Positions 1 to 64,000 of a DNA stretch of 64,000 bases are shown one piece after another. Position numbers and translations under genes: made by a program. Source of the DNA: Vulcanimicrobiota bacterium (GTDB lineage: Bacteria; Vulcanimicrobiota; Vulcanimicrobiia; Vulcanimicrobiales; Vulcanimicrobiaceae); assembly GCA_003164495.1 (NCBI GenBank), contig PLTN01000162.1:1-64000 (forward strand). Direction: 5' to 3'. Every line of letters begins with the position of its first letter. Positions within the stretch are counted from its first letter, which is position 1. The notes under the pieces were generated by a model that saw nothing but the letters and a program-made list of their open reading frames with translations, was not told the DNA's origin and searched no databases.

Positions 1-88
1 GCCTATAACGTTATCAGGAAAATAACAGAAGCGTCCTTAATTCTATTGGACTGACTGAGGACGTACAAGAGCTACGGGATCGTATTTG

Positions 89-316
89 ATGACACTCGCT
101 AGAATTCCGAGAAAGCATGTTATGGGAGCCGGTCCGGCGTCGGCTGCTCCTAAGCTCATCCTTACGATCGATGAGGCGGCCGGAGTCTTGCGCATCTCGC
201 GACAGTCCGCATACGAGGCCGCCCGCCGGGGAGAGATTCCAACGATTCGGCTGGGCCGCAGAATACTGGTTCCTCGCCGGGCGCTGGAGAAACTCATCGG
301 GGCTGAGATCGGCTGA
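89..316 (+). CDS. Excisionase-like HTH DNA-binding protein
   Basis: This gene encodes a small protein of about 75 aa. Its C-terminal two thirds form a MerR/excisionase-type winged HTH: a helix pair around TIDEAAGVLRISRQSAYEA, a basic turn, then IRLGRRILVPRRALEKLIG. Proteins of this family (HTH_17) bind short DNA sites and commonly act as excisionases or regulators on mobile elements. The first 20 or so residues are not conserved, so translation may instead start at the ATG at 122; a TTG at 86 is also in frame. It stands alone at the left edge of an accessory region. The family is fairly sure; the role in excision is inferred from context, and no integrase is visible. Confidence 0.75.
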   Translation: MTLARIPRKHVMGAGPASAAPKLILTIDEAAGVLRISRQSAYEAARRGEIPTIRLGRRILVPRRALEKLIGAEIG

Positions 317-419
317 TCGCCCCCGCGTCAAATTCGGCTTCTGGTGACAGTGTTGGCACGCCGGGCGCGCTGCGCCCGCAAAAGTGACCCCGGCGTCACG
401 TCGAAGGTGATGTAACGAT

Positions 420-466
420 CTGCTGTGCGATCGCGACTATACCGTTACGCAAAGCACTTTCATGCC
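420..466. repeat. 47-bp dispersed repeat, copy 1
   Basis: This 47-bp block matches 2370-2416 with 5 mismatches. It begins just past the patatin stop codon. Read on the minus strand, both copies contain a short frame ending in KVL..TV and TAG, so it could be the decayed 3' end of a duplicated gene or a recombination site. A shorter match (AAGCACTTTTCATGCC) lies at 10,542-10,557. Confidence 0.6.
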
Positions 467-467
467 C

Positions 468-1463
468 TCAGGCGGTCGATCCGACCTGGAGACCATCTGC
501 GTACGCCGCAGCGATGCCGACGGCATCATTGAAGTCAAGGACCGACACAGCGATTGGCTTCGTCGGTCGAATCTGTTTGATCGTCGCCGTGCTTGTCTGG
601 GCCAACTTCATGTCGAGTTCAAGAATACGTTGTTGCATCACGGACAGACTCGCGATTCCGATATCGGCGAGGCTTGCCGTAGCAGAAACGGCCTGCGCGG
701 ACGGTACCGGGTCTAGGAAAACGACGTGCACCTCAGTGGCCCCGGCTGCGATCGCCAGACTAATCGGGCTATTGTTCGTTACGCCGCCATCTACATAGTC
801 GTGGCGAACATTGCTCTGCCCGAGATTCATGCCAACGGGCTCGAAAGCTCCCGGAATCGACATGGACGCCCGAACGGCGCTGAGGTAATTGTCGTTCGAG
901 AGGCGATAACTGGGATCTGGGGAGCGAAACGTCGTGAAGCGTTGTTCGTCGTCATTCGTCGCGTTGACAAAGGAGTAGAAGGCGTCGGAAGTGCCGTTCG
1001 TTAGATTTGTCGTCGAGATGATGAGCGTCGCCTTCAAAGCGTTCAGTGATAAAATCGGTTTGAGCAGTGCCTCGATTGGGGCTGGATCGTACACACCGCG
1101 TAAGGCAAGGAGCGCCTTCTTCGATCCGATTTCGAACCAGGAGTTGAGGAGATGAAGGTTTCCGATGGCTTCGAGTGGCTTCCCTCGCAGGCCCTCGACA
1201 TTGTCAATGAAGGCGCTAACCTTCTTGACAACGTCCAGGTACCGCACGGCATTCTGGCTTGGAATTGTCTTCCAGAGCTCGGCGAGTTCATCTAACGCAC
1301 CTTGCGCAAAGAACGCCGCGTTAATCGCACCGATCGATGTGCCGCATACAATGTCGAACTTCGTTCGCATTGAAAGTGCGGCAAGTACGCCGGCCTCGAA
1401 AGCCCCTCGCGCACCACCACCGCTAAGAACAATGGCTCGTTTTGCCGGCGCACTTTCAGGCAT
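468..1463 (-). CDS. Patatin-like phospholipase
   Basis: This 331-aa protein is a patatin-family serine lipase. The oxyanion loop GGGARG is at residues 15-20, the nucleophile elbow GTSIG has Ser43, and the second dyad residue is Asp225 in DGG. The family hydrolyses acyl ester bonds of phospholipids through a Ser-Asp dyad. No signal peptide or membrane segment is seen, so a cytosolic enzyme is expected. Patatins of this size occur both as housekeeping lipases and as membrane-damaging effectors in anti-phage systems. No cyclase or sensor gene is adjacent, so a defence role is only suggested by the neighbourhood. Confidence 0.9.
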   Translation of the reverse strand: MPESAPAKRAIVLSGGGARGAFEAGVLAALSMRTKFDIVCGTSIGAINAAFFAQGALDELAELWKTIPSQNAVRYLDVVKKVSAFIDNVEGLRGKPLEAIGNLHLLNSWFEIGSKKALLALRGVYDPAPIEALLKPILSLNALKATLIISTTNLTNGTSDAFYSFVNATNDDEQRFTTFRSPDPSYRLSNDNYLSAVRASMSIPGAFEPVGMNLGQSNVRHDYVDGGVTNNSPISLAIAAGATEVHVVFLDPVPSAQAVSATASLADIGIASLSVMQQRILELDMKLAQTSTATIKQIRPTKPIAVSVLDFNDAVGIAAAYADGLQVGSTA

Positions 1464-1635
1464 TTTCAGTCCCCTCGATCAGCAATGGGTAGGGCATGGC
1501 CATATTGTGCGGGGACGCCGTGCCAGGGGTGTGGCACAGCTGTGCCATGCTCGCGCCCTATTATAACGCGAGCCACGCCACAGCAGGCCAAGCTTCCGAC
1601 CTGCGATAGCGCCGTGAACGCTTGCTCTCCGCTCT

Positions 1636-1931
1636 CACCCTCGGCGCGCTGATCCTGGCCACGCCGATGTTGTTGAGGGTGTTCGCCTCACCGTCGCGGT
1701 CGCCTAATTCACGGAGGAGCGCGAGGGCTTGCTGGTAGGACTGCCGATATTCATGGTGGCGCGCGCCTCACTGTCGCGGTGGCCCAACTCGCGGAAGAGC
1801 GCGAGTGCCTGTTGATGGGACTGCAACGCGGCGGCGGACTGGCCTTGAGCCTCTTCGACGAGGCCGATGTTGCTTTGGGCGCCCGCCCCGCCGTCGCGGT
1901 CGGGCACCTGTGGGGGCTGCTCGCCGGACAT
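1636..1931 (-). pseudogene. Decayed TPR-repeat protein fragment
   Basis: Two frames on the minus strand carry tetratricopeptide repeat sequence: SHQQALALFRELGHRDSEA in one, and YQQALALLRELGDRDGEA then NTLNNIGVARIS in the next. The break lies near 1755, where the first frame runs into unrelated residues. These 40-residue units with LGDRDGEA are typical of large bacterial TPR proteins, often attached to NTPase sensor domains. Only about two repeats remain and both ends are missing, so this is a frameshifted remnant. Confidence 0.7.
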
Positions 1932-2544
1932 CCCGACCCCTAACGGTCCGGGCGAACGATCGTGAGCCTCGCACCCTCGACGATGTTATCGAGGCGGGGC
2001 GTCGGCGTCGGAATCGCGCTCGCTGGTCGCGAGGCGGGCGGTTGAGGAATCGGATTATCGGCCATCGGTCGCCAAAGTTTACCACGAAACTTTGCGGGGA
2101 CGATAAACTGAGCGCAGGCGATCTCAATTTCCCGGAGTTTGGCCTGGTCCTCGTAGCGCTCTCTACGGTCACAATTTTTTGTCTCCGTACGCCAGCGTGA
2201 GTCTCGAACAAATCGCGGCGGCCGACGTTCATTGCGAGTGACGTTGCCCGGGTAATCCGGGCCCTTCTGGAAGTCTGAACTCGCCGGCAAGCTGGCGTCT
2301 TTTGTGCGTGGCGGAATTGCAGAAACATTCGCGAAATATTATCGCCGGACCGGGTGCTTTACGAAGCCGCTGCTGTGCGATGGCGACTATACGGTTGCGC
2401 TAAGCACTTTCAGGCCGGCGAAGCGCAGGTCAGGCCGTGCCTAAGCTCTGGCGAAGCGTCAAATGGGCGCAATGCGATTAAGTGTCACAGGGCCTGGTGC
2501 CGACAAGACTTTCAATTCGCATAAGAGCGAACGACCGCGTCGGG
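1932..2544. other. Gene-poor stretch in the accessory region
   Basis: No convincing gene is seen in these 613 bases. A minus-strand frame at 1940-2290 is open, but its composition is unremarkable and no domain is recognised. Copy 2 of the 47-bp repeat lies inside. The stretch looks like decayed intergenic DNA between the TPR remnant and the next gene. Confidence 0.5.
2370..2416. repeat. 47-bp dispersed repeat, copy 2
   Basis: This is the second copy of the block at 420-466, in the same orientation, differing at 5 of 47 positions. It lies about 130 bp past the stop codon of the minus-strand gene at 2545-3882. In both places, therefore, it follows the 3' end of a minus-strand accessory gene. 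Confidence 0.6.
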
Positions 2545-3882
2545 CTAGGATTCCTGCGGCGGTGAGGATGAGATTATTAGGCGATTCGCCGACATGTTGG
2601 TCATCGAAGCGTTGACGCCAATGACCGCGACGTTGCTTGAATCAATAAAGGCCTTGCCAACCAGGTCTGCCGCCTTCTGGTGAAGTGAAATTGGTCGCAG
2701 CTGGCTCAAGTCCGTCCCCGAGACACCGGACGCGATGTAATCCGGGATCCGAATCACCTCATCGAGATAAGTGCCTTTGCGGCCATCGTTGCGCGGGCCG
2801 GGAATTCCTAGAGCAATCTTTGCCGCCGGGACCTTTCGTCGCTGCGAGAAGGCGTGCGCATTGTCGGCAAACGTCGGGTAAGCAATCGCTCCGTACGATG
2901 TCGTCATATCGTCACGATCGGGCATGAACGCGATAAGTTCGGCTCGGCCCTCAAGCTGCAGCAGCGTTGCGACGATACCGCCGAAAGCGGCAAGCAAAAT
3001 CATATCTTGAAACAAATTGCAGTTGAAGCTGTTCGCGTTCGCGAGCTGACGCAGTCGACGCGTCCGCTCAATTGTGCCTTGCTGGTCGGCCGCATCTTTC
3101 ATGTTTTCATACATGCTGATGGTCGTATCAATCGCCTGGCGCGCGGTCGCGACATCAGGGATGAACTGTCGATCGCGATTGACTACAAACGCAAAATGAA
3201 AGCGCCGTGGTGACCGCAAGAAAGCGATCATCTGGGGCGTAATGTTACGAACGCGTTTGGCATCCTTGGGAAAGACCGCTGCGATTTCGGTCTGCATCGT
3301 CACGAAGTCTCGATCGGAGGGAAATACCGTGAATGCGAACACATCGTTTGGGCGCGTCTCGTCATGAAGGCAGAAGTCCGCCGAAATCAACCACTTCGCT
3401 TCTGCGCCGCGTACTACGAACTCCGTAAAGTTCTGCCGCATCGTCGGAGTACCGGTGTTAAGCGCCGCTAAGACGTGCTCAACGAGATTGTCGACGAAGC
3501 CACCCGGTGGCGCGTCATCGGCCCAGCGCGGAACATAGATGTCCCGCAGTGGGCCGGCAAGCACCGTCGCGCGGAGATGCGCTTCTCGAACGTCACGCGG
3601 AAAAATGGCAAAAAATGGGAAGATTGCACGGAGCGGCCGTGCAACCGGATCGCCGCTGATGAGCACGGACTCAACATACTGCGGTGACGCCCGCAGGATC
3701 GAGTCCCAGATTGACCGTCGCTCCGCATCGCCCGCCGAAAGTCGATCGGCAGCTGCGCAGATGTCTGACCAATATGCGCCAAGTTGCCCCTGGACGGCAT
3801 ACGCAAGACGCATGAGATACGCATCGATTGCAGCTGCATTCCAAACGGCCTTCGGCACGGCACCTTCGACTGAGGCCGACAC
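2545..3882 (-). CDS. Hypothetical protein, 445 aa
   Basis: I do not recognise this 445-aa protein. It looks soluble and mixed alpha/beta, with no signal peptide. A hydrophobic segment near residues 295-310 (DMILLAAFGGIVATLL) could be a buried strand-helix or a single membrane helix. Translation starts at GTG 3882, with AGAGGAG four bases upstream; an out-of-frame ATG overlaps it. Base composition is lower in GC than the metabolic genes further right. The gene stands alone, with 613 bp of decayed DNA after it and about 360 bp before the next gene, which is divergent. Confidence 0.75.
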   Translation of the reverse strand: MSASVEGAVPKAVWNAAAIDAYLMRLAYAVQGQLGAYWSDICAAADRLSAGDAERRSIWDSILRASPQYVESVLISGDPVARPLRAIFPFFAIFPRDVREAHLRATVLAGPLRDIYVPRWADDAPPGGFVDNLVEHVLAALNTGTPTMRQNFTEFVVRGAEAKWLISADFCLHDETRPNDVFAFTVFPSDRDFVTMQTEIAAVFPKDAKRVRNITPQMIAFLRSPRRFHFAFVVNRDRQFIPDVATARQAIDTTISMYENMKDAADQQGTIERTRRLRQLANANSFNCNLFQDMILLAAFGGIVATLLQLEGRAELIAFMPDRDDMTTSYGAIAYPTFADNAHAFSQRRKVPAAKIALGIPGPRNDGRKGTYLDEVIRIPDYIASGVSGTDLSQLRPISLHQKAADLVGKAFIDSSNVAVIGVNASMTNMSANRLIISSSPPQES

Positions 3883-4243
3883 ATTGCTCCTCTAGAATTG
3901 TTCTTGCTTCTTATTCTTCTGGGTGCTCGGATCGCGGAACCGTTAATTCGACCGGGAAGTACGCTAGCGAGAAGCATTCCCGAACAGTCGCTTCCGGAAG
4001 GAGCGAAGCGTGCACCCGGGATACCCGCGACCTTCTCCTTCGCGCGCAATTTTTCCGTCGTGCGACGCCGCCCAGCTGGCTTCGTTATATGATTTAATTC
4101 CCTAATCCGTGCCGCGTTGGCGGTCGAGCCTAAGGATAGGCCTATCCGAGTGGCCTAGCCCGAGAACGGGCCCTCGAAGCGGCGAAGGGCAGTCGCCGTC
4201 GAACATTATTGGCACGCTAAGGGGGCGTTCCATTTGTTTTTGG

Positions 4244-4810
4244 ATGGTTGTTAGATTGACCGATGTAGTTTCGGATTTCAATGATGCTGTGGCGCGTGGT
4301 GCGCCGGTAAGCCTTCACAACGCGAAAGGCGAGCATGAGGATGTCATCCCGTTTGTTCCCCAGAGTCTGCTCGGGAACATCAAGGGTCAATACTATGCTG
4401 TCTCCGATCCTGGCCAGCTCGTGGTTCTCGATGTTGCGCGCTGGACTCGTTTGAGCAAAATACCGCGCGTTGACAATGTTCGTCTTATAGACCCGACCGG
4501 CGTGTCACAGACCGTCGCGCCGCGTAACCTGCACGGATGGTCCCTTGAGTTTGATGTTCGAGGCATAGCAAAGGGCGACGTGTACCGGGTCGAGGTGTTT
4601 CCGGATCCGACGGGCCCGTCATTTACGATGGTGGAGCAGATACCAGCTGGGACTCATACATCCGTTGTTCAGCACTTCAAGGTTCCATTGACCCGAGAGG
4701 CGCGCGCGGAGGTGTCGATAGCGATCTACCGAGTCGACGCGGCTACCGCGAGGCGAGATGCGAACGAAAGCCGCCCGCAGGAATGGGGAGAGTACTTCGA
4801 GGTGCGTTGA
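4244..4810 (+). CDS. Hypothetical protein upstream of the SEFIR gene
   Basis: This is an unrecognised soluble protein of about 188 aa. The open frame continues upstream to 4109, but the upstream part is Arg/Ser/Pro-rich and not protein-like, so the ATG at 4244 (MVVRLTDVV) is preferred. The C-terminal 120 residues look beta-rich. The SEFIR-domain gene follows 69 bp downstream on the same strand, so the two probably share a transcript. A role as sensor or partner for the SEFIR protein is inference from that pairing alone. Confidence 0.65.
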   Translation: MVVRLTDVVSDFNDAVARGAPVSLHNAKGEHEDVIPFVPQSLLGNIKGQYYAVSDPGQLVVLDVARWTRLSKIPRVDNVRLIDPTGVSQTVAPRNLHGWSLEFDVRGIAKGDVYRVEVFPDPTGPSFTMVEQIPAGTHTSVVQHFKVPLTREARAEVSIAIYRVDAATARRDANESRPQEWGEYFEVR

Positions 4811-4879
4811 TTACGCGTATGCAGACCCGCACGTGCGCCCGAGGAATCCGAATCGTCTTCAGCGGAGCGACACGATAGC

Positions 4880-6157
4880 ATGGAAACTGGCGGGGTCGGA
4901 TTGCCCTCGGTCATCAGTTACGCTCGTGGTTCGCACGACGCGCAGGTTATCGGCCTGGCAGAGCGCTTGATTATGGAGGGAGTTCCCTGCGACGTAGACC
5001 TCTTCGATCCGCGCCCGCGCGGCGGTTGGTCTCGATGGATGACCGAGAAGATGAGCGGCACGGAGATCGTTCTCGTCGTCTGCTCGGAGGCATATTACCG
5101 AAGGTTTCATCTTGAGGAGCCCCTTGGCGTTGGCCAAGGCGCAACGTACGAAAGCGGAATGCTAAACCGGCGCGTGGTGGCAGCGCAAGGTTCTGAACAC
5201 GGGGTTATCCCGATTCTCTTCGATGCGGCTGACGTTCGGTGGATTCCCGAGTTCTTGCGCGACGAGACGCACTTCGTGCTGCCTGCCCAATACGACGATC
5301 TCTATCGCGTGCTGACGAACCAGCCCGCGTACGTGCGCCCTCCATTGGGTGCCGTCCGTCCACTGCCGCCGCTTGCAGGTTCTGGTAGCCGTCCTCCACC
5401 GATTGCGCCGGCAACGGAAGCAACAGCCTCAGTCGCCCCGAGCGCGCCGCAACTCCCGCTGGCTGTGTTCAAGCCACGTGAGGGCCAATTGATTTTCGCT
5501 CGCTATGCCGATTTGGTTCGTGAGCGCGGTTCGATCAACGTCACGCTTGTCGCTGGTGATGACGATGAGGTGGCGAGCGTTTCGCGGTTGAGGAATCATT
5601 CCCAGACGCTGCCGATGGGTTGGGGACTCGAGGCCGCCTTCGTGCGCGTCCGGAGTTACAGAGAAGTGACCCGAGAGGGCAGGCGCAGCGTCGAACTCGT
5701 CTTGGTGGAAGAAGATCGTCGGGGAAGCATGACGTCGGACATGAGCGTCAACGGCATCACCGCGGATCAGATCGCCACTCGTCGAGCGCGCCGAATTCTT
5801 CTTGATGAGCGCCCGGTCGAATCTGAACTGGGACAATTTTCAACCCAGCGGCTCAACGAGGAAACGCTTGAGGGGTTCGTCTCCGGTCGGAGCGGCGGAG
5901 GGGACGGGTCGTTTATCGTTACCAGGTCGCCGCTACCACCGCTCGCATCCTTCGATGACCCGGATCTCGTTGAAGTCGGCAGACTTCTTTGCGCCTTGAT
6001 GCTCATTACGACGAACTGCGTGGAGCAGATTTCTCGGCTCGTCTTGCGTCGGACAGCGGCCGGTATCGAGGTTGAATTTGTAGGTCACCGCGCGCGCGTA
6101 TACTCGAATCAGGAACCGTTTAGGATGACAATCTCGGGAGTCTGCCCGATATCGTAG
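4880..6157 (+). CDS. SEFIR-domain (TIR-superfamily) protein
   Basis: The first 140 residues of this 425-aa protein form a SEFIR domain: SVISYA at 10-15, a helix ending in AERL, then DPRPRGGWSRWM, a hydrophobic strand EIVLVVCSEAY, and a conserved-looking acidic position at Glu91 (YESGML). SEFIR is a relative of TIR; bacterial members have been linked to anti-phage immunity through NAD+ depletion. A Pro-rich linker (about 150-195) joins a C-terminal region of 230 residues that I do not recognise, which would be the candidate sensor or regulatory part. The unknown gene ending at 4810 is probably co-transcribed. NADase activity is inferred, not seen. Confidence 0.8.
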   Translation: METGGVGLPSVISYARGSHDAQVIGLAERLIMEGVPCDVDLFDPRPRGGWSRWMTEKMSGTEIVLVVCSEAYYRRFHLEEPLGVGQGATYESGMLNRRVVAAQGSEHGVIPILFDAADVRWIPEFLRDETHFVLPAQYDDLYRVLTNQPAYVRPPLGAVRPLPPLAGSGSRPPPIAPATEATASVAPSAPQLPLAVFKPREGQLIFARYADLVRERGSINVTLVAGDDDEVASVSRLRNHSQTLPMGWGLEAAFVRVRSYREVTREGRRSVELVLVEEDRRGSMTSDMSVNGITADQIATRRARRILLDERPVESELGQFSTQRLNEETLEGFVSGRSGGGDGSFIVTRSPLPPLASFDDPDLVEVGRLLCALMLITTNCVEQISRLVLRRTAAGIEVEFVGHRARVYSNQEPFRMTISGVCPIS

Positions 6158-6367
6158 GGCCTACGGCTTTGCTGTCGTCGGCGGGGGTAAGTTCTGGCCA
6201 TTTCGCTCCCATTGAAATAGACGGCGGGGCGAATCGTCTCGACAACAACCTCCACACTGTGGCCGTCGTGCCGCTCGTCGAGTATTTCGGCAAGTACCGC
6301 CTGAAACCGGTGCCTCCGAGCCGACGCCCCGTTCTAGAACGTCGTTCGCACGCATCGCGCGATCCGA
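6158..6367. other. Convergent intergenic gap
   Basis: This 210-bp gap lies between the convergent SEFIR and giant nuclease-like genes. I see no gene, no clear terminator hairpin with a T-run and no repeat in it. Confidence 0.5.
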
Positions 6368-9300
6368 CTACACCCCGCCTATGCTACCTGAGATCTGATC
6401 CATGTACACGCCATCGATGCCGTACGACTTCGCGATTGCTCGAAGTACCGCCGCAGTCCGCGGTGCGGTGATGGCATATCGCTTCGCCAAATCCTCAAAC
6501 CGACGCTTTTCTCCACGCTCCAGCTCACCGCCGTCGAGTGGACCGCGGGTCGTCACACCCCGTCCGTTCCGGACGCCGAGCTCAACGCCACGTTCGATCT
6601 CGCGGCTCTTGGCCCGCTCGATCGTGTCTCGAACGGCCTTCGGGGGCCACTCTCCATTCCCGTCCGGCTTCGCAGCCGCCAAAATCGTGCCGATCTGTTG
6701 ATCGACAATCGCTGACCTCTTTGCTACGGCGGCTCCAGCGCGTACGGCGTTCACCCAAGCCATGAGCGCGGCTCCGTCGATCTGACCGTCTTCGTCTGAT
6801 CCGGGCACGCGCTTCCAGCTGTCGAGCAGCATGTAGCTCTGCGTCGCTAACGCGGCTCGGCGTTCCGGATCTTCATCAGTAGCAGTAGCCGTACCGTCGT
6901 CGTCACCGCGATAGATTGACGAGACGACGGTCAGGAAGAAATCGGGGCTTTCTGCAAGACCGGTTTCGAGCAGCTTTGGTTCGCGCCCCGAATTCTGCAA
7001 GAAACCGTAGTACGTCCACTCAAGGCCAAAGAGCGCCACGCGATCGATACTAGGGTCGGCTTCAAGGCGATCGAGAATCAATCCGCAATAATGCCCGAGC
7101 ATCGATGAATCGTTGCCGCCACGCACGGAGCCGATCTGCGAGCTGGCTGCTTCCATTGCTCTCAGCTGCAACGAAGACGGAAAGTCTTTTGGCCCCGTCT
7201 GACCGATCAAAGCGACGGCTTCGACGGGCCGATCCACACGCAGCAACTCTTTGACTGCGACAACCCGATCCGCCGGGCTCGCGTGCATCATGAACATCCA
7301 GGGGACGCTCTTCCAGTAAGCGTCGTCCACGGTTTCGCCTGCCTCGCTCGCAACCCGGATCGTGACCGTATCGAACGGCATCCCGCGAAGTATGACCGCA
7401 ATCGCCTCTGCTGACCAACCTGCAGTCACCGCATCTCGAACAAGACCGGCGGCCCACTCGCTTCCGAGTACCTCGACCGCGCCAAGAACCAGCCCGCGGC
7501 CAAACTCGCGCAGCTTGTAATCTTCCGAGCGGCAAGCGCGATCGACAATTGCAGGGCGAACGGGATCGTCCAAACCGGTCTTCATCAATGCGGTTCCGAG
7601 CGCAACTGGATTCTCGACAGCCGAAGCCATCTCGAAAATCAGCTCAATGTCGGCAGCTTCGATCAGCTCGCGCGCGACGCGAAGTCGATTCTCATCGTTG
7701 AGCGCGAGCATTTTGTACAGATCATGACCTGCGTTGGTAACCGGCGGCTTCGGATAATTCGCGAAGACCCACCCGTCACGTTCGACGAGACTTGTCGGTG
7801 CGAGCAGGTCAAAGGCTTCCTGTAAGAGCCCAAGCACCGGTTCCGGCATCGCCCACCAAGTCGACGACGATTCGCGATGACGGTTGAGCACACCACGGAC
7901 GAATTCACGCGCGTCGACGCGTGTACGTTCATCGACGATCTCTCGCGCGACATCGAGAAACGCCCGAGCCATCCGCTCTTGCTGGCCATGCGTGAGTCCT
8001 ACCACGTTCTTGAAAAAATCGCTCCAACGCTCGACGTCGGACCCGACATCTGCGAGAAGCCGCTCGAACACCTCGTTGGCGCTCCTCTGCAGAAGCTTTT
8101 GCGTCGGAAATTCTTGCGCGTCTTCTTCTACGCGGCGCCAAATCAGCTGAGAGGAGTAAGACGAGTGATCGCCGCCGCCTTTAGGCAGGATTGAGAGCAT
8201 GAGATCCCAAGCGGCACGATTCGCATCACTCCGCATCATGTCAAGACAAGTGAGCCGATCTTCGAGCGATACATATGTCTGCGGTGTCCACGGCAAGAAA
8301 ATCTGGCGCAGGGTCGCTGTCGGGCGATTACCCTGGCGATTGTCTCGAGTGTCGCGTTCGGCCAGACGCGCGAGCACGGCGACCGCTCGAGCGAAGTACG
8401 CCGGCGCCCACGCTAGACGCTCGAGCGCCGAAGTCAAGTCGGAGATGTAGTCTCGCGAGAACACACCCCCGTCGCTCTTGAGCAAGACCGAAACCGGCGC
8501 GTCATGCGCGTCAAGTGATGCGTCAAGGGCGTCGAGGAATTGATCCGGAGCGGCTTCTGCAAGCGCGGGAAATTCGGCGCGCAGTGACCACCAGAGCGCC
8601 GCGTCGGCGTGGTCAAGGAGCCCGCGGACAAATCCCTCGACGCGAGAATCGATGTGAAGGTTCGGCGGCGCTTCTTCCGGATGAACCGCCATGACATCAA
8701 GCGCTTCGGCGAGGCCGGCACGCACTTCATGCGAGTGACCCGGTTTTCGTTCGCCGTATGCGATCATCCGCGAGCGGTCGACATCGTCGAATCGCGGATC
8801 GAATTCGCGCAGCGCGACTTCGGCCCCGTCGAAGAACGCGTCAAGGTCGGACTTTGTCAGAGCCGGCGCGAGGAAGAACCACGCGTCAAGTCGAGACACC
8901 CAGCGTAGCTTCGTTCCGGACCGGATGACCGGCGCATCGATGCCCGCCGTAAGCGGTTCGAGCTCGCGGGCCACATGGTCGTACGGCTGGGTCGCGAGGC
9001 GCTCGATGAGAGCGCGATCACCCTCGTACGATTCGTCCCAAGCACCAGCTAGCAGCAATGCGCTCAGTACGCCCTTCGATGTCGTTCCGACCCAACTTGG
9101 TGGAGGCATCGTCTGCGTTGCGAGAATGCGACGAAGTACCGAAACACTTCCCCCGGCGCGTTTCGCGAGAGAACGCGCCTCACCGCGACTTCGGCTGATT
9201 CGCAGGAGGTCGACGCCGACGCCGCTCTCACGTACACCGGCCATGAGCGCTTCTTCGAGTTCGTAGCGATGCACCGGACCGAGCGTTACGTCGACGCCGG

Positions 9301-10441
9301 ATCGATCACGGTTCCGTGCAATCGCGTAGACGTAATGCCCCTTGGCCGCGATACTCCTCGCGAAGCCGGGATCGTCGCTGTTCATGACGATGATCATCGG
9401 ACGCATAGCGCGACTGAGTTCGCGAGCGGCATCGTCCGTCCGCGCAACGATTGTTCGCAGCCGATGCGATTCACGGACTTCCGCCGGCAGCATAGAGAGC
9501 GCGCTCCAAAGGAACGCGCTGGCCTCTTCGTTCGTCGACGAGTGAACGGTCAGCACCGATGCTGGGGCCTTCAACCACGCGTGCACGCATGTCGCCTCGT
9601 CGTCGCGCCCGGCAAGCAGCACCGCCTCGGGGAGCGGTGGTACCGTCGCGAGCGAGAAACGCTCCCACGCTTCCTTTAGCGACTCGATGCCGGTGCGTGG
9701 AACTTTCCCGATCCGTTCCGCAAGCCAGAGCTGCACGCCCGGATGCTCGTCGAGCCAGTGAACTAAATCGTCGACATCGAGCGCCATCACGTCCGCGAAG
9801 ACCCGCCGCGCGCGCTGCCGCGCGATCCAGACGTCCTTCCCCGGCCAATTCCGCATTACAACGAAGACGAACGACATCGCTTGACGCGTCTCGGGATCGA
9901 GCGCTTCTTCTCGCTTCTTGAAGTCACCGTCGGCCTTCTTGTCGATGCCGCTGTTGACCGTCAGCTCCCAGCCGGACTTCCCGATCGGCACGCGATTCGC
10001 TACGGCGCGCGGGGAATCGCACGTCCCGTCCCATCCGCCGGCCTGCGTGCTCTCTCCAGCTGGGAAATGTCTCATGACGTCCGGACCGGCCCCAGCAAGG
10101 ACGAGCCGGTCGATAAGCTCCGGAAGACCGCTGCGCCCGTCAAGGCGGTTGGCCCATTCGAGGAGATCGCCGCTGTTGATCAGCCGAAACGGCTGTCCGT
10201 CAGCCAGCGCCGGCTCCTGAGCATTCGCAGCAGCCAGACTCGCTTGCTCGCCGGTGAAGCGAACGCCACCGTTTTCGAGCGCCTTCGTGAGGGCGTCGAC
10301 GCTGTTTGCGATCGGCGTGCGAGCTCCGCGCTCGAAGTCGGCCACGGTCGAAATCGCCGTTTGGGCTTCTTCAGCGAGTCGTCGCTGCGACCACGCCAGG
10401 AGTGCGCGGCCTGCGCGGCAGGTTTCAGGAGCGAGGCTCAT
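6368..10441 (-). CDS. XRE-HTH / PD-(D/E)XK-like giant defence-type protein
   Basis: This is a 1357-aa multidomain protein. Residues 7-62 are a Cro/C1-type HTH (GRALLAWSQRRLAEEAQTAI). Residues about 130-200 have a restriction-endonuclease-like core: GGWDG (Asp138), then WEL (Glu159), then KK at 168-169 and a KR at 176-177, in the order D-E-K. Residues about 230-480 resemble an NTPase or STAND module but show no clear Walker A. The remaining 850 residues are helical and repeat-like, as expected of a target sensor. Fusing its own repressor-type HTH to a nuclease and sensor suggests an autoregulated single-gene defence protein. The nuclease fold is fairly likely; the target and trigger are unknown. 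Confidence 0.8.
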   Translation of the reverse strand: MSLAPETCRAGRALLAWSQRRLAEEAQTAISTVADFERGARTPIANSVDALTKALENGGVRFTGEQASLAAANAQEPALADGQPFRLINSGDLLEWANRLDGRSGLPELIDRLVLAGAGPDVMRHFPAGESTQAGGWDGTCDSPRAVANRVPIGKSGWELTVNSGIDKKADGDFKKREEALDPETRQAMSFVFVVMRNWPGKDVWIARQRARRVFADVMALDVDDLVHWLDEHPGVQLWLAERIGKVPRTGIESLKEAWERFSLATVPPLPEAVLLAGRDDEATCVHAWLKAPASVLTVHSSTNEEASAFLWSALSMLPAEVRESHRLRTIVARTDDAARELSRAMRPMIIVMNSDDPGFARSIAAKGHYVYAIARNRDRSGVDVTLGPVHRYELEEALMAGVRESGVGVDLLRISRSRGEARSLAKRAGGSVSVLRRILATQTMPPPSWVGTTSKGVLSALLLAGAWDESYEGDRALIERLATQPYDHVARELEPLTAGIDAPVIRSGTKLRWVSRLDAWFFLAPALTKSDLDAFFDGAEVALREFDPRFDDVDRSRMIAYGERKPGHSHEVRAGLAEALDVMAVHPEEAPPNLHIDSRVEGFVRGLLDHADAALWWSLRAEFPALAEAAPDQFLDALDASLDAHDAPVSVLLKSDGGVFSRDYISDLTSALERLAWAPAYFARAVAVLARLAERDTRDNRQGNRPTATLRQIFLPWTPQTYVSLEDRLTCLDMMRSDANRAAWDLMLSILPKGGGDHSSYSSQLIWRRVEEDAQEFPTQKLLQRSANEVFERLLADVGSDVERWSDFFKNVVGLTHGQQERMARAFLDVAREIVDERTRVDAREFVRGVLNRHRESSSTWWAMPEPVLGLLQEAFDLLAPTSLVERDGWVFANYPKPPVTNAGHDLYKMLALNDENRLRVARELIEAADIELIFEMASAVENPVALGTALMKTGLDDPVRPAIVDRACRSEDYKLREFGRGLVLGAVEVLGSEWAAGLVRDAVTAGWSAEAIAVILRGMPFDTVTIRVASEAGETVDDAYWKSVPWMFMMHASPADRVVAVKELLRVDRPVEAVALIGQTGPKDFPSSLQLRAMEAASSQIGSVRGGNDSSMLGHYCGLILDRLEADPSIDRVALFGLEWTYYGFLQNSGREPKLLETGLAESPDFFLTVVSSIYRGDDDGTATATDEDPERRAALATQSYMLLDSWKRVPGSDEDGQIDGAALMAWVNAVRAGAAVAKRSAIVDQQIGTILAAAKPDGNGEWPPKAVRDTIERAKSREIERGVELGVRNGRGVTTRGPLDGGELERGEKRRFEDLAKRYAITAPRTAAVLRAIAKSYGIDGVYMDQISGSIGGV

Positions 10442-10449
10442 CTCAGGTC

Positions 10450-10479
10450 ATATTAAACAACTGACATACGCTTTGTCAA
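10450..10479 (-). promoter_or_regulatory. Sigma-70-like promoter, probable leaderless start
   Basis: On the minus strand a perfect TTGACA (10,479-10,474) is followed after 18 bp by TAATAT (10,455-10,450). Transcription would start near 10,443, essentially at the ATG at 10,441, so the giant HTH gene is probably read from a leaderless mRNA. A GTCAGTTG octamer occurs twice across this promoter (overlapping the -35 box and within the spacer) and is a candidate operator for the protein's own HTH. Confidence 0.6.
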
Positions 10480-10657
10480 CTGACTGTCTGGGGCCCCGGG
10501 GGCCTTTTCGGAGAAAGGCCGTCTTCTAGTCCATAACAAGTAAGCACTTTTCATGCCGGTCCGAACTTCGACTAATAACGACTGTATCACGCACGCCACG
10601 CGCGAAGAACGCAATGCGAGAAGCAGTACAGCTGTCCGCGGAGAGGCGAATTGAATA

Positions 10658-11602
10658 GTGGCTGACGTTCATCTGCATCACGAAGGCTATCCGTCGAAAA
10701 CGAATGCTGTCGTTCGAATCGACGAATCACGTATTCACGTGTCGGCCATTGCGACGGCGCCCGCAGTCATTATCCCGTTCGAAGTGCTCGAGCATATCGG
10801 TGATGCAGCGTTACGGCCGGCGTCGCAAATGCTACTGAGCGTTGGCGGCAGAATCTCGCATCGTAGTGATCCAACGGGCATCGCGCACGGCGTGATGATC
10901 CCGCAGCAACTCGTCACGACGTCTGAGCGGAACCTCGTCGTTCCCATGTCGACTGCTCAACTAGAGCTGATCGATGCCGAGCGCGATCCAGCGTCGTTTA
11001 CACTATATCTATGGCTCAACGCATTGGCGGATATGAAGCAATCCTTCATTCCGCGCGAGAACATCGACGATCGACACCTCGTGACCGTTTCGTCCGGTCA
11101 AAATCCGACATACGTGAAGATCGACGCTGAGCACTGGCTGCGCCTTTTAGCCGAACTCGGAAGCGATCATCGGAGGCTTCTGGAGCTGCCCTCAGTCGCG
11201 CTCCGAAACGATACGTCGAACTGGGCTGAATGCACAGTCGAGCTGCAAGCGGCATCACTCGCTTGGCGCCGACGTGAATACCGCGAGGTTGCATCGAAGT
11301 GCCGGCTCGTGATCGAAGGCCTCACAACGATCTTGGGCTCGCAATTTGCGGTCGCGCGCGGCGAGAAAGGCATGGAAGAGTGGGGCAAAGCAATCGGAAA
11401 TGTTTTGAACAATCGATGGAAAGACGCGACCGGCGGTGACCGCTCAGCGGACGGCGAGTTGCTCGTGTCTTTGATGTATGCGGCTTTTCGATGGTCTTCG
11501 GCCTCTCATCACTTCGGCGGATTCGCATTTGACAAACGAACTGCGAGTTTGTCGCTCGCGCTCGCTACCGATCTGTACATTTTCGTAGCGGGGCTCGTTT
11601 GA
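10658..11602 (+). CDS. Hypothetical protein with HEPN-like C-terminal motif
   Basis: This 314-aa protein starts at GTG 10,658. The N-terminal half is mixed alpha/beta with no known domain. The C-terminal 120 residues are helical and contain RWSSASHH, which fits the R-x4-6-H active-site motif of HEPN ribonucleases in a helix near the C-terminus. The next gene starts 69 bp downstream on the same strand, so the two look like a pair. HEPN assignment is tentative, because one short motif in a helical context is weak evidence. The upstream gap (10,480-10,657) holds a partial copy of the 47-bp repeat. Confidence 0.6.
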   Translation: MADVHLHHEGYPSKTNAVVRIDESRIHVSAIATAPAVIIPFEVLEHIGDAALRPASQMLLSVGGRISHRSDPTGIAHGVMIPQQLVTTSERNLVVPMSTAQLELIDAERDPASFTLYLWLNALADMKQSFIPRENIDDRHLVTVSSGQNPTYVKIDAEHWLRLLAELGSDHRRLLELPSVALRNDTSNWAECTVELQAASLAWRRREYREVASKCRLVIEGLTTILGSQFAVARGEKGMEEWGKAIGNVLNNRWKDATGGDRSADGELLVSLMYAAFRWSSASHHFGGFAFDKRTASLSLALATDLYIFVAGLV

Positions 11603-11671
11603 CATCGACTCGATCGACTTCAGATTGCGCGACGTCGCGGCGAGTAAATCGAGAAATATGGAGGGTTGACG

Positions 11672-12568
11672 TTGACGGGAGCACCGAAGCCGGTCGAAGG
11701 CCAACGCCGTCTGTTTCGTAAGGGCGAAAGCTTAAGCACGCAGGCACAACTCGGGATGTTCGGCTACGACGACTATTTGATCGCAAGCGGTTTTCAAAGC
11801 GCCGCCCAGATCTTGGCTGCGTCGTTAAAAGAAGGCGGCCCGCATCCCCACTTGCTCGTTTATCCGCTCGTCTTCGCTTACCGGCAATTCGTTGAGTTGA
11901 TGTTGAAGCACATCGTTCGAAGCATGCAGAGTTTCGCGACATTCCCAAATAATATCAAAGTCGACGCAGCAATGAGCGCTCATGCGATTGAGCCACTCAT
12001 CGAATTGATCGCGGGGGGAATGGAAGCGGTGGATCCGCAGCTGGCCCAATCTGAGGAGATGAGAGTTTTAAAAGGTCGAATCAGCGAGTTCCATGAGATG
12101 GATCCCGGTTCTTACGCTTTCCGGTACACGCGCGATAAAAGAGGCAAGCGATACAACGAGCCAAACACGACCTTTGACCTCGCGTCCTTCGCGGCTGAGA
12201 TGGAAGAAGTGGCGGCGCTCCTCTACGATCTCTCGGAATGGTCTGTCGAGTCGAACGCCACCGTCCTTGAGGCGTGGGCCGGCGCTGTGGACCGAGCGCT
12301 ACGTAAGAAGCGTGAGGTCGACGTTTTGTCCGGCGGTAGGAAGTTGTACTCGATGGTGCATGGACCGACTGCGGAATGGTCGCTCAATGGAGATTCTCGC
12401 TGGGCGACAGCGCATCTGCTCGGCGACAAGCTCGTGCACGTCGAACTCTGGGATAAAGCTGATGTTGAGAGTTTCCACGTTGAGCGGTTCACGCCGGCTG
12501 CCGACGACGCCGGAGTAATCGCGCTCGCTACTGAAACGATCTGGACGTACTTGAAGCGCGCCGATTAA
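11672..12568 (+). CDS. Hypothetical protein paired with 10,658 gene
   Basis: This protein of about 298 aa is unrecognised. TTG at 11,672 is chosen because GGAGGG ends six bases upstream; the in-frame TTG at 11,666 abuts that site and cannot be served by it. Residues about 60-90 (YPLVFAYRQFVELMLKHIV) and the region after them look like the helical core seen in HEPN-like abortive-infection proteins, but no R-x4-6-H is obvious. It probably works with the preceding gene. Its convergent neighbour is an Mrr-like nuclease. Confidence 0.65.
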   Translation: MTGAPKPVEGQRRLFRKGESLSTQAQLGMFGYDDYLIASGFQSAAQILAASLKEGGPHPHLLVYPLVFAYRQFVELMLKHIVRSMQSFATFPNNIKVDAAMSAHAIEPLIELIAGGMEAVDPQLAQSEEMRVLKGRISEFHEMDPGSYAFRYTRDKRGKRYNEPNTTFDLASFAAEMEEVAALLYDLSEWSVESNATVLEAWAGAVDRALRKKREVDVLSGGRKLYSMVHGPTAEWSLNGDSRWATAHLLGDKLVHVELWDKADVESFHVERFTPAADDAGVIALATETIWTYLKRAD

Positions 12569-12696
12569 TTGCGGCCGCTTTCGTGTTTGGATATAGGCAG
12601 CAATGCTAAAGTATGCTTCATTTTGATGGATTATTAGCGCTGACGAAAAGAACCGAGCATACTGACGTCGCGTTTGCTTCGCGCGGCTCGCAGTGC

Positions 12697-13293
12697 TCAC
12701 GCAGATATCGTTGTCGGCTGCGCGTGGCAGTCGCAGCTACAGTCGCCGGAACAGTCAGCGTGACGGCCGGCTGAGCAGGCTGCTCGCATGACTTTCATGG
12801 CGAGGTTCTCGGAAAATGGCGGTAGCGTCTCTGCCAGGCCAACGTAAGCGCGCCCTTTTAGCTGCATGACGAACGATGTCAGGGTCGCGTCGGCATTAAG
12901 ACGAACGTTGATGATGTCCTCGGCCTCTGCAATTCGCTCGGCGCCGCTCTGTAGCTCCATCGGTGAGACGACGATGCCCCCGAGGGCACCCGTATCGTGT
13001 ATGCGATAGGCGATCGCAGCGAGCGCTTCTTGTTTGAGCTTCGAGGTCGTGTAGCGGCGGCATTCGACGACGTAGAACATGCCCTCGTTGTTAGCAAGAA
13101 ACGCTACTCCGTCGAGCTCCCATGAGGTAACCGTACCGTCGACCTGTTGCTTGCCCTCAACGCGATCGAGGCCAAAGTCCGTAGCGAAGCGGTCGAGCAG
13201 CTTTTGGGCAATCTCTTCATATCGCTCGGCATTCGCCTGGCGGGTTGGTACGGGTGTCGACCGCTCGTCGGGCCCCTGCGGAAGTTGCGTCAT
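12697..13293 (-). CDS. Mrr-like PD-(D/E)XK endonuclease with Cys-rich tail
   Basis: This 198-aa protein has a restriction-endonuclease-like core. A helix at 20-40 precedes WELDGVAFL (Asp61) and a hydrophobic strand with YVVECRR (Glu77, then Arg79 where Lys is usual), followed by a helix rich in Lys and Gln and IVVSP. This layout matches the Mrr_cat family, which cuts foreign or modified DNA. The last 30 residues hold a cluster of Cys and His (CSGDCSCDCH) that could bind a metal. Arg in place of the catalytic Lys leaves activity uncertain. It lies convergent to the 11,672 gene. Confidence 0.7.
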   Translation of the reverse strand: MTQLPQGPDERSTPVPTRQANAERYEEIAQKLLDRFATDFGLDRVEGKQQVDGTVTSWELDGVAFLANNEGMFYVVECRRYTTSKLKQEALAAIAYRIHDTGALGGIVVSPMELQSGAERIAEAEDIINVRLNADATLTSFVMQLKGRAYVGLAETLPPFSENLAMKVMRAACSAGRHADCSGDCSCDCHAQPTTISA

Positions 13294-13398
13294 GGATGGC
13301 TGCTTCGACGCGGAGGTCGGTTTTGTTCACCTGGTGCGCGCGTCGGTCCGCGGTTACACGTTCGGATGCCCATTGGCTCGAAACCACCTAACCCACAA

Positions 13399-13423
13399 AG
13401 GCACTTCCGCTCCGGGAGTGCCT
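13399..13423 (+). terminator. Hairpin, terminator-like without T-run
   Basis: Arms of 10 bases (AGGCACTTCC and GGGAGTGCCT, one G-T pair) enclose a 5-base loop. No T-run follows on the plus strand. It could be the remains of a terminator or part of the structured RNA that follows. Confidence 0.35.
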
Positions 13424-13480
13424 GTATCAGGAAAGACCGCGCTCGTCTGACCAAGCTATTTAGCAGGCTTAGCTGCCCAT

Positions 13481-13620
13481 CGTTCTGCCCACCAACAGGA
13501 CGGTACTACCTGAGCCTACCCGTGCTGGACAGGCTCGGCCAAATATGGAACGATACTCCCCAGCACTAGGCGGACTATCTGATACGGACGTAAGCGAGTT
13601 CGATTCTCGTTGGCGCACCA
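13481..13620 (+). other. tRNA- or tmRNA-like structured 3' end
   Basis: A stem at 13,481-13,502 is followed by an H-type pseudoknot: GAGCCT (13,512-13,517) pairs with AGGCTC (13,531-13,536), and GTGCTGG in its loop pairs with CCAGCAC at 13,560-13,566. Then comes a T-arm with GCGAG, loop TTCGATT and CTCGT, followed by TGGCGCACCA. Pseudoknots before a T-arm and CCA are the layout of tmRNA. However, no U70 for alanine identity, no tag ORF and no convincing 5' half are found. A tRNA 3' fragment left by island integration is the other reading. Confidence 0.4.
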
Positions 13621-13900
13621 CTCAGACCCGCTACAGCGGCGTTTTTCATTGATACGGTGACGGGCGTCCGGAATCCGCGCTCCTGCCGTCCGCGCTGCCC
13701 GCAACCCGTTCGAGCACTGAGCGCTCTGACGGAGTCCGCGTCTGCCAGCGTTGAGTCGATCACGCTGAGCGAGTTCAGGACCCGTGAAATCGACCGACGC
13801 GGCTACCGAATGGCTACCGCGGTGGAGGGCACCCCAAAAACTACGCCAGCGGGACCACAATTTCGAGCCGCCTAAACGGCCCGAACGAAAGGAGGTCCCC

Positions 13901-14167
13901 ATGGCCCGCAAACGCCAGTCCCCCGAGTCGATCGCGAAGGTCCTACGGCAAGCCGAATCCGGCATTCCGATCGCCGAACTCGCCCGCAAAACCGGCGTCC
14001 ACGAGAACACGATCCATCTCTGGAAAAAGAAATACGGCGCGCTCGGTACGCCTGAGATTCGCGAGATCAACGAATTGCGTGACGAGAATACGCGACTCAA
14101 GCGGCTCGTCGCTGATCTGACGCTCGACAAAGTCATGCTCCAAGACGTGCTCTCAAAAAAGCTCTGA
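13901..14167 (+). CDS. IS3-family transposase OrfA
   Basis: This 88-aa protein has an N-terminal HTH of the IS3/IS911 OrfA type (ESIAKVLRQAESGIPIAELA, then NTIHLWKKKYG), followed by a leucine-zipper-like coiled coil (LRDENTRLKRLVADLTLDK) ending in MLQDVLSKKL. OrfA binds the IS ends and is fused to OrfB by ribosomal slippage. AAAGGAGG lies eight bases before the ATG at 13,901, which excludes the longer frame. The gene is intact, but its partner orfB is broken. Confidence 0.88.
   Translation: MARKRQSPESIAKVLRQAESGIPIAELARKTGVHENTIHLWKKKYGALGTPEIREINELRDENTRLKRLVADLTLDKVMLQDVLSKKL
14155..14161 (+). promoter_or_regulatory. Programmed -1 frameshift site
   Basis: The heptamer A AAA AAG lies in the orfA frame four codons before its end (TCA AAA AAG CTC TGA). 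Slipping back one base puts ribosomes into the orfB frame (GCT CTG AAG CCG), as in functional IS3-family elements. Confidence 0.75.
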
Positions 14168-14465
14168 AGCCGGCCAAGCAGCGCGTGTTGGCCGGCGAGC
14201 TTCAGGAAGATTACGGCGCAAGCCAAAGGCGCATTTGCGAGACGATGCGATTCAATCGCAAGTCGATGTAATATAAGCCCAAGATCGGCGTTATCTCGTC
14301 TGTATCGCCTAGAAGGTCTAAGTTTTATGCGCAAAAGGCCCGAAGCGCCGGCGCAAATCCGCGGTGATGCGCGTTCGCATCGCGCCAACGCAGGCAAATC
14401 ATGTCTGGTGCATGGACTTCATGCATGATCGTCTAGTGAACCAAGTTCCTGGAAGCAACCGGCGA
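14162..14465 (+). pseudogene. Broken IS3-family OrfB (DDE transposase) remnant
   Basis: In the -1 frame the start of OrfB is clear (LKPAKQRVLAGELQEDYGAS, then RRICETMRFNRKSM) but ends at TAA after about 35 residues. After a gap, another frame resumes with KRRRKSAVMRVRI, then QANHVWCMDFMHDRL, which is the first catalytic Asp segment of the rve/DDE domain (normally W-MDF--DRL). Nothing of the later Asp and Glu segments is found. Internal deletion plus frameshift makes this a non-functional fragment. Confidence 0.75.
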
Positions 14466-14498
14466 TGTAGATGATGACGCGGAACGCTCTCCATCGAG

Positions 14499-15287
14499 CT
14501 AAGCTGATGGGCACTTTGCCCCGCCCTCGTCGACCGACCATTGACGCAATTGCCGTTCAAGATCTTCGCGACGCTCTGCAAACTGCGCCTTACGGTGACC
14601 ATTGTTGCCGGAAGGATGAGGAAAGCCGATGAGCACTCGACCCCTATCGATCAGTCCTTGATCAATAAGATGACATACGCCCGTTGACGCTGACATCCCG
14701 AGCGGCACTATCAACGCATTCGGTGCTGCGATCAATCGAGGTGCGAGTAGCACATCAATCATTTCACGGAAAAGCCTGGTTTTCGGGAGGTCGACCGTGC
14801 CGCCGAAGTTGCGATTTTCGGGACCCTTAAACACCGGATATACGAGCGCGGAGGTTGCGGCAATTCCTGCTTCGTCATTCTTGTTGAATAGTAAGAGCGA
14901 ACTATCAACATCGAAGATTCGATGTAAACCGATCTCGTCAAGCATCTTGCAAAGATTCGCACGCATCTGACCTCCGAACGCCACCTCGGACCTCAGCATC
15001 CGGCCAAATACTACTGCATCATCGCGTTCAGCAGCCTCGGTTTCACGATAAAGTTTTGCCGAGAGCTGTAGCTGAGCGAGTCCGGGAGTTAGACCCACGA
15101 AAACGATGCAGCTGCCGGACTCCGGAAATCCACCGAGCGGAGCGAAGAAAACGCGGTATTGGCCCTGGGAGGCAAGCAGAAATCGTTCTGCGAGGAGATC
15201 GCACTTTTGAAAGGATAGCGGGTCGTAAGACTTCCAAAGCCCGCTAAGGCGCTGCTCTGCAAAGGGCCCGTTCTGTGCGCGCATCAC
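14499..15287 (-). CDS. Uracil-DNA glycosylase superfamily-like protein
   Basis: This 262-aa soluble protein has the layout of the UDG superfamily. A hydrophobic strand ends in VGLTPG (about residues 64-69) in place of motif A, a second strand ends in IVPLGMSAS, and FPHPSGNNGH near the C-terminus fits motif B (HPS). Such enzymes flip out and excise uracil or related bases from DNA. The water-activating Asp or Asn of motif A is not obvious, so chemistry is uncertain. It follows the broken IS and belongs to the accessory region. Assignment rests on motif order rather than on strong identity. Confidence 0.6.
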   Translation of the reverse strand: MMRAQNGPFAEQRLSGLWKSYDPLSFQKCDLLAERFLLASQGQYRVFFAPLGGFPESGSCIVFVGLTPGLAQLQLSAKLYRETEAAERDDAVVFGRMLRSEVAFGGQMRANLCKMLDEIGLHRIFDVDSSLLLFNKNDEAGIAATSALVYPVFKGPENRNFGGTVDLPKTRLFREMIDVLLAPRLIAAPNALIVPLGMSASTGVCHLIDQGLIDRGRVLIGFPHPSGNNGHRKAQFAERREDLERQLRQWSVDEGGAKCPSA

Positions 15288-15343
15288 GCAAACCGATGCT
15301 TATACCAAGACGTTAGCGACTATCGGCGATGAGCGAGCCCGCG

Positions 15344-16030
15344 TTATCTTGGCGTGCTTTCCGGGCTGGGACCGGCGTAAGGCTGCGCGGGTAGGTACAC
15401 GTCGTGATCAACAAACACCACGAAGTTCTGCTTCGGCGTGATCGTGACGTCTTTTCCGTGCACGAAGTTGTGCGCGAAAAGGCCGAGTGGGCCAAGAAGC
15501 AAGTACGTTGCGATGGTCGCAGTACTCGAAGCCCCCTTTGTATCACCGGTTTCGCTCGCGTGATTCGTTTGAGAGAGTTTGATCTTCCCGCCATCTACCG
15601 CGTAGACCCAATCGATCGTAAACGCCAGCTTACCGCCGGATCCATTACCGGCGGAATGCTCTGCCGAGGTCACGGTGGCGTGCCCGTTCGCACCTGCGGC
15701 GATAAACAAGTAGCCTTTAACTACCACTGGCTTCCGAACCACAATGGCGATTTGGTCATCAACCTCTGCTGTCGCCGACGAAATCGGTTCAGCGAGTGAG
15801 ACCATGACCGTCGTGCCCCCAAGCAAATCTTCGCCGATCGGACTCGGCGCCGGCGAGGCCGGCAGAGACATAGACGAGGCGGCGCCCGTCGGCGGCGCTG
15901 GCACAGGGGCAACTGGATTCGGAGTATCTGTTGCCGTTTGAGCGTTTGCTACATTCAGGGATAGCAGAACGAGAACCATCGCTATCCGTGCCACCACGCA
16001 AGCACGTTCGAGTCGCAAGATTAGCTCCAT
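15344..16030 (-). CDS. Secreted or periplasmic hypothetical protein
   Basis: This protein of about 228 aa starts at 16,030 with a signal peptide (MELILRLERACVVARIAMVLVLLSLNV cut at ANA-Q; quoted in part), then a Pro/Ala/Ser-rich linker of 45 residues. A beta-rich domain (about 75-200) follows, with VMVSLAEPISS, a GYLFIAAGANGHATVTSA strand pair, VDGGKIKLSQ and a Gly-rich hydrophobic turn. Similar domains occur in cell-envelope proteins with unknown function. The open frame continues upstream to 16,258, but that part is a different protein (DUF1272), so the signal peptide marks the true start. Confidence 0.65.
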   Translation of the reverse strand: MELILRLERACVVARIAMVLVLLSLNVANAQTATDTPNPVAPVPAPPTGAASSMSLPASPAPSPIGEDLLGGTTVMVSLAEPISSATAEVDDQIAIVVRKPVVVKGYLFIAAGANGHATVTSAEHSAGNGSGGKLAFTIDWVYAVDGGKIKLSQTNHASETGDTKGASSTATIATYLLLGPLGLFAHNFVHGKDVTITPKQNFVVFVDHDVYLPAQPYAGPSPESTPR

Positions 16031-16099
16031 TTCCAAGGCTCCAGGCCATAATGGCTCCGGCGCCTCTTCCGTGTTTAGCAAGAGAACCGAGGGTCCCCC

Positions 16100-16258
16100 T
16101 GCTCTAGCCTGCCCCCCCGGCCGCCGCTCCGACCCTCGGGCGGCAATTTGCACGCACGTTCGGCAAAACGTGCACTCGAAGGTGCAGATCATCGCCTCCG
16201 GCGAGTCTGGTGGGAGATTACGATCGCAGCATTCGCAGTTGGCGCGCAGTTCAAGCAT
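16100..16258 (-). pseudogene. DUF1272 N-terminal fragment
   Basis: The N-terminus of this open frame (MLELRANCECCDRNLPPDSP, then EAMICTFECTFCRTC) is a clear match to the DUF1272 family of small Cys-rich, presumably zinc-binding proteins. After that point the second Cys pair (usually CPNCGG) is missing and the frame runs on, through Gly/Arg-rich residues, into the signal peptide of the next gene. A frameshift after residue 35 best explains this. A functional DUF1272 protein is unlikely. Confidence 0.65.
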
Positions 16259-16300
16259 GACGCAACCCTCCGGCCCGTCTCTTCCACAAAGACGGGCCGT

Positions 16301-16882
16301 CTAAGCTAGTGTGTAGTCCGCGATGAAGAATAGGGTGCGACGGGTGGCCGTGGATGTCGGTGCGAAATCGGGCATCTCCAGATCCGTGGTTGACGGTTGT
16401 CCGAGGTGCCAGAGGCCGCCCGATGCCGTGATACCGTCGCTAGCCGTCGTCGTGTCCTCGGCATACGTGTAGAGCGGATGACCGTTATAGGTGAGTTGGA
16501 GCGTGCCCTCGGGACGCGTAATTTCACCAAACGGCGCGACCAGCGTGGCGCCCGCGGGCGGAACCACCGGCGGCCAGAACGTGGTGCACCCAACGGTCGC
16601 CGGCGGCACCGGTGCCGCGCACGCCGACAATCCAGGGGTCGTGAGGTCGAGATCGAAATTATATACGGCGAAGCCGTTGATTGCCGCGAGGCCGGTCTGC
16701 GAGCCGCGCGTTGCGGTCGAGAAGGCTGCCTGCGGGAGTGCGGGCGGCGCAGTAGGGGCTACCGTAGCGGGCGCCGCGAGAGGCGACATGGAGGTGCTAT
16801 TCGAGCCGCCGCTGCACGCCGAGAAGACGGCGAGCGCGACAACCGACAAGGCGGCGGGCAATGTGATAGCGCGATAATTCAT
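16301..16882 (-). CDS. Lipoprotein with secreted-repeat domain (Lipoprotein_15)
   Basis: This 193-aa lipoprotein has a lipobox ending at Cys23 (AVFSAC) and an Ala/Pro-rich linker to about residue 60. Two copies of the COG4315 repeat follow: GFAVYNFDLD with ACAAPV and TFWPPVVPP, then ITRPEGTLQLTYNGHPLYTY with a trailing GGLWHL. These repeats are found in exported proteins of unknown role. The Cys pair typical of the first repeat is present. It lies downstream of a GT39-like gene on the same strand (57-bp gap). Confidence 0.85.
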   Translation of the reverse strand: MNYRAITLPAALSVVALAVFSACSGGSNSTSMSPLAAPATVAPTAPPALPQAAFSTATRGSQTGLAAINGFAVYNFDLDLTTPGLSACAAPVPPATVGCTTFWPPVVPPAGATLVAPFGEITRPEGTLQLTYNGHPLYTYAEDTTTASDGITASGGLWHLGQPSTTDLEMPDFAPTSTATRRTLFFIADYTLA

Positions 16883-16938
16883 GCGCGCATTATCGCTCGA
16901 TAGCCTAAGCCGCTTTTGAAGACGCGATCGTCGCGGTC

Positions 16939-18420
16939 TTAGCCTTTTTTCAAGTCGTAACGCAGCACCGTTTCGTGGACCAGGCGCCGCTCGAGCGCGA
17001 GCCGGTAGCCGGAAGGCAACGCACGCGTTAGGATGCGAAGGCCCTGCCCGGTTCGCGGATCGTCCGTCCAGCCGACCAAGAACCAGATCCGCGATGGACG
17101 ATCGGCAGTCGCAACGAGTGCACCCCGGTCGATTGCGAACTTGTTGCTGTCATTGTTCGTCATCGTGAGCGGAAAGGGCGGCAAACGGGGAAACCGGAGC
17201 GCCGGCGTTCCGCTCACACGTAGCCGCTCGCGGTAATACTCATAGGGCAGCATCCCGAACGCCGGAAAGACGACGAGCTGATCGCCCGGCAGCTCGCCCG
17301 CGAAGATGACGCTGCTTGCCGTGCGCCAATTTTGGGCTACGATCATGTGCGTTCGGACAATGGCGCCAGTCTGCAGCGCCAAAACAAGCGCAGCGACCGG
17401 CACGAGGTAGAGCGGCCGCAACCGGGTGAGAATGATAGCGAGCGCAACGATGTACGACGGCCATGCCTCCACGAGGTATCGCTGCATATATGAGGGTTTC
17501 AGAATCAACGACTCCGCAAACACCAGGAGCGGCGGAACGGCGATCGTCGCGATGAGGAACAGTACCTTCGAAGTAAGGATGCGTTGCCGCCGGTGTAGCC
17601 GTACCGTGATCCAAGCAGCGACGAGCACGAGGGTGAGCACGACCAGCACGCGCGAACCCGCAAACCAATCCCAGGTCTCTACGAGAGCGCGCCACGTCGG
17701 GCGAGCGATGTAACCGTTAACGCTTGGATAGTGATGGAGGACGACGAGCAGCGGAGTTGTCGAGAACGCGATGGCGACAAGCGCCCAGGTCAGCCCGGAG
17801 CGGTACAGATCGCGCCGGCAGATCACGGCCCAGAGAGCATGTGCCGCACCCAAACACAAGAGAAACAGGTGAACGTAGCAACCCGCCGCGCTGATGAGGA
17901 CGTACCACGTCCAGCGCGGCCACGACGGACGTTCAGAGGCCCGTAAGAACGCCAATGACGACAGCGCCGCGACGAGAACGAGTAACGAATACGGCCGCGC
18001 TTGCCGCGCGAGGTCAAAAAGCAGCGGGCTCGTAGCCGCGAGAATAGCGGCCGCTACACCGGCCTTCGTATCGGAGAGACGTCGGGCAAGAAACGCTAGG
18101 GCGATAACCGCGCCGGCGGCGCAGAGAATGGAGAACCAGCGCAGCACCGCTTCGCTTTCACCCAAACGCATCCAGACGTGCATCCAGCCATAATACGCAC
18201 CGAAGAAGACGTCGCTGGATTGCAAGGCCGCGAAGAGGCTCCGAACATCAAGTCGCGCGTATGCGATCGTCGCCGCTTCGTCAAACGTCAGGCCGCTTTT
18301 CGCAAGCCGAAATGAATCCAACGCAAGCGAGAGCACCACCGCACCGGTGACGGCCAGTGTGAAGCCCCCTCGCCCGCGAAAGGGCATGACTCGTTTGGGA
18401 CCCAGTTGTGCCGTGAACAC
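16939..18420 (-). CDS. GT39-like membrane glycosyltransferase
   Basis: This 493-aa integral membrane protein has about ten or more hydrophobic helices. The Asp-Glu pair that marks GT-C glycosyltransferases of the ArnT/PMT type falls in the first periplasmic loop (TFDEAATIAYARL, Asp47-Glu48). These enzymes move a sugar from a polyprenyl phosphate donor to lipid or protein on the outer side of the membrane. The soluble C-terminal domain is short. The acceptor is unknown. Residue 12 is an alternative Met start. A second member of the family lies at 36,762-38,213. Confidence 0.8.
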   Translation of the reverse strand: MFTAQLGPKRVMPFRGRGGFTLAVTGAVVLSLALDSFRLAKSGLTFDEAATIAYARLDVRSLFAALQSSDVFFGAYYGWMHVWMRLGESEAVLRWFSILCAAGAVIALAFLARRLSDTKAGVAAAILAATSPLLFDLARQARPYSLLVLVAALSSLAFLRASERPSWPRWTWYVLISAAGCYVHLFLLCLGAAHALWAVICRRDLYRSGLTWALVAIAFSTTPLLVVLHHYPSVNGYIARPTWRALVETWDWFAGSRVLVVLTLVLVAAWITVRLHRRQRILTSKVLFLIATIAVPPLLVFAESLILKPSYMQRYLVEAWPSYIVALAIILTRLRPLYLVPVAALVLALQTGAIVRTHMIVAQNWRTASSVIFAGELPGDQLVVFPAFGMLPYEYYRERLRVSGTPALRFPRLPPFPLTMTNNDSNKFAIDRGALVATADRPSRIWFLVGWTDDPRTGQGLRILTRALPSGYRLALERRLVHETVLRYDLKKG

Positions 18421-18509
18421 TCCGGATGAGTATAATCAACCGTTTTCGATCCAACCCAGGCCCGCCGGCATCCGCACCAGTGACTTTTGTCCTGGAAAAC
18501 GTTGTACCG

Positions 18510-19253
18510 TTATCTGCCGTAGAGCTTTCGCGTGTGGTCGGTGATGAGTTTCTCGAACGCGTCGTAGGCCTTGGCTTTCAGGTCTCGCACGATCTCCAGC
18601 AACGTCTCGAGCTCGACCGCCTCGTGGAGCTGAATGCGCGAGGTCATCACGTCGATATTGGCCTCCACAGCGAGGCTTACGTCGTGCTGCGGGGGCGACG
18701 CTGAGAACGAGACCGATAGCACGCTGTGCGGATCGTGATCGTAGGCGGCGCGAAAGCCGGTCGCAAACGAGATGAAGCGCTTCGGCAGGCCGTGCGGGAT
18801 CGTCGTACCCAGCGTGAAGTAATCGGACATTAGGAGCGACTGCGCGGGGACCATAATGCGGTTGCGATAGGTCAGGTTGATCTGGGCGATCGCCTTCGGC
18901 TTGGCCACTTGCAGGTAGTTGCGCAGCGCATGCGCGATGCGATCGTACACGTCGGCCCAGCCCGGATAGGGACGGAGCGCATGCAGGGTCATCGCCATGT
19001 CCCCGCAGCGAGCCTGGTATTTGCCATCCGCCGTCGTCAGGAGGATCTTCGGGCCGTGCGAGCGTTCGGAGAGCGTCGAATTTTCGGCCGTTACCTGTTG
19101 TGGCGGAGTGGGATAGACCGACCGCATTTCATCGTAGAGGCGAGTGGGCAAGTGTGGGTCCCACGCACCCACCTGCGAAAATTCGAATTCGCAGATGACT
19201 TCTTCGATGGGCGATGTCGCGTGGCGCTTTTGCGGAAAGGTTTGCATCGTCAT
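18510..19253 (-). CDS. TIGR04255 family protein
   Basis: This 247-aa soluble protein begins with the signature of the sporadic TIGR04255 family (SPIEEVICEFEFSQ), followed by a mixed alpha/beta body with INLTYRNRI and ending in a long helix with DAFEKLITD. The family's function is not known; members often lie next to small partner genes. Here the ATG overlaps the stop codon of the 88-aa gene upstream by ATGA, so the two are translationally coupled and form an operon with a universal stress protein. Confidence 0.75.
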   Translation of the reverse strand: MTMQTFPQKRHATSPIEEVICEFEFSQVGAWDPHLPTRLYDEMRSVYPTPPQQVTAENSTLSERSHGPKILLTTADGKYQARCGDMAMTLHALRPYPGWADVYDRIAHALRNYLQVAKPKAIAQINLTYRNRIMVPAQSLLMSDYFTLGTTIPHGLPKRFISFATGFRAAYDHDPHSVLSVSFSASPPQHDVSLAVEANIDVMTSRIQLHEAVELETLLEIVRDLKAKAYDAFEKLITDHTRKLYGR

Positions 19254-19516
19254 TTGGAGTTGGTGTCCGGTTGGTCGGAGTAGCCGTGCAGCTCGCGCCG
19301 GTAGTTGACCATGCCCTTACGCACGATCTTTGGCGCCGCGGGCGGCGCAGCCGCCTTTTTGCGATCGGGCTTCGTGACGCGCAGCGCCGGCCGTGTCATG
19401 TTATAGAGCACCTGAATCAGCGGGCTATCCTCGACGTGGCTAAAGGCCTTGAGCACGCGTTTGCGGTGGAGGGTGATTCCGTTTGAATTCGCGATGAAAT
19501 CTTCTAAGTCCGACAT
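19250..19516 (-). CDS. Small hypothetical protein, TIGR04255 partner
   Basis: This 88-aa protein has a helical N-terminus (MSDLEDFIANSNGITLHRKR) and a Lys/Ala/Pro-rich linker, and is unrecognised. ATG at 19,516 starts one base after the UspA stop codon; the open frame from 19,525 would overlap that gene. The stop overlaps the next start by ATGA. Tight packing suggests it is made together with the TIGR04255 protein and may bind it. Confidence 0.7.
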   Translation of the reverse strand: MSDLEDFIANSNGITLHRKRVLKAFSHVEDSPLIQVLYNMTRPALRVTKPDRKKAAAPPAAPKIVRKGMVNYRRELHGYSDQPDTNSK

Positions 19517-19517
19517 G

Positions 19518-20468
19518 CTACGCACTCACCGTCGCCAAGCCGCGCACCGACTCCTTGACGGGCACCCGCGCCTTTTGCAAACCGCGCACGACGAGCACCG
19601 GTATGGGTGACGACTCAACGACGCTTTCCGCAACGCTGCCGATGAAGAGGCGCCGTAATCCGCGCCGCCCGTGACTGCCGAGCACGATGAGGTCGACCTT
19701 GTCATGTTCCGCCGTCACCACCAAAGCGTTCGCCGGCCGGCCGTCGACAACGCGACCCTCGAATGCACAGCCGCGTTTACGCGCCGTCGCAAGAGCCGCG
19801 TCCACGACGCGCTCGGCATCTTCGTGGAGTTCATCCAGCGCGGCCTGATGATAGTCGCTCCCGCCGACGACGAAGGCCGTGCCGGACACCGCGACCAACT
19901 CGACGCTGCCACGATCCTCGAGCGGAAAATTCATGACGGCTTCGAGCGCCGCATCCGAAGGTTCGGAATCGTCGATGCCGACCATGATGCGCTCGAAGCA
20001 GCGCCCCGATCGCACGAGTTGGTCGCCGGAACGGACGGTGAGCACCGGAATCATGCTTCCGCGCAGCACGGCTTCCGTGGTGCTGCCGATAAAGAAGTGC
20101 TCGAAGCCCGAACGGTTGTGCGTCGCAACGACGATCAGCGTACATGCTTCATCCCTGGCAAGCTCGAGAATGCCGAATGCGGGTTCGCCGTCAACCAGCC
20201 GGCCTTGCGCCGTCACGCCCGCGGTCTTCGCCCGGCTCTTGGCCCGTTCGATGAACTGGTCGCCCGCCGCTCGCAGCTCGTCGATGATCCCCGGGTCGGT
20301 GATTGCTCCGGAAGCCGCCGCTTCGGTTACCACCGGCACCCAGTTGACGAAGTGCGACACGATGAGTTCGGACCCGTGCTCGTTCGCGAGCTTGGCCGCA
20401 AAATCGACGGCCTGCTCGGCGGCGTCCGAACCGTCCGTACCCACCAAAATGCGTGAAAAGATGCTCAT
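19518..20468 (-). CDS. Universal stress protein, tandem UspA domains
   Basis: This 316-aa protein has two Usp domains (about 3-148 and 155-297). Each keeps a nucleotide-binding loop: THNRSGFEHFFIGSTTE in the first and GSHGRRGLRRLFIGSVAE (G-x2-G-x9-G-S) in the second, so ATP binding is likely at least in domain two. Tandem UspA proteins support survival in stress and non-growth states. It is the first gene of a three-gene operon with the 88-aa and TIGR04255 genes. The start is preceded by a short AT-containing spacer and a GGGAGG motif at 20,471-20,478 (minus strand). Confidence 0.92.
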   Translation of the reverse strand: MSIFSRILVGTDGSDAAEQAVDFAAKLANEHGSELIVSHFVNWVPVVTEAAASGAITDPGIIDELRAAGDQFIERAKSRAKTAGVTAQGRLVDGEPAFGILELARDEACTLIVVATHNRSGFEHFFIGSTTEAVLRGSMIPVLTVRSGDQLVRSGRCFERIMVGIDDSEPSDAALEAVMNFPLEDRGSVELVAVSGTAFVVGGSDYHQAALDELHEDAERVVDAALATARKRGCAFEGRVVDGRPANALVVTAEHDKVDLIVLGSHGRRGLRRLFIGSVAESVVESSPIPVLVVRGLQKARVPVKESVRGLATVSA

Positions 20469-20577
20469 ACCGCCCTCCCAATACCGATTGGTACGAGCGT
20501 ACGCTGGGGGTGTGAAGAGTCGGTGAGGGGGCCGGGAAGTGCGCCTTCACAGAACGTTCATGGGTTTACGGCGAAAA

Positions 20578-21069
20578 CTATTGCCAGGCGCCGCCGAAGA
20601 GCAACCCGGGATAGAGCGGCAACTGCAATACTTTGTAAAACATGCCGTAGACGAAGAGCGTCACGGCAACCGCGAGGACCGCGCTCGTCAAGAAACCCCG
20701 CTGCGCGTGCCAGCGCAGCGATGCGAAGACGAAGACCGGCACCGACGGCAAGGCGCCGATGAGCGTGAAGCCGGCGATCAGCGCGAGGATCGGCGCGAGG
20801 CCTACCCGGAAGGCGCGCGCCGAGCCGGTCGCTTGTGCATCGGCCGGAGTCAGTGCCGCCGGATTGAGCGCGCTCGTCAGCGCTCGGCCCACCGGCGTAC
20901 CGGTGCGCGCGACGATGTCGAGCGTGACGAGCAGCAAGGTCAACCACCCGACGAGCAGCGGCATCGCACGCGCGACCGGTCCCAGCCGGGAGGCGGATAT
21001 GATGAACGCCGCAGTGACGAGCCATATCGCGGCCGGTACGACGAAGGTGCGAGCCGCTGCCGGCATCAA
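20578..21069 (-). CDS. tctB: Tripartite tricarboxylate transporter small subunit TctB
   Basis: This 163-aa protein has four hydrophobic helices and the TctB pattern: a first helix FVVPAAIWLVTAAFI, a variable loop, and a last pair including FVYGMFYKVLQLPLYPG. TctB is the small membrane subunit that works with TctA and the binding protein TctC in proton- or sodium-coupled uptake of carboxylates. It is the last gene of a five-gene operon and overlaps tctA by ATGA. Confidence 0.85.
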   Translation of the reverse strand: MMPAAARTFVVPAAIWLVTAAFIISASRLGPVARAMPLLVGWLTLLLVTLDIVARTGTPVGRALTSALNPAALTPADAQATGSARAFRVGLAPILALIAGFTLIGALPSVPVFVFASLRWHAQRGFLTSAVLAVAVTLFVYGMFYKVLQLPLYPGLLFGGAWQ

Positions 21070-22562
21070 GCCCCCATCGCCTTACGCACCGCGAGTCGAG
21101 CGGGCGGTACGACCAGCGCCGCAACGATAAGCGCGGCCAAGGTCATCGCAATCGGACTCGCGACGAAGATCCCCCAACTGCCGTCCGACATCATCAGTGA
21201 TTGGTGATAGCTGCGCTCGATGATGCCGCCGAGCACCATGCCGATGACGATCGTAAGGCGCGGGTAGTCCTGGCGGATCAACACGTAGCCAAGCACGCCG
21301 AAGACGCCGCTCACAATGACGTTGCCGATGCTCTGATCGACCGAGTACGAACCGACGAGCGCGAGGCAAACGACGATCGGCACCAAAACCCGCGTCGGCA
21401 CCGTCGTGATCGCCGCCAGCGGCCGGACGCAGACCAAGCCGATGAAGGATGCCAGTACGCACGCGAACGTGAGCGCCCAGACGATGCCGTAAATTTCCGC
21501 TTGATGGTCGATCAACATCGCAGGGCCGGGTTGGAGGCCGTGCAGCATCAGGATCCCGAGGAACACCGCCATCTCGGCGCCGGCGGGCACGCCGAAACCT
21601 AGCGTGGGTATGAGATGGCTCCCGTCACTCGCGTTGATCGCCGATTCGGCCGCGATCACGCCCTCGATGTTGCCCTTGCCGAACGTCTCCGGCTGTTTCG
21701 ACACTTGCGAGGTGATCGAGTACGAAAGAAACGCCGCGACAGTACCGCCGACGCCGGGTACAGCGCCGACGACCGTACCGATGAGCGAACCGCGGAGCAC
21801 GGTCGGCCAATGACGGAGCGTTTCTATCAGACCGGCGCTCATGCGTTCGACCTTCACGCGGGCATCGGCGTTCGAAACGACGGCACCGCCCTTGATGGAC
21901 AAGTTGATCATCTCAGCGATCGCAAAAAGTCCGATCAGCGCCGGCACGATGCGCACCCCGCTCCAGAGATACTGGCTCCCGAGCGTGAAGCGCAGCTCGC
22001 CGGTCACCAAGTCCTGGCCGATGCAAGCGATCATCAGACCGAGGCCGGCGGTTACGAGCCCGCGCAACATCTTGCCGCGCGAGGACAACGCGACAACGAC
22101 GAGCCCCAACATGCCGAGCAAGAAAAACTCGGGCGGCCGAAACAGCAACACGATCCGGCGCGCCAGCGGCATGACCACCAACACCGACATCGTTCCGATC
22201 AAGCCGCCGATCGCGTTCGAACTCGCCGCCGCGCCGATCGCCAGCCCGGCCTTTCCTTGGCGTGCGAGCGGATAACCGTCGATCAACGTTGCAGCGCTCG
22301 GCGCCGCGCCCGGTGTGTTGAGCAGGATGGCGGTGATCGAACTGCCCATCGGGACGGCTCCCATCACGCCGCACGCGAAGGCGATCGCTCCGAATGAGTC
22401 CATGCCGTACGTCAGCGGCACGGCGAGCGCAATTGCCGTAGCGCCGCCGATCCCGGGTAAGGCACCCACGAAGAGACCGTAGGCCATGCCGAGCGCGAGC
22501 AACAGGAGTTGCGCCGGATGAACGAGGCTCGCGAACCCCGTCCACCAGGCCTGCCAGATCAC
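21066..22562 (-). CDS. tctA: Tripartite tricarboxylate transporter permease TctA
   Basis: This 498-aa integral membrane protein has two related halves of the TctA family: GALPGIGGATAIALAVPLTY near residue 35, then NTPGAAPSAATLIDGYPLA, and later VGAVPGVGGTVAAFLSYS. It forms the channel subunit of the tripartite system. Both neighbours overlap it by four bases (tctC stop with the tctA start, and the tctA stop with the tctB start). Length and motifs are normal. Confidence 0.93.
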   Translation of the reverse strand: MIWQAWWTGFASLVHPAQLLLLALGMAYGLFVGALPGIGGATAIALAVPLTYGMDSFGAIAFACGVMGAVPMGSSITAILLNTPGAAPSAATLIDGYPLARQGKAGLAIGAAASSNAIGGLIGTMSVLVVMPLARRIVLLFRPPEFFLLGMLGLVVVALSSRGKMLRGLVTAGLGLMIACIGQDLVTGELRFTLGSQYLWSGVRIVPALIGLFAIAEMINLSIKGGAVVSNADARVKVERMSAGLIETLRHWPTVLRGSLIGTVVGAVPGVGGTVAAFLSYSITSQVSKQPETFGKGNIEGVIAAESAINASDGSHLIPTLGFGVPAGAEMAVFLGILMLHGLQPGPAMLIDHQAEIYGIVWALTFACVLASFIGLVCVRPLAAITTVPTRVLVPIVVCLALVGSYSVDQSIGNVIVSGVFGVLGYVLIRQDYPRLTIVIGMVLGGIIERSYHQSLMMSDGSWGIFVASPIAMTLAALIVAALVVPPARLAVRKAMGA

Positions 22563-23518
22563 GGCTTCCCGATAAGGTCCGCATTCTTGGTGAAGAACGC
22601 GTGCTGCGCGGCTACGACTGCCGCGGCTTGGGCTGCATTGCCGGGCGCGAGGTCGGCGCTGGCGGTCTTGGCGCGCGCCTGCGTGTCCGGATCGCGAATT
22701 GCCGCCGCGATCGCGTCGCTGAGGCGCTTACGAATCTCCGGCGGCAGCCCCGGCGGTGCGCCGACGAGCGTATCGAGCGAGATCTTCGCCAGGTCCGGTG
22801 CGTGCGCGGCGCGAGCGTTGGGCACGCCTGGGACCGCGTTGCCGTCATCGAAGGAAAGCAGCAGTTTCACCTGATGCGACGTGACGAAGGGCGTGAGCGC
22901 GGTAAGGTTCGTGATCACGGCGTCGCCATCACCGCGGATCACGCCGAGGATGTATTCCGGTGCGCTCGGGTACCCCGTGATGATCTTCGCGTTCAAGCCG
23001 AGCCGGCGCATCGCCAACTGGGTGGCGGCGAACGCCGTCGAACCGGGGCCGGCGCTGGTGAAGGATACCGGGCGTCCCAGGGCTTTCATCGCTGCGATGG
23101 AGTTGATCGGGGAATTCGCTGCGACGGCCAACGCGTACGTTTCGTGCGCCACGCGACCGAGCCAGGTGTATTTGTCAACGTCGTAGTCGGTGCTTCCCAT
23201 CAACTGTAAAAGCAGCGTCCCCGGCATGCTCACGATGCCGATCGTGTAGCCGTCCGGTCGTGCTTTATATAGCTGTGTCGGCGCGACCGGTCCCGCGCTG
23301 AAGTTCTGTGGGAGGATGGTCACGCCCAACGCCTTCTGCAGTGCCGGAATCAGGAGTCGCGCGCTGATGTCGTACGCACCGCCGGGAGCGGCGGGAATGA
23401 TGAACGTGATCGGCTTGGTCGGGTAATCGGCGGCGCGAACGCCCGTGATGCCGGTCAGAATGCCGGCGATGACGATCGCCGGGAGCACCAACCGCTTGAC
23501 GGCCGCTGGAAGCTTCAT
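22559..23518 (-). CDS. tctC: Tripartite tricarboxylate transporter binding protein TctC (Bug family)
   Basis: This 319-aa periplasmic binding protein has a signal peptide (KRLVLPAIVIAGILTGITGV, cut near ADYP) and the Bug-family motif PGGAYDISARLL. Bug proteins bind small carboxylates by two ordered waters and deliver them to TctAB. ATG 23,518 is chosen because it overlaps the leuD stop by ATGA. The ligand cannot be read from sequence; the leuCD neighbours suggest a hydroxy- or unsaturated di/tricarboxylate. Confidence 0.92.
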   Translation of the reverse strand: MKLPAAVKRLVLPAIVIAGILTGITGVRAADYPTKPITFIIPAAPGGAYDISARLLIPALQKALGVTILPQNFSAGPVAPTQLYKARPDGYTIGIVSMPGTLLLQLMGSTDYDVDKYTWLGRVAHETYALAVAANSPINSIAAMKALGRPVSFTSAGPGSTAFAATQLAMRRLGLNAKIITGYPSAPEYILGVIRGDGDAVITNLTALTPFVTSHQVKLLLSFDDGNAVPGVPNARAAHAPDLAKISLDTLVGAPPGLPPEIRKRLSDAIAAAIRDPDTQARAKTASADLAPGNAAQAAAVVAAQHAFFTKNADLIGKP

Positions 23519-24156
23519 GCTAACTCCTCGCCGTTGTACATCCACGGCCGAACGGCACTCGCTTGCCGGTAGAATCGCTCGATCTCGCCGAGCGACTGCA
23601 GCGTCGTGTCGATCTCGTCGAGACCGTCACGCAATTGACGGCGGCGGAATTCAGGCAGTGCGAAGGTCAGCTTGCGTCCGCGCGGCGAGATAAGGAGCAA
23701 GTTCTCGAGATCGAGCGTCAGCAAGGCGCTCGGAGCGCCGGGCGCGCACTCTTCCGCCAACCGCACCGTCTCGCTCTCGTCGAGCTCGACCGGGACGATG
23801 CCGTTTTTGAAGCAGCCCGATTGAAACAATGGCCCGAAGCTCGGCGCGATGACCGCGCGAATGCCGTACGCGAGCAACGCCCAAACGGCGTGTTCGCGGG
23901 CGCTGCCGCAGCCGAAGTTCGGCCCGGCGATGAGAAACCGCGCCTCACGAAACGGCGGCCGGTTCAGGACGAAATCGGCAACTTCCGTGCCGTCATCGTT
24001 GAAGCGCCAGAACCGAAAGAGATCGGTCGACTTTACCGATTCGGCCGCACCCTGCGTCGCGGCGCCGCCCTTTTCAGCCGGCGTGCGCGGAGCAATGATC
24101 ATCGGGTCGATGTTGGGACGAAGGACAGCCGCAGCCGCTCCGATCACCTCGCTCAT
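23515..24156 (-). CDS. leuD: LeuD-like hydro-lyase small subunit
   Basis: This 213-aa swivel-domain subunit of the aconitase/isopropylmalate isomerase family shows NFGCGSAREHAVWAL and IAPSFGPLFQSGCFKNG, the substrate-recognition loop that differs among isopropylmalate, citraconate and homoaconitate enzymes. Translation starts at ATG 24,156, overlapping the leuC stop by ATGA; the longer open frame is antisense-like noise. With LeuC it would add or remove water across a double bond. The context with TctABC argues for catabolic use of an imported acid rather than leucine synthesis. Confidence 0.85.
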   Translation of the reverse strand: MSEVIGAAAAVLRPNIDPMIIAPRTPAEKGGAATQGAAESVKSTDLFRFWRFNDDGTEVADFVLNRPPFREARFLIAGPNFGCGSAREHAVWALLAYGIRAVIAPSFGPLFQSGCFKNGIVPVELDESETVRLAEECAPGAPSALLTLDLENLLLISPRGRKLTFALPEFRRRQLRDGLDEIDTTLQSLGEIERFYRQASAVRPWMYNGEELA

Positions 24157-25562
24157 GACGCGAACTCCCGGACATCGACGATGTGTCCCGCCACCGCGAC
24201 GGCCGCGGCGGTCGCCGGGCTCGCGAGGTGGGTGATGCTTTGCGGACCCTGACGATTCGGGAAGTTCCGCGCGATCGTCGAAACGGCGCGACGGCGCGGC
24301 CCGAGCAACTCCGTGAAGCCGTTGCCCTGACCACCGCACATCGAGCAGCCCGGCTCACCCCAATGGAAACCGGCAGCTTGAAAGATGACGTCGAGTCCCT
24401 CCGCTTCGGCTTGACGTTTCACCGCTTGCGATCCCGGAATCACCCACGCATCGAGCGATTTCGCGACGGTCCGTCCCTTGGCGACCGCTGCGGCGCTGCG
24501 CAGATCCGAGATGCGGTTGTTCGCGCACGAGCCGATAAAGACAAAATCTACCGGCGTTCCGGCGATCGGTGCGCCCGGCGTGAGGTTCGTATAGGCCAGC
24601 GCCGCTTCGAGCACGGCCCGGCGTTCGCGATCCGGTTCGTCGACCGGATTGGGAACGTTCTCGCTGATCCCGATGACGAAGTCCGGGCTCGGACCCCACG
24701 TGATGAGCGGTTCAACCCGGCTTACGTCGATCGTTACGTCGCGATCAAACACCGCGTCGTCGTCCGACGCGAGCTGTAGCCAATCGCGTACGGCAACATC
24801 CCAGTCGGCGCCCGACGGCGCGTACCGGCGCCCGTTGAGGTAGTCGACGGTCGTGCTATCCGGTGCGATCATCACCACCCGGGCGCCGAGTTCGACCCCC
24901 ACGTTGCAACACGTTAAGCGGCCTTCCATCGGCATCGCGCGGATCACCGGCCCGGCAAGTTCAACCGCGTAACCGGCGGCGCCGGCGATGCTCAGCTCGC
25001 GCAGCACGTGCAGCATCATGTCTTTCGCGGTGATGCCGGTGCCGGGCGTTCCCACCAGCGAGATGCGCATGACCGGCGGCTTCTTGAGGATGCTGGTTTG
25101 CGTTGCGAGCGTATGCAATACGTCGCTCGCGGTCGACGCCCACGCCATCGCACCGAGCGCGCCCGACGTGCACGCGTGACTGTCGAGCACGGTGAACGTG
25201 CTTCCGGGCCACGCGATGGCGAGCTCCGGCGCGACGATACTGGTGATGCCTTGGTCCGGATCGTCCGCATCGAGGTGCGTGACTCCGAATTGCGTCGCTT
25301 TGTCGTGCATCATGTCGGTCCACGAATTGCGCCGCGACACACTTTTCGCAGCGCCTTCAACCAGCGTCGGAACCGTATGGTCGGACACGGCAAACGTGCG
25401 TTTGGGAAACCGCAACGGGAGGCTGCGTTCTTTGAGCTGCACGAATTGCGGGGACGAGAGGTCGGTGAGCATCTGTGCGTCGACGAAGATGAGGGCGAAG
25501 CCATCTCCAAGGTCCTTTACCACATGGCGGTCCCATATTTTCTCGAACAGCGTTTTGCCCAT
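24153..25562 (-). CDS. leuC: LeuC-like hydro-lyase large subunit (4Fe-4S)
   Basis: This 469-aa member of the aconitase superfamily starts with MGKTLFEKIWDRHVV, typical of LeuC. The [4Fe-4S] cysteines are in FIGSCANNRISDLR and in CSMCGG near the C-terminus, followed by ARNFPNRQGP. DSHACTSGALGAMAW and CNVGVELGARVVMIAPD are other family blocks. ATG 25,562 is the only start giving the right length. It heads the leuC-leuD-tctC-tctA-tctB operon, in which every junction overlaps by four bases. Substrate may be isopropylmalate or a related acid. Confidence 0.88.
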   Translation of the reverse strand: MGKTLFEKIWDRHVVKDLGDGFALIFVDAQMLTDLSSPQFVQLKERSLPLRFPKRTFAVSDHTVPTLVEGAAKSVSRRNSWTDMMHDKATQFGVTHLDADDPDQGITSIVAPELAIAWPGSTFTVLDSHACTSGALGAMAWASTASDVLHTLATQTSILKKPPVMRISLVGTPGTGITAKDMMLHVLRELSIAGAAGYAVELAGPVIRAMPMEGRLTCCNVGVELGARVVMIAPDSTTVDYLNGRRYAPSGADWDVAVRDWLQLASDDDAVFDRDVTIDVSRVEPLITWGPSPDFVIGISENVPNPVDEPDRERRAVLEAALAYTNLTPGAPIAGTPVDFVFIGSCANNRISDLRSAAAVAKGRTVAKSLDAWVIPGSQAVKRQAEAEGLDVIFQAAGFHWGEPGCSMCGGQGNGFTELLGPRRRAVSTIARNFPNRQGPQSITHLASPATAAAVAVAGHIVDVREFAS

Positions 25563-25653
25563 CACTTTGGGCGCTTCGCGCCGTCGCCCCGGTCGTCCGC
25601 CCTGCGATGCCGGTCGTAGAGGCCGCCGGTCATTTCTTGGGTATGAATCTGCT

Positions 25654-25821
25654 ATGGATACAAAAAACGTGCCGGCCGACGATGACTTCGAGGACGAGAT
25701 CGAACGGGCGGTCGACGACATGCGCGAGGGCGTCCTGGCAGCCGATGTTACCGGCATGGTCCAGAGCGAAGGGTCACGCGTCGTCGAGCTGCTCGATGAA
25801 GAAGAAACCCCACCCAAGTAG
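25654..25821 (+). CDS. Small acidic hypothetical protein
   Basis: This very acidic 55-aa protein (ADDDFEDEIERAVDDMREG) was not recognised. It starts at ATG 25,654 and ends three bases before the GTG of the glycosidase-like gene, so the two are probably translated from one message. It lies divergent to leuC. No signal peptide or Cys is present. Coding status rests on its spacing and amphipathic helix and is moderate. Confidence 0.5.
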   Translation: MDTKNVPADDDFEDEIERAVDDMREGVLAADVTGMVQSEGSRVVELLDEEETPPK

Positions 25822-25824
25822 GTC

Positions 25825-26811
25825 GTGCGTTTTGCGGTAGGCGTCAACCACACGCCGCGGTGGCACGATTTCAATGCGGGCACGATTCAAGCGGATCTTG
25901 CCGGCATCGTTGGTGCCGGCATCACCGATGTCCGGTTTTTGGTGCCGTGGGATGGGCCACCGTCCGTGCTCGAACAGCTCGAGGCATTCGTTGGGCTCAT
26001 TGCGGACGCCGGTCTGCGCTGTCTCCCGTCGCTAACGTGTACAGCCGGAATCGGCAATATCTACAGCGGTACGCTTCTGGAGCGCCAGGTGGCGTTTGCC
26101 CGCGACGCCGGTTCGCGGTTGCGTGCGCATCCCGCGATCGTCGCCTGGGATATCGGGCATGCCTTCACGACCGTGAGCCCGCCGCCCGGTGGGAAAGTCA
26201 CCTCCGGAGAGCACGCGAGCGAACCCGCGGCGGAACGGACGCTGGCGGGGTGGTCGAAGAGCCTCGCCGATGCGTTTCGGACGGCGTCCGGCCTCCCGGC
26301 CACGGTTGGAACGACCAGCGATGATCTAACCCACGACAACAACGTACGCCTCGCGACGCTGTGCGTGCCGCTGAGCTTTGCATCGATTCAAGGCTCGAAC
26401 GTTTCGCTGGACTTCGCTCGCGACCGCCTCGATGTCGAAGGGCTGCCGTTTCTCGCTATGCTGACGGCGGCGTTTTCGTTCAAGCCCACGTTTGTCACGG
26501 GGTTTGGGAACCCGTCATATCCGTATTACACGGATGACGAGAATGCCGCGTACTGTACGCAGGTGCTCGAACGTCTTCACCAAGATGGGCGGCTCGGGGC
26601 GTATTGGTTCACTTGGCCGGGCAGCGAGAGCTCCGTCACGGCGGCCCTCGGGGCGTTTGCCCAGGAAAGGCCGGAGACGGTGAAGCCTCGGGACATGCCG
26701 ATGATCTCGAGCACGTACTACTATCGCACGCTCCCGGCGAGCACGCAGACGCTCTACGACGCGTTCCTCAGTTTTATCGCAGACCGCCGCCGTCCCCTAA
26801 TGTCATCCTGA
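25825..26811 (+). CDS. TIM-barrel glycoside hydrolase-like protein
   Basis: This 328-aa protein has the pattern of a GH5/clan-A-like (beta/alpha)8 barrel: NHTPRWHDFNAGTIQADLAG at the N-terminus, GITDVRFLVPWDGP, AWDIGHAF where the catalytic acid NE is usual (here D-I-G-H), and GAYWFTWPG near strand eight. The acid Glu after strand four is not clear, so activity is uncertain. No signal peptide is visible. Start is GTG 25,825, next to the 55-aa gene. The stop codon lies in a REP-like repeat, so the last residues (MSS) come from that repeat. Confidence 0.65.
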   Translation: MRFAVGVNHTPRWHDFNAGTIQADLAGIVGAGITDVRFLVPWDGPPSVLEQLEAFVGLIADAGLRCLPSLTCTAGIGNIYSGTLLERQVAFARDAGSRLRAHPAIVAWDIGHAFTTVSPPPGGKVTSGEHASEPAAERTLAGWSKSLADAFRTASGLPATVGTTSDDLTHDNNVRLATLCVPLSFASIQGSNVSLDFARDRLDVEGLPFLAMLTAAFSFKPTFVTGFGNPSYPYYTDDENAAYCTQVLERLHQDGRLGAYWFTWPGSESSVTAALGAFAQERPETVKPRDMPMISSTYYYRTLPASTQTLYDAFLSFIADRRRPLMSS

Positions 26812-26825
26812 GCTTGTCGAAGGAT
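26801..26825. repeat. REP-like dispersed repeat motif
   Basis: The sequence TGTCATCCTGAGCTTGTCGA and the five bases after it (AGGAT) match a motif I know as an abundant intergenic repeat in many bacterial genomes. It sits between convergent genes and provides the stop codon of the 25,825 gene. Only one copy is seen in this window. Confidence 0.55.
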
Positions 26826-26831
26826 CGCCAC

Positions 26832-27887
26832 TTACTTGTCTTTGGCCCAGGCTAGTTGGGCTTGGGCGCATTCGATGTGGAGATTCATGAAGCGGTCGAC
26901 GTCGTCTTTGTTGACGAAAGGGTTTGGATCGCCCGGCTTTCGCGCCCGTACGGCGTCGAGTTTTTGCAGCGTGTTGTCGTACTCGGCGTGGATGTGGATG
27001 ATCGTGTCCACGCCGGCTTGGTCTTCGAGATCTTTGAAGCGCTGCGATGAGGCAATATAGGTGGTGCTCATCGCCGCCATGTCGGGGAACATCTGGACCC
27101 CTTCCTGGACGAGACGCATGAAATCCCCACCGAGCATCCCGGCCATGTGCCGCTGGTTGCCGTCCTTGAGCGGAAAGATGATGGAGAGATTTCCGGGCGT
27201 GGACGTCGGCGTTGAGTACAGCGTTACCGTCGTGTCGCCGAGGGTGAGCTTCTCACCGTCGTAGGCGACCATGTCTTTCGTTGGCTTGACGCTCGCCGGG
27301 GAGTTGTCTTTCGCCAGCAGATCCCAATCGATCGCCGACATGATCACGTGCGCCGACGGCACCATCTTCTTCAGCGCGTTGATGCCCCACGATTGATCCG
27401 AATGCGACCGCACTACGATCGCATATTTGATGTTGGCCGGATCCAAACCGAAGGTTTTCAGCTCGTTCAAGAGCTCCGGAGTCACCCACGGGAAGTTCGT
27501 GTTGAGCAGAATGATCCCGGCTGACGTGGTGAGCGCCCACGTCGATTCCGTTTGCGTTCCAATATAATAAAGGTTGTCGAACACCCGAACCGGCGGCACG
27601 TACCACTGGTCGCGCGGGGTCGGCACCAGCTTCTCTTTTTCTTCCGGCTCGCCGGCACCGACGAACGGCGGCTTCGCGCCGGCCTTCGGTTGCGTGCAGA
27701 CCAGCTTGAACAGCGAGCCGTAGCTCTGCCACGGCTTCGCGTTCGGCGTCGACGGCGATACGTCGGCCATCGCCGCGGCCACGTGCGCCTGCGCCGCCGA
27801 CATCGCCTGACCGTTCGCGTCAGAGGTGATGCCGCCGGCGAGCAATGCCGTGCACAGCGCTGCCCCGCAGAAACGTTGCAAGCTCAC
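26832..27887 (-). CDS. Metallo-beta-lactamase-fold protein with degenerate metal site
   Basis: This 351-aa protein has a signal peptide and the fold of B3-type metallo-hydrolases (LYYIGTQTESTWALTTSAGI, then IILLNTNF). The metal motif HxHxDH is replaced by RSHSDQ at residues 160-165, so two of the usual His ligands are Arg and Gln. A later His is kept in HIHAEYDNT. Zinc hydrolase activity is therefore doubtful; a binding or altered-metal role is possible. GTG 27,887 overlaps the stop of the binding-protein gene by GTGA, placing it last in the Rieske operon. Confidence 0.8.
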   Translation of the reverse strand: MSLQRFCGAALCTALLAGGITSDANGQAMSAAQAHVAAAMADVSPSTPNAKPWQSYGSLFKLVCTQPKAGAKPPFVGAGEPEEKEKLVPTPRDQWYVPPVRVFDNLYYIGTQTESTWALTTSAGIILLNTNFPWVTPELLNELKTFGLDPANIKYAIVVRSHSDQSWGINALKKMVPSAHVIMSAIDWDLLAKDNSPASVKPTKDMVAYDGEKLTLGDTTVTLYSTPTSTPGNLSIIFPLKDGNQRHMAGMLGGDFMRLVQEGVQMFPDMAAMSTTYIASSQRFKDLEDQAGVDTIIHIHAEYDNTLQKLDAVRARKPGDPNPFVNKDDVDRFMNLHIECAQAQLAWAKDK

Positions 27888-28837
27888 GAAACCACCGTTT
27901 GCAGCAGCTCGCGCGCGTCGAACCGTTGCGGGATGTTCTTGTATTTCGCCATCAGGTCGATCACGGGCTGAATCGCCGACGGCTCGACCGTGGCGGGCGT
28001 GAAGCCGTGCCGCATCTCGACGGCCACCTTCGGGTCCATGCCCGAATACGAGGCGAAGATCTGGCTCGTCTCCGCGACGTGCGCGTTGCTGTAGGCCGCC
28101 GCGCGCTGGAGCACCTTGGCAAAACGCGCAACGGTGTCTTGATTCTTCGCTGCATAATCGCGGCTCGAGAAATAGACGACCTCGAGGATCGGGCGCTCGT
28201 AGCCGGTCAGCTCGTCGATGAAAAAGCGCAGTTTTCCGGCGCGCACGTCCTGCATCATCACGGGCTCGGCAACCAATCCGGCGTCGATCCGGCCTTGCTC
28301 GATCGCGGCCGACGCGGCGGCGTTGGGCGGCAGCTCGATGAATTTCACGGTTGATGAATCGCCGCCGCGCGCATCGATGATCGCGCGCAAGCCGAGGTAG
28401 GCGATGTCGCCGATCGCCGAGCACGAGACCACCTTTCCCTGGAGATCGAGCGGCGTGCGCAGCGGTGAATTCGCAGCCACCACGATGCCTGCGGTCGCAA
28501 CGTCTTTCCGGTAGATGATCGACGGCGCCAGAATGGCAAACGGAAGATTCCGCGCATACGCCGCGATGATCGACGTGATGCTCGCCATCCCGATGTCCTT
28601 CGCGCCGCCCACGATCGATTGCGCGACCACCGCGCCGGTCGTCGCCTGCTGCCAATCGACGTCGAGACCGGCCTGGCGAAACAGCCCGGCATTCAGCGCA
28701 TAGAGAAACGGCCGGACGGCGTCGGCGACGGAGGCGATGAACCGCACCGGCGTCAGCGTCGCGTTCTGTGCCAGCGCCGCCGGCGTTGCTGCGGCAAGCA
28801 GCGCTCCTTGGATCAACGCCGCGCGTGTAATCGCCAT
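27884..28837 (-). CDS. SsuA/NMT1-like ABC solute-binding protein
   Basis: This 317-aa periplasmic protein has a signal peptide (ALIQGALLAAATPAALAQN) and the NMT1/THI5-SsuA fold: NAGLFRQAGLDVDWQ, GAKDIGMAS, then KVVSCSAIGDIAYLGLRAII. Relatives bind sulfonates, thiamine precursors or aromatic acids for ABC import. No ABC permease or ATPase is nearby. ATG 28,837 overlaps the Rieske oxygenase stop by one base (ATGA), so it is the second gene of that operon and may bring the oxygenase its substrate. Confidence 0.85.
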   Translation of the reverse strand: MAITRAALIQGALLAAATPAALAQNATLTPVRFIASVADAVRPFLYALNAGLFRQAGLDVDWQQATTGAVVAQSIVGGAKDIGMASITSIIAAYARNLPFAILAPSIIYRKDVATAGIVVAANSPLRTPLDLQGKVVSCSAIGDIAYLGLRAIIDARGGDSSTVKFIELPPNAAASAAIEQGRIDAGLVAEPVMMQDVRAGKLRFFIDELTGYERPILEVVYFSSRDYAAKNQDTVARFAKVLQRAAAYSNAHVAETSQIFASYSGMDPKVAVEMRHGFTPATVEPSAIQPVIDLMAKYKNIPQRFDARELLQTVVS

Positions 28838-30099
28838 CAGAAGCGGACCAGCAGTTCCGCCTGCAGCGCTTCGTGCCAATCGGCACCCGGCTCGACGGTG
28901 TGGTTCCCGCCGCGCAACGCGCGGAACGTGGCCGGATCGGTGCCGCGCGGCGAGCCGCCGGCCTCGACCGTGTCGACCGCTTCGAGCAACAGCCGGCGCA
29001 ACACGATCACGGCGCGATCGGTCGTGCCGAGATGTTCGCGCGAACGGTCGACGATCGGTCCCATCCCCACTTGCAGCGCGATGTCTTGCGTGTTGATTCC
29101 GGGGATGCCAGTAAACGTGCGCTTCTGCAAGTCGCGGTCGATGAAGAAGTCGTTCGAGAGCCGTGCCTTGAGTCGAAACGGACGCTCGGGATCGAGGTCC
29201 TCCGGACCGCGCCCGATCTCGTGTTCCGATTCGTCGATGAACTTCTGCGTCAGCGGCACGGCCGGGTTGTCCGAGTACATGAAGTTGTAGATCACCGTGT
29301 GCTCGTCGTCCATCGGCACCCAGTAGTGGCCGTTGATCGTCAGGATCTCCGGATCGAAGGCATGGTTCTGCCCCCGGATCTGCATCACCGGCATCACGTA
29401 GTGATAGACGCGCACGTGCTGCAAATCGCCGCGTGACCGGATCCCGGTATACAGATAACCGTAATCGGTCGGTTCGACTTCGATGCGCGGAACCGTGGCG
29501 TCGTAATTGCTCAAGAACGAGCGGTCGCCGATCTTCTGGTTGTGCAAGATCAGCACGTGCGCAGAATCGAAGCCGCCTTCGACGGCCTGCAGGTAGTTGC
29601 AGTCCTCGTATGTCTTCGAGACGTGGCGATGCGTCGCCGGAGCGCGCAGCAGTTCGCCGTCGGGCGGCGCGGGTTGAAACTCGGGCGGTCCCATATAGGT
29701 CCACAACATCCCGCCCGCTTCGTAGGTCGGGTACGCGTTGATCGTCACCTTCGATTTGAAGAGCGAGTCCGGCGGTTCCGACGGCATGTCGACGCAGGCG
29801 CCGTCGCGGTCGAACTTCCAGCCGTGGTAGACGCAGCGCAAGCCGCACTCTTCGTTGCGGCCGAAAAACATCGGCGCGCGGCGGTGCGGACAGAACGCAT
29901 CGACGAGTCCAACCTTCCCGTCGCTATCGCGAAACGCAACCAAATCCTCGCCGAGGATGCGCACGCGTATGGGCGCGCCGTCACGATCGGGAAGTTCGCT
30001 CGACAGCGCCGCCGGCAGCCAATAGCGCCGCAGCGTCTCGCCCATCGGTGTTCCGCGGCCGACTCGCGTCAAACGTTCGTTCTCTTGCGGCGTCAACAT
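28837..30099 (-). CDS. Rieske non-heme iron oxygenase, phthalate-dioxygenase type
   Basis: This 420-aa oxygenase component has a Rieske [2Fe-2S] site CPH (70-72) and CVYH (89-92). The catalytic domain follows with DCNYLQAVEGGFDSAHVLILH, giving bridging Asp178 and iron ligands His181 and His186. It matches the phthalate 4,5-dioxygenase / vanillate O-demethylase group, which hydroxylates or demethylates aromatic acids using an external reductase. ATG 30,099 has an AGGAG site about ten bases upstream. It heads the operon with a binding protein and an MBL-fold gene. No reductase is adjacent; the ferredoxins at 46,555 and 62,825 are candidates only by inference. Confidence 0.92.
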   Translation of the reverse strand: MLTPQENERLTRVGRGTPMGETLRRYWLPAALSSELPDRDGAPIRVRILGEDLVAFRDSDGKVGLVDAFCPHRRAPMFFGRNEECGLRCVYHGWKFDRDGACVDMPSEPPDSLFKSKVTINAYPTYEAGGMLWTYMGPPEFQPAPPDGELLRAPATHRHVSKTYEDCNYLQAVEGGFDSAHVLILHNQKIGDRSFLSNYDATVPRIEVEPTDYGYLYTGIRSRGDLQHVRVYHYVMPVMQIRGQNHAFDPEILTINGHYWVPMDDEHTVIYNFMYSDNPAVPLTQKFIDESEHEIGRGPEDLDPERPFRLKARLSNDFFIDRDLQKRTFTGIPGINTQDIALQVGMGPIVDRSREHLGTTDRAVIVLRRLLLEAVDTVEAGGSPRGTDPATFRALRGGNHTVEPGADWHEALQAELLVRF

Positions 30100-30200
30100 A
30101 CGCGGAGATCTCCTAAGATGCGAAGCGGAGGGGAGCGCGACTTGCGTCGGCAAAGCGTTTTCTGCGTGCTTTCGCCGCCGCCTTCGGAGGGTTCATCGTC

Positions 30201-31163
30201 ATGGCCGTTTCCCGTGCTCACGCGCTCACCATTATGGCGGGTGCTGCGCTCGTCTTTCCGGCCGCGGGCAGCGCGCAAGCCCCGGCGGTTCTGCGCATCG
30301 GGACGCCCGGCAACGACGGCAACGCCCTCGCCTACTACGCTTTTGAGAACGGCGTCTTTCGCAAGTACGGCATCACGGCCCAAATCCAGACCATCCGCAC
30401 GGGCAGCGGCTCGGGGATCGCGGGCGCCGTCATCGGCGGCGCGCTCGATGTCGGTGAAGGCGATATCATTGCTGTCGCAGCCGCACGGGAGCACGGGCTG
30501 CCGCTGCTGTTGATCGCACCGTCGTTTCTTCATCGCGGGCCAGCGCCGGTCAGCGCATTGATCGTGGCTAAGAACTCCACGATCCATACCGGCGCCGACC
30601 TCAACGGCGCAACGATCGCGGTTCCGTCGCTCACGGGTCCGGCGAAGCTCGTGACCGTTGCATGGTTGCAAAAGAACGGTACCGATCTTGCATCGGTCAA
30701 ATACGTCGAACTCCCGCAAACCGCGATGGCTGCGGCGATCGCCCGCGGCACCGTCGCCGCCGCGACGACGACCGAGCCGAACCTGGCCGGCGCGCTCGAC
30801 GACGTGCGCGTCCTCGGCTACGTCTACGATGCGATCGGGAACCCGCTGCAAGTCTCAGGCTGGTTTGCAACGGAGGACTGGATCCGCGCCAACACCGATG
30901 TCGCCCGGCGCTTCGTTGCGGCCTTGCGCGAATCGGCCGCGTGGGCGAACAACCCGAAGAATCACGCCGCGTCGGCCGCCATTCTTCAGAAATACACGCC
31001 GTTCAGCTCGGACTTACTGCCGAAGATGCATCGCGCGCAATACGGCGAGTTCTTCGACCCGGCGACGATGCAGCCGCTGCTCGATGCGGCCTACGACCAG
31101 AAGTCGCTGCAAAAGCGCATCGTAGCGAAGGACCTGCTCAGCAGCGTCGCCGCTACGCACTAG
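30201..31163 (+). CDS. NMT1-like solute-binding protein, paralogue A
   Basis: This 320-aa secreted binding protein (signal peptide ending GSAQA) of the NMT1 family contains ALDVGEGDIIAVAAA and, near the C-terminus, WANNPKNHAASAAIL and KYTPFSSDLLPKMHRAQYGE. The gene at 38,514 shares these blocks closely, so the two are paralogues. It is divergent from the Rieske operon across a 101-bp gap, and overlaps the sirtuin gene tail-to-tail by 11 bp. No transporter membrane genes are present. Confidence 0.88.
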   Translation: MAVSRAHALTIMAGAALVFPAAGSAQAPAVLRIGTPGNDGNALAYYAFENGVFRKYGITAQIQTIRTGSGSGIAGAVIGGALDVGEGDIIAVAAAREHGLPLLLIAPSFLHRGPAPVSALIVAKNSTIHTGADLNGATIAVPSLTGPAKLVTVAWLQKNGTDLASVKYVELPQTAMAAAIARGTVAAATTTEPNLAGALDDVRVLGYVYDAIGNPLQVSGWFATEDWIRANTDVARRFVAALRESAAWANNPKNHAASAAILQKYTPFSSDLLPKMHRAQYGEFFDPATMQPLLDAAYDQKSLQKRIVAKDLLSSVAATH

Positions 31164-31884
31164 CCCGCGCGAGGATTGCGGGCAACGCGGTCTCGGTCCC
31201 GGCCCGCAGCGCGAGCACGTTCGGTCCGCCGGTTGCGTCGGGGTTGATTTCGATGACCGCCACGCTCTCATCGCCGACGCGACCCAACGACGCGGCGGGA
31301 TAGACCACCAGCGACGTTCCGGCAATGATGATGAGGTCGGCGGACTGCGATTCGCCCGCCGCGCTTTCCCACGCGCCTTCCGGTAACGATTCCCCGAACC
31401 ACACGACGTTCGGCCGCAGCTTGCCGCCGCAAGCGTGCGCGATCCGCGCGAGATCGAACGGGGCATCCAGCACCTCGCGATACGCGCAACCGGTACAACG
31501 GACGGTTTGGAGGTCGCCGTGAAGTTCGACCAGCGCCCGCGACCCCGCCCGCTTCTGCAGCCCGTCGACGTTCTGCGTTGCGTGAAACACATGGGGCACA
31601 ACGCGCTCGAGTTCGGCCAGCGCACGATGCCCGGCGTTCGGTTCGGCCGCGGCATAGGCCGCGAAGCGCTCGTTGTACCACGTCCACACGAGTACCGGAT
31701 CGTGCTCGAACCCGGCCCGGCTCGCCAGCTCCGCGAACGACTTCTCGCGCCAATAGCCGCCATCGCCGCGAAACGTTTTCAGACCCGAGCCGACGCCCAT
31801 CCCCGCACCGGTGAGGACGAACACGCGTTGCGCTGCCCGCAACAACGCGGCCGCTCGCCCAATGCCGTCCGCGTCTAGCGACAT
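31153..31884 (-). CDS. cobB: Sir2-family NAD-dependent deacylase
   Basis: This 243-aa sirtuin has a nucleotide loop GAGMGVGSGLKTFRG (residues 26-40), TQNVDGL at 103-109, general base His122 (ELHGDL) and VWFGESLP. It would remove acyl groups from lysine using NAD+. The zinc ribbon has Cys130, Cys133 and Cys152, but the fourth ligand position holds Ala149 (His150 is next to it), so the structural zinc may be altered. The start overlaps the end of the MocR gene by 10 bases, suggesting one transcript. Confidence 0.9.
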   Translation of the reverse strand: MSLDADGIGRAAALLRAAQRVFVLTGAGMGVGSGLKTFRGDGGYWREKSFAELASRAGFEHDPVLVWTWYNERFAAYAAAEPNAGHRALAELERVVPHVFHATQNVDGLQKRAGSRALVELHGDLQTVRCTGCAYREVLDAPFDLARIAHACGGKLRPNVVWFGESLPEGAWESAAGESQSADLIIIAGTSLVVYPAASLGRVGDESVAVIEINPDATGGPNVLALRAGTETALPAILARASA

Positions 31885-33329
31885 TCCGGCAAGATGCGGC
31901 CCAATCGTGCGATCGCCTCTTCCATCGTTGCCTCGTCGTGTTCGGCAAAGCCGAAGATGAATTCACCCGGTACCGGATCGCGCAGATGGTGCGGCCCGGT
32001 ACTCATCAGGGCGACGCCGGCGCGGCGCGCGCGCTCGATGAAGCGGTCAGTTTCGAGCAGGGGCAACCGCACGACTAGGTGCATGCCGGCGCTTTCACCG
32101 CTCACCTCCAGCCCATCGCCGATGTGGCGCCGCAAGGCTGCGAGCAGCGCCTCACGCCGCGCGCGGTAGAGCACCCGCATGCGCCGCAAGTGACGCTCGA
32201 AGCCGCCCTCGACGATGAACGATGCGAGCGCCCGCTGCTCGAGAATCGGCGACTGCCGGTCGGCGAATCCCTTGGCGGCCTGAATGACTTCGCGCAGGGC
32301 CGGCGGCGCAACGACGAATCCGATGCGCAGTGCCGGAAACATCGTTTTCGAAAATGTGCCGACGTAGACGACGCGCCCGGACGTATCGATGCCGTAGAGC
32401 GCGGGAATCGGGCGGCCCTCGTAACGATAGGCGCTATCGTAGTCGTCTTCGACCACGATTGCACTATTGCGCTCGGCCCACGCCAGCAGCGCGCGCCGCC
32501 GCGTTGCCGCCAGCAGCGAGCCGAGCGGAAACTGGTGCGAGGGGGTAACGTAGACCAGTCGTGCGCCGGCCGCGTAGCGCTCCAAGAGGTCGACTCGGAT
32601 GCCGTCGTGGTCGACCGCGATCGCGCGCATGTCGGCGCCGTGCGCGCTGAACGTGCGTTGGGCACCCAGGTAGCCCGGCTCCTCGAGCGCCACGACATCG
32701 CCGGGCTCGATCAGGACGCGGGCGACCAGGTCGATCGCTTGCTGCGAGCCGTTCACGATCGTGACGTCGCGCGCGGTGCACGCGATCCCGCGACCGCGCC
32801 CCAAGTAGGCCGCGATCGCTTCACGCAACGGCAAGTAGCCGGCGGGATCGGGGCTGTAGTCGAGCAGCGACCCGTCACGCGCCGCCGCGGAAATCGCCCG
32901 TCGCCATTCGGCGTGCGGAAACGCGTTGAAGGCCGGACGGCCGTCGCGAAAGTCGATCAGTCCCGCGCGGCGCGGCGGTTCGAGCGGCCCGCCCTCCGTG
33001 AGCGAAGCCCCATACGTGGACAGCCGAATCGAGGCCTTACCGCGTTCGGCACCATCGCCGGCGCGCGGTAACGGGCCTTCCGGCAACTCGGAGCTGACAA
33101 ACGTGCCGGAACCGGTGGTCGCTTGCAGGTAGCCTTCGCTGTGCAGCTGCGCAAAGCTCGAGATGATCGTCGAACGCGAAACACCCAACGCTTCCGCCAG
33201 CGCGCGCGTCGAGGGCAAGCGCGTACCGGGGGCGACTTGGGCGTTGAGAATCGCACCACGCAGCCCTTCGTAGAGTTGCCGATGCAACGGAACGTTACTC
33301 GACGCGTCGAGTTCGATCGGCAGCTCCAT
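31875..33329 (-). CDS. MocR-family (GntR-aminotransferase) regulator
   Basis: This 484-aa protein joins a GntR winged HTH (residues about 10-75; LYEGLRGAILNAQVAPGTRL, then STRALAEALGVSRSTI) to an aminotransferase class I fold with the PLP lysine in GTFSKTMFPALRIGF. MocR proteins sense amines or PLP by forming an aldimine and regulate divergent transport or PLP genes. Here the divergent neighbour is an APC amino-acid permease, its probable target. An inverted repeat lies between the two. The effector is not known. Confidence 0.93.
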   Translation of the reverse strand: MELPIELDASSNVPLHRQLYEGLRGAILNAQVAPGTRLPSTRALAEALGVSRSTIISSFAQLHSEGYLQATTGSGTFVSSELPEGPLPRAGDGAERGKASIRLSTYGASLTEGGPLEPPRRAGLIDFRDGRPAFNAFPHAEWRRAISAAARDGSLLDYSPDPAGYLPLREAIAAYLGRGRGIACTARDVTIVNGSQQAIDLVARVLIEPGDVVALEEPGYLGAQRTFSAHGADMRAIAVDHDGIRVDLLERYAAGARLVYVTPSHQFPLGSLLAATRRRALLAWAERNSAIVVEDDYDSAYRYEGRPIPALYGIDTSGRVVYVGTFSKTMFPALRIGFVVAPPALREVIQAAKGFADRQSPILEQRALASFIVEGGFERHLRRMRVLYRARREALLAALRRHIGDGLEVSGESAGMHLVVRLPLLETDRFIERARRAGVALMSTGPHHLRDPVPGEFIFGFAEHDEATMEEAIARLGRILPECR

Positions 33330-33633
33330 GCCTTACAGTGGTCTGGTCTCCTTCCACCAAAATGGTACTTGAGTGCGACCACTCGCGCCATTACGCTATG
33401 TGACACCGAATCAGTTCCGTTTTATCCATCTTGCGTACGCTAAAGCGTGCAAGACGGCGAAGCACGCATGGAACTGATTTTCGTCGCGCTGCAACGGCGA
33501 TAGCAATTTTATACAAACAACCACTTTGCGCCGTTATCAGCGTCGCAAATTGACATTCGTGTTGCGCGTGCTTACGTCTATAGTTCTCCTAACGTCAACG
33601 CCCCTCAATGTCGTTCAGGAGAAGCAATCAACC
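33330..33633. other. Divergent MocR-permease control region
   Basis: This 304-bp gap between divergent genes has no ORF worth calling. It contains a nested inverted repeat (listed separately) and AT-rich patches such as AATTTTATACAAACAA near 33,506-33,521. An AGGAGAA site at 33,617-33,623 serves the permease start. Confidence 0.6.
33409..33479. promoter_or_regulatory. Nested inverted repeat, candidate MocR operator or RNA structure
   Basis: AATCAGTTCC (33,409-33,418) is exactly complementary to GGAACTGATT (33,470-33,479). Inside, CTTGCGTACGC and GCGTGCAAG form a second stem with a two-base bulge around a TAAA loop. The arrangement could be an operator pair for the MocR protein or a folded leader of one transcript. 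Confidence 0.5.
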
Positions 33634-35022
33634 ATGTTACCGCAAGCAACAAGCCTGCGCACCCAATGTCTAAGCTTCTGGACCGTACTGGCCCAGAGCA
33701 TTGCGCTGATCTCGCCGACGATGACTGCGGTGCTGATCGTACCACTGATGTTCGGCACAACCGGCAACGCGAGTTGGCTCGCCTACGCGTTCGGCACGGT
33801 GATGCTGTTATTCGTCGCATTCAATCTCAACCAATTCGCGCGCCGCTCCTCGCACACCGGATCGATGTTCTTGTATTCGGTGGCCGGGCTCGGGCCGACG
33901 GCCGGCGGCATGGCCGGCTGGTGCCTGATCTGGGCCTACATGTTCATCGGAACGGCCGGAGTCGCCGGCTTCACCATCTTCGCGCAGCAGCTGCTCGTGA
34001 TGATGCACCTCAACGTACCTGCCGTAGCGCTCTTCGCGGTCTGCGCGGCGATCTGCTGGTACTGCGCCTACAAAGACGTCCGCCTCTCGGCGGTGCTGAT
34101 GCTCGTGCTCGAGGCGGTCTCGGTCGCGCTCATCACCGTCCTCGCGTTCGTCGTCCTCGGACACCACAACTTTGCTCTCGATGCCGACCAGCTATCGCTC
34201 AAGGGCAATACCCTCAATACCCTCGGCCTCGGCGTCGTCGTCGCGATCTTCAGCCTCGTCGGCTTCGAAGCTGCGACGGCGTTTGGTGAAGAAGCGAAAA
34301 ACCCGCTGAAGAATATCCCGCGCGCGGTCATCGTGAGCCTGATCCTCACCGGCGTGTTCTTCGTCTTCATCACATATACGGAAGTCTTAGGCCTGCGCGG
34401 CGTGAAGCCGTCGCTGGATGCACAAACTGCCCCTCTCTCGACCCTCGCGACGATGATGCACCTCGACGTGCTGCAGATCCCGATCGATCTCGGCGCCATG
34501 TTGAGCTTCTTCTCGCTCGCCCTCTCGTGCATGAACGCCGGCGCGCGCGTCGTCTTCCAAATGGGCCGCCACGGTTTCTTCCACGAAGCCACCGGCGTCG
34601 CGCACTCCACCAACGAAACCCCGCACGTCGCGATCACGATCTACGCGCTGCTCGAGTTCGCTATCCCCTGCATCATCCTGTCGTTCAAGGGCCTGGCCGT
34701 TACCGACGTCTTCAACGATGCCGGAACGTTCGGGGCCTTTGGTTTCCTCGGAGCGTACATCTTCGTCTCCGTGGCGGCACCGATGCACCTCAGGAAGATC
34801 GGCGAGTTGCGCCCACGCGACATCGCCTACTCCGTCGCGGCGCTCGTGTGCCTGCTCGTACCCGCCATCGGAAGCGTGTATCCCGTCCCTGCTCCGCCGG
34901 TCAACACGTTCGTCTACGTCTTCCTGCTGTACTTCCTGGTCGGCCTCGCGGTCTTCGTGGCGCGCCGAACCCGGACGCAGACGGAGACGTCCGAACTCGC
35001 ATCCGAAGCGGCAGCCGCATGA
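33634..35022 (+). CDS. APC-superfamily amino acid permease
   Basis: This 462-aa membrane protein has 12 hydrophobic helices of the APC (amino acid-polyamine-organocation) type. Helix 1 unwinds at ISPTMTAVLIVP, helix 6 carries FSLVGFEAATAFGEEAKNP with the typical EEAKNP loop, and GARVVFQMGRHG follows helix 8. ATG 33,634 has AGGAGAA upstream; the longer frame to 33,526 is excluded. The divergent MocR gene is its likely regulator. The substrate, probably an amino acid or amine, is unknown. Confidence 0.92.
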   Translation: MLPQATSLRTQCLSFWTVLAQSIALISPTMTAVLIVPLMFGTTGNASWLAYAFGTVMLLFVAFNLNQFARRSSHTGSMFLYSVAGLGPTAGGMAGWCLIWAYMFIGTAGVAGFTIFAQQLLVMMHLNVPAVALFAVCAAICWYCAYKDVRLSAVLMLVLEAVSVALITVLAFVVLGHHNFALDADQLSLKGNTLNTLGLGVVVAIFSLVGFEAATAFGEEAKNPLKNIPRAVIVSLILTGVFFVFITYTEVLGLRGVKPSLDAQTAPLSTLATMMHLDVLQIPIDLGAMLSFFSLALSCMNAGARVVFQMGRHGFFHEATGVAHSTNETPHVAITIYALLEFAIPCIILSFKGLAVTDVFNDAGTFGAFGFLGAYIFVSVAAPMHLRKIGELRPRDIAYSVAALVCLLVPAIGSVYPVPAPPVNTFVYVFLLYFLVGLAVFVARRTRTQTETSELASEAAAA

Positions 35023-35032
35023 AGGGGCAATC

Positions 35033-35830
35033 ATAGAACCGTTCGTCGCGCGGTTACGCGTCTACCCATTCAAGTCGCTGGACGGCGCTGACGTGACAAC
35101 GTCGGCGCTCGTCGCGCGCGGCGGATTACGATCCGACCGCGCGTTCGCGTTGTTCGATGAGAACGGCGGCTTCGTGAATGCGAAACGCGAACCGCGCGTG
35201 CACGAACTGCGGGTTAGCTACGATGCGGACGTTACCCGCGCCACGTTCGTCAGCCCGCGCATCGCGACGCCGCACGTCTTCGCGCTCGACGACGATCCGC
35301 AGGGTCTGGCAAGCTGGCTGAGCGCGCACTTCGAGCGGCCGGTCGCGGTGCGGCGCGACCCCGACGGCGGCTTCCCCGACGATATGAAAGCGCCCGGTCC
35401 GACGCTGGTCTCAACGGCAACGCTGGCGGCAGTCGCCGCATGGTTTCCGGGACTCTCCGCCGACGACGTGCGCCTGCGCCTGCGCGCCAACATCGAGATC
35501 GGCGACGTTCCCGCGTTCTGGGAAGACGGGCTGTTCACGACGGCCGGCGACGTCGTGCCGTTTCGTATCGGCAGCGCCGTGCTCGAAGGCACCAACCCGT
35601 GTGCGCGCTGCATCGTCCCGAGCCGCGACACGATCACCGGCGTCGCGCTCCCCATGTTTGCCAAGGTCGTGTCACAGCAGCGCGCGGCAACCCTGCCGCG
35701 ATGGGCCGACCGCAGCCGGTTCGATCACTTTTATCGCCTGACCGTCAACACGCGTCCCGGAGCCGGCCAATGCGGCCGCACGATCGCCGTCGGCGACGTG
35801 CTCGAGCGTCTCGTGGCAGCCACGCCTTAA
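35033..35830 (+). CDS. MOSC-domain molybdenum cofactor protein, non-canonical start
   Basis: This is a MOSC_N plus MOSC protein of about 265 aa (VARLRVYPFKSLDG at the N-terminus, then RANIEIG and GTNPCARCIVPSRDT with the conserved Cys). Relatives such as YcbX and mARC bind sulfurated molybdenum cofactor and reduce N-hydroxylated compounds. The conserved N-terminus begins within three codons of the permease stop, yet no ATG, GTG or TTG occurs in frame there. AAGGGG at 35,022-35,027 is five bases from ATA 35,033 (ATC 35,030 is the other choice). The start is therefore inferred. Confidence 0.85.
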   Translation: MEPFVARLRVYPFKSLDGADVTTSALVARGGLRSDRAFALFDENGGFVNAKREPRVHELRVSYDADVTRATFVSPRIATPHVFALDDDPQGLASWLSAHFERPVAVRRDPDGGFPDDMKAPGPTLVSTATLAAVAAWFPGLSADDVRLRLRANIEIGDVPAFWEDGLFTTAGDVVPFRIGSAVLEGTNPCARCIVPSRDTITGVALPMFAKVVSQQRAATLPRWADRSRFDHFYRLTVNTRPGAGQCGRTIAVGDVLERLVAATP

Positions 35831-35846
35831 TCCACTGTGCGCAGAA

Positions 35847-36107
35847 TCAGCCGAGGCCGAGCAATCTCCCGACGATCTCGGCGGCCGCACCGGCGACGTT
35901 GTCCGCGAGCAGATACGCATGGCCGCGGCCCTTGTCGAACACCACGGCAACGGTTTTCCCGTCACCGTCGGGGCGCGCGATGCCGCGATTCGCTTTGGAC
36001 GTCCAAATAGCGTGGTCTTCGTAGAGCTCGCAGCTGACGTTCTTCATGCCGAGCTTCTCCTCGACCACGTCCGTCACCGCGGAAGCCCACGACTCAAAGC
36101 TTGCCAT
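35847..36107 (-). CDS. Small hypothetical protein
   Basis: This 86-aa protein (from MASFESWASAVTDVVEEKLG) looks like a compact alpha-beta-beta-alpha unit, with VAVVFDKGRGHAYLL as two strands and a C-terminal helix. It is unrecognised. ATG 36,107 is preferred over the frame start at 36,143. It is tail-to-tail with the MOSC gene (16-bp gap) and stands 50 bp downstream of the HdeD gene on the same strand. Confidence 0.6.
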   Translation of the reverse strand: MASFESWASAVTDVVEEKLGMKNVSCELYEDHAIWTSKANRGIARPDGDGKTVAVVFDKGRGHAYLLADNVAGAAAEIVGRLLGLG

Positions 36108-36157
36108 GCAGCGTTCCTTCGCCGCAGGCAAGCTCCGAACCACTAAGATTCACCGCC

Positions 36158-36721
36158 CTAAGCGGGCAAACTCCTTGCGCGGAACGCCAGCGCGATCATC
36201 GTTGCGCCGACGACGAAGCCGTAGATGGCGATCATCAACACGATGTAGACGAGCCCGGTTGCCGGTGCCAGCAGCACGAAAAATCCAAAGACGACCGACA
36301 CCACGCCGAAGAGCACGTAGAGCCATTCGCCGGGGACGTGCGTACGCACGCGAAACGCGGTGACGAGCGCGAGCACGCCGGTGATGATGGCCCAGTAGCC
36401 GACGAGGTAGGCCAAGCTGATGATGCTGATTCCGGGCCACACGAAGATGACCAGTCCCACCGCGACGCCCAAGATACCCTCGAGCAGCAGTACCCACCAA
36501 TGCGCGTCGGAGCGCATCACGCTGAACGCTTTCCAGATTGCAACGACCCCGTCGACGATGAGGTAGGCGCCGATGAGAATGACCGCGATGGCCAGCGTAG
36601 CGCCCGGATAGAGCAGCGCGAAGACCCCCAACGCAATTCCGAGCAGTCCGCGAATGAGAAAGAGCCACCAATATCGGCGAAGTTCGCCGGCGATACGCGG
36701 CCCCGGTACCCGGTCGATCAT
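36158..36721 (-). CDS. HdeD-family membrane protein
   Basis: This 187-aa protein has six membrane helices of the DUF308/HdeD family. Repeated pairs such as WWLFLIRGLLGIALGVFAL, then LYPGATLAIAVILIGAYLIV, are followed by VLLLEGILGVAVGLVIFVWP. HdeD is linked to acid resistance in enterobacteria; the role elsewhere is unclear. ATG 36,721 (MIDRVPGPR) is chosen over 36,802 because the extra residues overlap the upstream glycosyltransferase gene end. Confidence 0.88.
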   Translation of the reverse strand: MIDRVPGPRIAGELRRYWWLFLIRGLLGIALGVFALLYPGATLAIAVILIGAYLIVDGVVAIWKAFSVMRSDAHWWVLLLEGILGVAVGLVIFVWPGISIISLAYLVGYWAIITGVLALVTAFRVRTHVPGEWLYVLFGVVSVVFGFFVLLAPATGLVYIVLMIAIYGFVVGATMIALAFRARSLPA

Positions 36722-36761
36722 GTCCAAGCCCTCCAAGCTCGAGCAGATGGCCGAGCCTTTG

Positions 36762-38213
36762 CTACATACCCGGCAACACCCGCCGTGAAGCGGGCAGGGC
36801 ATCGTCGAGTTGCGTCACGTAAAACGTCCCTTCGGGCTCGCCGGCGTACCGGTAGTCGAGCCGGCGCGCGGTACCCACGTGGGCGTACGCCGCGTACAAA
36901 TACGGCGGAATGTCGAACGCCGCACCGGTGTTCGTCGCGGGCAGCACGAGCTCGGCGTGTTGGGGAACGGCGGCCGGGCGATACCAGCGCATCCACTGCG
37001 CGAGTTGCCCCCGCTGAACCACGATGTACGAGGGGATGCCGTACCAGAGCAACTCCGACGAGGTCTCGTACCGGTCGGTATAGATCGTCACGCCGCGCGC
37101 GGCGTCGGCGCGCAGATCATCGGCGAGCGGACGATACGCGTACATGCCCGACGCGAACTGACGCCGCAACGACGGCGCGGCGTGAAAGGCCGCGGCCTGC
37201 GCGCTCTCGGGCAACGCCAGAAAGATCGCCGGCGCGGTCGCCGCCGCGGTCGCGATACCGAGAATCGTCAGTGCCACGCTCCGGCACCACGCCGTCGTCC
37301 GCCCGAGGACCGCGCCGCAGCCGATGGCCAGCGACGCTGCCGGACCGAGGATCCAGTACGTTTCCGTTTGCGTTGCGAACGACAACGCGAAGAGGATGAC
37401 CGGCAGCGGCAGCGCGGTCCACGCGACGAGCGGCAGCGCCGGGGTCCGGCGCAACGCGACGAACCACGTCAGCGCGACGATGAGCAGACCGAAAAGCAGC
37501 GTGCGTAAGGTGACGACGTTGAGCAGCATTCCGAGACCGAACGCCATCGATTGGCGGTGCACGAATTCAAACGCAAACGTCTCCCACCCGACCGACGCGT
37601 TCCACATCAGAAACGGGATGTACGCAACCACGGCAATCGCGCACGCAGCGGCGACGGGCCGCAGCAGATCGCGCCGCGTCACGATCGCCCACGCCGCAAT
37701 GCCGAAGACGAGCGCCCAGCCGAACGTGCGCGAATAGACGCACGCCGCGAGCGCGGCTCCGAGTGCGATCGTGGCTTGCGGCGACGTCCGCCGGCCGAGT
37801 GCGGCCGCAGCCCAGAGCGCGAGCGCCCAGGACGTGATGTAGGCGCCGTCGGGAATACACTCGGCGAATTCGAGCTTGGTTTGCGGGATCAGCGCGAAGA
37901 CGATCGCCGCGTACGCACCGGCACGCGAACTGCCCACGAGGATCTTCGCCGCCATCCCGGCGGCCAGCGCGGCAAACGCTTCCGCAATGATGAACGGCAG
38001 GCGCACGGCGCCGTAACTGTGTCCGAAGAGCGCGCCGAGGGTGATGAGCCACGCAACCATCGGCGGATGGTCGGTATACCCGAACGACGGATGCAAACTC
38101 CAGGTCCAATAATAGGCTTCGTCCAGGGTCAAGGGAAAGTTGAACGCGGCATAGGCGCGAAGGAGGGACAAGATGCCTACCAGCACCACCGCTCCCCAAA
38201 CCGGTCGGGACAT
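36762..38213 (-). CDS. ArnT/GT39-like membrane glycosyltransferase
   Basis: This 483-aa integral membrane protein belongs to the GT-C fold. The catalytic pair Asp31-Glu32 lies in LTLDEAYYWTWSLHPSFGYT, with DHPPMVAWL after it, as in ArnT-like enzymes that move sugars from undecaprenyl phosphate to lipid A or other envelope glycans. About 11 helices precede a small C-terminal domain. ATG 38,213 (MSRPVWG) is used; the frame opens at TTG 38,219. Its 5' end overlaps the divergent 38,173 gene by 41 bases. Confidence 0.85.
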   Translation of the reverse strand: MSRPVWGAVVLVGILSLLRAYAAFNFPLTLDEAYYWTWSLHPSFGYTDHPPMVAWLITLGALFGHSYGAVRLPFIIAEAFAALAAGMAAKILVGSSRAGAYAAIVFALIPQTKLEFAECIPDGAYITSWALALWAAAALGRRTSPQATIALGAALAACVYSRTFGWALVFGIAAWAIVTRRDLLRPVAAACAIAVVAYIPFLMWNASVGWETFAFEFVHRQSMAFGLGMLLNVVTLRTLLFGLLIVALTWFVALRRTPALPLVAWTALPLPVILFALSFATQTETYWILGPAASLAIGCGAVLGRTTAWCRSVALTILGIATAAATAPAIFLALPESAQAAAFHAAPSLRRQFASGMYAYRPLADDLRADAARGVTIYTDRYETSSELLWYGIPSYIVVQRGQLAQWMRWYRPAAVPQHAELVLPATNTGAAFDIPPYLYAAYAHVGTARRLDYRYAGEPEGTFYVTQLDDALPASRRVLPGM

Positions 38214-38472
38214 CAGCAAGCGCGTTCTGCTCGCGCTCTTGGTGGCCTTCGCTACCGTGCCGGCCGCCGCGCCCGCGCTTGCGCAGCAGACGCCGATCCC
38301 GATTCCGGCGCAGCCCGCAACCGGCGCGATGGGGTACTACATGATGCAGGGCAGCCGTATCGTCGGCGGCCCCTATACGAGCGGGTCGGCGTGTATGAAA
38401 GCCTTGGCGGTCTTGATGAAATCGCTGCCCCCGAACGTCGCCCCCATCGTCTGCGCTCACCGCAAGCCCTAG
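38173..38472 (+). CDS. Small secreted protein
   Basis: This 99-aa protein has a signal peptide (KRVLLALLVAFATVPAAAPA, cut near ALAQ) and a mature part of about 60 residues with two Cys that could pair (SACMKAL and IVCAHRKP). It is unrecognised. AAGGAGGG lies six bases before ATG 38,173, a strong ribosome-binding site, so this start is solid even though it runs into the 5' end of the divergent glycosyltransferase gene. Confidence 0.75.
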   Translation: MPTSTTAPQTGRDISKRVLLALLVAFATVPAAAPALAQQTPIPIPAQPATGAMGYYMMQGSRIVGGPYTSGSACMKALAVLMKSLPPNVAPIVCAHRKP

Positions 38473-38513
38473 CAGACCAGGGAAGCGGGGCCCGACGACG
38501 ATAGTCCTCACGC

Positions 38514-39488
38514 ATGCGTGAACTATTGTTCCTGGCGCGGCCGCTGATCGTAGCCGCCGCGATCGTTTTCAGCGGGGTGTCCGTTCAGGGCGCGGACGTG
38601 CCGGGACTGACGACCATCCACATCGTCGATGCCGGACAAGACGTGGATGCGGAAGCGTTTTACGCGCAAGACCTCGGCATCTTCAAGAAGTACGGCATCA
38701 ACGCCGACATTACGCTCTTGCGTAAGGGCGGCGGCGCGGCAGCGGTCGCTGCGGTAGCCGGCGGCGCCGCCGACATCGGCGAAGGCGATCTCGTCTCGGT
38801 TGCCAACGCGCATCAACGCGGCATCCCGATGGTGCTGCTCGGACCGTCGGGCATTTTTCGCGCATCGGCGCCCACCACCGAAGTGATCGTCGCCAAAGAC
38901 TCGCCGATCAAGTCGGGCAAAGATCTCGAGGGCAAGTCGATCGCGCTGATCTCACCCGAAGGGCCGTCGCGCATCGCCACCAACCTGTGGCTCGAAAATT
39001 CCGGCGCGGCGCTCGATAAGGTGTCGTTCATCGAACTGCCGGCCATCGACATGGCGGCTGCGGTCGACCGCGGGACGGTTGCCGCGGCCGTGATCAACGA
39101 GCCGAGCCTCGTCGCATCGCAGAGCTGCTGTCGCGTGCTCGCCAACAATTTTCAGAGCGTGGGCAACACGTGGCAGCTCAACGTGTGGTATTCGTCAGCC
39201 GATTGGCTGGCGAAGAATCCGGCCCTGGCGCGGAAGTTCGCTCAGGCCATCCGCGAAGCGGCCGTGTGGGCGAACAATCCGGCAAATCACGCGAAGTCGG
39301 GCGAGATCCTCAACAAGTACACGCCGTTCCCGGCCGATCTTTTGCCGAAGATGAACCGCGCCACGTACGGCGAGACGCTCGATCCAAAAACGATGCAACC
39401 GATCCTGGATGCCGCGCTGCGGTACAAGGCGCTACAGGTTGCGATCCCGCCGCAGTCGCTGATCAGTTCGGCCGCGCTCACGCCTTAG
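38514..39488 (+). CDS. NMT1-like solute-binding protein, paralogue B
   Basis: This 324-aa periplasmic binding protein has a signal peptide (cut near VQGA). It shares ADIGEGDLVSVANA, WANNPANHAKSGEIL and KYTPFPADLLPKMNRATYGE with the gene at 30,201, and has an extra Cys pair (SQSCCRV). An aromatic or small organic acid ligand is a guess from the family. No ABC membrane components follow; the next gene is a binding protein of another transporter class. Confidence 0.88.
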   Translation: MRELLFLARPLIVAAAIVFSGVSVQGADVPGLTTIHIVDAGQDVDAEAFYAQDLGIFKKYGINADITLLRKGGGAAAVAAVAGGAADIGEGDLVSVANAHQRGIPMVLLGPSGIFRASAPTTEVIVAKDSPIKSGKDLEGKSIALISPEGPSRIATNLWLENSGAALDKVSFIELPAIDMAAAVDRGTVAAAVINEPSLVASQSCCRVLANNFQSVGNTWQLNVWYSSADWLAKNPALARKFAQAIREAAVWANNPANHAKSGEILNKYTPFPADLLPKMNRATYGETLDPKTMQPILDAALRYKALQVAIPPQSLISSAALTP

Positions 39489-39491
39489 CGG

Positions 39492-39608
39492 TTAGCGCGG
39501 CTTCCAGCTCAGGATCGAGTCCGTCGTGGCGATGAAGCCTTGACCCAACGGCGGGCTGCCGATCGCCGTGCACCAGATATTGCCGGCTCCTTCGGCTAGG
39601 CGGCGTAT
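39492..39608 (-). pseudogene. C-terminal remnant of a streptogramin-lyase-like beta propeller
   Basis: One minus-strand frame ends with RLAEGAGNIWCTAIGSPPLG, then QGFIATTDSILSWKP and TAA. The GNIW and GFIATTDS segments resemble a blade of Vgb (virginiamycin B lyase)-type propellers. A stop codon precedes it in frame and no start is present, so only about 37 codons of a lost gene seem to remain. Confidence 0.4.
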
Positions 39609-39653
39609 CTGGGGTCACAGTAGCCGGCCGGCAAGGGCGAGAACCGAACCTCA

Positions 39654-40676
39654 ATGACGTTGCGCCCACCGCACACTCGCCGGCAGTTTCTCGCGGGCTC
39701 GGCCGCCGCTCTCGGCACGATCACCGCCATCCGGGCACCGGCGCGGGCTGCGACCTGGAACTACCGGTACGCGAGCAATCTCTCGGTGGATCACCCGCTG
39801 AACGTCTACATGCGGCAGTGCTGGGACGCCGTGCGGCACGAGACCGGGGGCCGGCTCGACGTCGCGATCTTCCCCAATAGCGAACTCGGCGGCGACACGG
39901 CGGTGCTCTCGCAACTGCGCTCGGGCGCGGTCCAGTTCTTCTCCCTCGACGGCGGCATTCTGCAAGGGGTCGTCCCGGTTGCGGCGATCCAAGGGATCGG
40001 CTTCGCGTTCAAGGATTCGGCCGACGCATTTCGCGCGCTCGACGGTCCGCTCGGCGACTACGTCCGCAAAGAGATCGCGGCGAAGGGCCTCTACGTGCAC
40101 CCCAAGATGTGGGAAAACGGGATGCGCCAGATCACGTCGAGTTCGAAGCCGATCCATACCGCCGCCGACTTGAACAACTTCACGATCCGCACGCCGGCCG
40201 GCGCACTGTGGGTCGATCTGTTCAAGTCGTTCGGCGCATCACCCACGCCGATCAACTTCAACGAAACCTACACCGCGCTGCAAACGAAGGTCGTCGACGG
40301 CGAAGAGAACCCGTACGCAATCATCGACAGCGCGCACCTCTACGAAGTGCAGCACTACCTCAGCGTGACCAACCACATGTGGTCGGCCTACCATCTGCTG
40401 GGCAACAACGATGCCTGGCAGGCTTTGCCCGCCGACGTCCGGGCGATCGTCGACCGCAATCTCACCAAATACGCACTGCAGCAACGGCGTGCTACCGCCG
40501 AACGCAACGCCTCGCTCGCCGACCAACTCGCACGTCGCGGCATGGCGGTCTCGGTGGCCGAGACGCGCAGCTTCCGCACGCGCCTCGAAACGAGCGGATT
40601 CTACAGCCGCTGGAAGACGGCATTCGGTCCGACGGCGTGGGAATTACTCGAAAACCACACCGGAAAGCTGGCCTAA
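39654..40676 (+). CDS. TRAP transporter DctP-type binding protein
   Basis: This 340-aa protein has a twin-arginine-like signal (RRQFLAGSAAALG) and the DctP fold: HPLNVYMRQCWDAVRHETGG, FPNSELGGD, and TIRTPAGALWVDLFKSFGA with the Arg that pairs with ligand carboxylates, then YTALQTKVVDGEENP. It would capture a carboxylic acid for a TRAP transporter, but no DctQ or DctM gene is visible. Export by Tat implies folding or a bound ligand before transport. It stands alone between a paralogous binding protein and a subtilase. Confidence 0.9.
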   Translation: MTLRPPHTRRQFLAGSAAALGTITAIRAPARAATWNYRYASNLSVDHPLNVYMRQCWDAVRHETGGRLDVAIFPNSELGGDTAVLSQLRSGAVQFFSLDGGILQGVVPVAAIQGIGFAFKDSADAFRALDGPLGDYVRKEIAAKGLYVHPKMWENGMRQITSSSKPIHTAADLNNFTIRTPAGALWVDLFKSFGASPTPINFNETYTALQTKVVDGEENPYAIIDSAHLYEVQHYLSVTNHMWSAYHLLGNNDAWQALPADVRAIVDRNLTKYALQQRRATAERNASLADQLARRGMAVSVAETRSFRTRLETSGFYSRWKTAFGPTAWELLENHTGKLA

Positions 40677-40718
40677 CGAACTCAAGGAGACCGGCTAGCG
40701 AGCCGATAGTAGGGGGTA

Positions 40719-43109
40719 ATGCGTATCCGCCGCTCGCTTTCGTATTTCTTAGCGTCCCTAACGACGGCGAGCATCGTGCTGGCGTCCTGCGGCGGCGGCG
40801 GAGGAAGCGGCGGGAGTTCGGTTCCGGCCGCGCCAACCGTGACCGCGACCGCGGTTACCTCGGAATCGCAACAAGTGTCCCTCTCCACGGTGAGTTCACA
40901 GGCTGCGACGTACTCGGTGAGCGGGTACTCCAGCATTGCGACGATACCGGCGGGCAACGTTGCGACGACGCTGTCGACGACCTTCTCGTCGGCGCAACCG
41001 AGCGGCACCCCGACGATTCAGAATCTGCAACGCCGGCCACAAAAGATCGGCGCGAGCCCCATCGGCGCAATTGCGTACTTGTGCATCACGCCGGCCGCGA
41101 CCGTTCTGCTCGCAGCGTATCCCTCGTTTTCGCTTACGCTTCCGTCCGCGATCAACGGCAGTTACGCATACGTCGCGCTGTACGATCCGACCAACAGCAG
41201 CGCGGGCTGGAACACGATCGAAGGACCCGCGAGCGGCTCCGGCCTGACGCTCGGCTTTAGCGGCAGCTCGCCGGGCCCGACGCTGCAGGGTGGACAAACC
41301 TACTGCTTCCTCTTCTTCACGCTGGCCTCGGCCCTCCCGACGCCGACGCCGGTACCGACGACAACCGCAACCGCAACCGCAACCGCGTCACCGGCGGCAC
41401 CCCCCACGGCGGACGTTGCGTTCACGTGCCCGACGAACGATTCGTCGCCCAACCTGATTGCACGGTCGAATGCGGTCGCGGCAAGCGATGCTGCCCGCAG
41501 CACGGCCGGACTGCGCGCGCAACACCCGGCTTCCGGCGACACCGGCTTCCTTGCGGTCACGTATAGCAGGGCCGCATCGAACGTCAACAACGCATCGACA
41601 CTCGCTCTGCGCGAGCATGCTGCGGGGGGAACGCTGGTCCGTCAGCTCACGTTTGCACGCACCGGCACGATGATACGCGTGCTCTCCGTTCCCGCATCCC
41701 AGTCGTCTACCGTCGCGGCGGCAATGCGCTTACAGCCCGGCGTCGAGAGCGTCGCGCCGACCGGGCTGCGCCGCTACGTCACCAAAGTTACAACGCCGTA
41801 TTTTCCGAACGACCCGTACTTCAACGGCTTCACGGCTGCGCAAAATGCAAGCGACAACAACAGTCAACCGAGTACGTTTCAAGTTCCGCCGTATGACGAA
41901 AGCGAGAGCGTTCCCGGGCAATGGGATATGCATGCGATCAAGTTGGAGTATGCGCTCGGATATAGCCAAACCGGCAACGGAAGCGGGATCGTCAACGCCG
42001 GCGCGCTCGGTTCAGCGGCGGTGAAGATCGCGATCATCGACACCGGCGAAGATCCCAACCACCCGGAAATCGCCTCGAAGCTGGCATATCAGCGCTGCTT
42101 CATCAGCAACACCAGCGGTGTGCAATCGACGAGCAATTTCGAAACCGACCCGCTAGGGCATGGCACGGATGTATCCGGAATCGCGGCCGCGGATACGAAC
42201 AACGCCTTCGGCTTCACTGGAACCGGGGGAAACGTCATGATCGCCGGATACCGGGTGTTTCCGACACCCGATGACAGCTGCGCGTCTGACAACTCCAACG
42301 ACCGGCAGTGCGGAGCGAGTACGCTCGACATCGCCGATGCCATTAACGATGCGGTTGCACAACACGTCAATGTCATCTCGATGAGCCTCGGCGGCGAGGC
42401 ATGTTCCTCTCCCGGGGTCGACTCCGACCCGACGGAGGGGGCTGCCGTCGCCAACGCGATCGCAGCGGGAATTATCGTCGTAGCGGCCTCCGGTAACAGC
42501 GGCGGCAGCGGACTCGGAACACCTGCGTGCGACTCGGGTGTCATCGCGGTTGGGGCAACATCGCTTGCGGACGGAGCCGCCAATCCCAATGGAAGCGGCA
42601 ATGCACTGGGTTCGCCGTCGTCGCCGGTTGAATACGTAACAAATTACACGCAGTACGGCCACCCCAATACGGTTCGCAGCGCCGCCTCCTGGGGAATTGT
42701 TGCGCCCGGCGGTGATCCGTCTAGTGGCGGAGACACGGACGACCTCCATTGGATCGAGAATATTTGGACGTCGGCACCGTTCAAATCGTCGCTTTCCGAT
42801 CTCACGTTTGCCGGTACGTGCGTCGGTGACTACCCCAATGGAAACAACCCAACTGCGCCGGCCGACTGTCGCGTACAAATTGCCGGAACGTCAATGGCAA
42901 CGCCGCACGTCGCCGGCGCCGCAGCCTTGATTCTTTCCGCGACCGGCGGCTCGTCGTCGCAGTACCAGTCCGCAGAGGCGATGCGAACGCTGCTGTGCAG
43001 CTCGGCCGATGATATCGGCAGCCCGCATCAAGGCTGCGGCCGCCTCAACGTCTACACCGCTATGGCGACGGCGCTGCGCGATCCCATTCCGCCCACGCCT
43101 ATTCCCTGA
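40719..43109 (+). CDS. Secreted S8-family serine peptidase lipoprotein
   Basis: This 796-aa subtilase has a lipobox ending at Cys24 (VLASC), then a Gly tract. An N-terminal domain extends to about 205, a Pro/Thr/Ala linker (207-228) follows, and a propeptide-like stretch runs to about 400. The catalytic domain has Asp441 (IIDTGE), His481 (GHGTDVSGIA), Asn593 (SGNSGG) and Ser725 (GTSMATPH). The triad and oxyanion Asn are complete, so it should be an active surface protease. Several Cys pairs in the catalytic domain suggest disulfides. The linker is encoded by a short tandem repeat. Confidence 0.95.
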   Translation: MRIRRSLSYFLASLTTASIVLASCGGGGGSGGSSVPAAPTVTATAVTSESQQVSLSTVSSQAATYSVSGYSSIATIPAGNVATTLSTTFSSAQPSGTPTIQNLQRRPQKIGASPIGAIAYLCITPAATVLLAAYPSFSLTLPSAINGSYAYVALYDPTNSSAGWNTIEGPASGSGLTLGFSGSSPGPTLQGGQTYCFLFFTLASALPTPTPVPTTTATATATASPAAPPTADVAFTCPTNDSSPNLIARSNAVAASDAARSTAGLRAQHPASGDTGFLAVTYSRAASNVNNASTLALREHAAGGTLVRQLTFARTGTMIRVLSVPASQSSTVAAAMRLQPGVESVAPTGLRRYVTKVTTPYFPNDPYFNGFTAAQNASDNNSQPSTFQVPPYDESESVPGQWDMHAIKLEYALGYSQTGNGSGIVNAGALGSAAVKIAIIDTGEDPNHPEIASKLAYQRCFISNTSGVQSTSNFETDPLGHGTDVSGIAAADTNNAFGFTGTGGNVMIAGYRVFPTPDDSCASDNSNDRQCGASTLDIADAINDAVAQHVNVISMSLGGEACSSPGVDSDPTEGAAVANAIAAGIIVVAASGNSGGSGLGTPACDSGVIAVGATSLADGAANPNGSGNALGSPSSPVEYVTNYTQYGHPNTVRSAASWGIVAPGGDPSSGGDTDDLHWIENIWTSAPFKSSLSDLTFAGTCVGDYPNGNNPTAPADCRVQIAGTSMATPHVAGAAALILSATGGSSSQYQSAEAMRTLLCSSADDIGSPHQGCGRLNVYTAMATALRDPIPPTPIP
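41363..41386 (+). repeat. Hexanucleotide tandem repeat in the subtilase linker
   Basis: Four exact copies of AACCGC encode alternating Thr-Ala in the linker between domains. The unit is two codons, so copy-number change would alter linker length without a frameshift. Confidence 0.8.
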
Positions 43110-43185
43110 CAGCGTTTTCCCAGGAAGTAATCGCCTGTTAGACTGCTCCGTTCCATGGGAAGGGGTTTCCTATAAGGGAGTTATC

Positions 43186-43506
43186 ATGAAAATTTCGTCA
43201 CTGGTTTTGCCCGCGCTCGGTGGGCTGCTCGTCCTTGGCTCGGTCGCCGGAACTCCGGCACCCGCGAAGGCCGACACGGCAAGCACCGCAGCGATCATTG
43301 CCGGAGCGGCAGGGATCGTCGGCGCTCTACTCTACGACGCAAACAATCATCCGTACTACGTTCGCAATAATCATCGCTACTACGTCACCCAGCAAGAAGC
43401 CACATACTATCGCGGCCACCATCAAGGCGTTACGCGCCGAGCCTACGTCCCCGAGCAAGAGTATCCGGTCGCGCGCGACCCCTACCACAACCGCATGGGC
43501 CACTAG
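43186..43506 (+). CDS. Small exported His/Tyr-rich protein
   Basis: This 106-aa protein has a signal peptide (SSLVLPALGGLLVLGSVAG, cut near AKA-D), a short hydrophobic Ala/Gly stretch and a mature part rich in His, Tyr, Arg and Asn (NHPYYVRNNHRYYV). Function is unknown; metal or polyphosphate binding would be speculation. AAGGGAG precedes ATG 43,186. It follows the subtilase by 76 bp and could share its transcript. Confidence 0.7.
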   Translation: MKISSLVLPALGGLLVLGSVAGTPAPAKADTASTAAIIAGAAGIVGALLYDANNHPYYVRNNHRYYVTQQEATYYRGHHQGVTRRAYVPEQEYPVARDPYHNRMGH

Positions 43507-43512
43507 CGCTCG

Positions 43513-43884
43513 TCAGTGAGCCGTAATCGTGTCCGCGTCGAGTGAGTGATCGCTCTGCGCGGACCCGCTTACGTCTACGGTCATACCGGGCGCCAGCGTC
43601 GTGCCGCGTGGATTGATGACCGTTCCCTGGTGCAGATGAACGTCACGGTAGACGTTCGGCGCCGTCTCGAGTTGCAGATCGAAGTGGCGGAAGTACGTCA
43701 CTTTGCCATGCGCGGTATTCCCGTTAGTCGTTTGCAAGAGCACGTTGCCGAGCGCGTTGAGGACGCTTTGCACGATCGGGTTGTTTTGCACATCGGGCGG
43801 AATCGATGGAAGCGGCAACGGGTCGGCGAGGGCTTCGCTGGCAGCCGCAACCAGCAGGGCGATCGCTAGGGCGAGAACGCGCAA
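43513..43884 (-). CDS. Small exported beta-rich protein
   Basis: This 123-aa protein has a signal peptide (ALAIALLVAAASEALA) and a beta-rich mature part (HGKVTYFRHFDLQL, VHLHQGTVINP, MTVDVSGSAQ), possibly an OB-like fold. TTG 43,884 is chosen because GGAG lies seven bases upstream and the start then falls one base after the stop of the binding-protein gene; the longer frame from 43,923 overlaps that gene by 38 bp. The binding-protein context gives no clear role. Confidence 0.65.
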   Translation of the reverse strand: MRVLALAIALLVAAASEALADPLPLPSIPPDVQNNPIVQSVLNALGNVLLQTTNGNTAHGKVTYFRHFDLQLETAPNVYRDVHLHQGTVINPRGTTLAPGMTVDVSGSAQSDHSLDADTITAH

Positions 43885-43885
43885 T

Positions 43886-45070
43886 TTACTTCTCCGGACT
43901 GACCACCATAGGATACGTCGCAAACTCGGCGTTGACCAGTACGCCGTTTTGTTTTTCGACGCGCCGCAAGTAAATGTTCTCGACGATGTCGCGCGTTGCC
44001 GGATCGATCATGATGGGGCCGCGGGGGCTTTCCGCCTTGTAGCCCTTGAGAAATGCCAGCGTCTTGTCGGGATCCCAGTTGCCGCCTTGAGCAGCAAGCG
44101 CTTTATAGGTCGCGGTGAGGATATCCCAAATCGCGCAGCCGGCAAAGCTTGCGTTCGGATTGCCGTGCGTGATCGCGTTGGTCTCTTGCTGATACTGCCG
44201 GTTGAGCGCCGACTTGTGCACCGACGAGTAATGATACGCCGACACGATGCCCAACGCCGGGTCGCCCATCTGCGGCAGGTTGTTCTCGCTCACGAGATCG
44301 CCGGTCGCGAGGATCTTGATTCCGGCCTTTTGCATCCCGGCGGCTTCATACTGTTTGAGAAACTGCGCGCTGCCGCCGCCGGCGAGTAAGAAGATAAAGC
44401 ACGCATCGGGCTTGGTGTCTTTCGCCCGTTGGATATATGCGGAAAAGTCGGTTGCTTCGAGCGGCATTGGGCTCACGCCGACCTCCGTGCCGCCGGCGCC
44501 TTCGAACGCGCGCTTGAAGCCGACATGCGCGTCGACGCCGGACTGATTGTCGGCGTACATCGTGTAGATTTTCTTGTAGCCGTTCTTCGCGGCCCACTTG
44601 CCGAGCACGTCGGTCAGTTCGAGCGTGGTGAACGACCAGCGCGTCATGTAGGGGAATTTCGGCAGCAGCCCCGTCGCCACCGAATTGACGAGCATCACCG
44701 GCGTCTTCGATTGATTCGAGATGTCGCCGACGGTCATCGCGTTCGCGGTGAAGATCAAGCCGGCGATCATGTCGACCTTCTCTTGAACCACGAGTTCTTG
44801 GGCCGCGCGCCGCGCCGTCTCGGGTGCAACACCGGTATCGTCGCGCCGCACGATGACGACTTTACGCCCCGCTACGGTATCGCCATGCACTTTTTGGAAC
44901 GCCGCCATCGCCCCGTCGAGCTCGGGACCGGAGGCCGGCCCGCCGCCCGTGTACGACCAGACGATACCGACCTTGAACGGATCGCCCGGCGCAGCCAGCG
45001 CAGCCGCGGGCGCTAAACCGGCCGAAACCAGCGCGGCAGAGGACGTTTGGAGCATCCCGAGTCTCTTCAT
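43886..45070 (-). CDS. LivK-type ABC solute-binding protein (Peripla_BP_6)
   Basis: This 394-aa periplasmic binding protein has a signal peptide (ending ALAAPGD). It shows KVGIVWSYTGGGPASGPELD, VVIVRRDDTGVAPETARRAA and PVMLVNSVATGL, typical of the branched-chain amino acid or aromatic-acid branch of the family. ATG 45,070 is preferred over 45,115. No liv permease or ATPase genes are nearby. It is divergent from the amidohydrolase operon across 63 bp, so a shared promoter region and a common substrate are plausible. Confidence 0.9.
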   Translation of the reverse strand: MKRLGMLQTSSAALVSAGLAPAAALAAPGDPFKVGIVWSYTGGGPASGPELDGAMAAFQKVHGDTVAGRKVVIVRRDDTGVAPETARRAAQELVVQEKVDMIAGLIFTANAMTVGDISNQSKTPVMLVNSVATGLLPKFPYMTRWSFTTLELTDVLGKWAAKNGYKKIYTMYADNQSGVDAHVGFKRAFEGAGGTEVGVSPMPLEATDFSAYIQRAKDTKPDACFIFLLAGGGSAQFLKQYEAAGMQKAGIKILATGDLVSENNLPQMGDPALGIVSAYHYSSVHKSALNRQYQQETNAITHGNPNASFAGCAIWDILTATYKALAAQGGNWDPDKTLAFLKGYKAESPRGPIMIDPATRDIVENIYLRRVEKQNGVLVNAEFATYPMVVSPEK

Positions 45071-45133
45071 AAGCCGCCCGTACGATGAGCAACGCCCGTC
45101 CACCTCGAAACCCAAATGCGTTCGGAGGTGACT

Positions 45134-46558
45134 ATGTCCGGGTTTGCGGATTTCCCCGGTTCAGAGGTGCGTGCACGGCTCGATCATCCGGTGATCGACT
45201 GCGATGCGCACGTCGTCGAAGCACGCTTCGCGATCGAAGACTTCCTTAAAGACTTGGCCGGTCCAAGCGTGGTCGAGCGCTATCTCAAATGCCAGAATTA
45301 TCGCCAGTACAATCAGCCGAGCCGCGGCTTCTGGTGGGGCGTTCCGTCGGGGCCGCACACGAGCGACCGCGCGATGTCGATGCTGCCGAAACTCTTTCGC
45401 GCGCGCATGGACGACATCGGCTTCGATTTCGCGCACCTTTACAGTACCGCCGGCATCCCGGGCTTGTACTATCAAGACGATGAAGTGCGACAGGCGTTCT
45501 GCCGCGCTACGAACATGCTCTACGCCGACATGTTCCGTGAGGTTTCCGACCGCGTGCGCCCCGTGGCGCTCATCCCGACGTTCACACCCGAAGAGGCGAT
45601 CGCCGAACTCGAGTTCGCGGTAAAGGAACTCGGGCACAAAGCCATCATGATCGGCACCGAACACATCCGGCCCGTTCCGGGCGCGCACGGCGATGCACCC
45701 TACCTCACCAAATCGATCGCCATCGATCCGCCGCACGACTACGATCCTTTCTGGGCCAAGTGCGTCGAGCTGAAGGTCACGCCGGTGTGTCACACGGCGG
45801 CGATCTTCAACGCGTATCGCAACTCACCGAGCAACTACGTCTTCAACCATCTCGGCGGCTTTGCCACCGGCGCCGACTACTTCTGTCGTGCGGTATTCAT
45901 GGGCGGCGTAACGCGCCGCTTTCCGACGCTGAGCTTCGGCTTTCTCGAGGGCGGAGCGGCCTGGGCCCTGACGCTCTTGAACAACATCGTCGAACACTTC
46001 GAGAAGCGCAACGTCGAGCACATGGAGACCAACCTCGATCCGGCCAAGCTCGACATCGAGCTGTTGAGCCGGCTCTTCGGCGAATACGGTAACGAATATC
46101 TCACCGCCGAACGCATCAAGACCGCGACGTTCGAGAACTGGGAAACGAACCTCATTCGTCCGGTCCCGTTCGACGAATTCGCGCCGTGCGGGATGACGGA
46201 AGTCAACGATCTCAAGGCGCTCTTCATCGATCGCTTCTACTTCGGCTGCGAGGCCGACGATCGCATGACCTCGGTTGCGTTCAACCGCCGTCTCAACCCC
46301 GTGGGCGGGAAACTCAAGCCGGTGTTCGGTTCCGACATCGGGCACTGGGACGTGATGGACGCCACGACCATCCTCTCCGAAGCGTGGAGCCTCGTCGACG
46401 GCGGCCTCATGGACGAAGACAACTTCCGCGAATTCGTGTACGAGAATCCGGCCATGATGCACCTCTCGATGAATCCCGACTACTTCGTGGGCACGGTGCT
46501 CGAAGACGACGCTGCGAAGCTGCTGGGACGGAAGCCGCAGGCGGTCGGGCCGGCGTGA
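45134..46558 (+). CDS. Amidohydrolase-family (PF04909-like) metal-dependent hydrolase or decarboxylase
   Basis: This 474-aa TIM-barrel protein of amidohydrolase_2 type has VIDCDAHVVE at the first strand (metal His), DIGFDFAHLYS, VTPVCHTAA, FNHLGGF and a C-terminal SDIGHWDV with a candidate metal Asp. The family includes aromatic-acid decarboxylases (ACMSD type) and hydrolases. GGAGG lies five bases before ATG 45,134. The stop overlaps the GTG of the Rieske ferredoxin gene (GTGA), so both act in one pathway. The substrate is unknown. Confidence 0.85.
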   Translation: MSGFADFPGSEVRARLDHPVIDCDAHVVEARFAIEDFLKDLAGPSVVERYLKCQNYRQYNQPSRGFWWGVPSGPHTSDRAMSMLPKLFRARMDDIGFDFAHLYSTAGIPGLYYQDDEVRQAFCRATNMLYADMFREVSDRVRPVALIPTFTPEEAIAELEFAVKELGHKAIMIGTEHIRPVPGAHGDAPYLTKSIAIDPPHDYDPFWAKCVELKVTPVCHTAAIFNAYRNSPSNYVFNHLGGFATGADYFCRAVFMGGVTRRFPTLSFGFLEGGAAWALTLLNNIVEHFEKRNVEHMETNLDPAKLDIELLSRLFGEYGNEYLTAERIKTATFENWETNLIRPVPFDEFAPCGMTEVNDLKALFIDRFYFGCEADDRMTSVAFNRRLNPVGGKLKPVFGSDIGHWDVMDATTILSEAWSLVDGGLMDEDNFREFVYENPAMMHLSMNPDYFVGTVLEDDAAKLLGRKPQAVGPA

Positions 46559-46881
46559 TCTACTCCGTCGCCGACGCCGCGGATCTCCCGCCGGGCACGA
46601 TGATGCATGTTGAGCTCGATGGACGCATGATCGCGCTGTATAACTACGACGGCGATTTCTACGCGACCGACGACATCTGCACGCACCGGCGCGCGCGTCT
46701 CTCCGACGGCTATCTGGACGGACGGACCGTGCAATGCCCGCTCCACTTCGGCAAGTTCGACATCATCACCGGAGAACCGCAGAACCCGCCGTGCAAGGTT
46801 CCCGTGGCAACATATCCCGTCATCCTCGACATCGAACGGCTCCTCATCGACGTACCAGAATCCGGCCAAACTGAAAATTGA
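46555..46881 (+). CDS. Rieske-type [2Fe-2S] ferredoxin
   Basis: This 108-aa single-domain Rieske protein has CTH and CPLH ligands (CTHRRARLSDGYLDG, then QCPLHFGKFD), like NagAb/BphF ferredoxins that pass electrons to ring-hydroxylating oxygenases. It starts at GTG 46,555, overlapping the amidohydrolase stop. No oxygenase lies in this operon; the Rieske oxygenase at 28,837 is 16 kb away and is the only oxygenase seen in the window. Confidence 0.9.
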   Translation: MIYSVADAADLPPGTMMHVELDGRMIALYNYDGDFYATDDICTHRRARLSDGYLDGRTVQCPLHFGKFDIITGEPQNPPCKVPVATYPVILDIERLLIDVPESGQTEN

Positions 46882-46927
46882 CTTGAAACACAGAGCCAAC
46901 CGCTCCGGGGGTGCCGAAGAGAAGCGC

Positions 46928-47524
46928 ATGACCTCCCCGGCTCCCAGCACGCACGGCACGCTCTTCTGCACGCTGGTGGATCGCCGCTCGAGCGTCCCGC
47001 TGGCGGACGCGCGGGTCACGTGCGTCATCGGCGGCGGAATCGTTCAAGTCGACGTGGACTCACGCGGCGAGTTCCGCGCCGATTTTCCCCAAGGCGTGTT
47101 CGACCTCGTCATCTCCGCCCGCGGCGAACTCTCGCTCACCTTACGCGGCATCGGCGTGCTGGCCGGACACACGCAACGCATCTTGCGCGCCTTCGTTCCG
47201 GGCGAAGACGACGCCAACGACGGCGTCCCGGCCTCGGCGATCGGCGGCTACCTGACCGATCGGCTGGGTCACCCGCTCGTCGACGCCGCCGTGACCGCCA
47301 CGCTCGTGTCCCCGCCGGGTACGCCGCTCTACGGTGGACCCGGCAAGCAGACCTACGCCGCGCAGACCGATAAGTTCGGCGCCTTCATCCTCCACGCGAT
47401 CAAGCCGGGGACTTACGACGTGGTCGTGCGCACCAAACAAAACACGCTCTCAAACGAGCGTGTCACCGTTCCCGACCACCGCATCTTCCAGCGCCACGAT
47501 CTCAAACTGATGGTGACGGTTTAG
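46928..47524 (+). CDS. Protein with two carboxypeptidase-regulatory-like beta domains
   Basis: This protein of about 198 aa has two transthyretin-like beta sandwiches: VPLADARVTCVIGGG with SRGEFRADFPQGVFDLVIS, and GHPLVDAAVTATLVSPPGTP with KFGAFILHAIKPGTYDVVV. Such domains usually bind or hold together other proteins or glycans. No signal peptide is seen. ATG 46,928 (GAAGAG site upstream) is chosen over a TTG at 46,883. It follows the ferredoxin gene by 46 bp. Its link to the amidohydrolase pathway is unclear. Confidence 0.7.
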   Translation: MTSPAPSTHGTLFCTLVDRRSSVPLADARVTCVIGGGIVQVDVDSRGEFRADFPQGVFDLVISARGELSLTLRGIGVLAGHTQRILRAFVPGEDDANDGVPASAIGGYLTDRLGHPLVDAAVTATLVSPPGTPLYGGPGKQTYAAQTDKFGAFILHAIKPGTYDVVVRTKQNTLSNERVTVPDHRIFQRHDLKLMVTV

Positions 47525-47634
47525 GGGATTCGCGTGTCGGGCAAGCCCGTATCTAGCCCGTTAAACCGTGCCGTGCAAGAATGCGTGCCGTTCGGTGGAC
47601 GTCATTCGCGCTGCTGCAACAGGGCTATCTTTGA

Positions 47635-48423
47635 CTACCCGAAGCGACCCGTGACGTAATCCTCGGTGCGCTTTTCTCGCGGCTTAGTAAAGATCTGCTG
47701 GGTGGTTCCAACCTCGACGATCTCACCGAGGTGAAAGAATGCGGTAATTTCCGAAATGCGCGCCGCCTGCTGCATCGAATGCGTGACAATCACAACGGTA
47801 AAGTCGTTTTTAAGTTGTTCAATCAAGTCTTCGATTTTCGATGTCGCAATCGGATCGAGCGCTGAGGCCGGCTCGTCCATCAAAATGACTTCGGGGTTGA
47901 CAGCGAGGCAACGCGCGATGCAAAGACGCTGCTGCTGCCCACCGGAAAGGGACAAAGCAGAATCGTTCAGCCGATCCTTAACTTCATCCCAGAGAGCAGC
48001 TCGCCGCAAAGATGTTTCGCAGATTTCGTCAAGTTTGGCCTTATTGCGTTCGCCGAAAACCATCGGCCCATAAAGCACATTATCGTAGATCTTTTTGGCA
48101 AACGGATTCGGCCGTTGAAAGACCATGCCAATTCGATGCCGTATGTCAATCGGGTCGGTGTGGGGAGCGTACACGTCCACATTATCGAGTCGTATGCTGC
48201 CTGTAACGCGGGCGCCGATCGTCATGTCGTGCATGCGGTTGATGGCGCGCAGAAAAGTCGACTTTCCGCAGCCGGAAGGCCCAATGAGCGCTGTTACCGC
48301 GTGCTCCTTCATCTGAAGAGTCGCGTTCTTAATCGCGTGAAAAGTCCCGTAATAGACGTCCACATCTTCCGCGACGACTTTGTAATTCTCGCCAGTCACG
48401 GGATTGGGCTGTTCACTGATCAC
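47635..48423 (-). CDS. pstB: Phosphate ABC transporter ATPase PstB, copy 2
   Basis: This 262-aa ABC ATPase has Walker [10 protein letters not shown], signature [13 protein letters not shown], Walker [14 protein letters not shown], and the PstB C-terminal [12 protein letters not shown]. It powers phosphate import by PstCA. It lies 34 bp downstream of a first pstB and is the last gene of the pst operon. Both copies keep all catalytic motifs. Copy 2 is closer to the standard PstB sequence (DEPASALDP). Confidence 0.95.
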
Positions 48424-48457
48424 GTTAAATTCCTCAAGTTATGACGTCCTCAAGAAA

Positions 48458-49276
48458 TCAGCCGAAGCGGCCCGTGATGTAATCTTCTGTTCGTTTGTCA
48501 TGCGGCTTGGTGAAGATGGTGTTCGTCCGATCGACTTCGATCAAACGTCCAACGCCATGGTCGTCACCCATCAAGAAGGCCGTGAAGTCCGACACGCGCG
48601 CCGCCTGCTGCATGTTGTGGGTGACCGCAATCAATGTATAGTCCTTCACCAACTCTTGCATGAGTTCTTCAATTTGCAGCGTCGATATCGGATCGAGTGC
48701 CGAGGTCGCTTCGTCGAGCAACAAGATTGCCGGCTCGACCGCGAGCGCACGCGCAATGCAAAGCCGTTGCTGTTGACCACCCGATAGCGAAATGCCGGGA
48801 CGGTTCAAAATGTCCTTGACTTCATTCCAGAGTACTGCTTGACGGAGGGCCTTTTCAGCAATATCCAGCGGCTTCCGGCCATTAAGTATGCCCCGGAGGC
48901 GTAATCCAGCCGTAACGTTGTCGATGATCGACATTGTCGGAAAGGGTGCCGCCTGCTGGAACACCATCCCGATTCGCTGCCGTACGGCCACTGCATCCAC
49001 ACCACGCTCGTATATGTTATGGCCGCCAAAAAACACCGCGCCCTCAACGCTTGCATCAACGGCAAGTTCGTGGATCCGATTGAGCGCGCGCAGAAGAGTG
49101 GACTTACCGGCTCCCGAGGGTCCGATCAACGCCGTAATGGCATTACGGGGAAACGACATCGACACATCTGCAACCGCGAGTTTCTTTCCCTTGTAGAAAA
49201 CGGATAAATCACGTGTTTCAAGGGCAACGACGTCGGCGGAGACATCGCGCTCTTCAAGGGCGTATTGCGGGTTCAT
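48458..49276 (-). CDS. pstB: Phosphate ABC transporter ATPase PstB, copy 1
   Basis: This 272-aa ABC ATPase has Walker [10 protein letters not shown], signature [13 protein letters not shown], Walker [14 protein letters not shown], and C-terminal [15 protein letters not shown] 49,276 overlaps the pstA stop by ATGA, so the upstream extension of the frame is not used. It differs from copy 2 in the region after Walker A ([11 protein letters not shown] in place of [11 protein letters not shown]). Two PstB-type subunits may form a heterodimer or serve different conditions, as in Bacillus subtilis. Confidence 0.93.
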
Positions 49277-50160
49277 CGCCGCCCCAATCGTAGTGCAGCA
49301 CGTGCTAGGAGATTGAGTGCAAAAACGGCCAGAGTAAGCAGCAATGCTCCGGCCCACGCTTGCCGATGCCAGTCGTCGTATGGGGAGATTGCGTAGGTGA
49401 AGACTTGTAACGAGAGTTCCGCCATCGGGTGCGTCGGATTCAATTCCCAAAATTGACTACCGAAAGCCGTAAAGAGCAGCGGCGCAGTTTCGCCAGTGAC
49501 CCGAGCGACGCCGAGAAGAACAGCCGTCAGGATCGCGCCCTGCGCAGCGGGTAGCACGATCTTTACCGTTGTTGAAAACTGCGAAAGCCCAAGCGCAAAA
49601 CCGGCTTCCCGGATGGCCCGCGGAACGGTGCGCACAGCGTCTTCAGTGGTCCGGATGATGAGCGGCAACATAATGATGGCGAAGGCGACCGAAGCGGAAA
49701 CTGCCGAGAAATGCTTGAAGGGTGCGACGAACAACGTGTACGCGAAGAGCCCAATCGCGATGCTCGGAATTCCCGCAAGTACGTCTGCAAGCAACCGCAG
49801 GGCTTCCGCGAAAGCGTTTCGGCCAAAGAGCGCCAGGTAGACACCGGTCAACACACCGATCGGGACGGCCATCATGGTTGCTATACCGACGATGATGAGG
49901 CTGCCGACGATGCCATTTGCGACGCCGCCACCGGTTACGCCGACTGGGCGGGGAAGAGCGGTTATGAAGGCCCAGTTGACGCTTGAGGCGCCTTGCAGCG
50001 CAACGTAGCCGAGGATCGCAATGAGGGCGCCGGCCGCGATAAGGATGCACAGTATCGTAAAACCGATCCATGCGTTGCTGGCGATGTAACGCGCGGTAAC
50101 GCCCGGATCTCTCTTGCCTACCACCCCAGCCATATGCGCAGGTTCCGCCGTGACCATCAT
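49273..50160 (-). CDS. pstA: Phosphate ABC transporter permease PstA
   Basis: This 295-aa permease has six membrane helices and the binding-protein-dependent transport motif near [20 protein letters not shown]. The opening [20 protein letters not shown] and the [20 protein letters not shown] loop are typical of PstA. It forms the phosphate channel with PstC. Both ends overlap by ATGA with the pstC stop and the pstB start. Length is standard. Confidence 0.94.
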
Positions 50161-51116
50161 CGCCCCTCGTTTCGGCTAAAGACGCTGTTTACAAGCAGCC
50201 GTGCAGCACCGTTTACGATGAAACTTATAATGAAAAGTATCAGGCCGAGTTCAATGAGCGAACTGATGTAGATGTCGCTGGTCGCCTCGGTGAATTCGTT
50301 GGCGATTACACTCGAAAGCGTATACGACGGCGCAAAGAGCGAAGCAGCAATAACCGATTTGTTACCGATGACCATCGTGGCGGCGATCGTTTCTCCAAGC
50401 GCGCGGCCGAGTGCCAGGACGCATGCACCGAAAATTCCTGTTCTGGCTGCGGGAAGAACAATGCGCCACGTAGTTTCCCACCGCGTGGAACCGAGGGCGA
50501 TGCCTCCTTCGCGCTGTTCGCGGCCAACGGCACGTATGACGTCGCGCGATATTGCGCTAACCGTGGGCAAAATCATAATCGCGAGAATGATGCCGGCGGT
50601 CAGTAAGCCGACGCCGTAGATCGGACCAGTGAAGATCGGGAGAAAGCCAAAGTGGGCTTGTAGAAATGGGTCTACGAATGCACGAAGGATCGGTACGAGC
50701 ACGAAGAGGCCCCATAGCCCGTAGACGACGCTCGGGACAGCGGCGAGAAGCTCGACGAGAGTAGCCAGCGGGTCCGCGATCTGCCTCGGAGCGAATTCGG
50801 CGAGGTACGTCGCCGCCCCAATACCGATCACGGCCGCGAAGGCGATCGCGATGAAGCTACTGACAACCGTTCCGTAAATCATCGGTAACGCACCGAAATG
50901 TCCGGTAACCGGATTCCATTGGCTGTCGACGATGAAGCCGAAGCCGAATGTCGTCAGCGATTGCCACGATCCATTGACCAACTGGATGAACAATCCGACG
51001 GCAGTCGCAGTAAAAATCGTCACCGCTGCCCACAGCGTTATGAAGAACGCACGGTCAGCTCGACCGGCCGAGGCTGCCGGTGTTATCGGTGGATTCGTCG
51101 GGGTTGTCGGGGTCAT
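50157..51116 (-). CDS. pstC: Phosphate ABC transporter permease PstC
   Basis: This 319-aa permease has FGFGFIVDSQWNPVTGHFGA after the first helix and EQREGGIALGSTRWETTWRI as the ATPase-contact loop, both PstC hallmarks. With PstA it forms the inner-membrane phosphate channel. It follows pstS across 99 bp that contain a strong hairpin. The N-terminal 25 residues are Thr/Pro-rich and not conserved. Confidence 0.94.
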   Translation of the reverse strand: MTPTTPTNPPITPAASAGRADRAFFITLWAAVTIFTATAVGLFIQLVNGSWQSLTTFGFGFIVDSQWNPVTGHFGALPMIYGTVVSSFIAIAFAAVIGIGAATYLAEFAPRQIADPLATLVELLAAVPSVVYGLWGLFVLVPILRAFVDPFLQAHFGFLPIFTGPIYGVGLLTAGIILAIMILPTVSAISRDVIRAVGREQREGGIALGSTRWETTWRIVLPAARTGIFGACVLALGRALGETIAATMVIGNKSVIAASLFAPSYTLSSVIANEFTEATSDIYISSLIELGLILFIISFIVNGAARLLVNSVFSRNEGR

Positions 51117-51165
51117 GGGAGCCTGCTAACGCATCCTCTCTCGGATGATGCTGAGAAATAGGAGG

Positions 51166-51195
51166 AGCCGCGGAACCCATGGGTTCACAGCGGCT
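51166..51195 (-). promoter_or_regulatory. Intercistronic hairpin after pstS
   Basis: AGCCGC (51,166-51,171) pairs with GCGGCT (51,190-51,195), and inside it GAACCC pairs with GGGTTC. It lies 20 bp past the pstS stop and before pstC and has no T-run. It may stabilise the pstS part of the message so that the binding protein is made in excess. Confidence 0.65.
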
Positions 51196-51215
51196 CAAGT
51201 CCTGCGATATTGCGC

Positions 51216-52250
51216 CTAGAGGTTGATCTGGTTGAGAGTTTTCATCGCCGTCGCCTGAACGTTTTCAGGGAGGGGGACGTAATCCAAGGTTCCGGCGATC
51301 GCCTGGCCTTTCGTCACGGTCCATGCTAGGACGTCCTTCGTCATCTTGGCACGCGCCTTGTCCTGGGGGCTTTGATAGACGACGACCCAGCTGTAGCCGG
51401 AAATCGGCCACGAATCGGCTCCGGCTGCATCGACGATCGAAAAGTTGGTCGCATTCACGTCCGGGCGGGTCGCAGCTGCGGCCTTAACGCCGACGGTGGT
51501 GCAGATCGCAAACTTGCCTGCCTTGTTTTGAACAAGCGCCTGCTCCATCTTATTCTCGAGCGCGTACGCCAACTCAACGTACCCGATCGCGCCTGGCGTT
51601 TGTTTGACAGAGCCTGCAACCCCTTCGTTGCCTTTGCCACCCACCGAACCCGCTGCCGGCCACTGGACGCTTTTGCCGGCGCCGACTTTCGTCTTAAATT
51701 CCGGCGAGACCGTGCTCAGAAAATCGGTGAAAATGTACGTCGTGCCTGAACCATCCGAGCGATTCACGGGGATGACAGCCAGGTCCGGGAGGGCGACCCC
51801 TGGATTGGTTTTCTTCAGCGCTGCGTCGTTCCACTTGGTGATCTTGCCAAGGTAGATGTCGACAACATTTTCCCGGGTCAAGCGGAGTGCTTTCACACTC
51901 GGAAGATTGTACGTCAGTGCTACACCGCCGAGCGCGATCGGGACTTGGAGCACGCCGCCGCCGGCCCGCTGCACCTCTTGCGACGTCATTGGGACGTCGG
52001 TGGCCCCAAAGTCGACGGTCTTGGCCGTGAACTGTTCTATGCCGCCGCCGCTGCCGATTGATTGGTAATTGACGGTGACATCCGAGTTGTTCTGGCTGTA
52101 CTGGTAGAACGCTTTAGAAAAAAATGGGTAGTCAAACGTCGAACCGGCTCCTGTGAGCTGCGTGGCTGCAAGAGCGGGAAATGCGGCAGTGGCTACCGCT
52201 AGCGTACCGGCCAGGGCGGCAAACAATCGGCCTCGCGTCATCCGAAACAT
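51216..52250 (-). CDS. pstS: Phosphate-binding protein PstS
   Basis: This 344-aa periplasmic phosphate receptor has a signal peptide (LFAALAGTLAVATAAFPALA) and the phosphate-binding blocks TGAGSTFDYPFFSKAFYQY, SIGSGGGIEQF, DFGATDVPM and NRSDGSGTTYIFTDFL. It delivers phosphate to PstCAB. It starts a separate transcription unit or a strong internal one, with a Pho-box-like sequence upstream and a hairpin after it. Confidence 0.96.
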   Translation of the reverse strand: MFRMTRGRLFAALAGTLAVATAAFPALAATQLTGAGSTFDYPFFSKAFYQYSQNNSDVTVNYQSIGSGGGIEQFTAKTVDFGATDVPMTSQEVQRAGGGVLQVPIALGGVALTYNLPSVKALRLTRENVVDIYLGKITKWNDAALKKTNPGVALPDLAVIPVNRSDGSGTTYIFTDFLSTVSPEFKTKVGAGKSVQWPAAGSVGGKGNEGVAGSVKQTPGAIGYVELAYALENKMEQALVQNKAGKFAICTTVGVKAAAATRPDVNATNFSIVDAAGADSWPISGYSWVVVYQSPQDKARAKMTKDVLAWTVTKGQAIAGTLDYVPLPENVQATAMKTLNQINL

Positions 52251-52317
52251 AAAAAACGGGTCCCTTTCTACAAATAATTACGGCGGAGATGAAAACGCCG
52301 ACAACATAGCAAGATTT

Positions 52318-52335
52318 CTTAAAGACTAGATTAAG
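52318..52335 (-). promoter_or_regulatory. Pho-box-like inverted repeat upstream of pstS
   Basis: On the minus strand CTTAATCTAGTCTTTAAG carries CTTAA and TTAAG arms eight bases apart, about 68 bp before the pstS start. CTTAA-type half-sites occur in the Pho boxes of several phyla. It is a candidate binding site for the PhoB encoded at 54,306, but the local consensus is unknown. Confidence 0.4.
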
Positions 52336-52352
52336 GCCACCGTGCCGGACAA

Positions 52353-52985
52353 CTACGGCTCATAGACTTCCTTGACTTTCCAAGCGATGTTCTGAGCCCG
52401 ATCCCCCACGCGCTCAAGATTCCCCAACGTAAATAGCAGCTTCGTTGCGGCAGGGATGACGGTGGTGTCCGCGGCCATCGCTCGTTCCAAGGCTTGTATG
52501 CCTGATCGGTAGAGCACGTCGATCTCGTCCGCCCGCGCCAATACCTGGTCTGCCACCTTGGGCGTCTCTTCGCGGTAGGCGCGCACGGCGTCATCGAGCA
52601 TCCCAAGCGACGCCTCTGCAAGCTGCCCGAGTTCCAGCGAAGCGGGCCGGCTTGGGAGATCGTCAAGCGTGATTGCAACCTTTGCAATATCAACTGCATA
52701 GTAATTGGCGCGGTCGATATCGGTGGCGATTTGCAGCATGCCGGCCACGGCTCGCAATTCGCCTGCGACCGGCTGTTGCTTCCACAGCAATTCGATGCAC
52801 GCGGCTTCGATGTTACGCCGCATGCTGTCGATTTCGTCGTAACCGGCAACCACGCGCGCCGCTAGGGAGGCATCACGCCGCTCGAGCGCGCGATAGGACG
52901 ACCGGACGGCGTCAACGGTAAGGGCCCCGAGGCGCAAAACCGCCATTCTCGTGTCGTTTAAGGCGGCATGGTACGCTGTACGCAT
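52353..52985 (-). CDS. phoU: PhoU phosphate-signalling regulator
   Basis: This 210-aa helical protein has two PhoU repeats: LGALTVDAVRSSYRALERRD, EIDSMRRNIEAACIELL, and the second copy with DEIDVLYRSGIQALERAM and NLERVGDRAQNIAW. It links Pst transport to the PhoR kinase, damping signalling when phosphate is plentiful. It lies between phoR and pstS, each separated by 100-140 bp. Confidence 0.93.
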   Translation of the reverse strand: MRTAYHAALNDTRMAVLRLGALTVDAVRSSYRALERRDASLAARVVAGYDEIDSMRRNIEAACIELLWKQQPVAGELRAVAGMLQIATDIDRANYYAVDIAKVAITLDDLPSRPASLELGQLAEASLGMLDDAVRAYREETPKVADQVLARADEIDVLYRSGIQALERAMAADTTVIPAATKLLFTLGNLERVGDRAQNIAWKVKEVYEP

Positions 52986-53008
52986 CAGGGAAAACGTAGC
53001 ATATGGTC

Positions 53009-53020
53009 GTCCTGCAGGAC
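53009..53020. promoter_or_regulatory. Perfect 12-bp palindrome between phoR and phoU
   Basis: GTCCTGCAGGAC is fully symmetric and lies 24 bp upstream of the phoU start. On the minus strand the preceding AT-rich CTAAATTTACATTAAGAA could hold promoter or Pho-box elements. An IR ACGTGCC-6-GGCACGT at 53,074-53,093 is nearby, after phoR. Operator role is a guess. Confidence 0.35.
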
Positions 53021-53126
53021 TGTTCTTAATGTAAATTTAGGATTGGCAAGCATCCAGTTACTTACGTGCCTACCACGGCACGTGAGAGCGACACTCCGGA
53101 CGCACCTACCGCCGCCGGCGCTTGCC

Positions 53127-54299
53127 TTAATCTTCGGCAAAATTCCTCGCTTCGGATGCGTCAGCGACACGCGGCAGCCGGCAAACGAACGTCGCGCCGC
53201 GGCCATATATCGAGTGCGCGGCTAGGCTTCCGCCGTGCGCTTCCACCAGATGCCGCGCGATTGAAAGACCGAGGCCGGTGCCCGTGTGCTCGCGTGAGCG
53301 GGACCGGTCGACGACATAAAAGCGCTCGAAAATATGTGGTAAGTCGTGATAGGGAATCCCGCGTCCGGTATCACGCACGCGCAACAAGGCGTTCCGCCCT
53401 TCACTGGACACCTCAACAGTAACCGTCCCGCCGCTGGGCGTATGCCGGATCGCATTGTCGAGCAAGTTGAGGGCGACTTGGGTGAGGCGGTTTCGGTCGG
53501 CGTCGACAAAAACTTCTTCGGGCGCCTCGAGGTCCAGCTCGATGCCGGCCGCGCTCGAACGCTGCGCGAACGTATTGACGACCGACGTCGCGACCTCGGT
53601 GAGGTCGAAGATCTCGCGCCGGAGCAGCAGATTGCCCGACTCCGAGCGGGCCAGTTCCAGCAGGTCCTCGACCAGACGAATCATGCGGTCGACTTCGCGC
53701 GCGACTTGCGGCAAGAACAGCGTCCGCGCTTCGGCGTCGTCGTCGGAGATCAGCACGGTTTCCAGCATCAGCTTGATCGCCGAGAGCGGCGTGCGCAGCT
53801 CGTGCGAGACGTTGGCTACGAATTCGCGGCGCACGTGTTCGATCGCGAGCAGCGCGGTGCGATCGGCGGCTACGGCCACCGCGCCGCCTTCGAACGGGTG
53901 CGCGGTGATCCCGAGGGTGCGCTCGCGTGCGAAATCGCCGATCGTGATATCGTTCATCGACGTCTCGCCGCCGATCGCGGCCAGGACCTGGCGCTCCATC
54001 GCAACCGAGGGCACGACCGCGATCAGCGCTTGGCCGACGGCGCGTTCGGCATGAATTTCGAACAGCTCTTCAGCCGCCGCATTGACGTACCGGACGATGC
54101 CGCCCGAGTCGAGCAGAAACGCGGCGAATGGGAACGCCGCGAGCACCCGTTGGGTGCGGCCGTCTTCGTACGGATCCAGGGCCGCCGGCCGGACCGGTGC
54201 GGCATAGGGCGCCCGCGCCGCCCGGATTCGCCCGACGGCGAGCGTTACGACAATGCCGGCGATGAGGCCGGCTGCGGCCGCAACGAGCGCGTCGAGCAT
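53127..54299 (-). CDS. phoR: PhoR-like sensor histidine kinase
   Basis: This 390-aa kinase has a hydrophobic N-terminal helix (1-22), a PAS domain (about 50-140), HisKA with phospho-acceptor His166 (NVSHELRTPLSAIK) and an HATPase domain with NLLDNAIRHTPSGG, DTGRGIP and GTGLGLSIARHLVEAHGG. This is the layout of PhoR. It phosphorylates the response regulator encoded just upstream in the transcript (six-base gap). One membrane helix only means no large periplasmic sensor, as expected if it reads PstB/PhoU state. Confidence 0.94.
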   Translation of the reverse strand: MLDALVAAAAGLIAGIVVTLAVGRIRAARAPYAAPVRPAALDPYEDGRTQRVLAAFPFAAFLLDSGGIVRYVNAAAEELFEIHAERAVGQALIAVVPSVAMERQVLAAIGGETSMNDITIGDFARERTLGITAHPFEGGAVAVAADRTALLAIEHVRREFVANVSHELRTPLSAIKLMLETVLISDDDAEARTLFLPQVAREVDRMIRLVEDLLELARSESGNLLLRREIFDLTEVATSVVNTFAQRSSAAGIELDLEAPEEVFVDADRNRLTQVALNLLDNAIRHTPSGGTVTVEVSSEGRNALLRVRDTGRGIPYHDLPHIFERFYVVDRSRSREHTGTGLGLSIARHLVEAHGGSLAAHSIYGRGATFVCRLPRVADASEARNFAED

Positions 54300-54305
54300 C
54301 CGGCG

Positions 54306-55004
54306 TTATTCGCGGAACATGTAACCGCGGCTGCGCACGGTGATGATGTGCCGCGGGTTGTTCGGGTCGGACTCGATCTTTTCGCGCAACCACCGGATGT
54401 GGACGCTGATCGTTTGGTGCTCGCCCTCGAAATCGTAGCCCCAGACCTTTTCGAGCAGCATCTGGCGGGTGACGATCCGCCCGCGATTTTCCATGAGCAC
54501 GTGCAGTAGGCGGAATTCCTTCGGCGCCAGTGCGACGACCTCGCCGCGCACGGTCAGGCGCTGACGCGAACGGTCGATGGTGATCTCGCCGATCGTGATC
54601 GATTCGTCACGCTGCTCGAGATCGACCTCGGAGCGGCGCAGGCGCGCCTTGACCCGGGCGATGATCTCGCCGAGCGAAAACGGCTTCGTCACGTAATCGT
54701 CGGCACCCAGCTCGAGCGCGAGGACTTTATCGAACTCCTGATCTTTTGCGGTCAGCATGATGATCGGCACGCTCGAGGTCTTGCGGATTTCCTTGCACGC
54801 CTCGATCCCGTCGAGCAGCGGCAGCATGATGTCGAGGATGACCAGATCGGGCTGCTCGCTCGCAGCCAAGGCAACCGCGCTGCGGCCGTCGCCCGCGGCC
54901 GTCACGCTGTAGCCGCTGCGCTCGAGGTTATAGCGCAGCGACTGTACGATCGCCGCCTCGTCGTCGACGAGCAAAATTTTCTTCCGCGGCGGCGCTACGA
55001 TCAC
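54306..55004 (-). CDS. phoB: PhoB-like response regulator
   Basis: This 232-aa OmpR/PhoB-family regulator has a receiver domain with the acidic pair in VDDEAA, phospho-acceptor Asp58 (LVILDIMLP) and Lys107 (TKPF). A winged-helix output domain follows with FRLLHVLMENRGRIVTRQML and HIRWLREKIESDP. ATG 55,004 overlaps the ppx-like stop codon by ATGA. With the kinase downstream it would switch on the pst genes under phosphate shortage. Confidence 0.95.
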   Translation of the reverse strand: MIVAPPRKKILLVDDEAAIVQSLRYNLERSGYSVTAAGDGRSAVALAASEQPDLVILDIMLPLLDGIEACKEIRKTSSVPIIMLTAKDQEFDKVLALELGADDYVTKPFSLGEIIARVKARLRRSEVDLEQRDESITIGEITIDRSRQRLTVRGEVVALAPKEFRLLHVLMENRGRIVTRQMLLEKVWGYDFEGEHQTISVHIRWLREKIESDPNNPRHIITVRSRGYMFRE

Positions 55005-56551
55005 GGTCGTGGTTCCGGCATCGCCGATTCGAACGTCGCCCGGACGCCGAAGGTTCGCTCGAACAGGTCAGCCTTGAACATCGCAGCGCCCAGTTCGCCC
55101 GACACATCACCCTCGGCCTGCGCGACGATCGCAATTCGTCCGTCCTCGCGCCGAACCGTGACATCGCCCACCACGCCCAGCTCCCGTTGGTCGAGCCCGT
55201 CGGCGATGCGTAAGATGGATGCCAGCACCTCGACGCGGTGCTTGTCGACGGGCGGGAGTGCCGTGAATTCGAGATGGCTCGGCTTGGGCATCGCTTTCCG
55301 GTAGTAGCGCGCCACCAGCGCCACTAGCTCGCGTTCGTCGTCACGCCAGCCCGGCAGGGGCGAATTGCGTATCAAATATGCGGAATGTTTGTGATGCCCG
55401 CTCTCGGCGACGAAGCGTCCGATCGAGTGCAGAATCGCAGCGGCATAGAGGATGTCACGATCCGACGGCGCCAGCTGATGCACGCCGGCCAGGCGCTCGA
55501 AGAGGACCAAGGCGAGGCGTCCGACGTGACGCTGGTGTCCGCCGAGGTGCTCGTAATGGTGCGCCAGCGCTTCGATCGCCTCGATGCGCCGGACCCGCTC
55601 GTCGCCCAAACGGTCGGCCAGCGCGCGATCCTGCGCCACCATGTCGACGATGATCCCGTCACGCAGCGCGCGCTCGCATACGATGATCTCATCGCGACCG
55701 AGCTGCGCGAGCGCGGAAATCAAGATCGCGTTGCCGGCCACGATGATGTCGGCGCGGCGCGGGTTCATCCCCGGCATCCGGCGGCGCTCGCCCTCGGTCA
55801 TCGTGAGCATCTGACGCTGCAGTGCCTCGAGGCGCTCGCGCGTGACGCTGTAACCGTGTACTCGACCGGGCGTGAGGCCGCGCGCGGCCGCGTCGAGCGC
55901 GGCCAATCCCATGATCGTCCCGGACGTGCCGATCGTGATGTCGAGACGATAGCGCCGGACGCGATCGATCAACGGCCCGAGCGTGGCGAGGATGTGCTTG
56001 TTGAGTTCACGCGCGCCGCGCTGCGGCGACTTGCCGCGCAGATAGCGGTCGTAGAGCCGCAGGCTGCCGAGCTTGACGCTGTCGAGCAAGTACGGCCGCT
56101 CGCCGTCGGCAACGATGAACTCCGTCGATCCGCCGCCGATGTCGATGATGCACGCGAGCTGATCGTAGATCGGGAAGCCGCTCGCAACGCCGAGATGGAT
56201 CAGGCGGGCTTCTTCTTGCGCACTGAGCACCTCGAGCGTGATGCCGGCTTGCGCCTCGACCTGAATGCGAAACTCATCGCCGTTGTCGGCCTCGCGCACC
56301 GCGCTCGTGGCCACTGCGCGCACGCGTTCAGCGCCGCGCGCGCGTGCCGCCGCAACGAAACGCGAGATCGCATCGATGCCCTTGACCATCGCCTTCGACG
56401 AAAGGCGCCCGCGCTCGAGCGCATCGTCGCTGCCGAGGCGCACCATCTCGCGATCTTTGTAGATGACGCGCGTCGTATCAAAGGTGGAGTCGAATTCCAC
56501 CAGGATGAGATGAATCGAGTTGGTCCCAACGTCGATGGCACCGAAGAGCAC
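55001..56551 (-). CDS. ppx: Ppx/GppA exopolyphosphatase fused to HD-like domain
   Basis: This protein of about 516 aa has an ASKHA-fold Ppx/GppA domain (AIDVGTNSIHLILVE, VATSAVREADNGDEF, then IIDIGGGSTEF) and a C-terminal HD-domain region from about 310. Ppx enzymes remove phosphate from polyphosphate or hydrolyse pppGpp. The HD motif reads LHSIGRF, so the usual Asp is Ser and metal-dependent hydrolysis there is doubtful; other His remain. GTG 56,551 fits the family start; GTG 56,614 is also open. It heads the phosphate operon, overlapping phoB. Confidence 0.9.
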   Translation of the reverse strand: MLFGAIDVGTNSIHLILVEFDSTFDTTRVIYKDREMVRLGSDDALERGRLSSKAMVKGIDAISRFVAAARARGAERVRAVATSAVREADNGDEFRIQVEAQAGITLEVLSAQEEARLIHLGVASGFPIYDQLACIIDIGGGSTEFIVADGERPYLLDSVKLGSLRLYDRYLRGKSPQRGARELNKHILATLGPLIDRVRRYRLDITIGTSGTIMGLAALDAAARGLTPGRVHGYSVTRERLEALQRQMLTMTEGERRRMPGMNPRRADIIVAGNAILISALAQLGRDEIIVCERALRDGIIVDMVAQDRALADRLGDERVRRIEAIEALAHHYEHLGGHQRHVGRLALVLFERLAGVHQLAPSDRDILYAAAILHSIGRFVAESGHHKHSAYLIRNSPLPGWRDDERELVALVARYYRKAMPKPSHLEFTALPPVDKHRVEVLASILRIADGLDQRELGVVGDVTVRREDGRIAIVAQAEGDVSGELGAAMFKADLFERTFGVRATFESAMPEPRP

Positions 56552-56658
56552 GCCGCTCCGGCTACCGCCCGGCGAGCAAAGGCTCCTCTCCCGACCTTTG
56601 TCGCTCCGAAGCACAACGTCCGAAAATGTCCCCGCCTTTACGCGGTTAAAGAGAGCGT

Positions 56659-56901
56659 ATGGCCAGTAGCACGGCGACGCCGATCGAGGAGCGAATCAAC
56701 ACGGCGCTCGATCGCATCCGCCCCGCAATCGCCGCCGACGGCGGCGACGTGTGGCTCATCCGCGTCGAGAACCACACCGCCTACGTGCAGATGCTGGGCG
56801 CGTGCGGCGGCTGCGCCGCGGCCCACCTCACGCTCAAGAACGGGATCGAAGCCGTGATTCGTGAGGACGTTCCCGAAATCACCGCGGTCGAGTCGATCTA
56901 A
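56659..56901 (+). CDS. NifU C-terminal-like Fe-S scaffold protein
   Basis: This 80-aa protein is a stand-alone NifU C-terminal domain: RIRPAIAADGGDVWLIRVE followed by Cys49-GG-Cys52 (LGACGGCAAAHLTLK). Such proteins (Nfu type) carry a transient [4Fe-4S] cluster for delivery to enzymes. It is divergent from the ppx-like gene and tail-to-tail with the phosphoesterase gene (5-bp gap). Many Fe-S proteins in the window could be clients, which is inference. Confidence 0.92.
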   Translation: MASSTATPIEERINTALDRIRPAIAADGGDVWLIRVENHTAYVQMLGACGGCAAAHLTLKNGIEAVIREDVPEITAVESI

Positions 56902-56906
56902 TCCCG

Positions 56907-58331
56907 CTATGCGCGCCCGCGGCGCGGACGCGTGCCCGGCTCCTGGGTGGGCATGTGCTGCACGACCGGTGCTTCGGGCCGCGGCAGCGTCGGAACTCGA
57001 TCGATGATGTCCGCCAACCGTTGCGCCGTCTCGGGCATCGCCGGAACGTCGTAGCGCGGCGCTTCGCCGAAGCCGAACGCACTCGTCAAATCGCCGCACG
57101 TCTTGCGCCGCCATGCCGTGAGGTTGGGCACCTCAACCCCGAAGCGTTTTTCCAGCAGCTGCAAGATCGAGGTATGATCGAACGTGTCGCCGCAGACGTA
57201 GCCGCCGCGCGTAAACGGCGAAACGATGAACGCCGGTACGCGAAACCCGAGCCCAATCGGCTTGCCGCCGACGAACTCACCGGGCGTCCCCGGGTCCGGT
57301 AACGGCGGAATCACGTGATCGAAGAGCCCGTCGTTCTCGTCGTACACCTGAATGAACGCCGTTTTCGCCCAAACCTTCGGGCTCGACCAGAGCGCGTCGA
57401 GAATCGTGCGTACGTAGTGCTCGCCCTGGACCGCAAAGAAGTCCGGATGTTCGGTTTGCTCCGCGTGCGCCAGCACGAACGTGACCTGCGGCAAATTCCC
57501 GGTCCGGATGTTCTGCAAGAATTGCTCGAACGGCCGCCCGCGGCGCGCGCGCTCGAACAGCCGCGTGTTGGTATTCGCCGCTTGAAACGGCGGAAAAAAG
57601 CGCAGCACGTTCATGAGATAGTCGTCGTACATGTCGTAATAAATCTGCCACGAAACGCCGGCCTTCTCGAGCCGCTCGGGATAGGTTTCCCAGGTATAGG
57701 TCGTGCGCCCCAAGATCGCATCGTTGTTGAGCGCCGGCCCGCCTTGCGCTCCGCTCGGATCGATGGTCGCGCTCATCCAATACAGCCGGTTCGGATACGT
57801 CGACGAGAGCATCGAGCAATGGTACCCATCGCAAATGGTAAACGCATCCGCGAGCGCATAGTAAAACGGAATGTCGCCGCGCGTATAATACCCCATCGTC
57901 AACGGCCCCGATACTCCGTCGGCTACGCGGTGCGCCGCCACCCAGCCATCCATCTTCCCGCCGTTGAGGCATTCGTGCTGCGGATCCCAATTATGGTTGA
58001 GATCGTGCAGCTGCATCGCGCTCGTCTTCGCCGTATCGAGATGGAACGGCAGTAAGTATCCATCGGCGTGCACCGGATCGGGCTGCTGAAAAACACTGGC
58101 CCCACTGAGCAATTTCGCCGCCTGCACGTCGTCGAAGCCACGCACCCCGCGCAGCGATCCGAAGTAATGATCGAACGAACGATTCTCTTGCATCAAGATG
58201 ATGAAGTGATCGATATCGTTGAGCCGCGAGGCCCCGGCGGCCTCGGCAACACCAAGCGAACCGGCGCCCATCGCAAGCGCTGCTGCGCCCGCTCCGGCCT
58301 GCAGAAAGACCTCGCGCGAAATGCGATCCAT
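56907..58331 (-). CDS. Phospholipase C / acid phosphatase family phosphoesterase
   Basis: This 474-aa exported phosphoesterase (PF04185) has a Tat-like or Sec signal (REVFLQAGAGAAALAMGAG) and the family N-terminal block FIILMQENRSFDHYFGSLRG with the metal Glu-Asn. A second block has AHAEQTEHPDFFAVQGEHYV, and the C-terminal block has YDENDGLFDHVIPP. It would cleave phosphomonoesters or phospholipid head groups outside the cell, releasing phosphate. The nearby Pho operon fits, although no shared promoter is visible. Confidence 0.92.
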   Translation of the reverse strand: MDRISREVFLQAGAGAAALAMGAGSLGVAEAAGASRLNDIDHFIILMQENRSFDHYFGSLRGVRGFDDVQAAKLLSGASVFQQPDPVHADGYLLPFHLDTAKTSAMQLHDLNHNWDPQHECLNGGKMDGWVAAHRVADGVSGPLTMGYYTRGDIPFYYALADAFTICDGYHCSMLSSTYPNRLYWMSATIDPSGAQGGPALNNDAILGRTTYTWETYPERLEKAGVSWQIYYDMYDDYLMNVLRFFPPFQAANTNTRLFERARRGRPFEQFLQNIRTGNLPQVTFVLAHAEQTEHPDFFAVQGEHYVRTILDALWSSPKVWAKTAFIQVYDENDGLFDHVIPPLPDPGTPGEFVGGKPIGLGFRVPAFIVSPFTRGGYVCGDTFDHTSILQLLEKRFGVEVPNLTAWRRKTCGDLTSAFGFGEAPRYDVPAMPETAQRLADIIDRVPTLPRPEAPVVQHMPTQEPGTRPRRGRA

Positions 58332-58351
58332 ACGCGCGACTTCGAGCCACC

Positions 58352-59581
58352 CTACAGCGAAACCGCTCCCGCATACCCGGTAAGCTCGACATACCCAACG
58401 CCAACCGCACGCCCGCTCACCGAATCGCGCGCATCAACCGCGCCTTCCCAATAAGAAACCCCGCCAACGGTATTAGCCAGCTCCTGATCCACCAACACCG
58501 GCGTCAAAACAACATTAACATGAGCTAAAGGCACGCTCACCCGCCACCCGCTCGGATACACCCCACCCGTATGCGGCGAAGTCCAAGCCCCGCTCGCCAC
58601 CGCAGAAAACGCCGCCAACGGCAAATACGTCACACGCCCCCGAGCATCAATCAAACTCCCACTCGACTCCGCCACAACCGCCCCGTCCCGCCGCCGCAAC
58701 ACATACAACATGAGCTCACGCCGATCATCAAGCTGAATCGAGTACCAATCCCACCCGACAACGCCATCCTGCAATTCATCCGACCCGAACTCATGATCCA
58801 TCCAAGAAAGCCCATCCACAGAAAACCGCGCCCCGCCATACACCATCACCCCCGAAGTCCGCAACCGCGTCATCGAGTAATAGTGCGAAGCACACGTAGC
58901 ACAAGCCCCCTTCTGAGAAATCCCATCATGCCCATGAACCGCCGGCACTTTTTCCGACACTAACGTAAAGTCAATCGCCTTCCCATCCACGCTCGCATGC
59001 AACCGAAACGGCGAAGGCCCCGTCAACGTCCACCCATCGTCCCGAACATCAAGCCGCCCCTGCGAAGCAAACCCCGCCCCCAAAGCCTCCCGCGAAAACC
59101 GCTCGTAATAAACGAACGTCTTCCCCGCCTCATCGGTTATTGCAAAATGCGCCGGATACAACTCATTCCCGCGCCAAGCACTCTCCCCACGCGAAGCCCC
59201 TACGTCGCCCGGCCGCAACCCCACCCGAAAAAACGTTAACTCATACCCAAACCGCCGCCCATCTTGCGCCCGAACGTGCCCCGTAAAATACCACCACTCA
59301 GAAGCAAACTGATCATGAGCCGCATGATCCCGCGGAAACCGAAAATGCCAAGGTGAGTTAGCACTGAGAAAGTGGTAACTTGCGGCCCGAGCAGCACTAT
59401 GCCTGATGGGTGGCGGGGCGGCACTCGTCGCGCGGGGTGCTCTAAGGGCTTGCGAAGCCAGGATGGCGAGAGCAAGCCCGCAGGCAGCGAGGGCGCGCAC
59501 AGGAAGTGCGCGCCGAGCGTGCCCCGCGCGACGAGTGCCGCCCCGCCACCCATCCACCACCCACCCAAGCCAAGGTTTCAC
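58352..59581 (-). CDS. AttH / CrtC-like lipocalin-domain secreted protein
   Basis: This 409-aa protein of the AttH family (two lipocalin-like halves) contains FASEWWYFTGHVRAQDGRRF, GYELTFFRVGL and later SWMDHEFGSDELQDGVVGWD. Such proteins are encoded with LolD/FtsX-like ABC genes and probably handle a hydrophobic molecule outside the membrane. GTG 59,581 overlaps the ftsX stop (GTGA). Codons 10-59 are formed by a 150-bp palindromic element that supplies the basic and hydrophobic parts of the signal peptide (residues about 27-49). The region 58,360-59,300 has unusually C-rich, A-rich third positions compared with its neighbours. Confidence 0.85.
   Translation of the reverse strand: MKPWLGWVVDGWRGGTRRAGHARRALPVRALAACGLALAILASQALRAPRATSAAPPPIRHSAARAASYHFLSANSPWHFRFPRDHAAHDQFASEWWYFTGHVRAQDGRRFGYELTFFRVGLRPGDVGASRGESAWRGNELYPAHFAITDEAGKTFVYYERFSREALGAGFASQGRLDVRDDGWTLTGPSPFRLHASVDGKAIDFTLVSEKVPAVHGHDGISQKGACATCASHYYSMTRLRTSGVMVYGGARFSVDGLSWMDHEFGSDELQDGVVGWDWYSIQLDDRRELMLYVLRRRDGAVVAESSGSLIDARGRVTYLPLAAFSAVASGAWTSPHTGGVYPSGWRVSVPLAHVNVVLTPVLVDQELANTVGGVSYWEGAVDARDSVSGRAVGVGYVELTGYAGAVSL
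59405..59554. repeat. 150-bp palindromic element inside attH
   Basis: The 33 bases at 59,405-59,437 are perfectly complementary to 59,522-59,554, separated by 84 bases. That spacer folds further: GGGCTTGC (59,446-59,453) pairs with GCAAGCCC (59,472-59,479), and GGCGCGCAC (59,492-59,500) with GTGCGCGCC (59,506-59,514) around AGGAA. The outer stem continues with GCTC/GAGC. Length is exactly 50 codons, and it is open in frame within attH. It looks like a mobile palindromic element inserted in a gene. Only one copy lies in this window. Confidence 0.85.
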
Positions 59582-62154
59582 TCCGCCCGCACAGCCTCAC
59601 TGGTCCGTATCCGAGCCGCAACCCCCGCCGGATAAATCCCAGCCACCAGCGCAGCGATCACCACCAGCACGATCGCCTCACCCAAGAAGTCATACGGCAT
59701 GTGCAGCTCGATGAGCCACCCAAACGCCTGCCGATTGATCACGAAGATCAGCAACAGCGCCAGCAACACGCCGACGATGACCCCGCTAACGCCCCCAAGC
59801 AGCCCGATAAACGCCGCCTCAAAGTACACCATGCGTCGCACATCGCGCGTACGCAGCCCGAGGTACCGCAGCAACCCAATCTCCCGCCGCCGCTCCAGCA
59901 CCAAAGCGAACAACGTAGAAACCACCCCCAGCACCGCAATCGTAATCGAGATCACGTACAGCGCATACGTAATGGCGAACGTCCGATCGAAGATGGTGAT
60001 GACGAGCGACCGCAACTCCCGCGTCGTCTGCGTATCAACCCGCAACGGCAAAACGCTCCGTTCGATGGTATTCCGAAGCGCCACCAGATTCGTACCCGGC
60101 CGTGCGTAAACAGCCAGCGACGTAAGGGATGAATCCCGATACAGCCGCCGGAACGTTGCCAAGTCCATCAGCACCACGCCCGCATCGGAAGAGTAGTCGT
60201 TGTAGACCGCGGCAACGGAGAACGTGACCGTGCCCGAAGGCGTATCGAGTGTAAACCGGTCCCCCGTGTCGAGCGAGAACTTCGTCGCAAACGGTTCGCT
60301 GATGAGCACGTTGGTCGACCCCGGCAACCCGCGCTGCAATGCATCCTGATCGACGCGCCCGATGAAGCGCACCGTTCGCCGCGAAGCGAAATCCCCGAGA
60401 TTCGTCGCCCCGAGGCTCGTGATCCGCCCGCGGAACGGAATGCTGATCTCGCGAATCACGTCAATCGAAGCCACCCCCGGTAAACGGCCGATCGTGCTCG
60501 CGACGGTCGGCGAGAACGTCGCGTCGGAGGAGGCGTCGCCCAAGCCCATCGGCCGCACGAACAAATCCGCCTTGAGCGTATCGTTCGCCCAGGCGACCAC
60601 GGTGGTGCGAAACGAGCCGATCAGAATCGCCACAGCAACGGTCATCGCAATCGCGATCATCAGCGAGGCAACGGCGACGCTGTTGCGCACCGGCGACGAG
60701 CCCAGATTCGCCGCCGCGATCTCACCCGGCGCCGAACGCGAAACGAGCACCGCGCGCGCCAGCCGGGCCAATCCCGCGATGGCCAGCGGCGCAAACAGCG
60801 ACCCCGCGAAGATGATCAGCAAACCGGCGGCGTAGCCGAACAGCGGCACGTCGCCGACCGCCGGCATGAACGTAGCGGCCCAGGCGACGAGCAAGAGTCC
60901 AAGCCCGAAGATCGCTGCGCGCGGTGCAAGCCCGGTGAGGCGCCGCTCGTAGCCTTGCGCGCGCATCGTGATCGCCGGCCGCGTCCCCGCAGCTTCGAGT
61001 GCCGGCACGAGCGCCGCCACGACCGCCGCCACCACGCCGATCAGGAACGCCTTGAGCAAGACGAGCGGATCGTACACGACATGATCCGCATGTGAGGCAA
61101 CGTAGAGCGTATCGACGGTGCGTGAAACGGCAGCGACCGAAAACGTGGCGAGCACGCTCCCGATCACGACACCCAACAGCGAGCCGACTGCGCCGAACAA
61201 CGCGCCTTCGGCCAAAAACGTCCGCAGGATCTGACCGCGCTTCACCCCGAGCGCACGCAACGTGCCGATCTCCGGCCGCCGCTGCACGACCGAAATGGCA
61301 ACCGTGTTGTAGATCAGGTACATCCCGACCAGCAGCGCGATGTACGACAGCGCGGCAAGATTGAGCTCGAACGAGCGCAGCATGCGCCCAATCTCGCCGG
61401 TGCGGACCTTCGGTTCGATGGCGCGCACGCCGGGCGGAAGCACGCGCCGCACCGCGGCGATCGTCGTTGCGAGCCGCGCCGGATCGACGATGCAATCGAT
61501 CCGGTCGAGCCGGCCGACTTTACCGAAGATTTCCTGCGCCGTCGCGATGTCGACGAACACGACGCTCGAGTCGACACCGGCGACGCTGGGCGGCAAGATC
61601 GCCGCAACGCGCAAATCGACGCTGCGGTCGCCCGCGAGCGCCGAGATGATCGAGCCCGGCTGCCAGTGGTATTTCGCCGCCACGCGCGCGCTGATGAACG
61701 CCCCGTGCCCGTTCACCAGCACCCACGGATCCGGTGCGGCCGTGCCGGTCGCAACGCCGCCCGGCGTTGAAAGTATCCCGCTCGAACCCGGCACCGGTCG
61801 CAGCAGATCGACGCCCAGCACGCGCAGGATCTCGCCCGAGAACGCGTCGCCGGCACGCGCACCGACCGTCAGCGAATCTTCGATCGCCGGATTCGCGTAG
61901 AGCACGCCCGGTACGTTCTGCACGCGCAAGATCGTGCGTTCGTCGAATCCGCGCCCCACGCCGAGCACCTGGAGATTGATGTGGTTGGAGATGACGTTCA
62001 CGCTGGAGGCAAACGACGCGACGGCGGTGGTATTCGCCAGATCGACGGACAGCGCAATCGCGACGCCGAGTGCAACGGCCAACACGGTGACGCCGCTGCG
62101 CAGTTTGTTCGCGCCGATATGCCCCCACACGAGGGCCGCGAAGACGGGACTCAC
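59578..62154 (-). CDS. FtsX/MacB-type ABC transporter permease
   Basis: This 858-aa permease has a first helix near residues 20-45, a large periplasmic MacB-like domain to about 255, an FtsX helix cluster (ALSYIALLVGMYLIYNTVA and following), a central pair of helices, a second periplasmic domain and a final FtsX cluster (SITIAVLGVVSTLFALVLER). Two FtsX units in one chain are typical of LolE/MacB-like exporters of lipids or lipoproteins. GTG 62,154 overlaps the lolD stop by GTGA; the frame start at 62,196 would overlap by 46 bases. It acts with the ATPase upstream and AttH downstream. Confidence 0.92.
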   Translation of the reverse strand: MSPVFAALVWGHIGANKLRSGVTVLAVALGVAIALSVDLANTTAVASFASSVNVISNHINLQVLGVGRGFDERTILRVQNVPGVLYANPAIEDSLTVGARAGDAFSGEILRVLGVDLLRPVPGSSGILSTPGGVATGTAAPDPWVLVNGHGAFISARVAAKYHWQPGSIISALAGDRSVDLRVAAILPPSVAGVDSSVVFVDIATAQEIFGKVGRLDRIDCIVDPARLATTIAAVRRVLPPGVRAIEPKVRTGEIGRMLRSFELNLAALSYIALLVGMYLIYNTVAISVVQRRPEIGTLRALGVKRGQILRTFLAEGALFGAVGSLLGVVIGSVLATFSVAAVSRTVDTLYVASHADHVVYDPLVLLKAFLIGVVAAVVAALVPALEAAGTRPAITMRAQGYERRLTGLAPRAAIFGLGLLLVAWAATFMPAVGDVPLFGYAAGLLIIFAGSLFAPLAIAGLARLARAVLVSRSAPGEIAAANLGSSPVRNSVAVASLMIAIAMTVAVAILIGSFRTTVVAWANDTLKADLFVRPMGLGDASSDATFSPTVASTIGRLPGVASIDVIREISIPFRGRITSLGATNLGDFASRRTVRFIGRVDQDALQRGLPGSTNVLISEPFATKFSLDTGDRFTLDTPSGTVTFSVAAVYNDYSSDAGVVLMDLATFRRLYRDSSLTSLAVYARPGTNLVALRNTIERSVLPLRVDTQTTRELRSLVITIFDRTFAITYALYVISITIAVLGVVSTLFALVLERRREIGLLRYLGLRTRDVRRMVYFEAAFIGLLGGVSGVIVGVLLALLLIFVINRQAFGWLIELHMPYDFLGEAIVLVVIAALVAGIYPAGVAARIRTSEAVRAE

Positions 62155-62828
62155 GGAACGATGCGGCCGTCGTGCATGCGGATCGTGCGATCGCACACCG
62201 CTGCCGCGTCGGCGCTATGGGTTGCCATGAGAATCGCCTGTCCGCTGTCGGCCAGCGAACGCAGCAAACGTAAGACGTTCTCGCCGTTGTGCGAATCGAG
62301 ATTGCCCGTCGGCTCGTCCGCAAGCAGCACCGCGGGTTGGTGGATCATCGCGCGGGCAATCGCCGCACGCTGCAATTGACCGCCCGAGACTTGGGCCGGG
62401 AACGCACGTGCTTTCTCGCCGAGGCCGACGGCGGCCAACGCCGGCGCCACGCGTCGCGCGATCTCCGCAGCAGAGACGCCCTGCAGCACGAGCGGCAGGG
62501 CCACGTTCGCTTCGATCGTGAGCGCGGGCAACAAGTTGAAGAACTGAAAGATCGTGCCGACGCGATCGCGCCGCAAGAGCGTCAGCGCGTCGTCGTCGAG
62601 CTGGGCGGTATCGCGACCGTCAACGAAAACATGGCCGGATGTTGGTAAATCCACACATCCGACCAAGTTGAGGAGGGTGCTTTTACCGCACCCGCTCGGA
62701 CCGACCAAGGCGACCATTTCGCCGCGGCTGACCTCGAGCGAGACACCGTCGAGCGCACGTACGGGTGCGTCAGCGGCGGGATACGTTTTCCGCGCGTCGG
62801 AAACGACGACCGGAAGAGTGGCGATCAG
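62151..62828 (-). CDS. LolD-type ABC transporter ATPase, probable CTG start
   Basis: This protein of about 225 aa is an ABC ATPase: Walker [10 protein letters not shown], signature VSGGQLQRAAIAR, Walker B VLLADEPTGNLD, and the MacB/LolD-type FFNLLPALT. The conserved N-terminus (VRALDGVSLEVSRGE) lies upstream of the first ATG (62,717), and the only start-like codon giving a full-length protein is CTG 62,828, which overlaps the ferredoxin stop as CTGA. A start at 62,717 would delete the first strands of the fold. The energy supply for the FtsX permease comes from this protein. Confidence 0.88.
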   Translation of the reverse strand: MIATLPVVVSDARKTYPAADAPVRALDGVSLEVSRGEMVALVGPSGCGKSTLLNLVGCVDLPTSGHVFVDGRDTAQLDDDALTLLRRDRVGTIFQFFNLLPALTIEANVALPLVLQGVSAAEIARRVAPALAAVGLGEKARAFPAQVSGGQLQRAAIARAMIHQPAVLLADEPTGNLDSHNGENVLRLLRSLADSGQAILMATHSADAAAVCDRTIRMHDGRIVP

Positions 62829-63067
62829 CTCTTGTAGTAGGTCGCGTTAACGTCGATGAACGACTTCCACTTATCGGGGACGTCGGAATCGGCGTAGATC
62901 GCCTCAACCGGACAAGCCGACACACAGGCGCCGCAATCGATGCAAACTTCCGGATCGATGAAGAGCTGCTTGTCTTCGTCTTCGCCGTGAATGCAATCGA
63001 CCGGACACACGTCTACGCAAGACTTGTCCTTGGTTCCGATGCAGGGTTCGGTGATCACATATGCCAT
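62825..63067 (-). CDS. fdxA: 7Fe ferredoxin (3Fe-4S, 4Fe-4S)
   Basis: This 80-aa ferredoxin has Cys at 9, 17, 21, 25 and 42, 45, 48, 52. This spacing is almost the same as Azotobacter ferredoxin I (8, 16, 20, 24, 39, 42, 45, 49), which holds one 3Fe-4S and one 4Fe-4S cluster. ATG 63,067 (MAYVITEPCIG) is the clear start. It would donate electrons at low potential to unknown partners. It is unexpectedly the first gene of the lolD-ftsX-attH operon, overlapping the lolD start. Confidence 0.94.
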   Translation of the reverse strand: MAYVITEPCIGTKDKSCVDVCPVDCIHGEDEDKQLFIDPEVCIDCGACVSACPVEAIYADSDVPDKWKSFIDVNATYYKS

Positions 63068-63213
63068 CGTCGGGCGATGTAGCCTCGCTAGGAGAGGGGG
63101 AACCCACGGGACTACGGGTGAGAACGTGCCTGGTCCTGTGCGATAAAAGACGGACGCCGCCCGGGCCCCGCAGGGCCCGGACGCGCACCGCACGCTGGGT
63201 TCAGAATACCGAG

Positions 63214-63477
63214 TTAGACCATCGAGCGCCGGCCCGAGAAGGCCCGCATGATATAGAGCAAGATCACGGCGCCGATGAAGGCGACGATCATGCTTCCGAG
63301 GTTCACGCCCGTGACGCCCACGTGACCGAAGAAATTGAAGACCCAGCCGCCGATGAATGCGCCGACGATACCGACGACGATGTCACCGAGAACACCCCCG
63401 GGCCCCTCGCCCGGCACGACCCATTTCGCCAGAATTCCGGCGATGAGACCCACGATCAACCAACCTAGCAAACCCAT
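63214..63477 (-). CDS. GlsB/YeaQ/YmgE-family membrane protein
   Basis: This 87-aa protein has three hydrophobic helices of the GlsB/YeaQ/YmgE (transglycosylase-associated) family: LLGWLIVGLIAGILAKWVVP, a Gly-rich second helix IVVGIVGAFIGGWVFNFFG, and IVAFIGAVILLYIMRAF. These small proteins are stress-induced, with no known activity. It stands alone, divergent from the SIMPL gene. Length and motifs are standard. Confidence 0.93.
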   Translation of the reverse strand: MGLLGWLIVGLIAGILAKWVVPGEGPGGVLGDIVVGIVGAFIGGWVFNFFGHVGVTGVNLGSMIVAFIGAVILLYIMRAFSGRRSMV

Positions 63478-63597
63478 GATGATGCCTTCATCTCAAGCGA
63501 ATCCGCGGCGCGACGCCGCATCCTGCAGGAAATCGTTCCCGCGAAAACTTGGCCCGAAACCATCGCACGATTCGTGCCGGGCTTGCGTTGCAGAACC

Positions 63598-64000
63598 ATG
63601 AAGCATCGCATCCTCGCAACGCTGGCCGCGTTCGCGCTTGCAGCCGGCAGCGGCGCGGCAGCCAGCGCGCAGTCGTCAGGCCGGCATCTTACCCCAACGC
63701 TGACCGTCACGGGTGAGTCCACCGTCACCCGGGCGCCGGATCGTGCGACGGTCTCGTTCCGCATCGAAACGACGAACGATGTAGCGGCTGCCGCGACCTC
63801 GGCCAACGCGGCCATCGCCAATACCCTCACGGCCAAGCTCGCGCCGCTCGGTATCCCGGCGAGCGCGATCTCGAACACCGGCTACGGGCTGAGCTACAAC
63901 CCGCGCCCGGCCAAGCCCGATCCGGCCTCGACGCAGCGCTACGGCTACACCGTCGAACGCACGATCAACGTGATCGCGAACTCGGTCGATAGCGCCGGCG
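63598..64000 (+). CDS. SIMPL-domain protein (DUF541), partial
   Basis: This gene runs off the window; 134 codons are seen. A signal peptide (ATLAAFALAAGSGAAASAQ) is followed by LTVTGESTVTRAPDRATVSF and SAISNTGYGLSYNP, the start of a SIMPL/DUF541 domain as in YggE/BP26. Members are periplasmic or surface beta-alpha proteins linked to oxidative stress; their biochemical role is unclear. ATG 63,598 gives the expected signal peptide. Confidence 0.9.
   Translation, partial: MKHRILATLAAFALAAGSGAAASAQSSGRHLTPTLTVTGESTVTRAPDRATVSFRIETTNDVAAAATSANAAIANTLTAKLAPLGIPASAISNTGYGLSYNPRPAKPDPASTQRYGYTVERTINVIANSVDSAG

Follow-up and report, generated by a model that had tools for sequence, protein, structure and literature searches.

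A P-loop-less, Avs-like candidate immune sensor with a FokI-like domain and a putative self-repressing HTH head

The window analyzed in this study is a 64,000-nucleotide stretch of a Vulcanimicrobiota genome. Its main gene runs on the minus strand from an ATG at 10441 to a stop at 6368 and encodes a protein of 1357 aa. The coordinates 6368-10441 given in the initial annotation were retained, and the gene was assigned to the minus strand. The features of the locus are as follows.

4880..6157, plus strand: bSEFIR (TIR/SEFIR) defence protein, converging on the main gene (PADLOC 3.7e-26; Pfam SEFIR/TIR_2 above cut-off)
6368..10441, minus strand: main gene, one uninterrupted frame, 1357 aa (full-length homologues)
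6398..8986, minus strand: alpha-solenoid of about 860 residues, putative sensor (model pLDDT 84; HEAT-type matches)
8987..9694, minus strand: STAND/AAA+-like domain without a P-loop, residues 250-485 (fold matches to NRC4, Apaf-1, Avs4, and Avs3)
9752..10186, minus strand: PD-(D/E)XK-type domain, residues 86-230 (invariant D138/E159/K169; FokI Z 9.4)
10028-10030, 9965-9967, and 9935-9937, minus strand: codons for the invariant residues D138, E159, and K169, respectively (22-member alignment)
10256..10417, minus strand: XRE/C-protein-type HTH, residues 9-62 (4yba, E 9.7e-10; PADLOC Control_protein, 2.7e-12; Pfam HTH_3)
10447..10465, minus strand: operator-like palindrome GTCAgttgtttaATATGAC, matching the family motif GTCATAT-N5-ATATGAC at 12/14 positions and covering the -10
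10450..10479, minus strand: promoter-like TTGACA-18-TAATAT (consensus match; 1 found vs 0.2 expected)
12697..13293, minus strand: Mrr_cat-type nuclease-like protein (Pfam PF04471, 7e-6, above cut-off)

Full-length homologues were found in three other genomes of the same taxonomic family, at 59, 51, and 50% identity. A search of the phylum recovered the family in just 5 of 149 genomes, one of the five being a partial match. On plasmids, 18 records reached a cover of 80% or more, at 25-36% identity, and came from Rhizobium, Acetobacter, Thalassospira, Cupriavidus, Bradyrhizobium, Arthrobacter, Shewanella, Halioglobus, and Adhaeribacter. Further homologues were present in a Cryomorphaceae MAG, a Novosphingobium MAG, and on IMG/VR contigs. 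The family has no name, is widespread, and consists of proteins of about 1250-1380 aa carried by plasmids, prophage-like contigs, and islands. Since its occurrence is patchy and its spread is broad, the distribution points to horizontal transfer. The domain order is an optional N-terminal HTH, a PD-(D/E)XK domain, a STAND/AAA+-like domain without a P-loop, and an alpha-solenoid of about 900 residues. Searches against Pfam, NCBIfam, and PADLOC gave no match in the core except for the HTH and a short PD-Lambda-4_A stretch, and PDB sequence profiles matched HTHs only. Weak matches to ETF_alpha, phosphoribulokinase, and MS_channel were discarded as noise.

The initial annotation had pointed out a D-E-K pattern (GGWDG, WEL, KK) resembling a PD-(D/E)XK core. 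We aligned 22 family members, which are 24-58% identical to the query. Residues 86-230 read GWD138G...WE159LT161...K169A..D173..K, and D138, G139, E159, K169, and D173 were invariant, so the pattern did not arise by chance. The canonical (D/E)xK Lys position after E159, which is T161 in the query, was T, G, or S in all aligned members. K169 lies ten residues past E159 at the start of the next helix and is the sole invariant Lys nearby. An AlphaFold model of residues 70-505 was made with ten homologues supplied (pLDDT 81, pTM 0.79). It contained an alpha-beta-beta-beta-alpha-beta core, with pLDDT mostly >90 over model residues 71-170. Among solved structures, the closest fold to residues 82-235 was the FokI cleavage domain (2fok), which came first in the comparison, ahead of the AAA+ matches (138 aligned residues, rmsd 3.9). 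Its Z of 9.4 is just moderately over the usual best for unmatched models (7-8). Foldseek gave FokI a probability of 1.00. Identity to FokI was 11%, the (D/E)xK Lys is missing here, and the attached domains differ. Because a Z of 9.4 is moderate, the nuclease fold was called from the fold, the order of the elements, and the motif taken together. These results indicate that residues 86-230 form a predicted PD-(D/E)XK-type core with an acidic pair, as had been proposed. The initial annotation had named the lack of such a core as a refuting outcome, and the model did not show this lack. With T, G, or S at the canonical Lys site, the nuclease may have lost or changed its activity; Lys169 may take over the role of the displaced Lys. 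On balance, we judge an active nuclease to be moderately probable.

The region described in the initial annotation as NTPase-like was borne out in its fold and not in its motifs. Residues 250-485 were predicted to adopt an AAA+/STAND fold, with structure matches to the NRC4 NB-ARC (Z 8.3), Apaf-1 (7.5), and Avs4 (7.5), and the top Foldseek match was Avs3. However, a P-loop or Walker A motif (G-x4-GK[ST]) was found in none of the 22 members, and neither Walker A nor Walker B was detected in the family by motif scan or in the alignment around residues 296-312. As the P-loop is absent, the usual ATP switch is impossible. The displaced catalytic Lys and the missing P-loop mean that cleavage by the nuclease-type domain and switching driven by ATP cannot be taken for granted. 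The rest of the protein, which had been noted as repeat-like and helical, was predicted to be an alpha-solenoid (pLDDT 84) and is sensor-like. A STAND/AAA+ fold followed by a solenoid is therefore present as a predicted fold. The fold matches of the solenoid were generic HEAT proteins and uninformative on the ligand, and a BFVD fold search returned just generic clamp loaders and weak nucleases. Relatives sharing the solenoid only were also found. Those on enterobacterial prophage contigs (L030-L034, L037, L045) have a different N-terminus, and two others (L027, L035) have short leaders. Differing N-termini on a shared solenoid are effector swapping, as expected of immune sensors. The L030-type N-terminus was considered as a Cap4/DUF4297-like nuclease; this was a motif resemblance only, for which Pfam and PDB profiles gave no confirmation.

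The protein had been described as matching no named system, and this did not hold, since a distant collinear link to PD-Lambda-4_A was found. According to Vassallo et al. 2022 (PMC9519451), PD-Lambda-4 was discovered through functional selection, and it is annotated with a P-loop NTPase (PMC10952713). The PADLOC PD-Lambda-4_A model (PDLC03991) matched residues 669-738 only, a stretch of 70 residues within the solenoid (E 2e-5), and did so in 9 of the 22 members. The match does not extend over most of the length of PDLC03991, so the protein is not a PD-Lambda-4 member by the PADLOC model. Bona fide PD-Lambda-4_A relatives from the same taxonomic family scored 4e-34 to 8e-81. An hhalign comparison between these relatives and our family gave 96.9% (E 1.7e-10, 15% identity), collinear over residues 86-1348. 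The alignment pairs GWD138G with GG(V/L)D, WE159 with (W/F)Q, and the P-loop with VLTVHSSTNEEASAF. Both groups have a nuclease-type core, a STAND-like domain, and a solenoid in the same order, and share the stretch ALE..A....F..A..VLA.LA....N..QT.A. The PD-Lambda-4_A relatives keep D..GG(V/L)D, QxK, Walker A (GLGKTR), and Walker B, whereas the family here has E-x-[TGS] with Lys169 and no P-loop. The heads also differ, being XRE or HigA-type here and a KfrA_N DNA-binding head in two of the PD-Lambda-4_A relatives that share the taxonomic family of the window. From the full-length profile alignment, the family is a distant sister of PD-Lambda-4_A that has lost the P-loop and moved the Lys. Avs3 and Avs4, nuclease-STAND-sensor proteins of AVAST, are similar in having an N-terminal PD-(D/E)XK-type effector, a STAND fold, and a long helical C-terminus, and Avs4 aligned across both domains. 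The likeness to Avs3/Avs4 is one of predicted fold, as sequence homology to them was not found. The family here lacks the P-loop, while Avs3 and Avs4 lack an HTH head.

The N-terminal HTH, initially placed at residues 7-62, proved to be real. Its closest relative is the restriction-modification controller C.Csp231I (4yba), matched at E 9.7e-10 with the single sequence and 3e-13 with the family profile, and PADLOC assigned it as a Control_protein (2.7e-12). Pfam HTH_3 was detected in 17 of the 22 members. A survey of the homologues showed that the HTH is an optional module. It is missing from six members (L008, L017, L018, L029, L036, L061), and other types occur in two further groups, a HigA-type clade and a MerR-type member. 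When the N-terminus was left out of the tree, members with C-type and with HigA-type heads formed separate clades with support of 1.0, so that the HTH type tracks the tree of the core domains. In L023, the HTH is visibly decayed.

Upstream of the gene, the palindrome contains the -10 hexamer. The hexamer ends 8 bases ahead of the ATG, which would give a leaderless or nearly leaderless mRNA. Members with a C-type HTH carry GTCATAT-N5-ATATGAC over the -10/start region, at -14 to -26 upstream. The motif scored 14/14 in L005, L011, L014, and L019, 13 in L006, 12 in L012, L021, and the query, and 11 in L013, and weak sites of 9-10/14 were seen in L004, L010, L020, and L022. For a shuffle test, the rhizobial members by themselves were enough to define the motif. 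With this motif, the score of the query was reached in 1 of 5000 dinucleotide shuffles and those of L005 and L006 in none. With as many as 2 mismatches allowed, the 5.37 Mb genome of the window contains a single site, located 24 bp upstream of the gene, while the reversed control gave 0. In nearly all genomes or plasmids of the relatives, sites with 0-1 mismatch occurred solely upstream of the homologue. HigA-type members have a different palindrome, TGTATTGTGTAGCGCTACACAATACA or close variants, in 7 of 9 examined (19-26 of 26 positions, or 7-bp arms in L009). It was not seen in the HigA-type member L026. In L024, also HigA-type, the palindrome match is possibly affected by the choice of start. 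The six HTH-less members and the MerR-type member gave background scores for both palindromes, and in L023, with its decayed HTH, the site is gone. The operator was not clearly present when small stand-alone XRE relatives were checked. The unique and HTH-type-specific candidate operator supports the self-regulation suggested in the initial annotation. On this sequence evidence, the HTH very probably autoregulates the gene; it would bind the site and repress, and might be released on infection. Since many C proteins both activate and repress, repression alone is an assumption here.

This arrangement resembles known C-protein systems. In CR.NsoJS138I, a C protein and an REase are fused into one functional protein that acts on its own promoter (PMC3850674), and C.Csp231I binds its own palindromes, CTAAG-N5-CTTAG (PMC4321490). 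As in the fusions, a C-protein-type HTH is joined here to a PD-(D/E)XK-type domain. In contrast to them, the family here has 1100 extra residues of STAND-like domain and solenoid. No methyltransferase was found among the 8 neighbour proteins of the main gene scanned with Pfam and PADLOC, and RM genes do adjoin some relatives. The operator here is GTCATAT-N5-ATATGAC, apparently as one operator and not two. In the open-licence literature searched, we did not find C-protein/REase or C.Csp231I-type control combined with a P-loop-less STAND-like immune sensor.

Near the main gene lie the bSEFIR and Mrr_cat-type genes listed above and a gene for a patatin-type phospholipase. The neighbourhoods of the relatives, read by eye from annotation, contain AbiEi/AbiEii (divergently arranged next to three rhizobial members), a type I RM set, SIR2, Abi, and RES/Xre genes, Shedu and RT/SLATT genes, and REases or HTH with ImmA/IrrE and PDDEXK. 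Integrase-like ORFs are near two same-family relatives. The initial annotation had named conserved housekeeping loci as a counter-case; these were not seen, the context of the homologues being defence islands and mobile elements. This defence-gene context is support and not proof, and we consider a defence role likely.

Most likely, this is an Avs-like nuclease sensor made by one gene, whose leaderless promoter the protein itself represses. At rest, a C-protein-like HTH dimer on the 19-bp palindrome over the -10 would keep expression low. The C-terminal alpha-solenoid would recognize an invader-derived ligand, and the central STAND-like domain, without P-loop nucleotide binding, would relay the signal as a scaffold or oligomerisation hub. 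The FokI-like domain would then cut DNA, probably in a dimerisation-dependent manner and with Lys169 serving for the displaced Lys. Speculatively, ligand recruitment or assembly may free the operator and raise expression. Each piece has a precedent (PMC3850674, PMC4321490). Taken as a whole, a sensor-effector of the Avs/PD-Lambda-4 kind, directed against phages (or plasmids) and with a built-in repressor, is a reading that we hold with reasonable but limited confidence.

The invariant residues and the control site also bear on other explanations. The PD-(D/E)XK domain could be catalytically dead and act as a DNA-binding or scaffold domain, making the protein a sensor or regulator through DNA or other proteins. 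T, G, or S replaces the canonical Lys and the P-loop is lost in all members, which speaks for this. However, D138, E159, K169, and D173 stay invariant among members 24-58% identical to the query, which points to a functional site, and the close-fold relative PD-Lambda-4_A retains D..QxK. We regard a dead domain as unlikely. The HTH might instead direct the nuclease to specific foreign sequences, with the upstream site incidental or protective. A sequence-specific HTH and a nuclease-like fold in a single chain do recall the recognition and cleavage domains of FokI, but the site covers the gene's own -10, varies with the HTH type, is missing where the HTH has decayed, and occurs just once in the genome, and a nuclease guided to its own promoter would be self-destructive. 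This makes targeting highly improbable.

A toxin-antitoxin-like or plasmid/island maintenance role was considered as well. Here, an antitoxin-type HTH and a toxic domain, joined in one polypeptide, would be kept by addiction or mobile-element competition, and not for phage sensing. The family is strongly associated with plasmids and mobile elements, a whole clade has a HigA-type HTH with HigA annotation, the divergent AbiEi/AbiEii pair is next to three rhizobial members, and antitoxins are typically autoregulated. On the other hand, no conserved partner gene adjoins the family, members without an HTH exist, the nuclease-STAND-solenoid order is that of phage sensors, and the protein is collinear with PD-Lambda-4_A. 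We therefore consider maintenance rather unlikely, and the self-repressing nuclease sensor is preferred.

A further proposal goes beyond this. The family may be an NLR/Avs-like class without an ATP switch, in which a nucleotide-free STAND scaffold activates a FokI-like nuclease and the protein passes between an operator-bound, silent, self-repressed state and a ligand-bound, active, de-repressed state. We offer this only tentatively, as it is doubtful at present. If true, a single protein would sense, kill, and control transcription, and the family would have gained DNA-binding heads at least three times (XRE/C-type, HigA-type, and MerR-type).

How lethal immune sensors are restrained is an open question, and to our knowledge most known controls of immune sensors act from separate regulator proteins. 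In the present family, a single chain unites sensor, effector, and likely repressor. The site is short and unique enough for a direct test of the self-restraint of an immune gene. The family also takes PD-Lambda-4-like proteins well past the present defence catalogues, its core being covered by no Pfam, NCBIfam, or PADLOC model, and it raises the question of whether immunity of the STAND type can do without the binding of ATP.

Several genes around the HTH-nuclease-solenoid gene in the window encode defence-type or nuclease-like domains, and a divergent pair lies among them:

468-1463, (-) strand: patatin-like phospholipase gene (Pfam, 1e-30)
4880-6157, (+) strand: bSEFIR-type TIR/SEFIR defence protein gene (PADLOC), immediately adjoining the main gene
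10658-11602 and 11666-12568, (+) strand: two genes, divergent relative to the main gene
12697-13293, (-) strand: small Mrr_cat nuclease-like protein gene (Pfam, 7e-6)

In a PADLOC profile comparison, the phospholipase also resembled phospholipase effectors (1e-14). The products of the divergent pair had no match in Pfam or PADLOC scans; these genes are possible additional defence genes.

The main-gene-type solenoid was also found with other N-termini. In four prophage-like enterobacterial contigs, L030 (3890-7429), L033, L034, and L045, it is joined to a different, unnamed domain with a pattern resembling D..D..QxK, which matched nothing in Pfam, PADLOC, or PDB. In the relatives at loci L027 (5887-8652) and L035 (7902-10691), the nuclease part is absent and the solenoid follows a short TGHN-type leader.

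Six relatives with HigA-type heads (loci L059, L016, L060, L070, L071, and L073) share an upstream palindrome, TGTATTGTGTAGC/GCTACACAATACA, located approximately 60-100 bases before the start. As shown by Pfam, two PD-Lambda-4_A relatives (L039, 2e-10; L040, 5e-10) carry a KfrA_N DNA-binding head. Fused DNA-binding heads are thus recurrent within this wider group.
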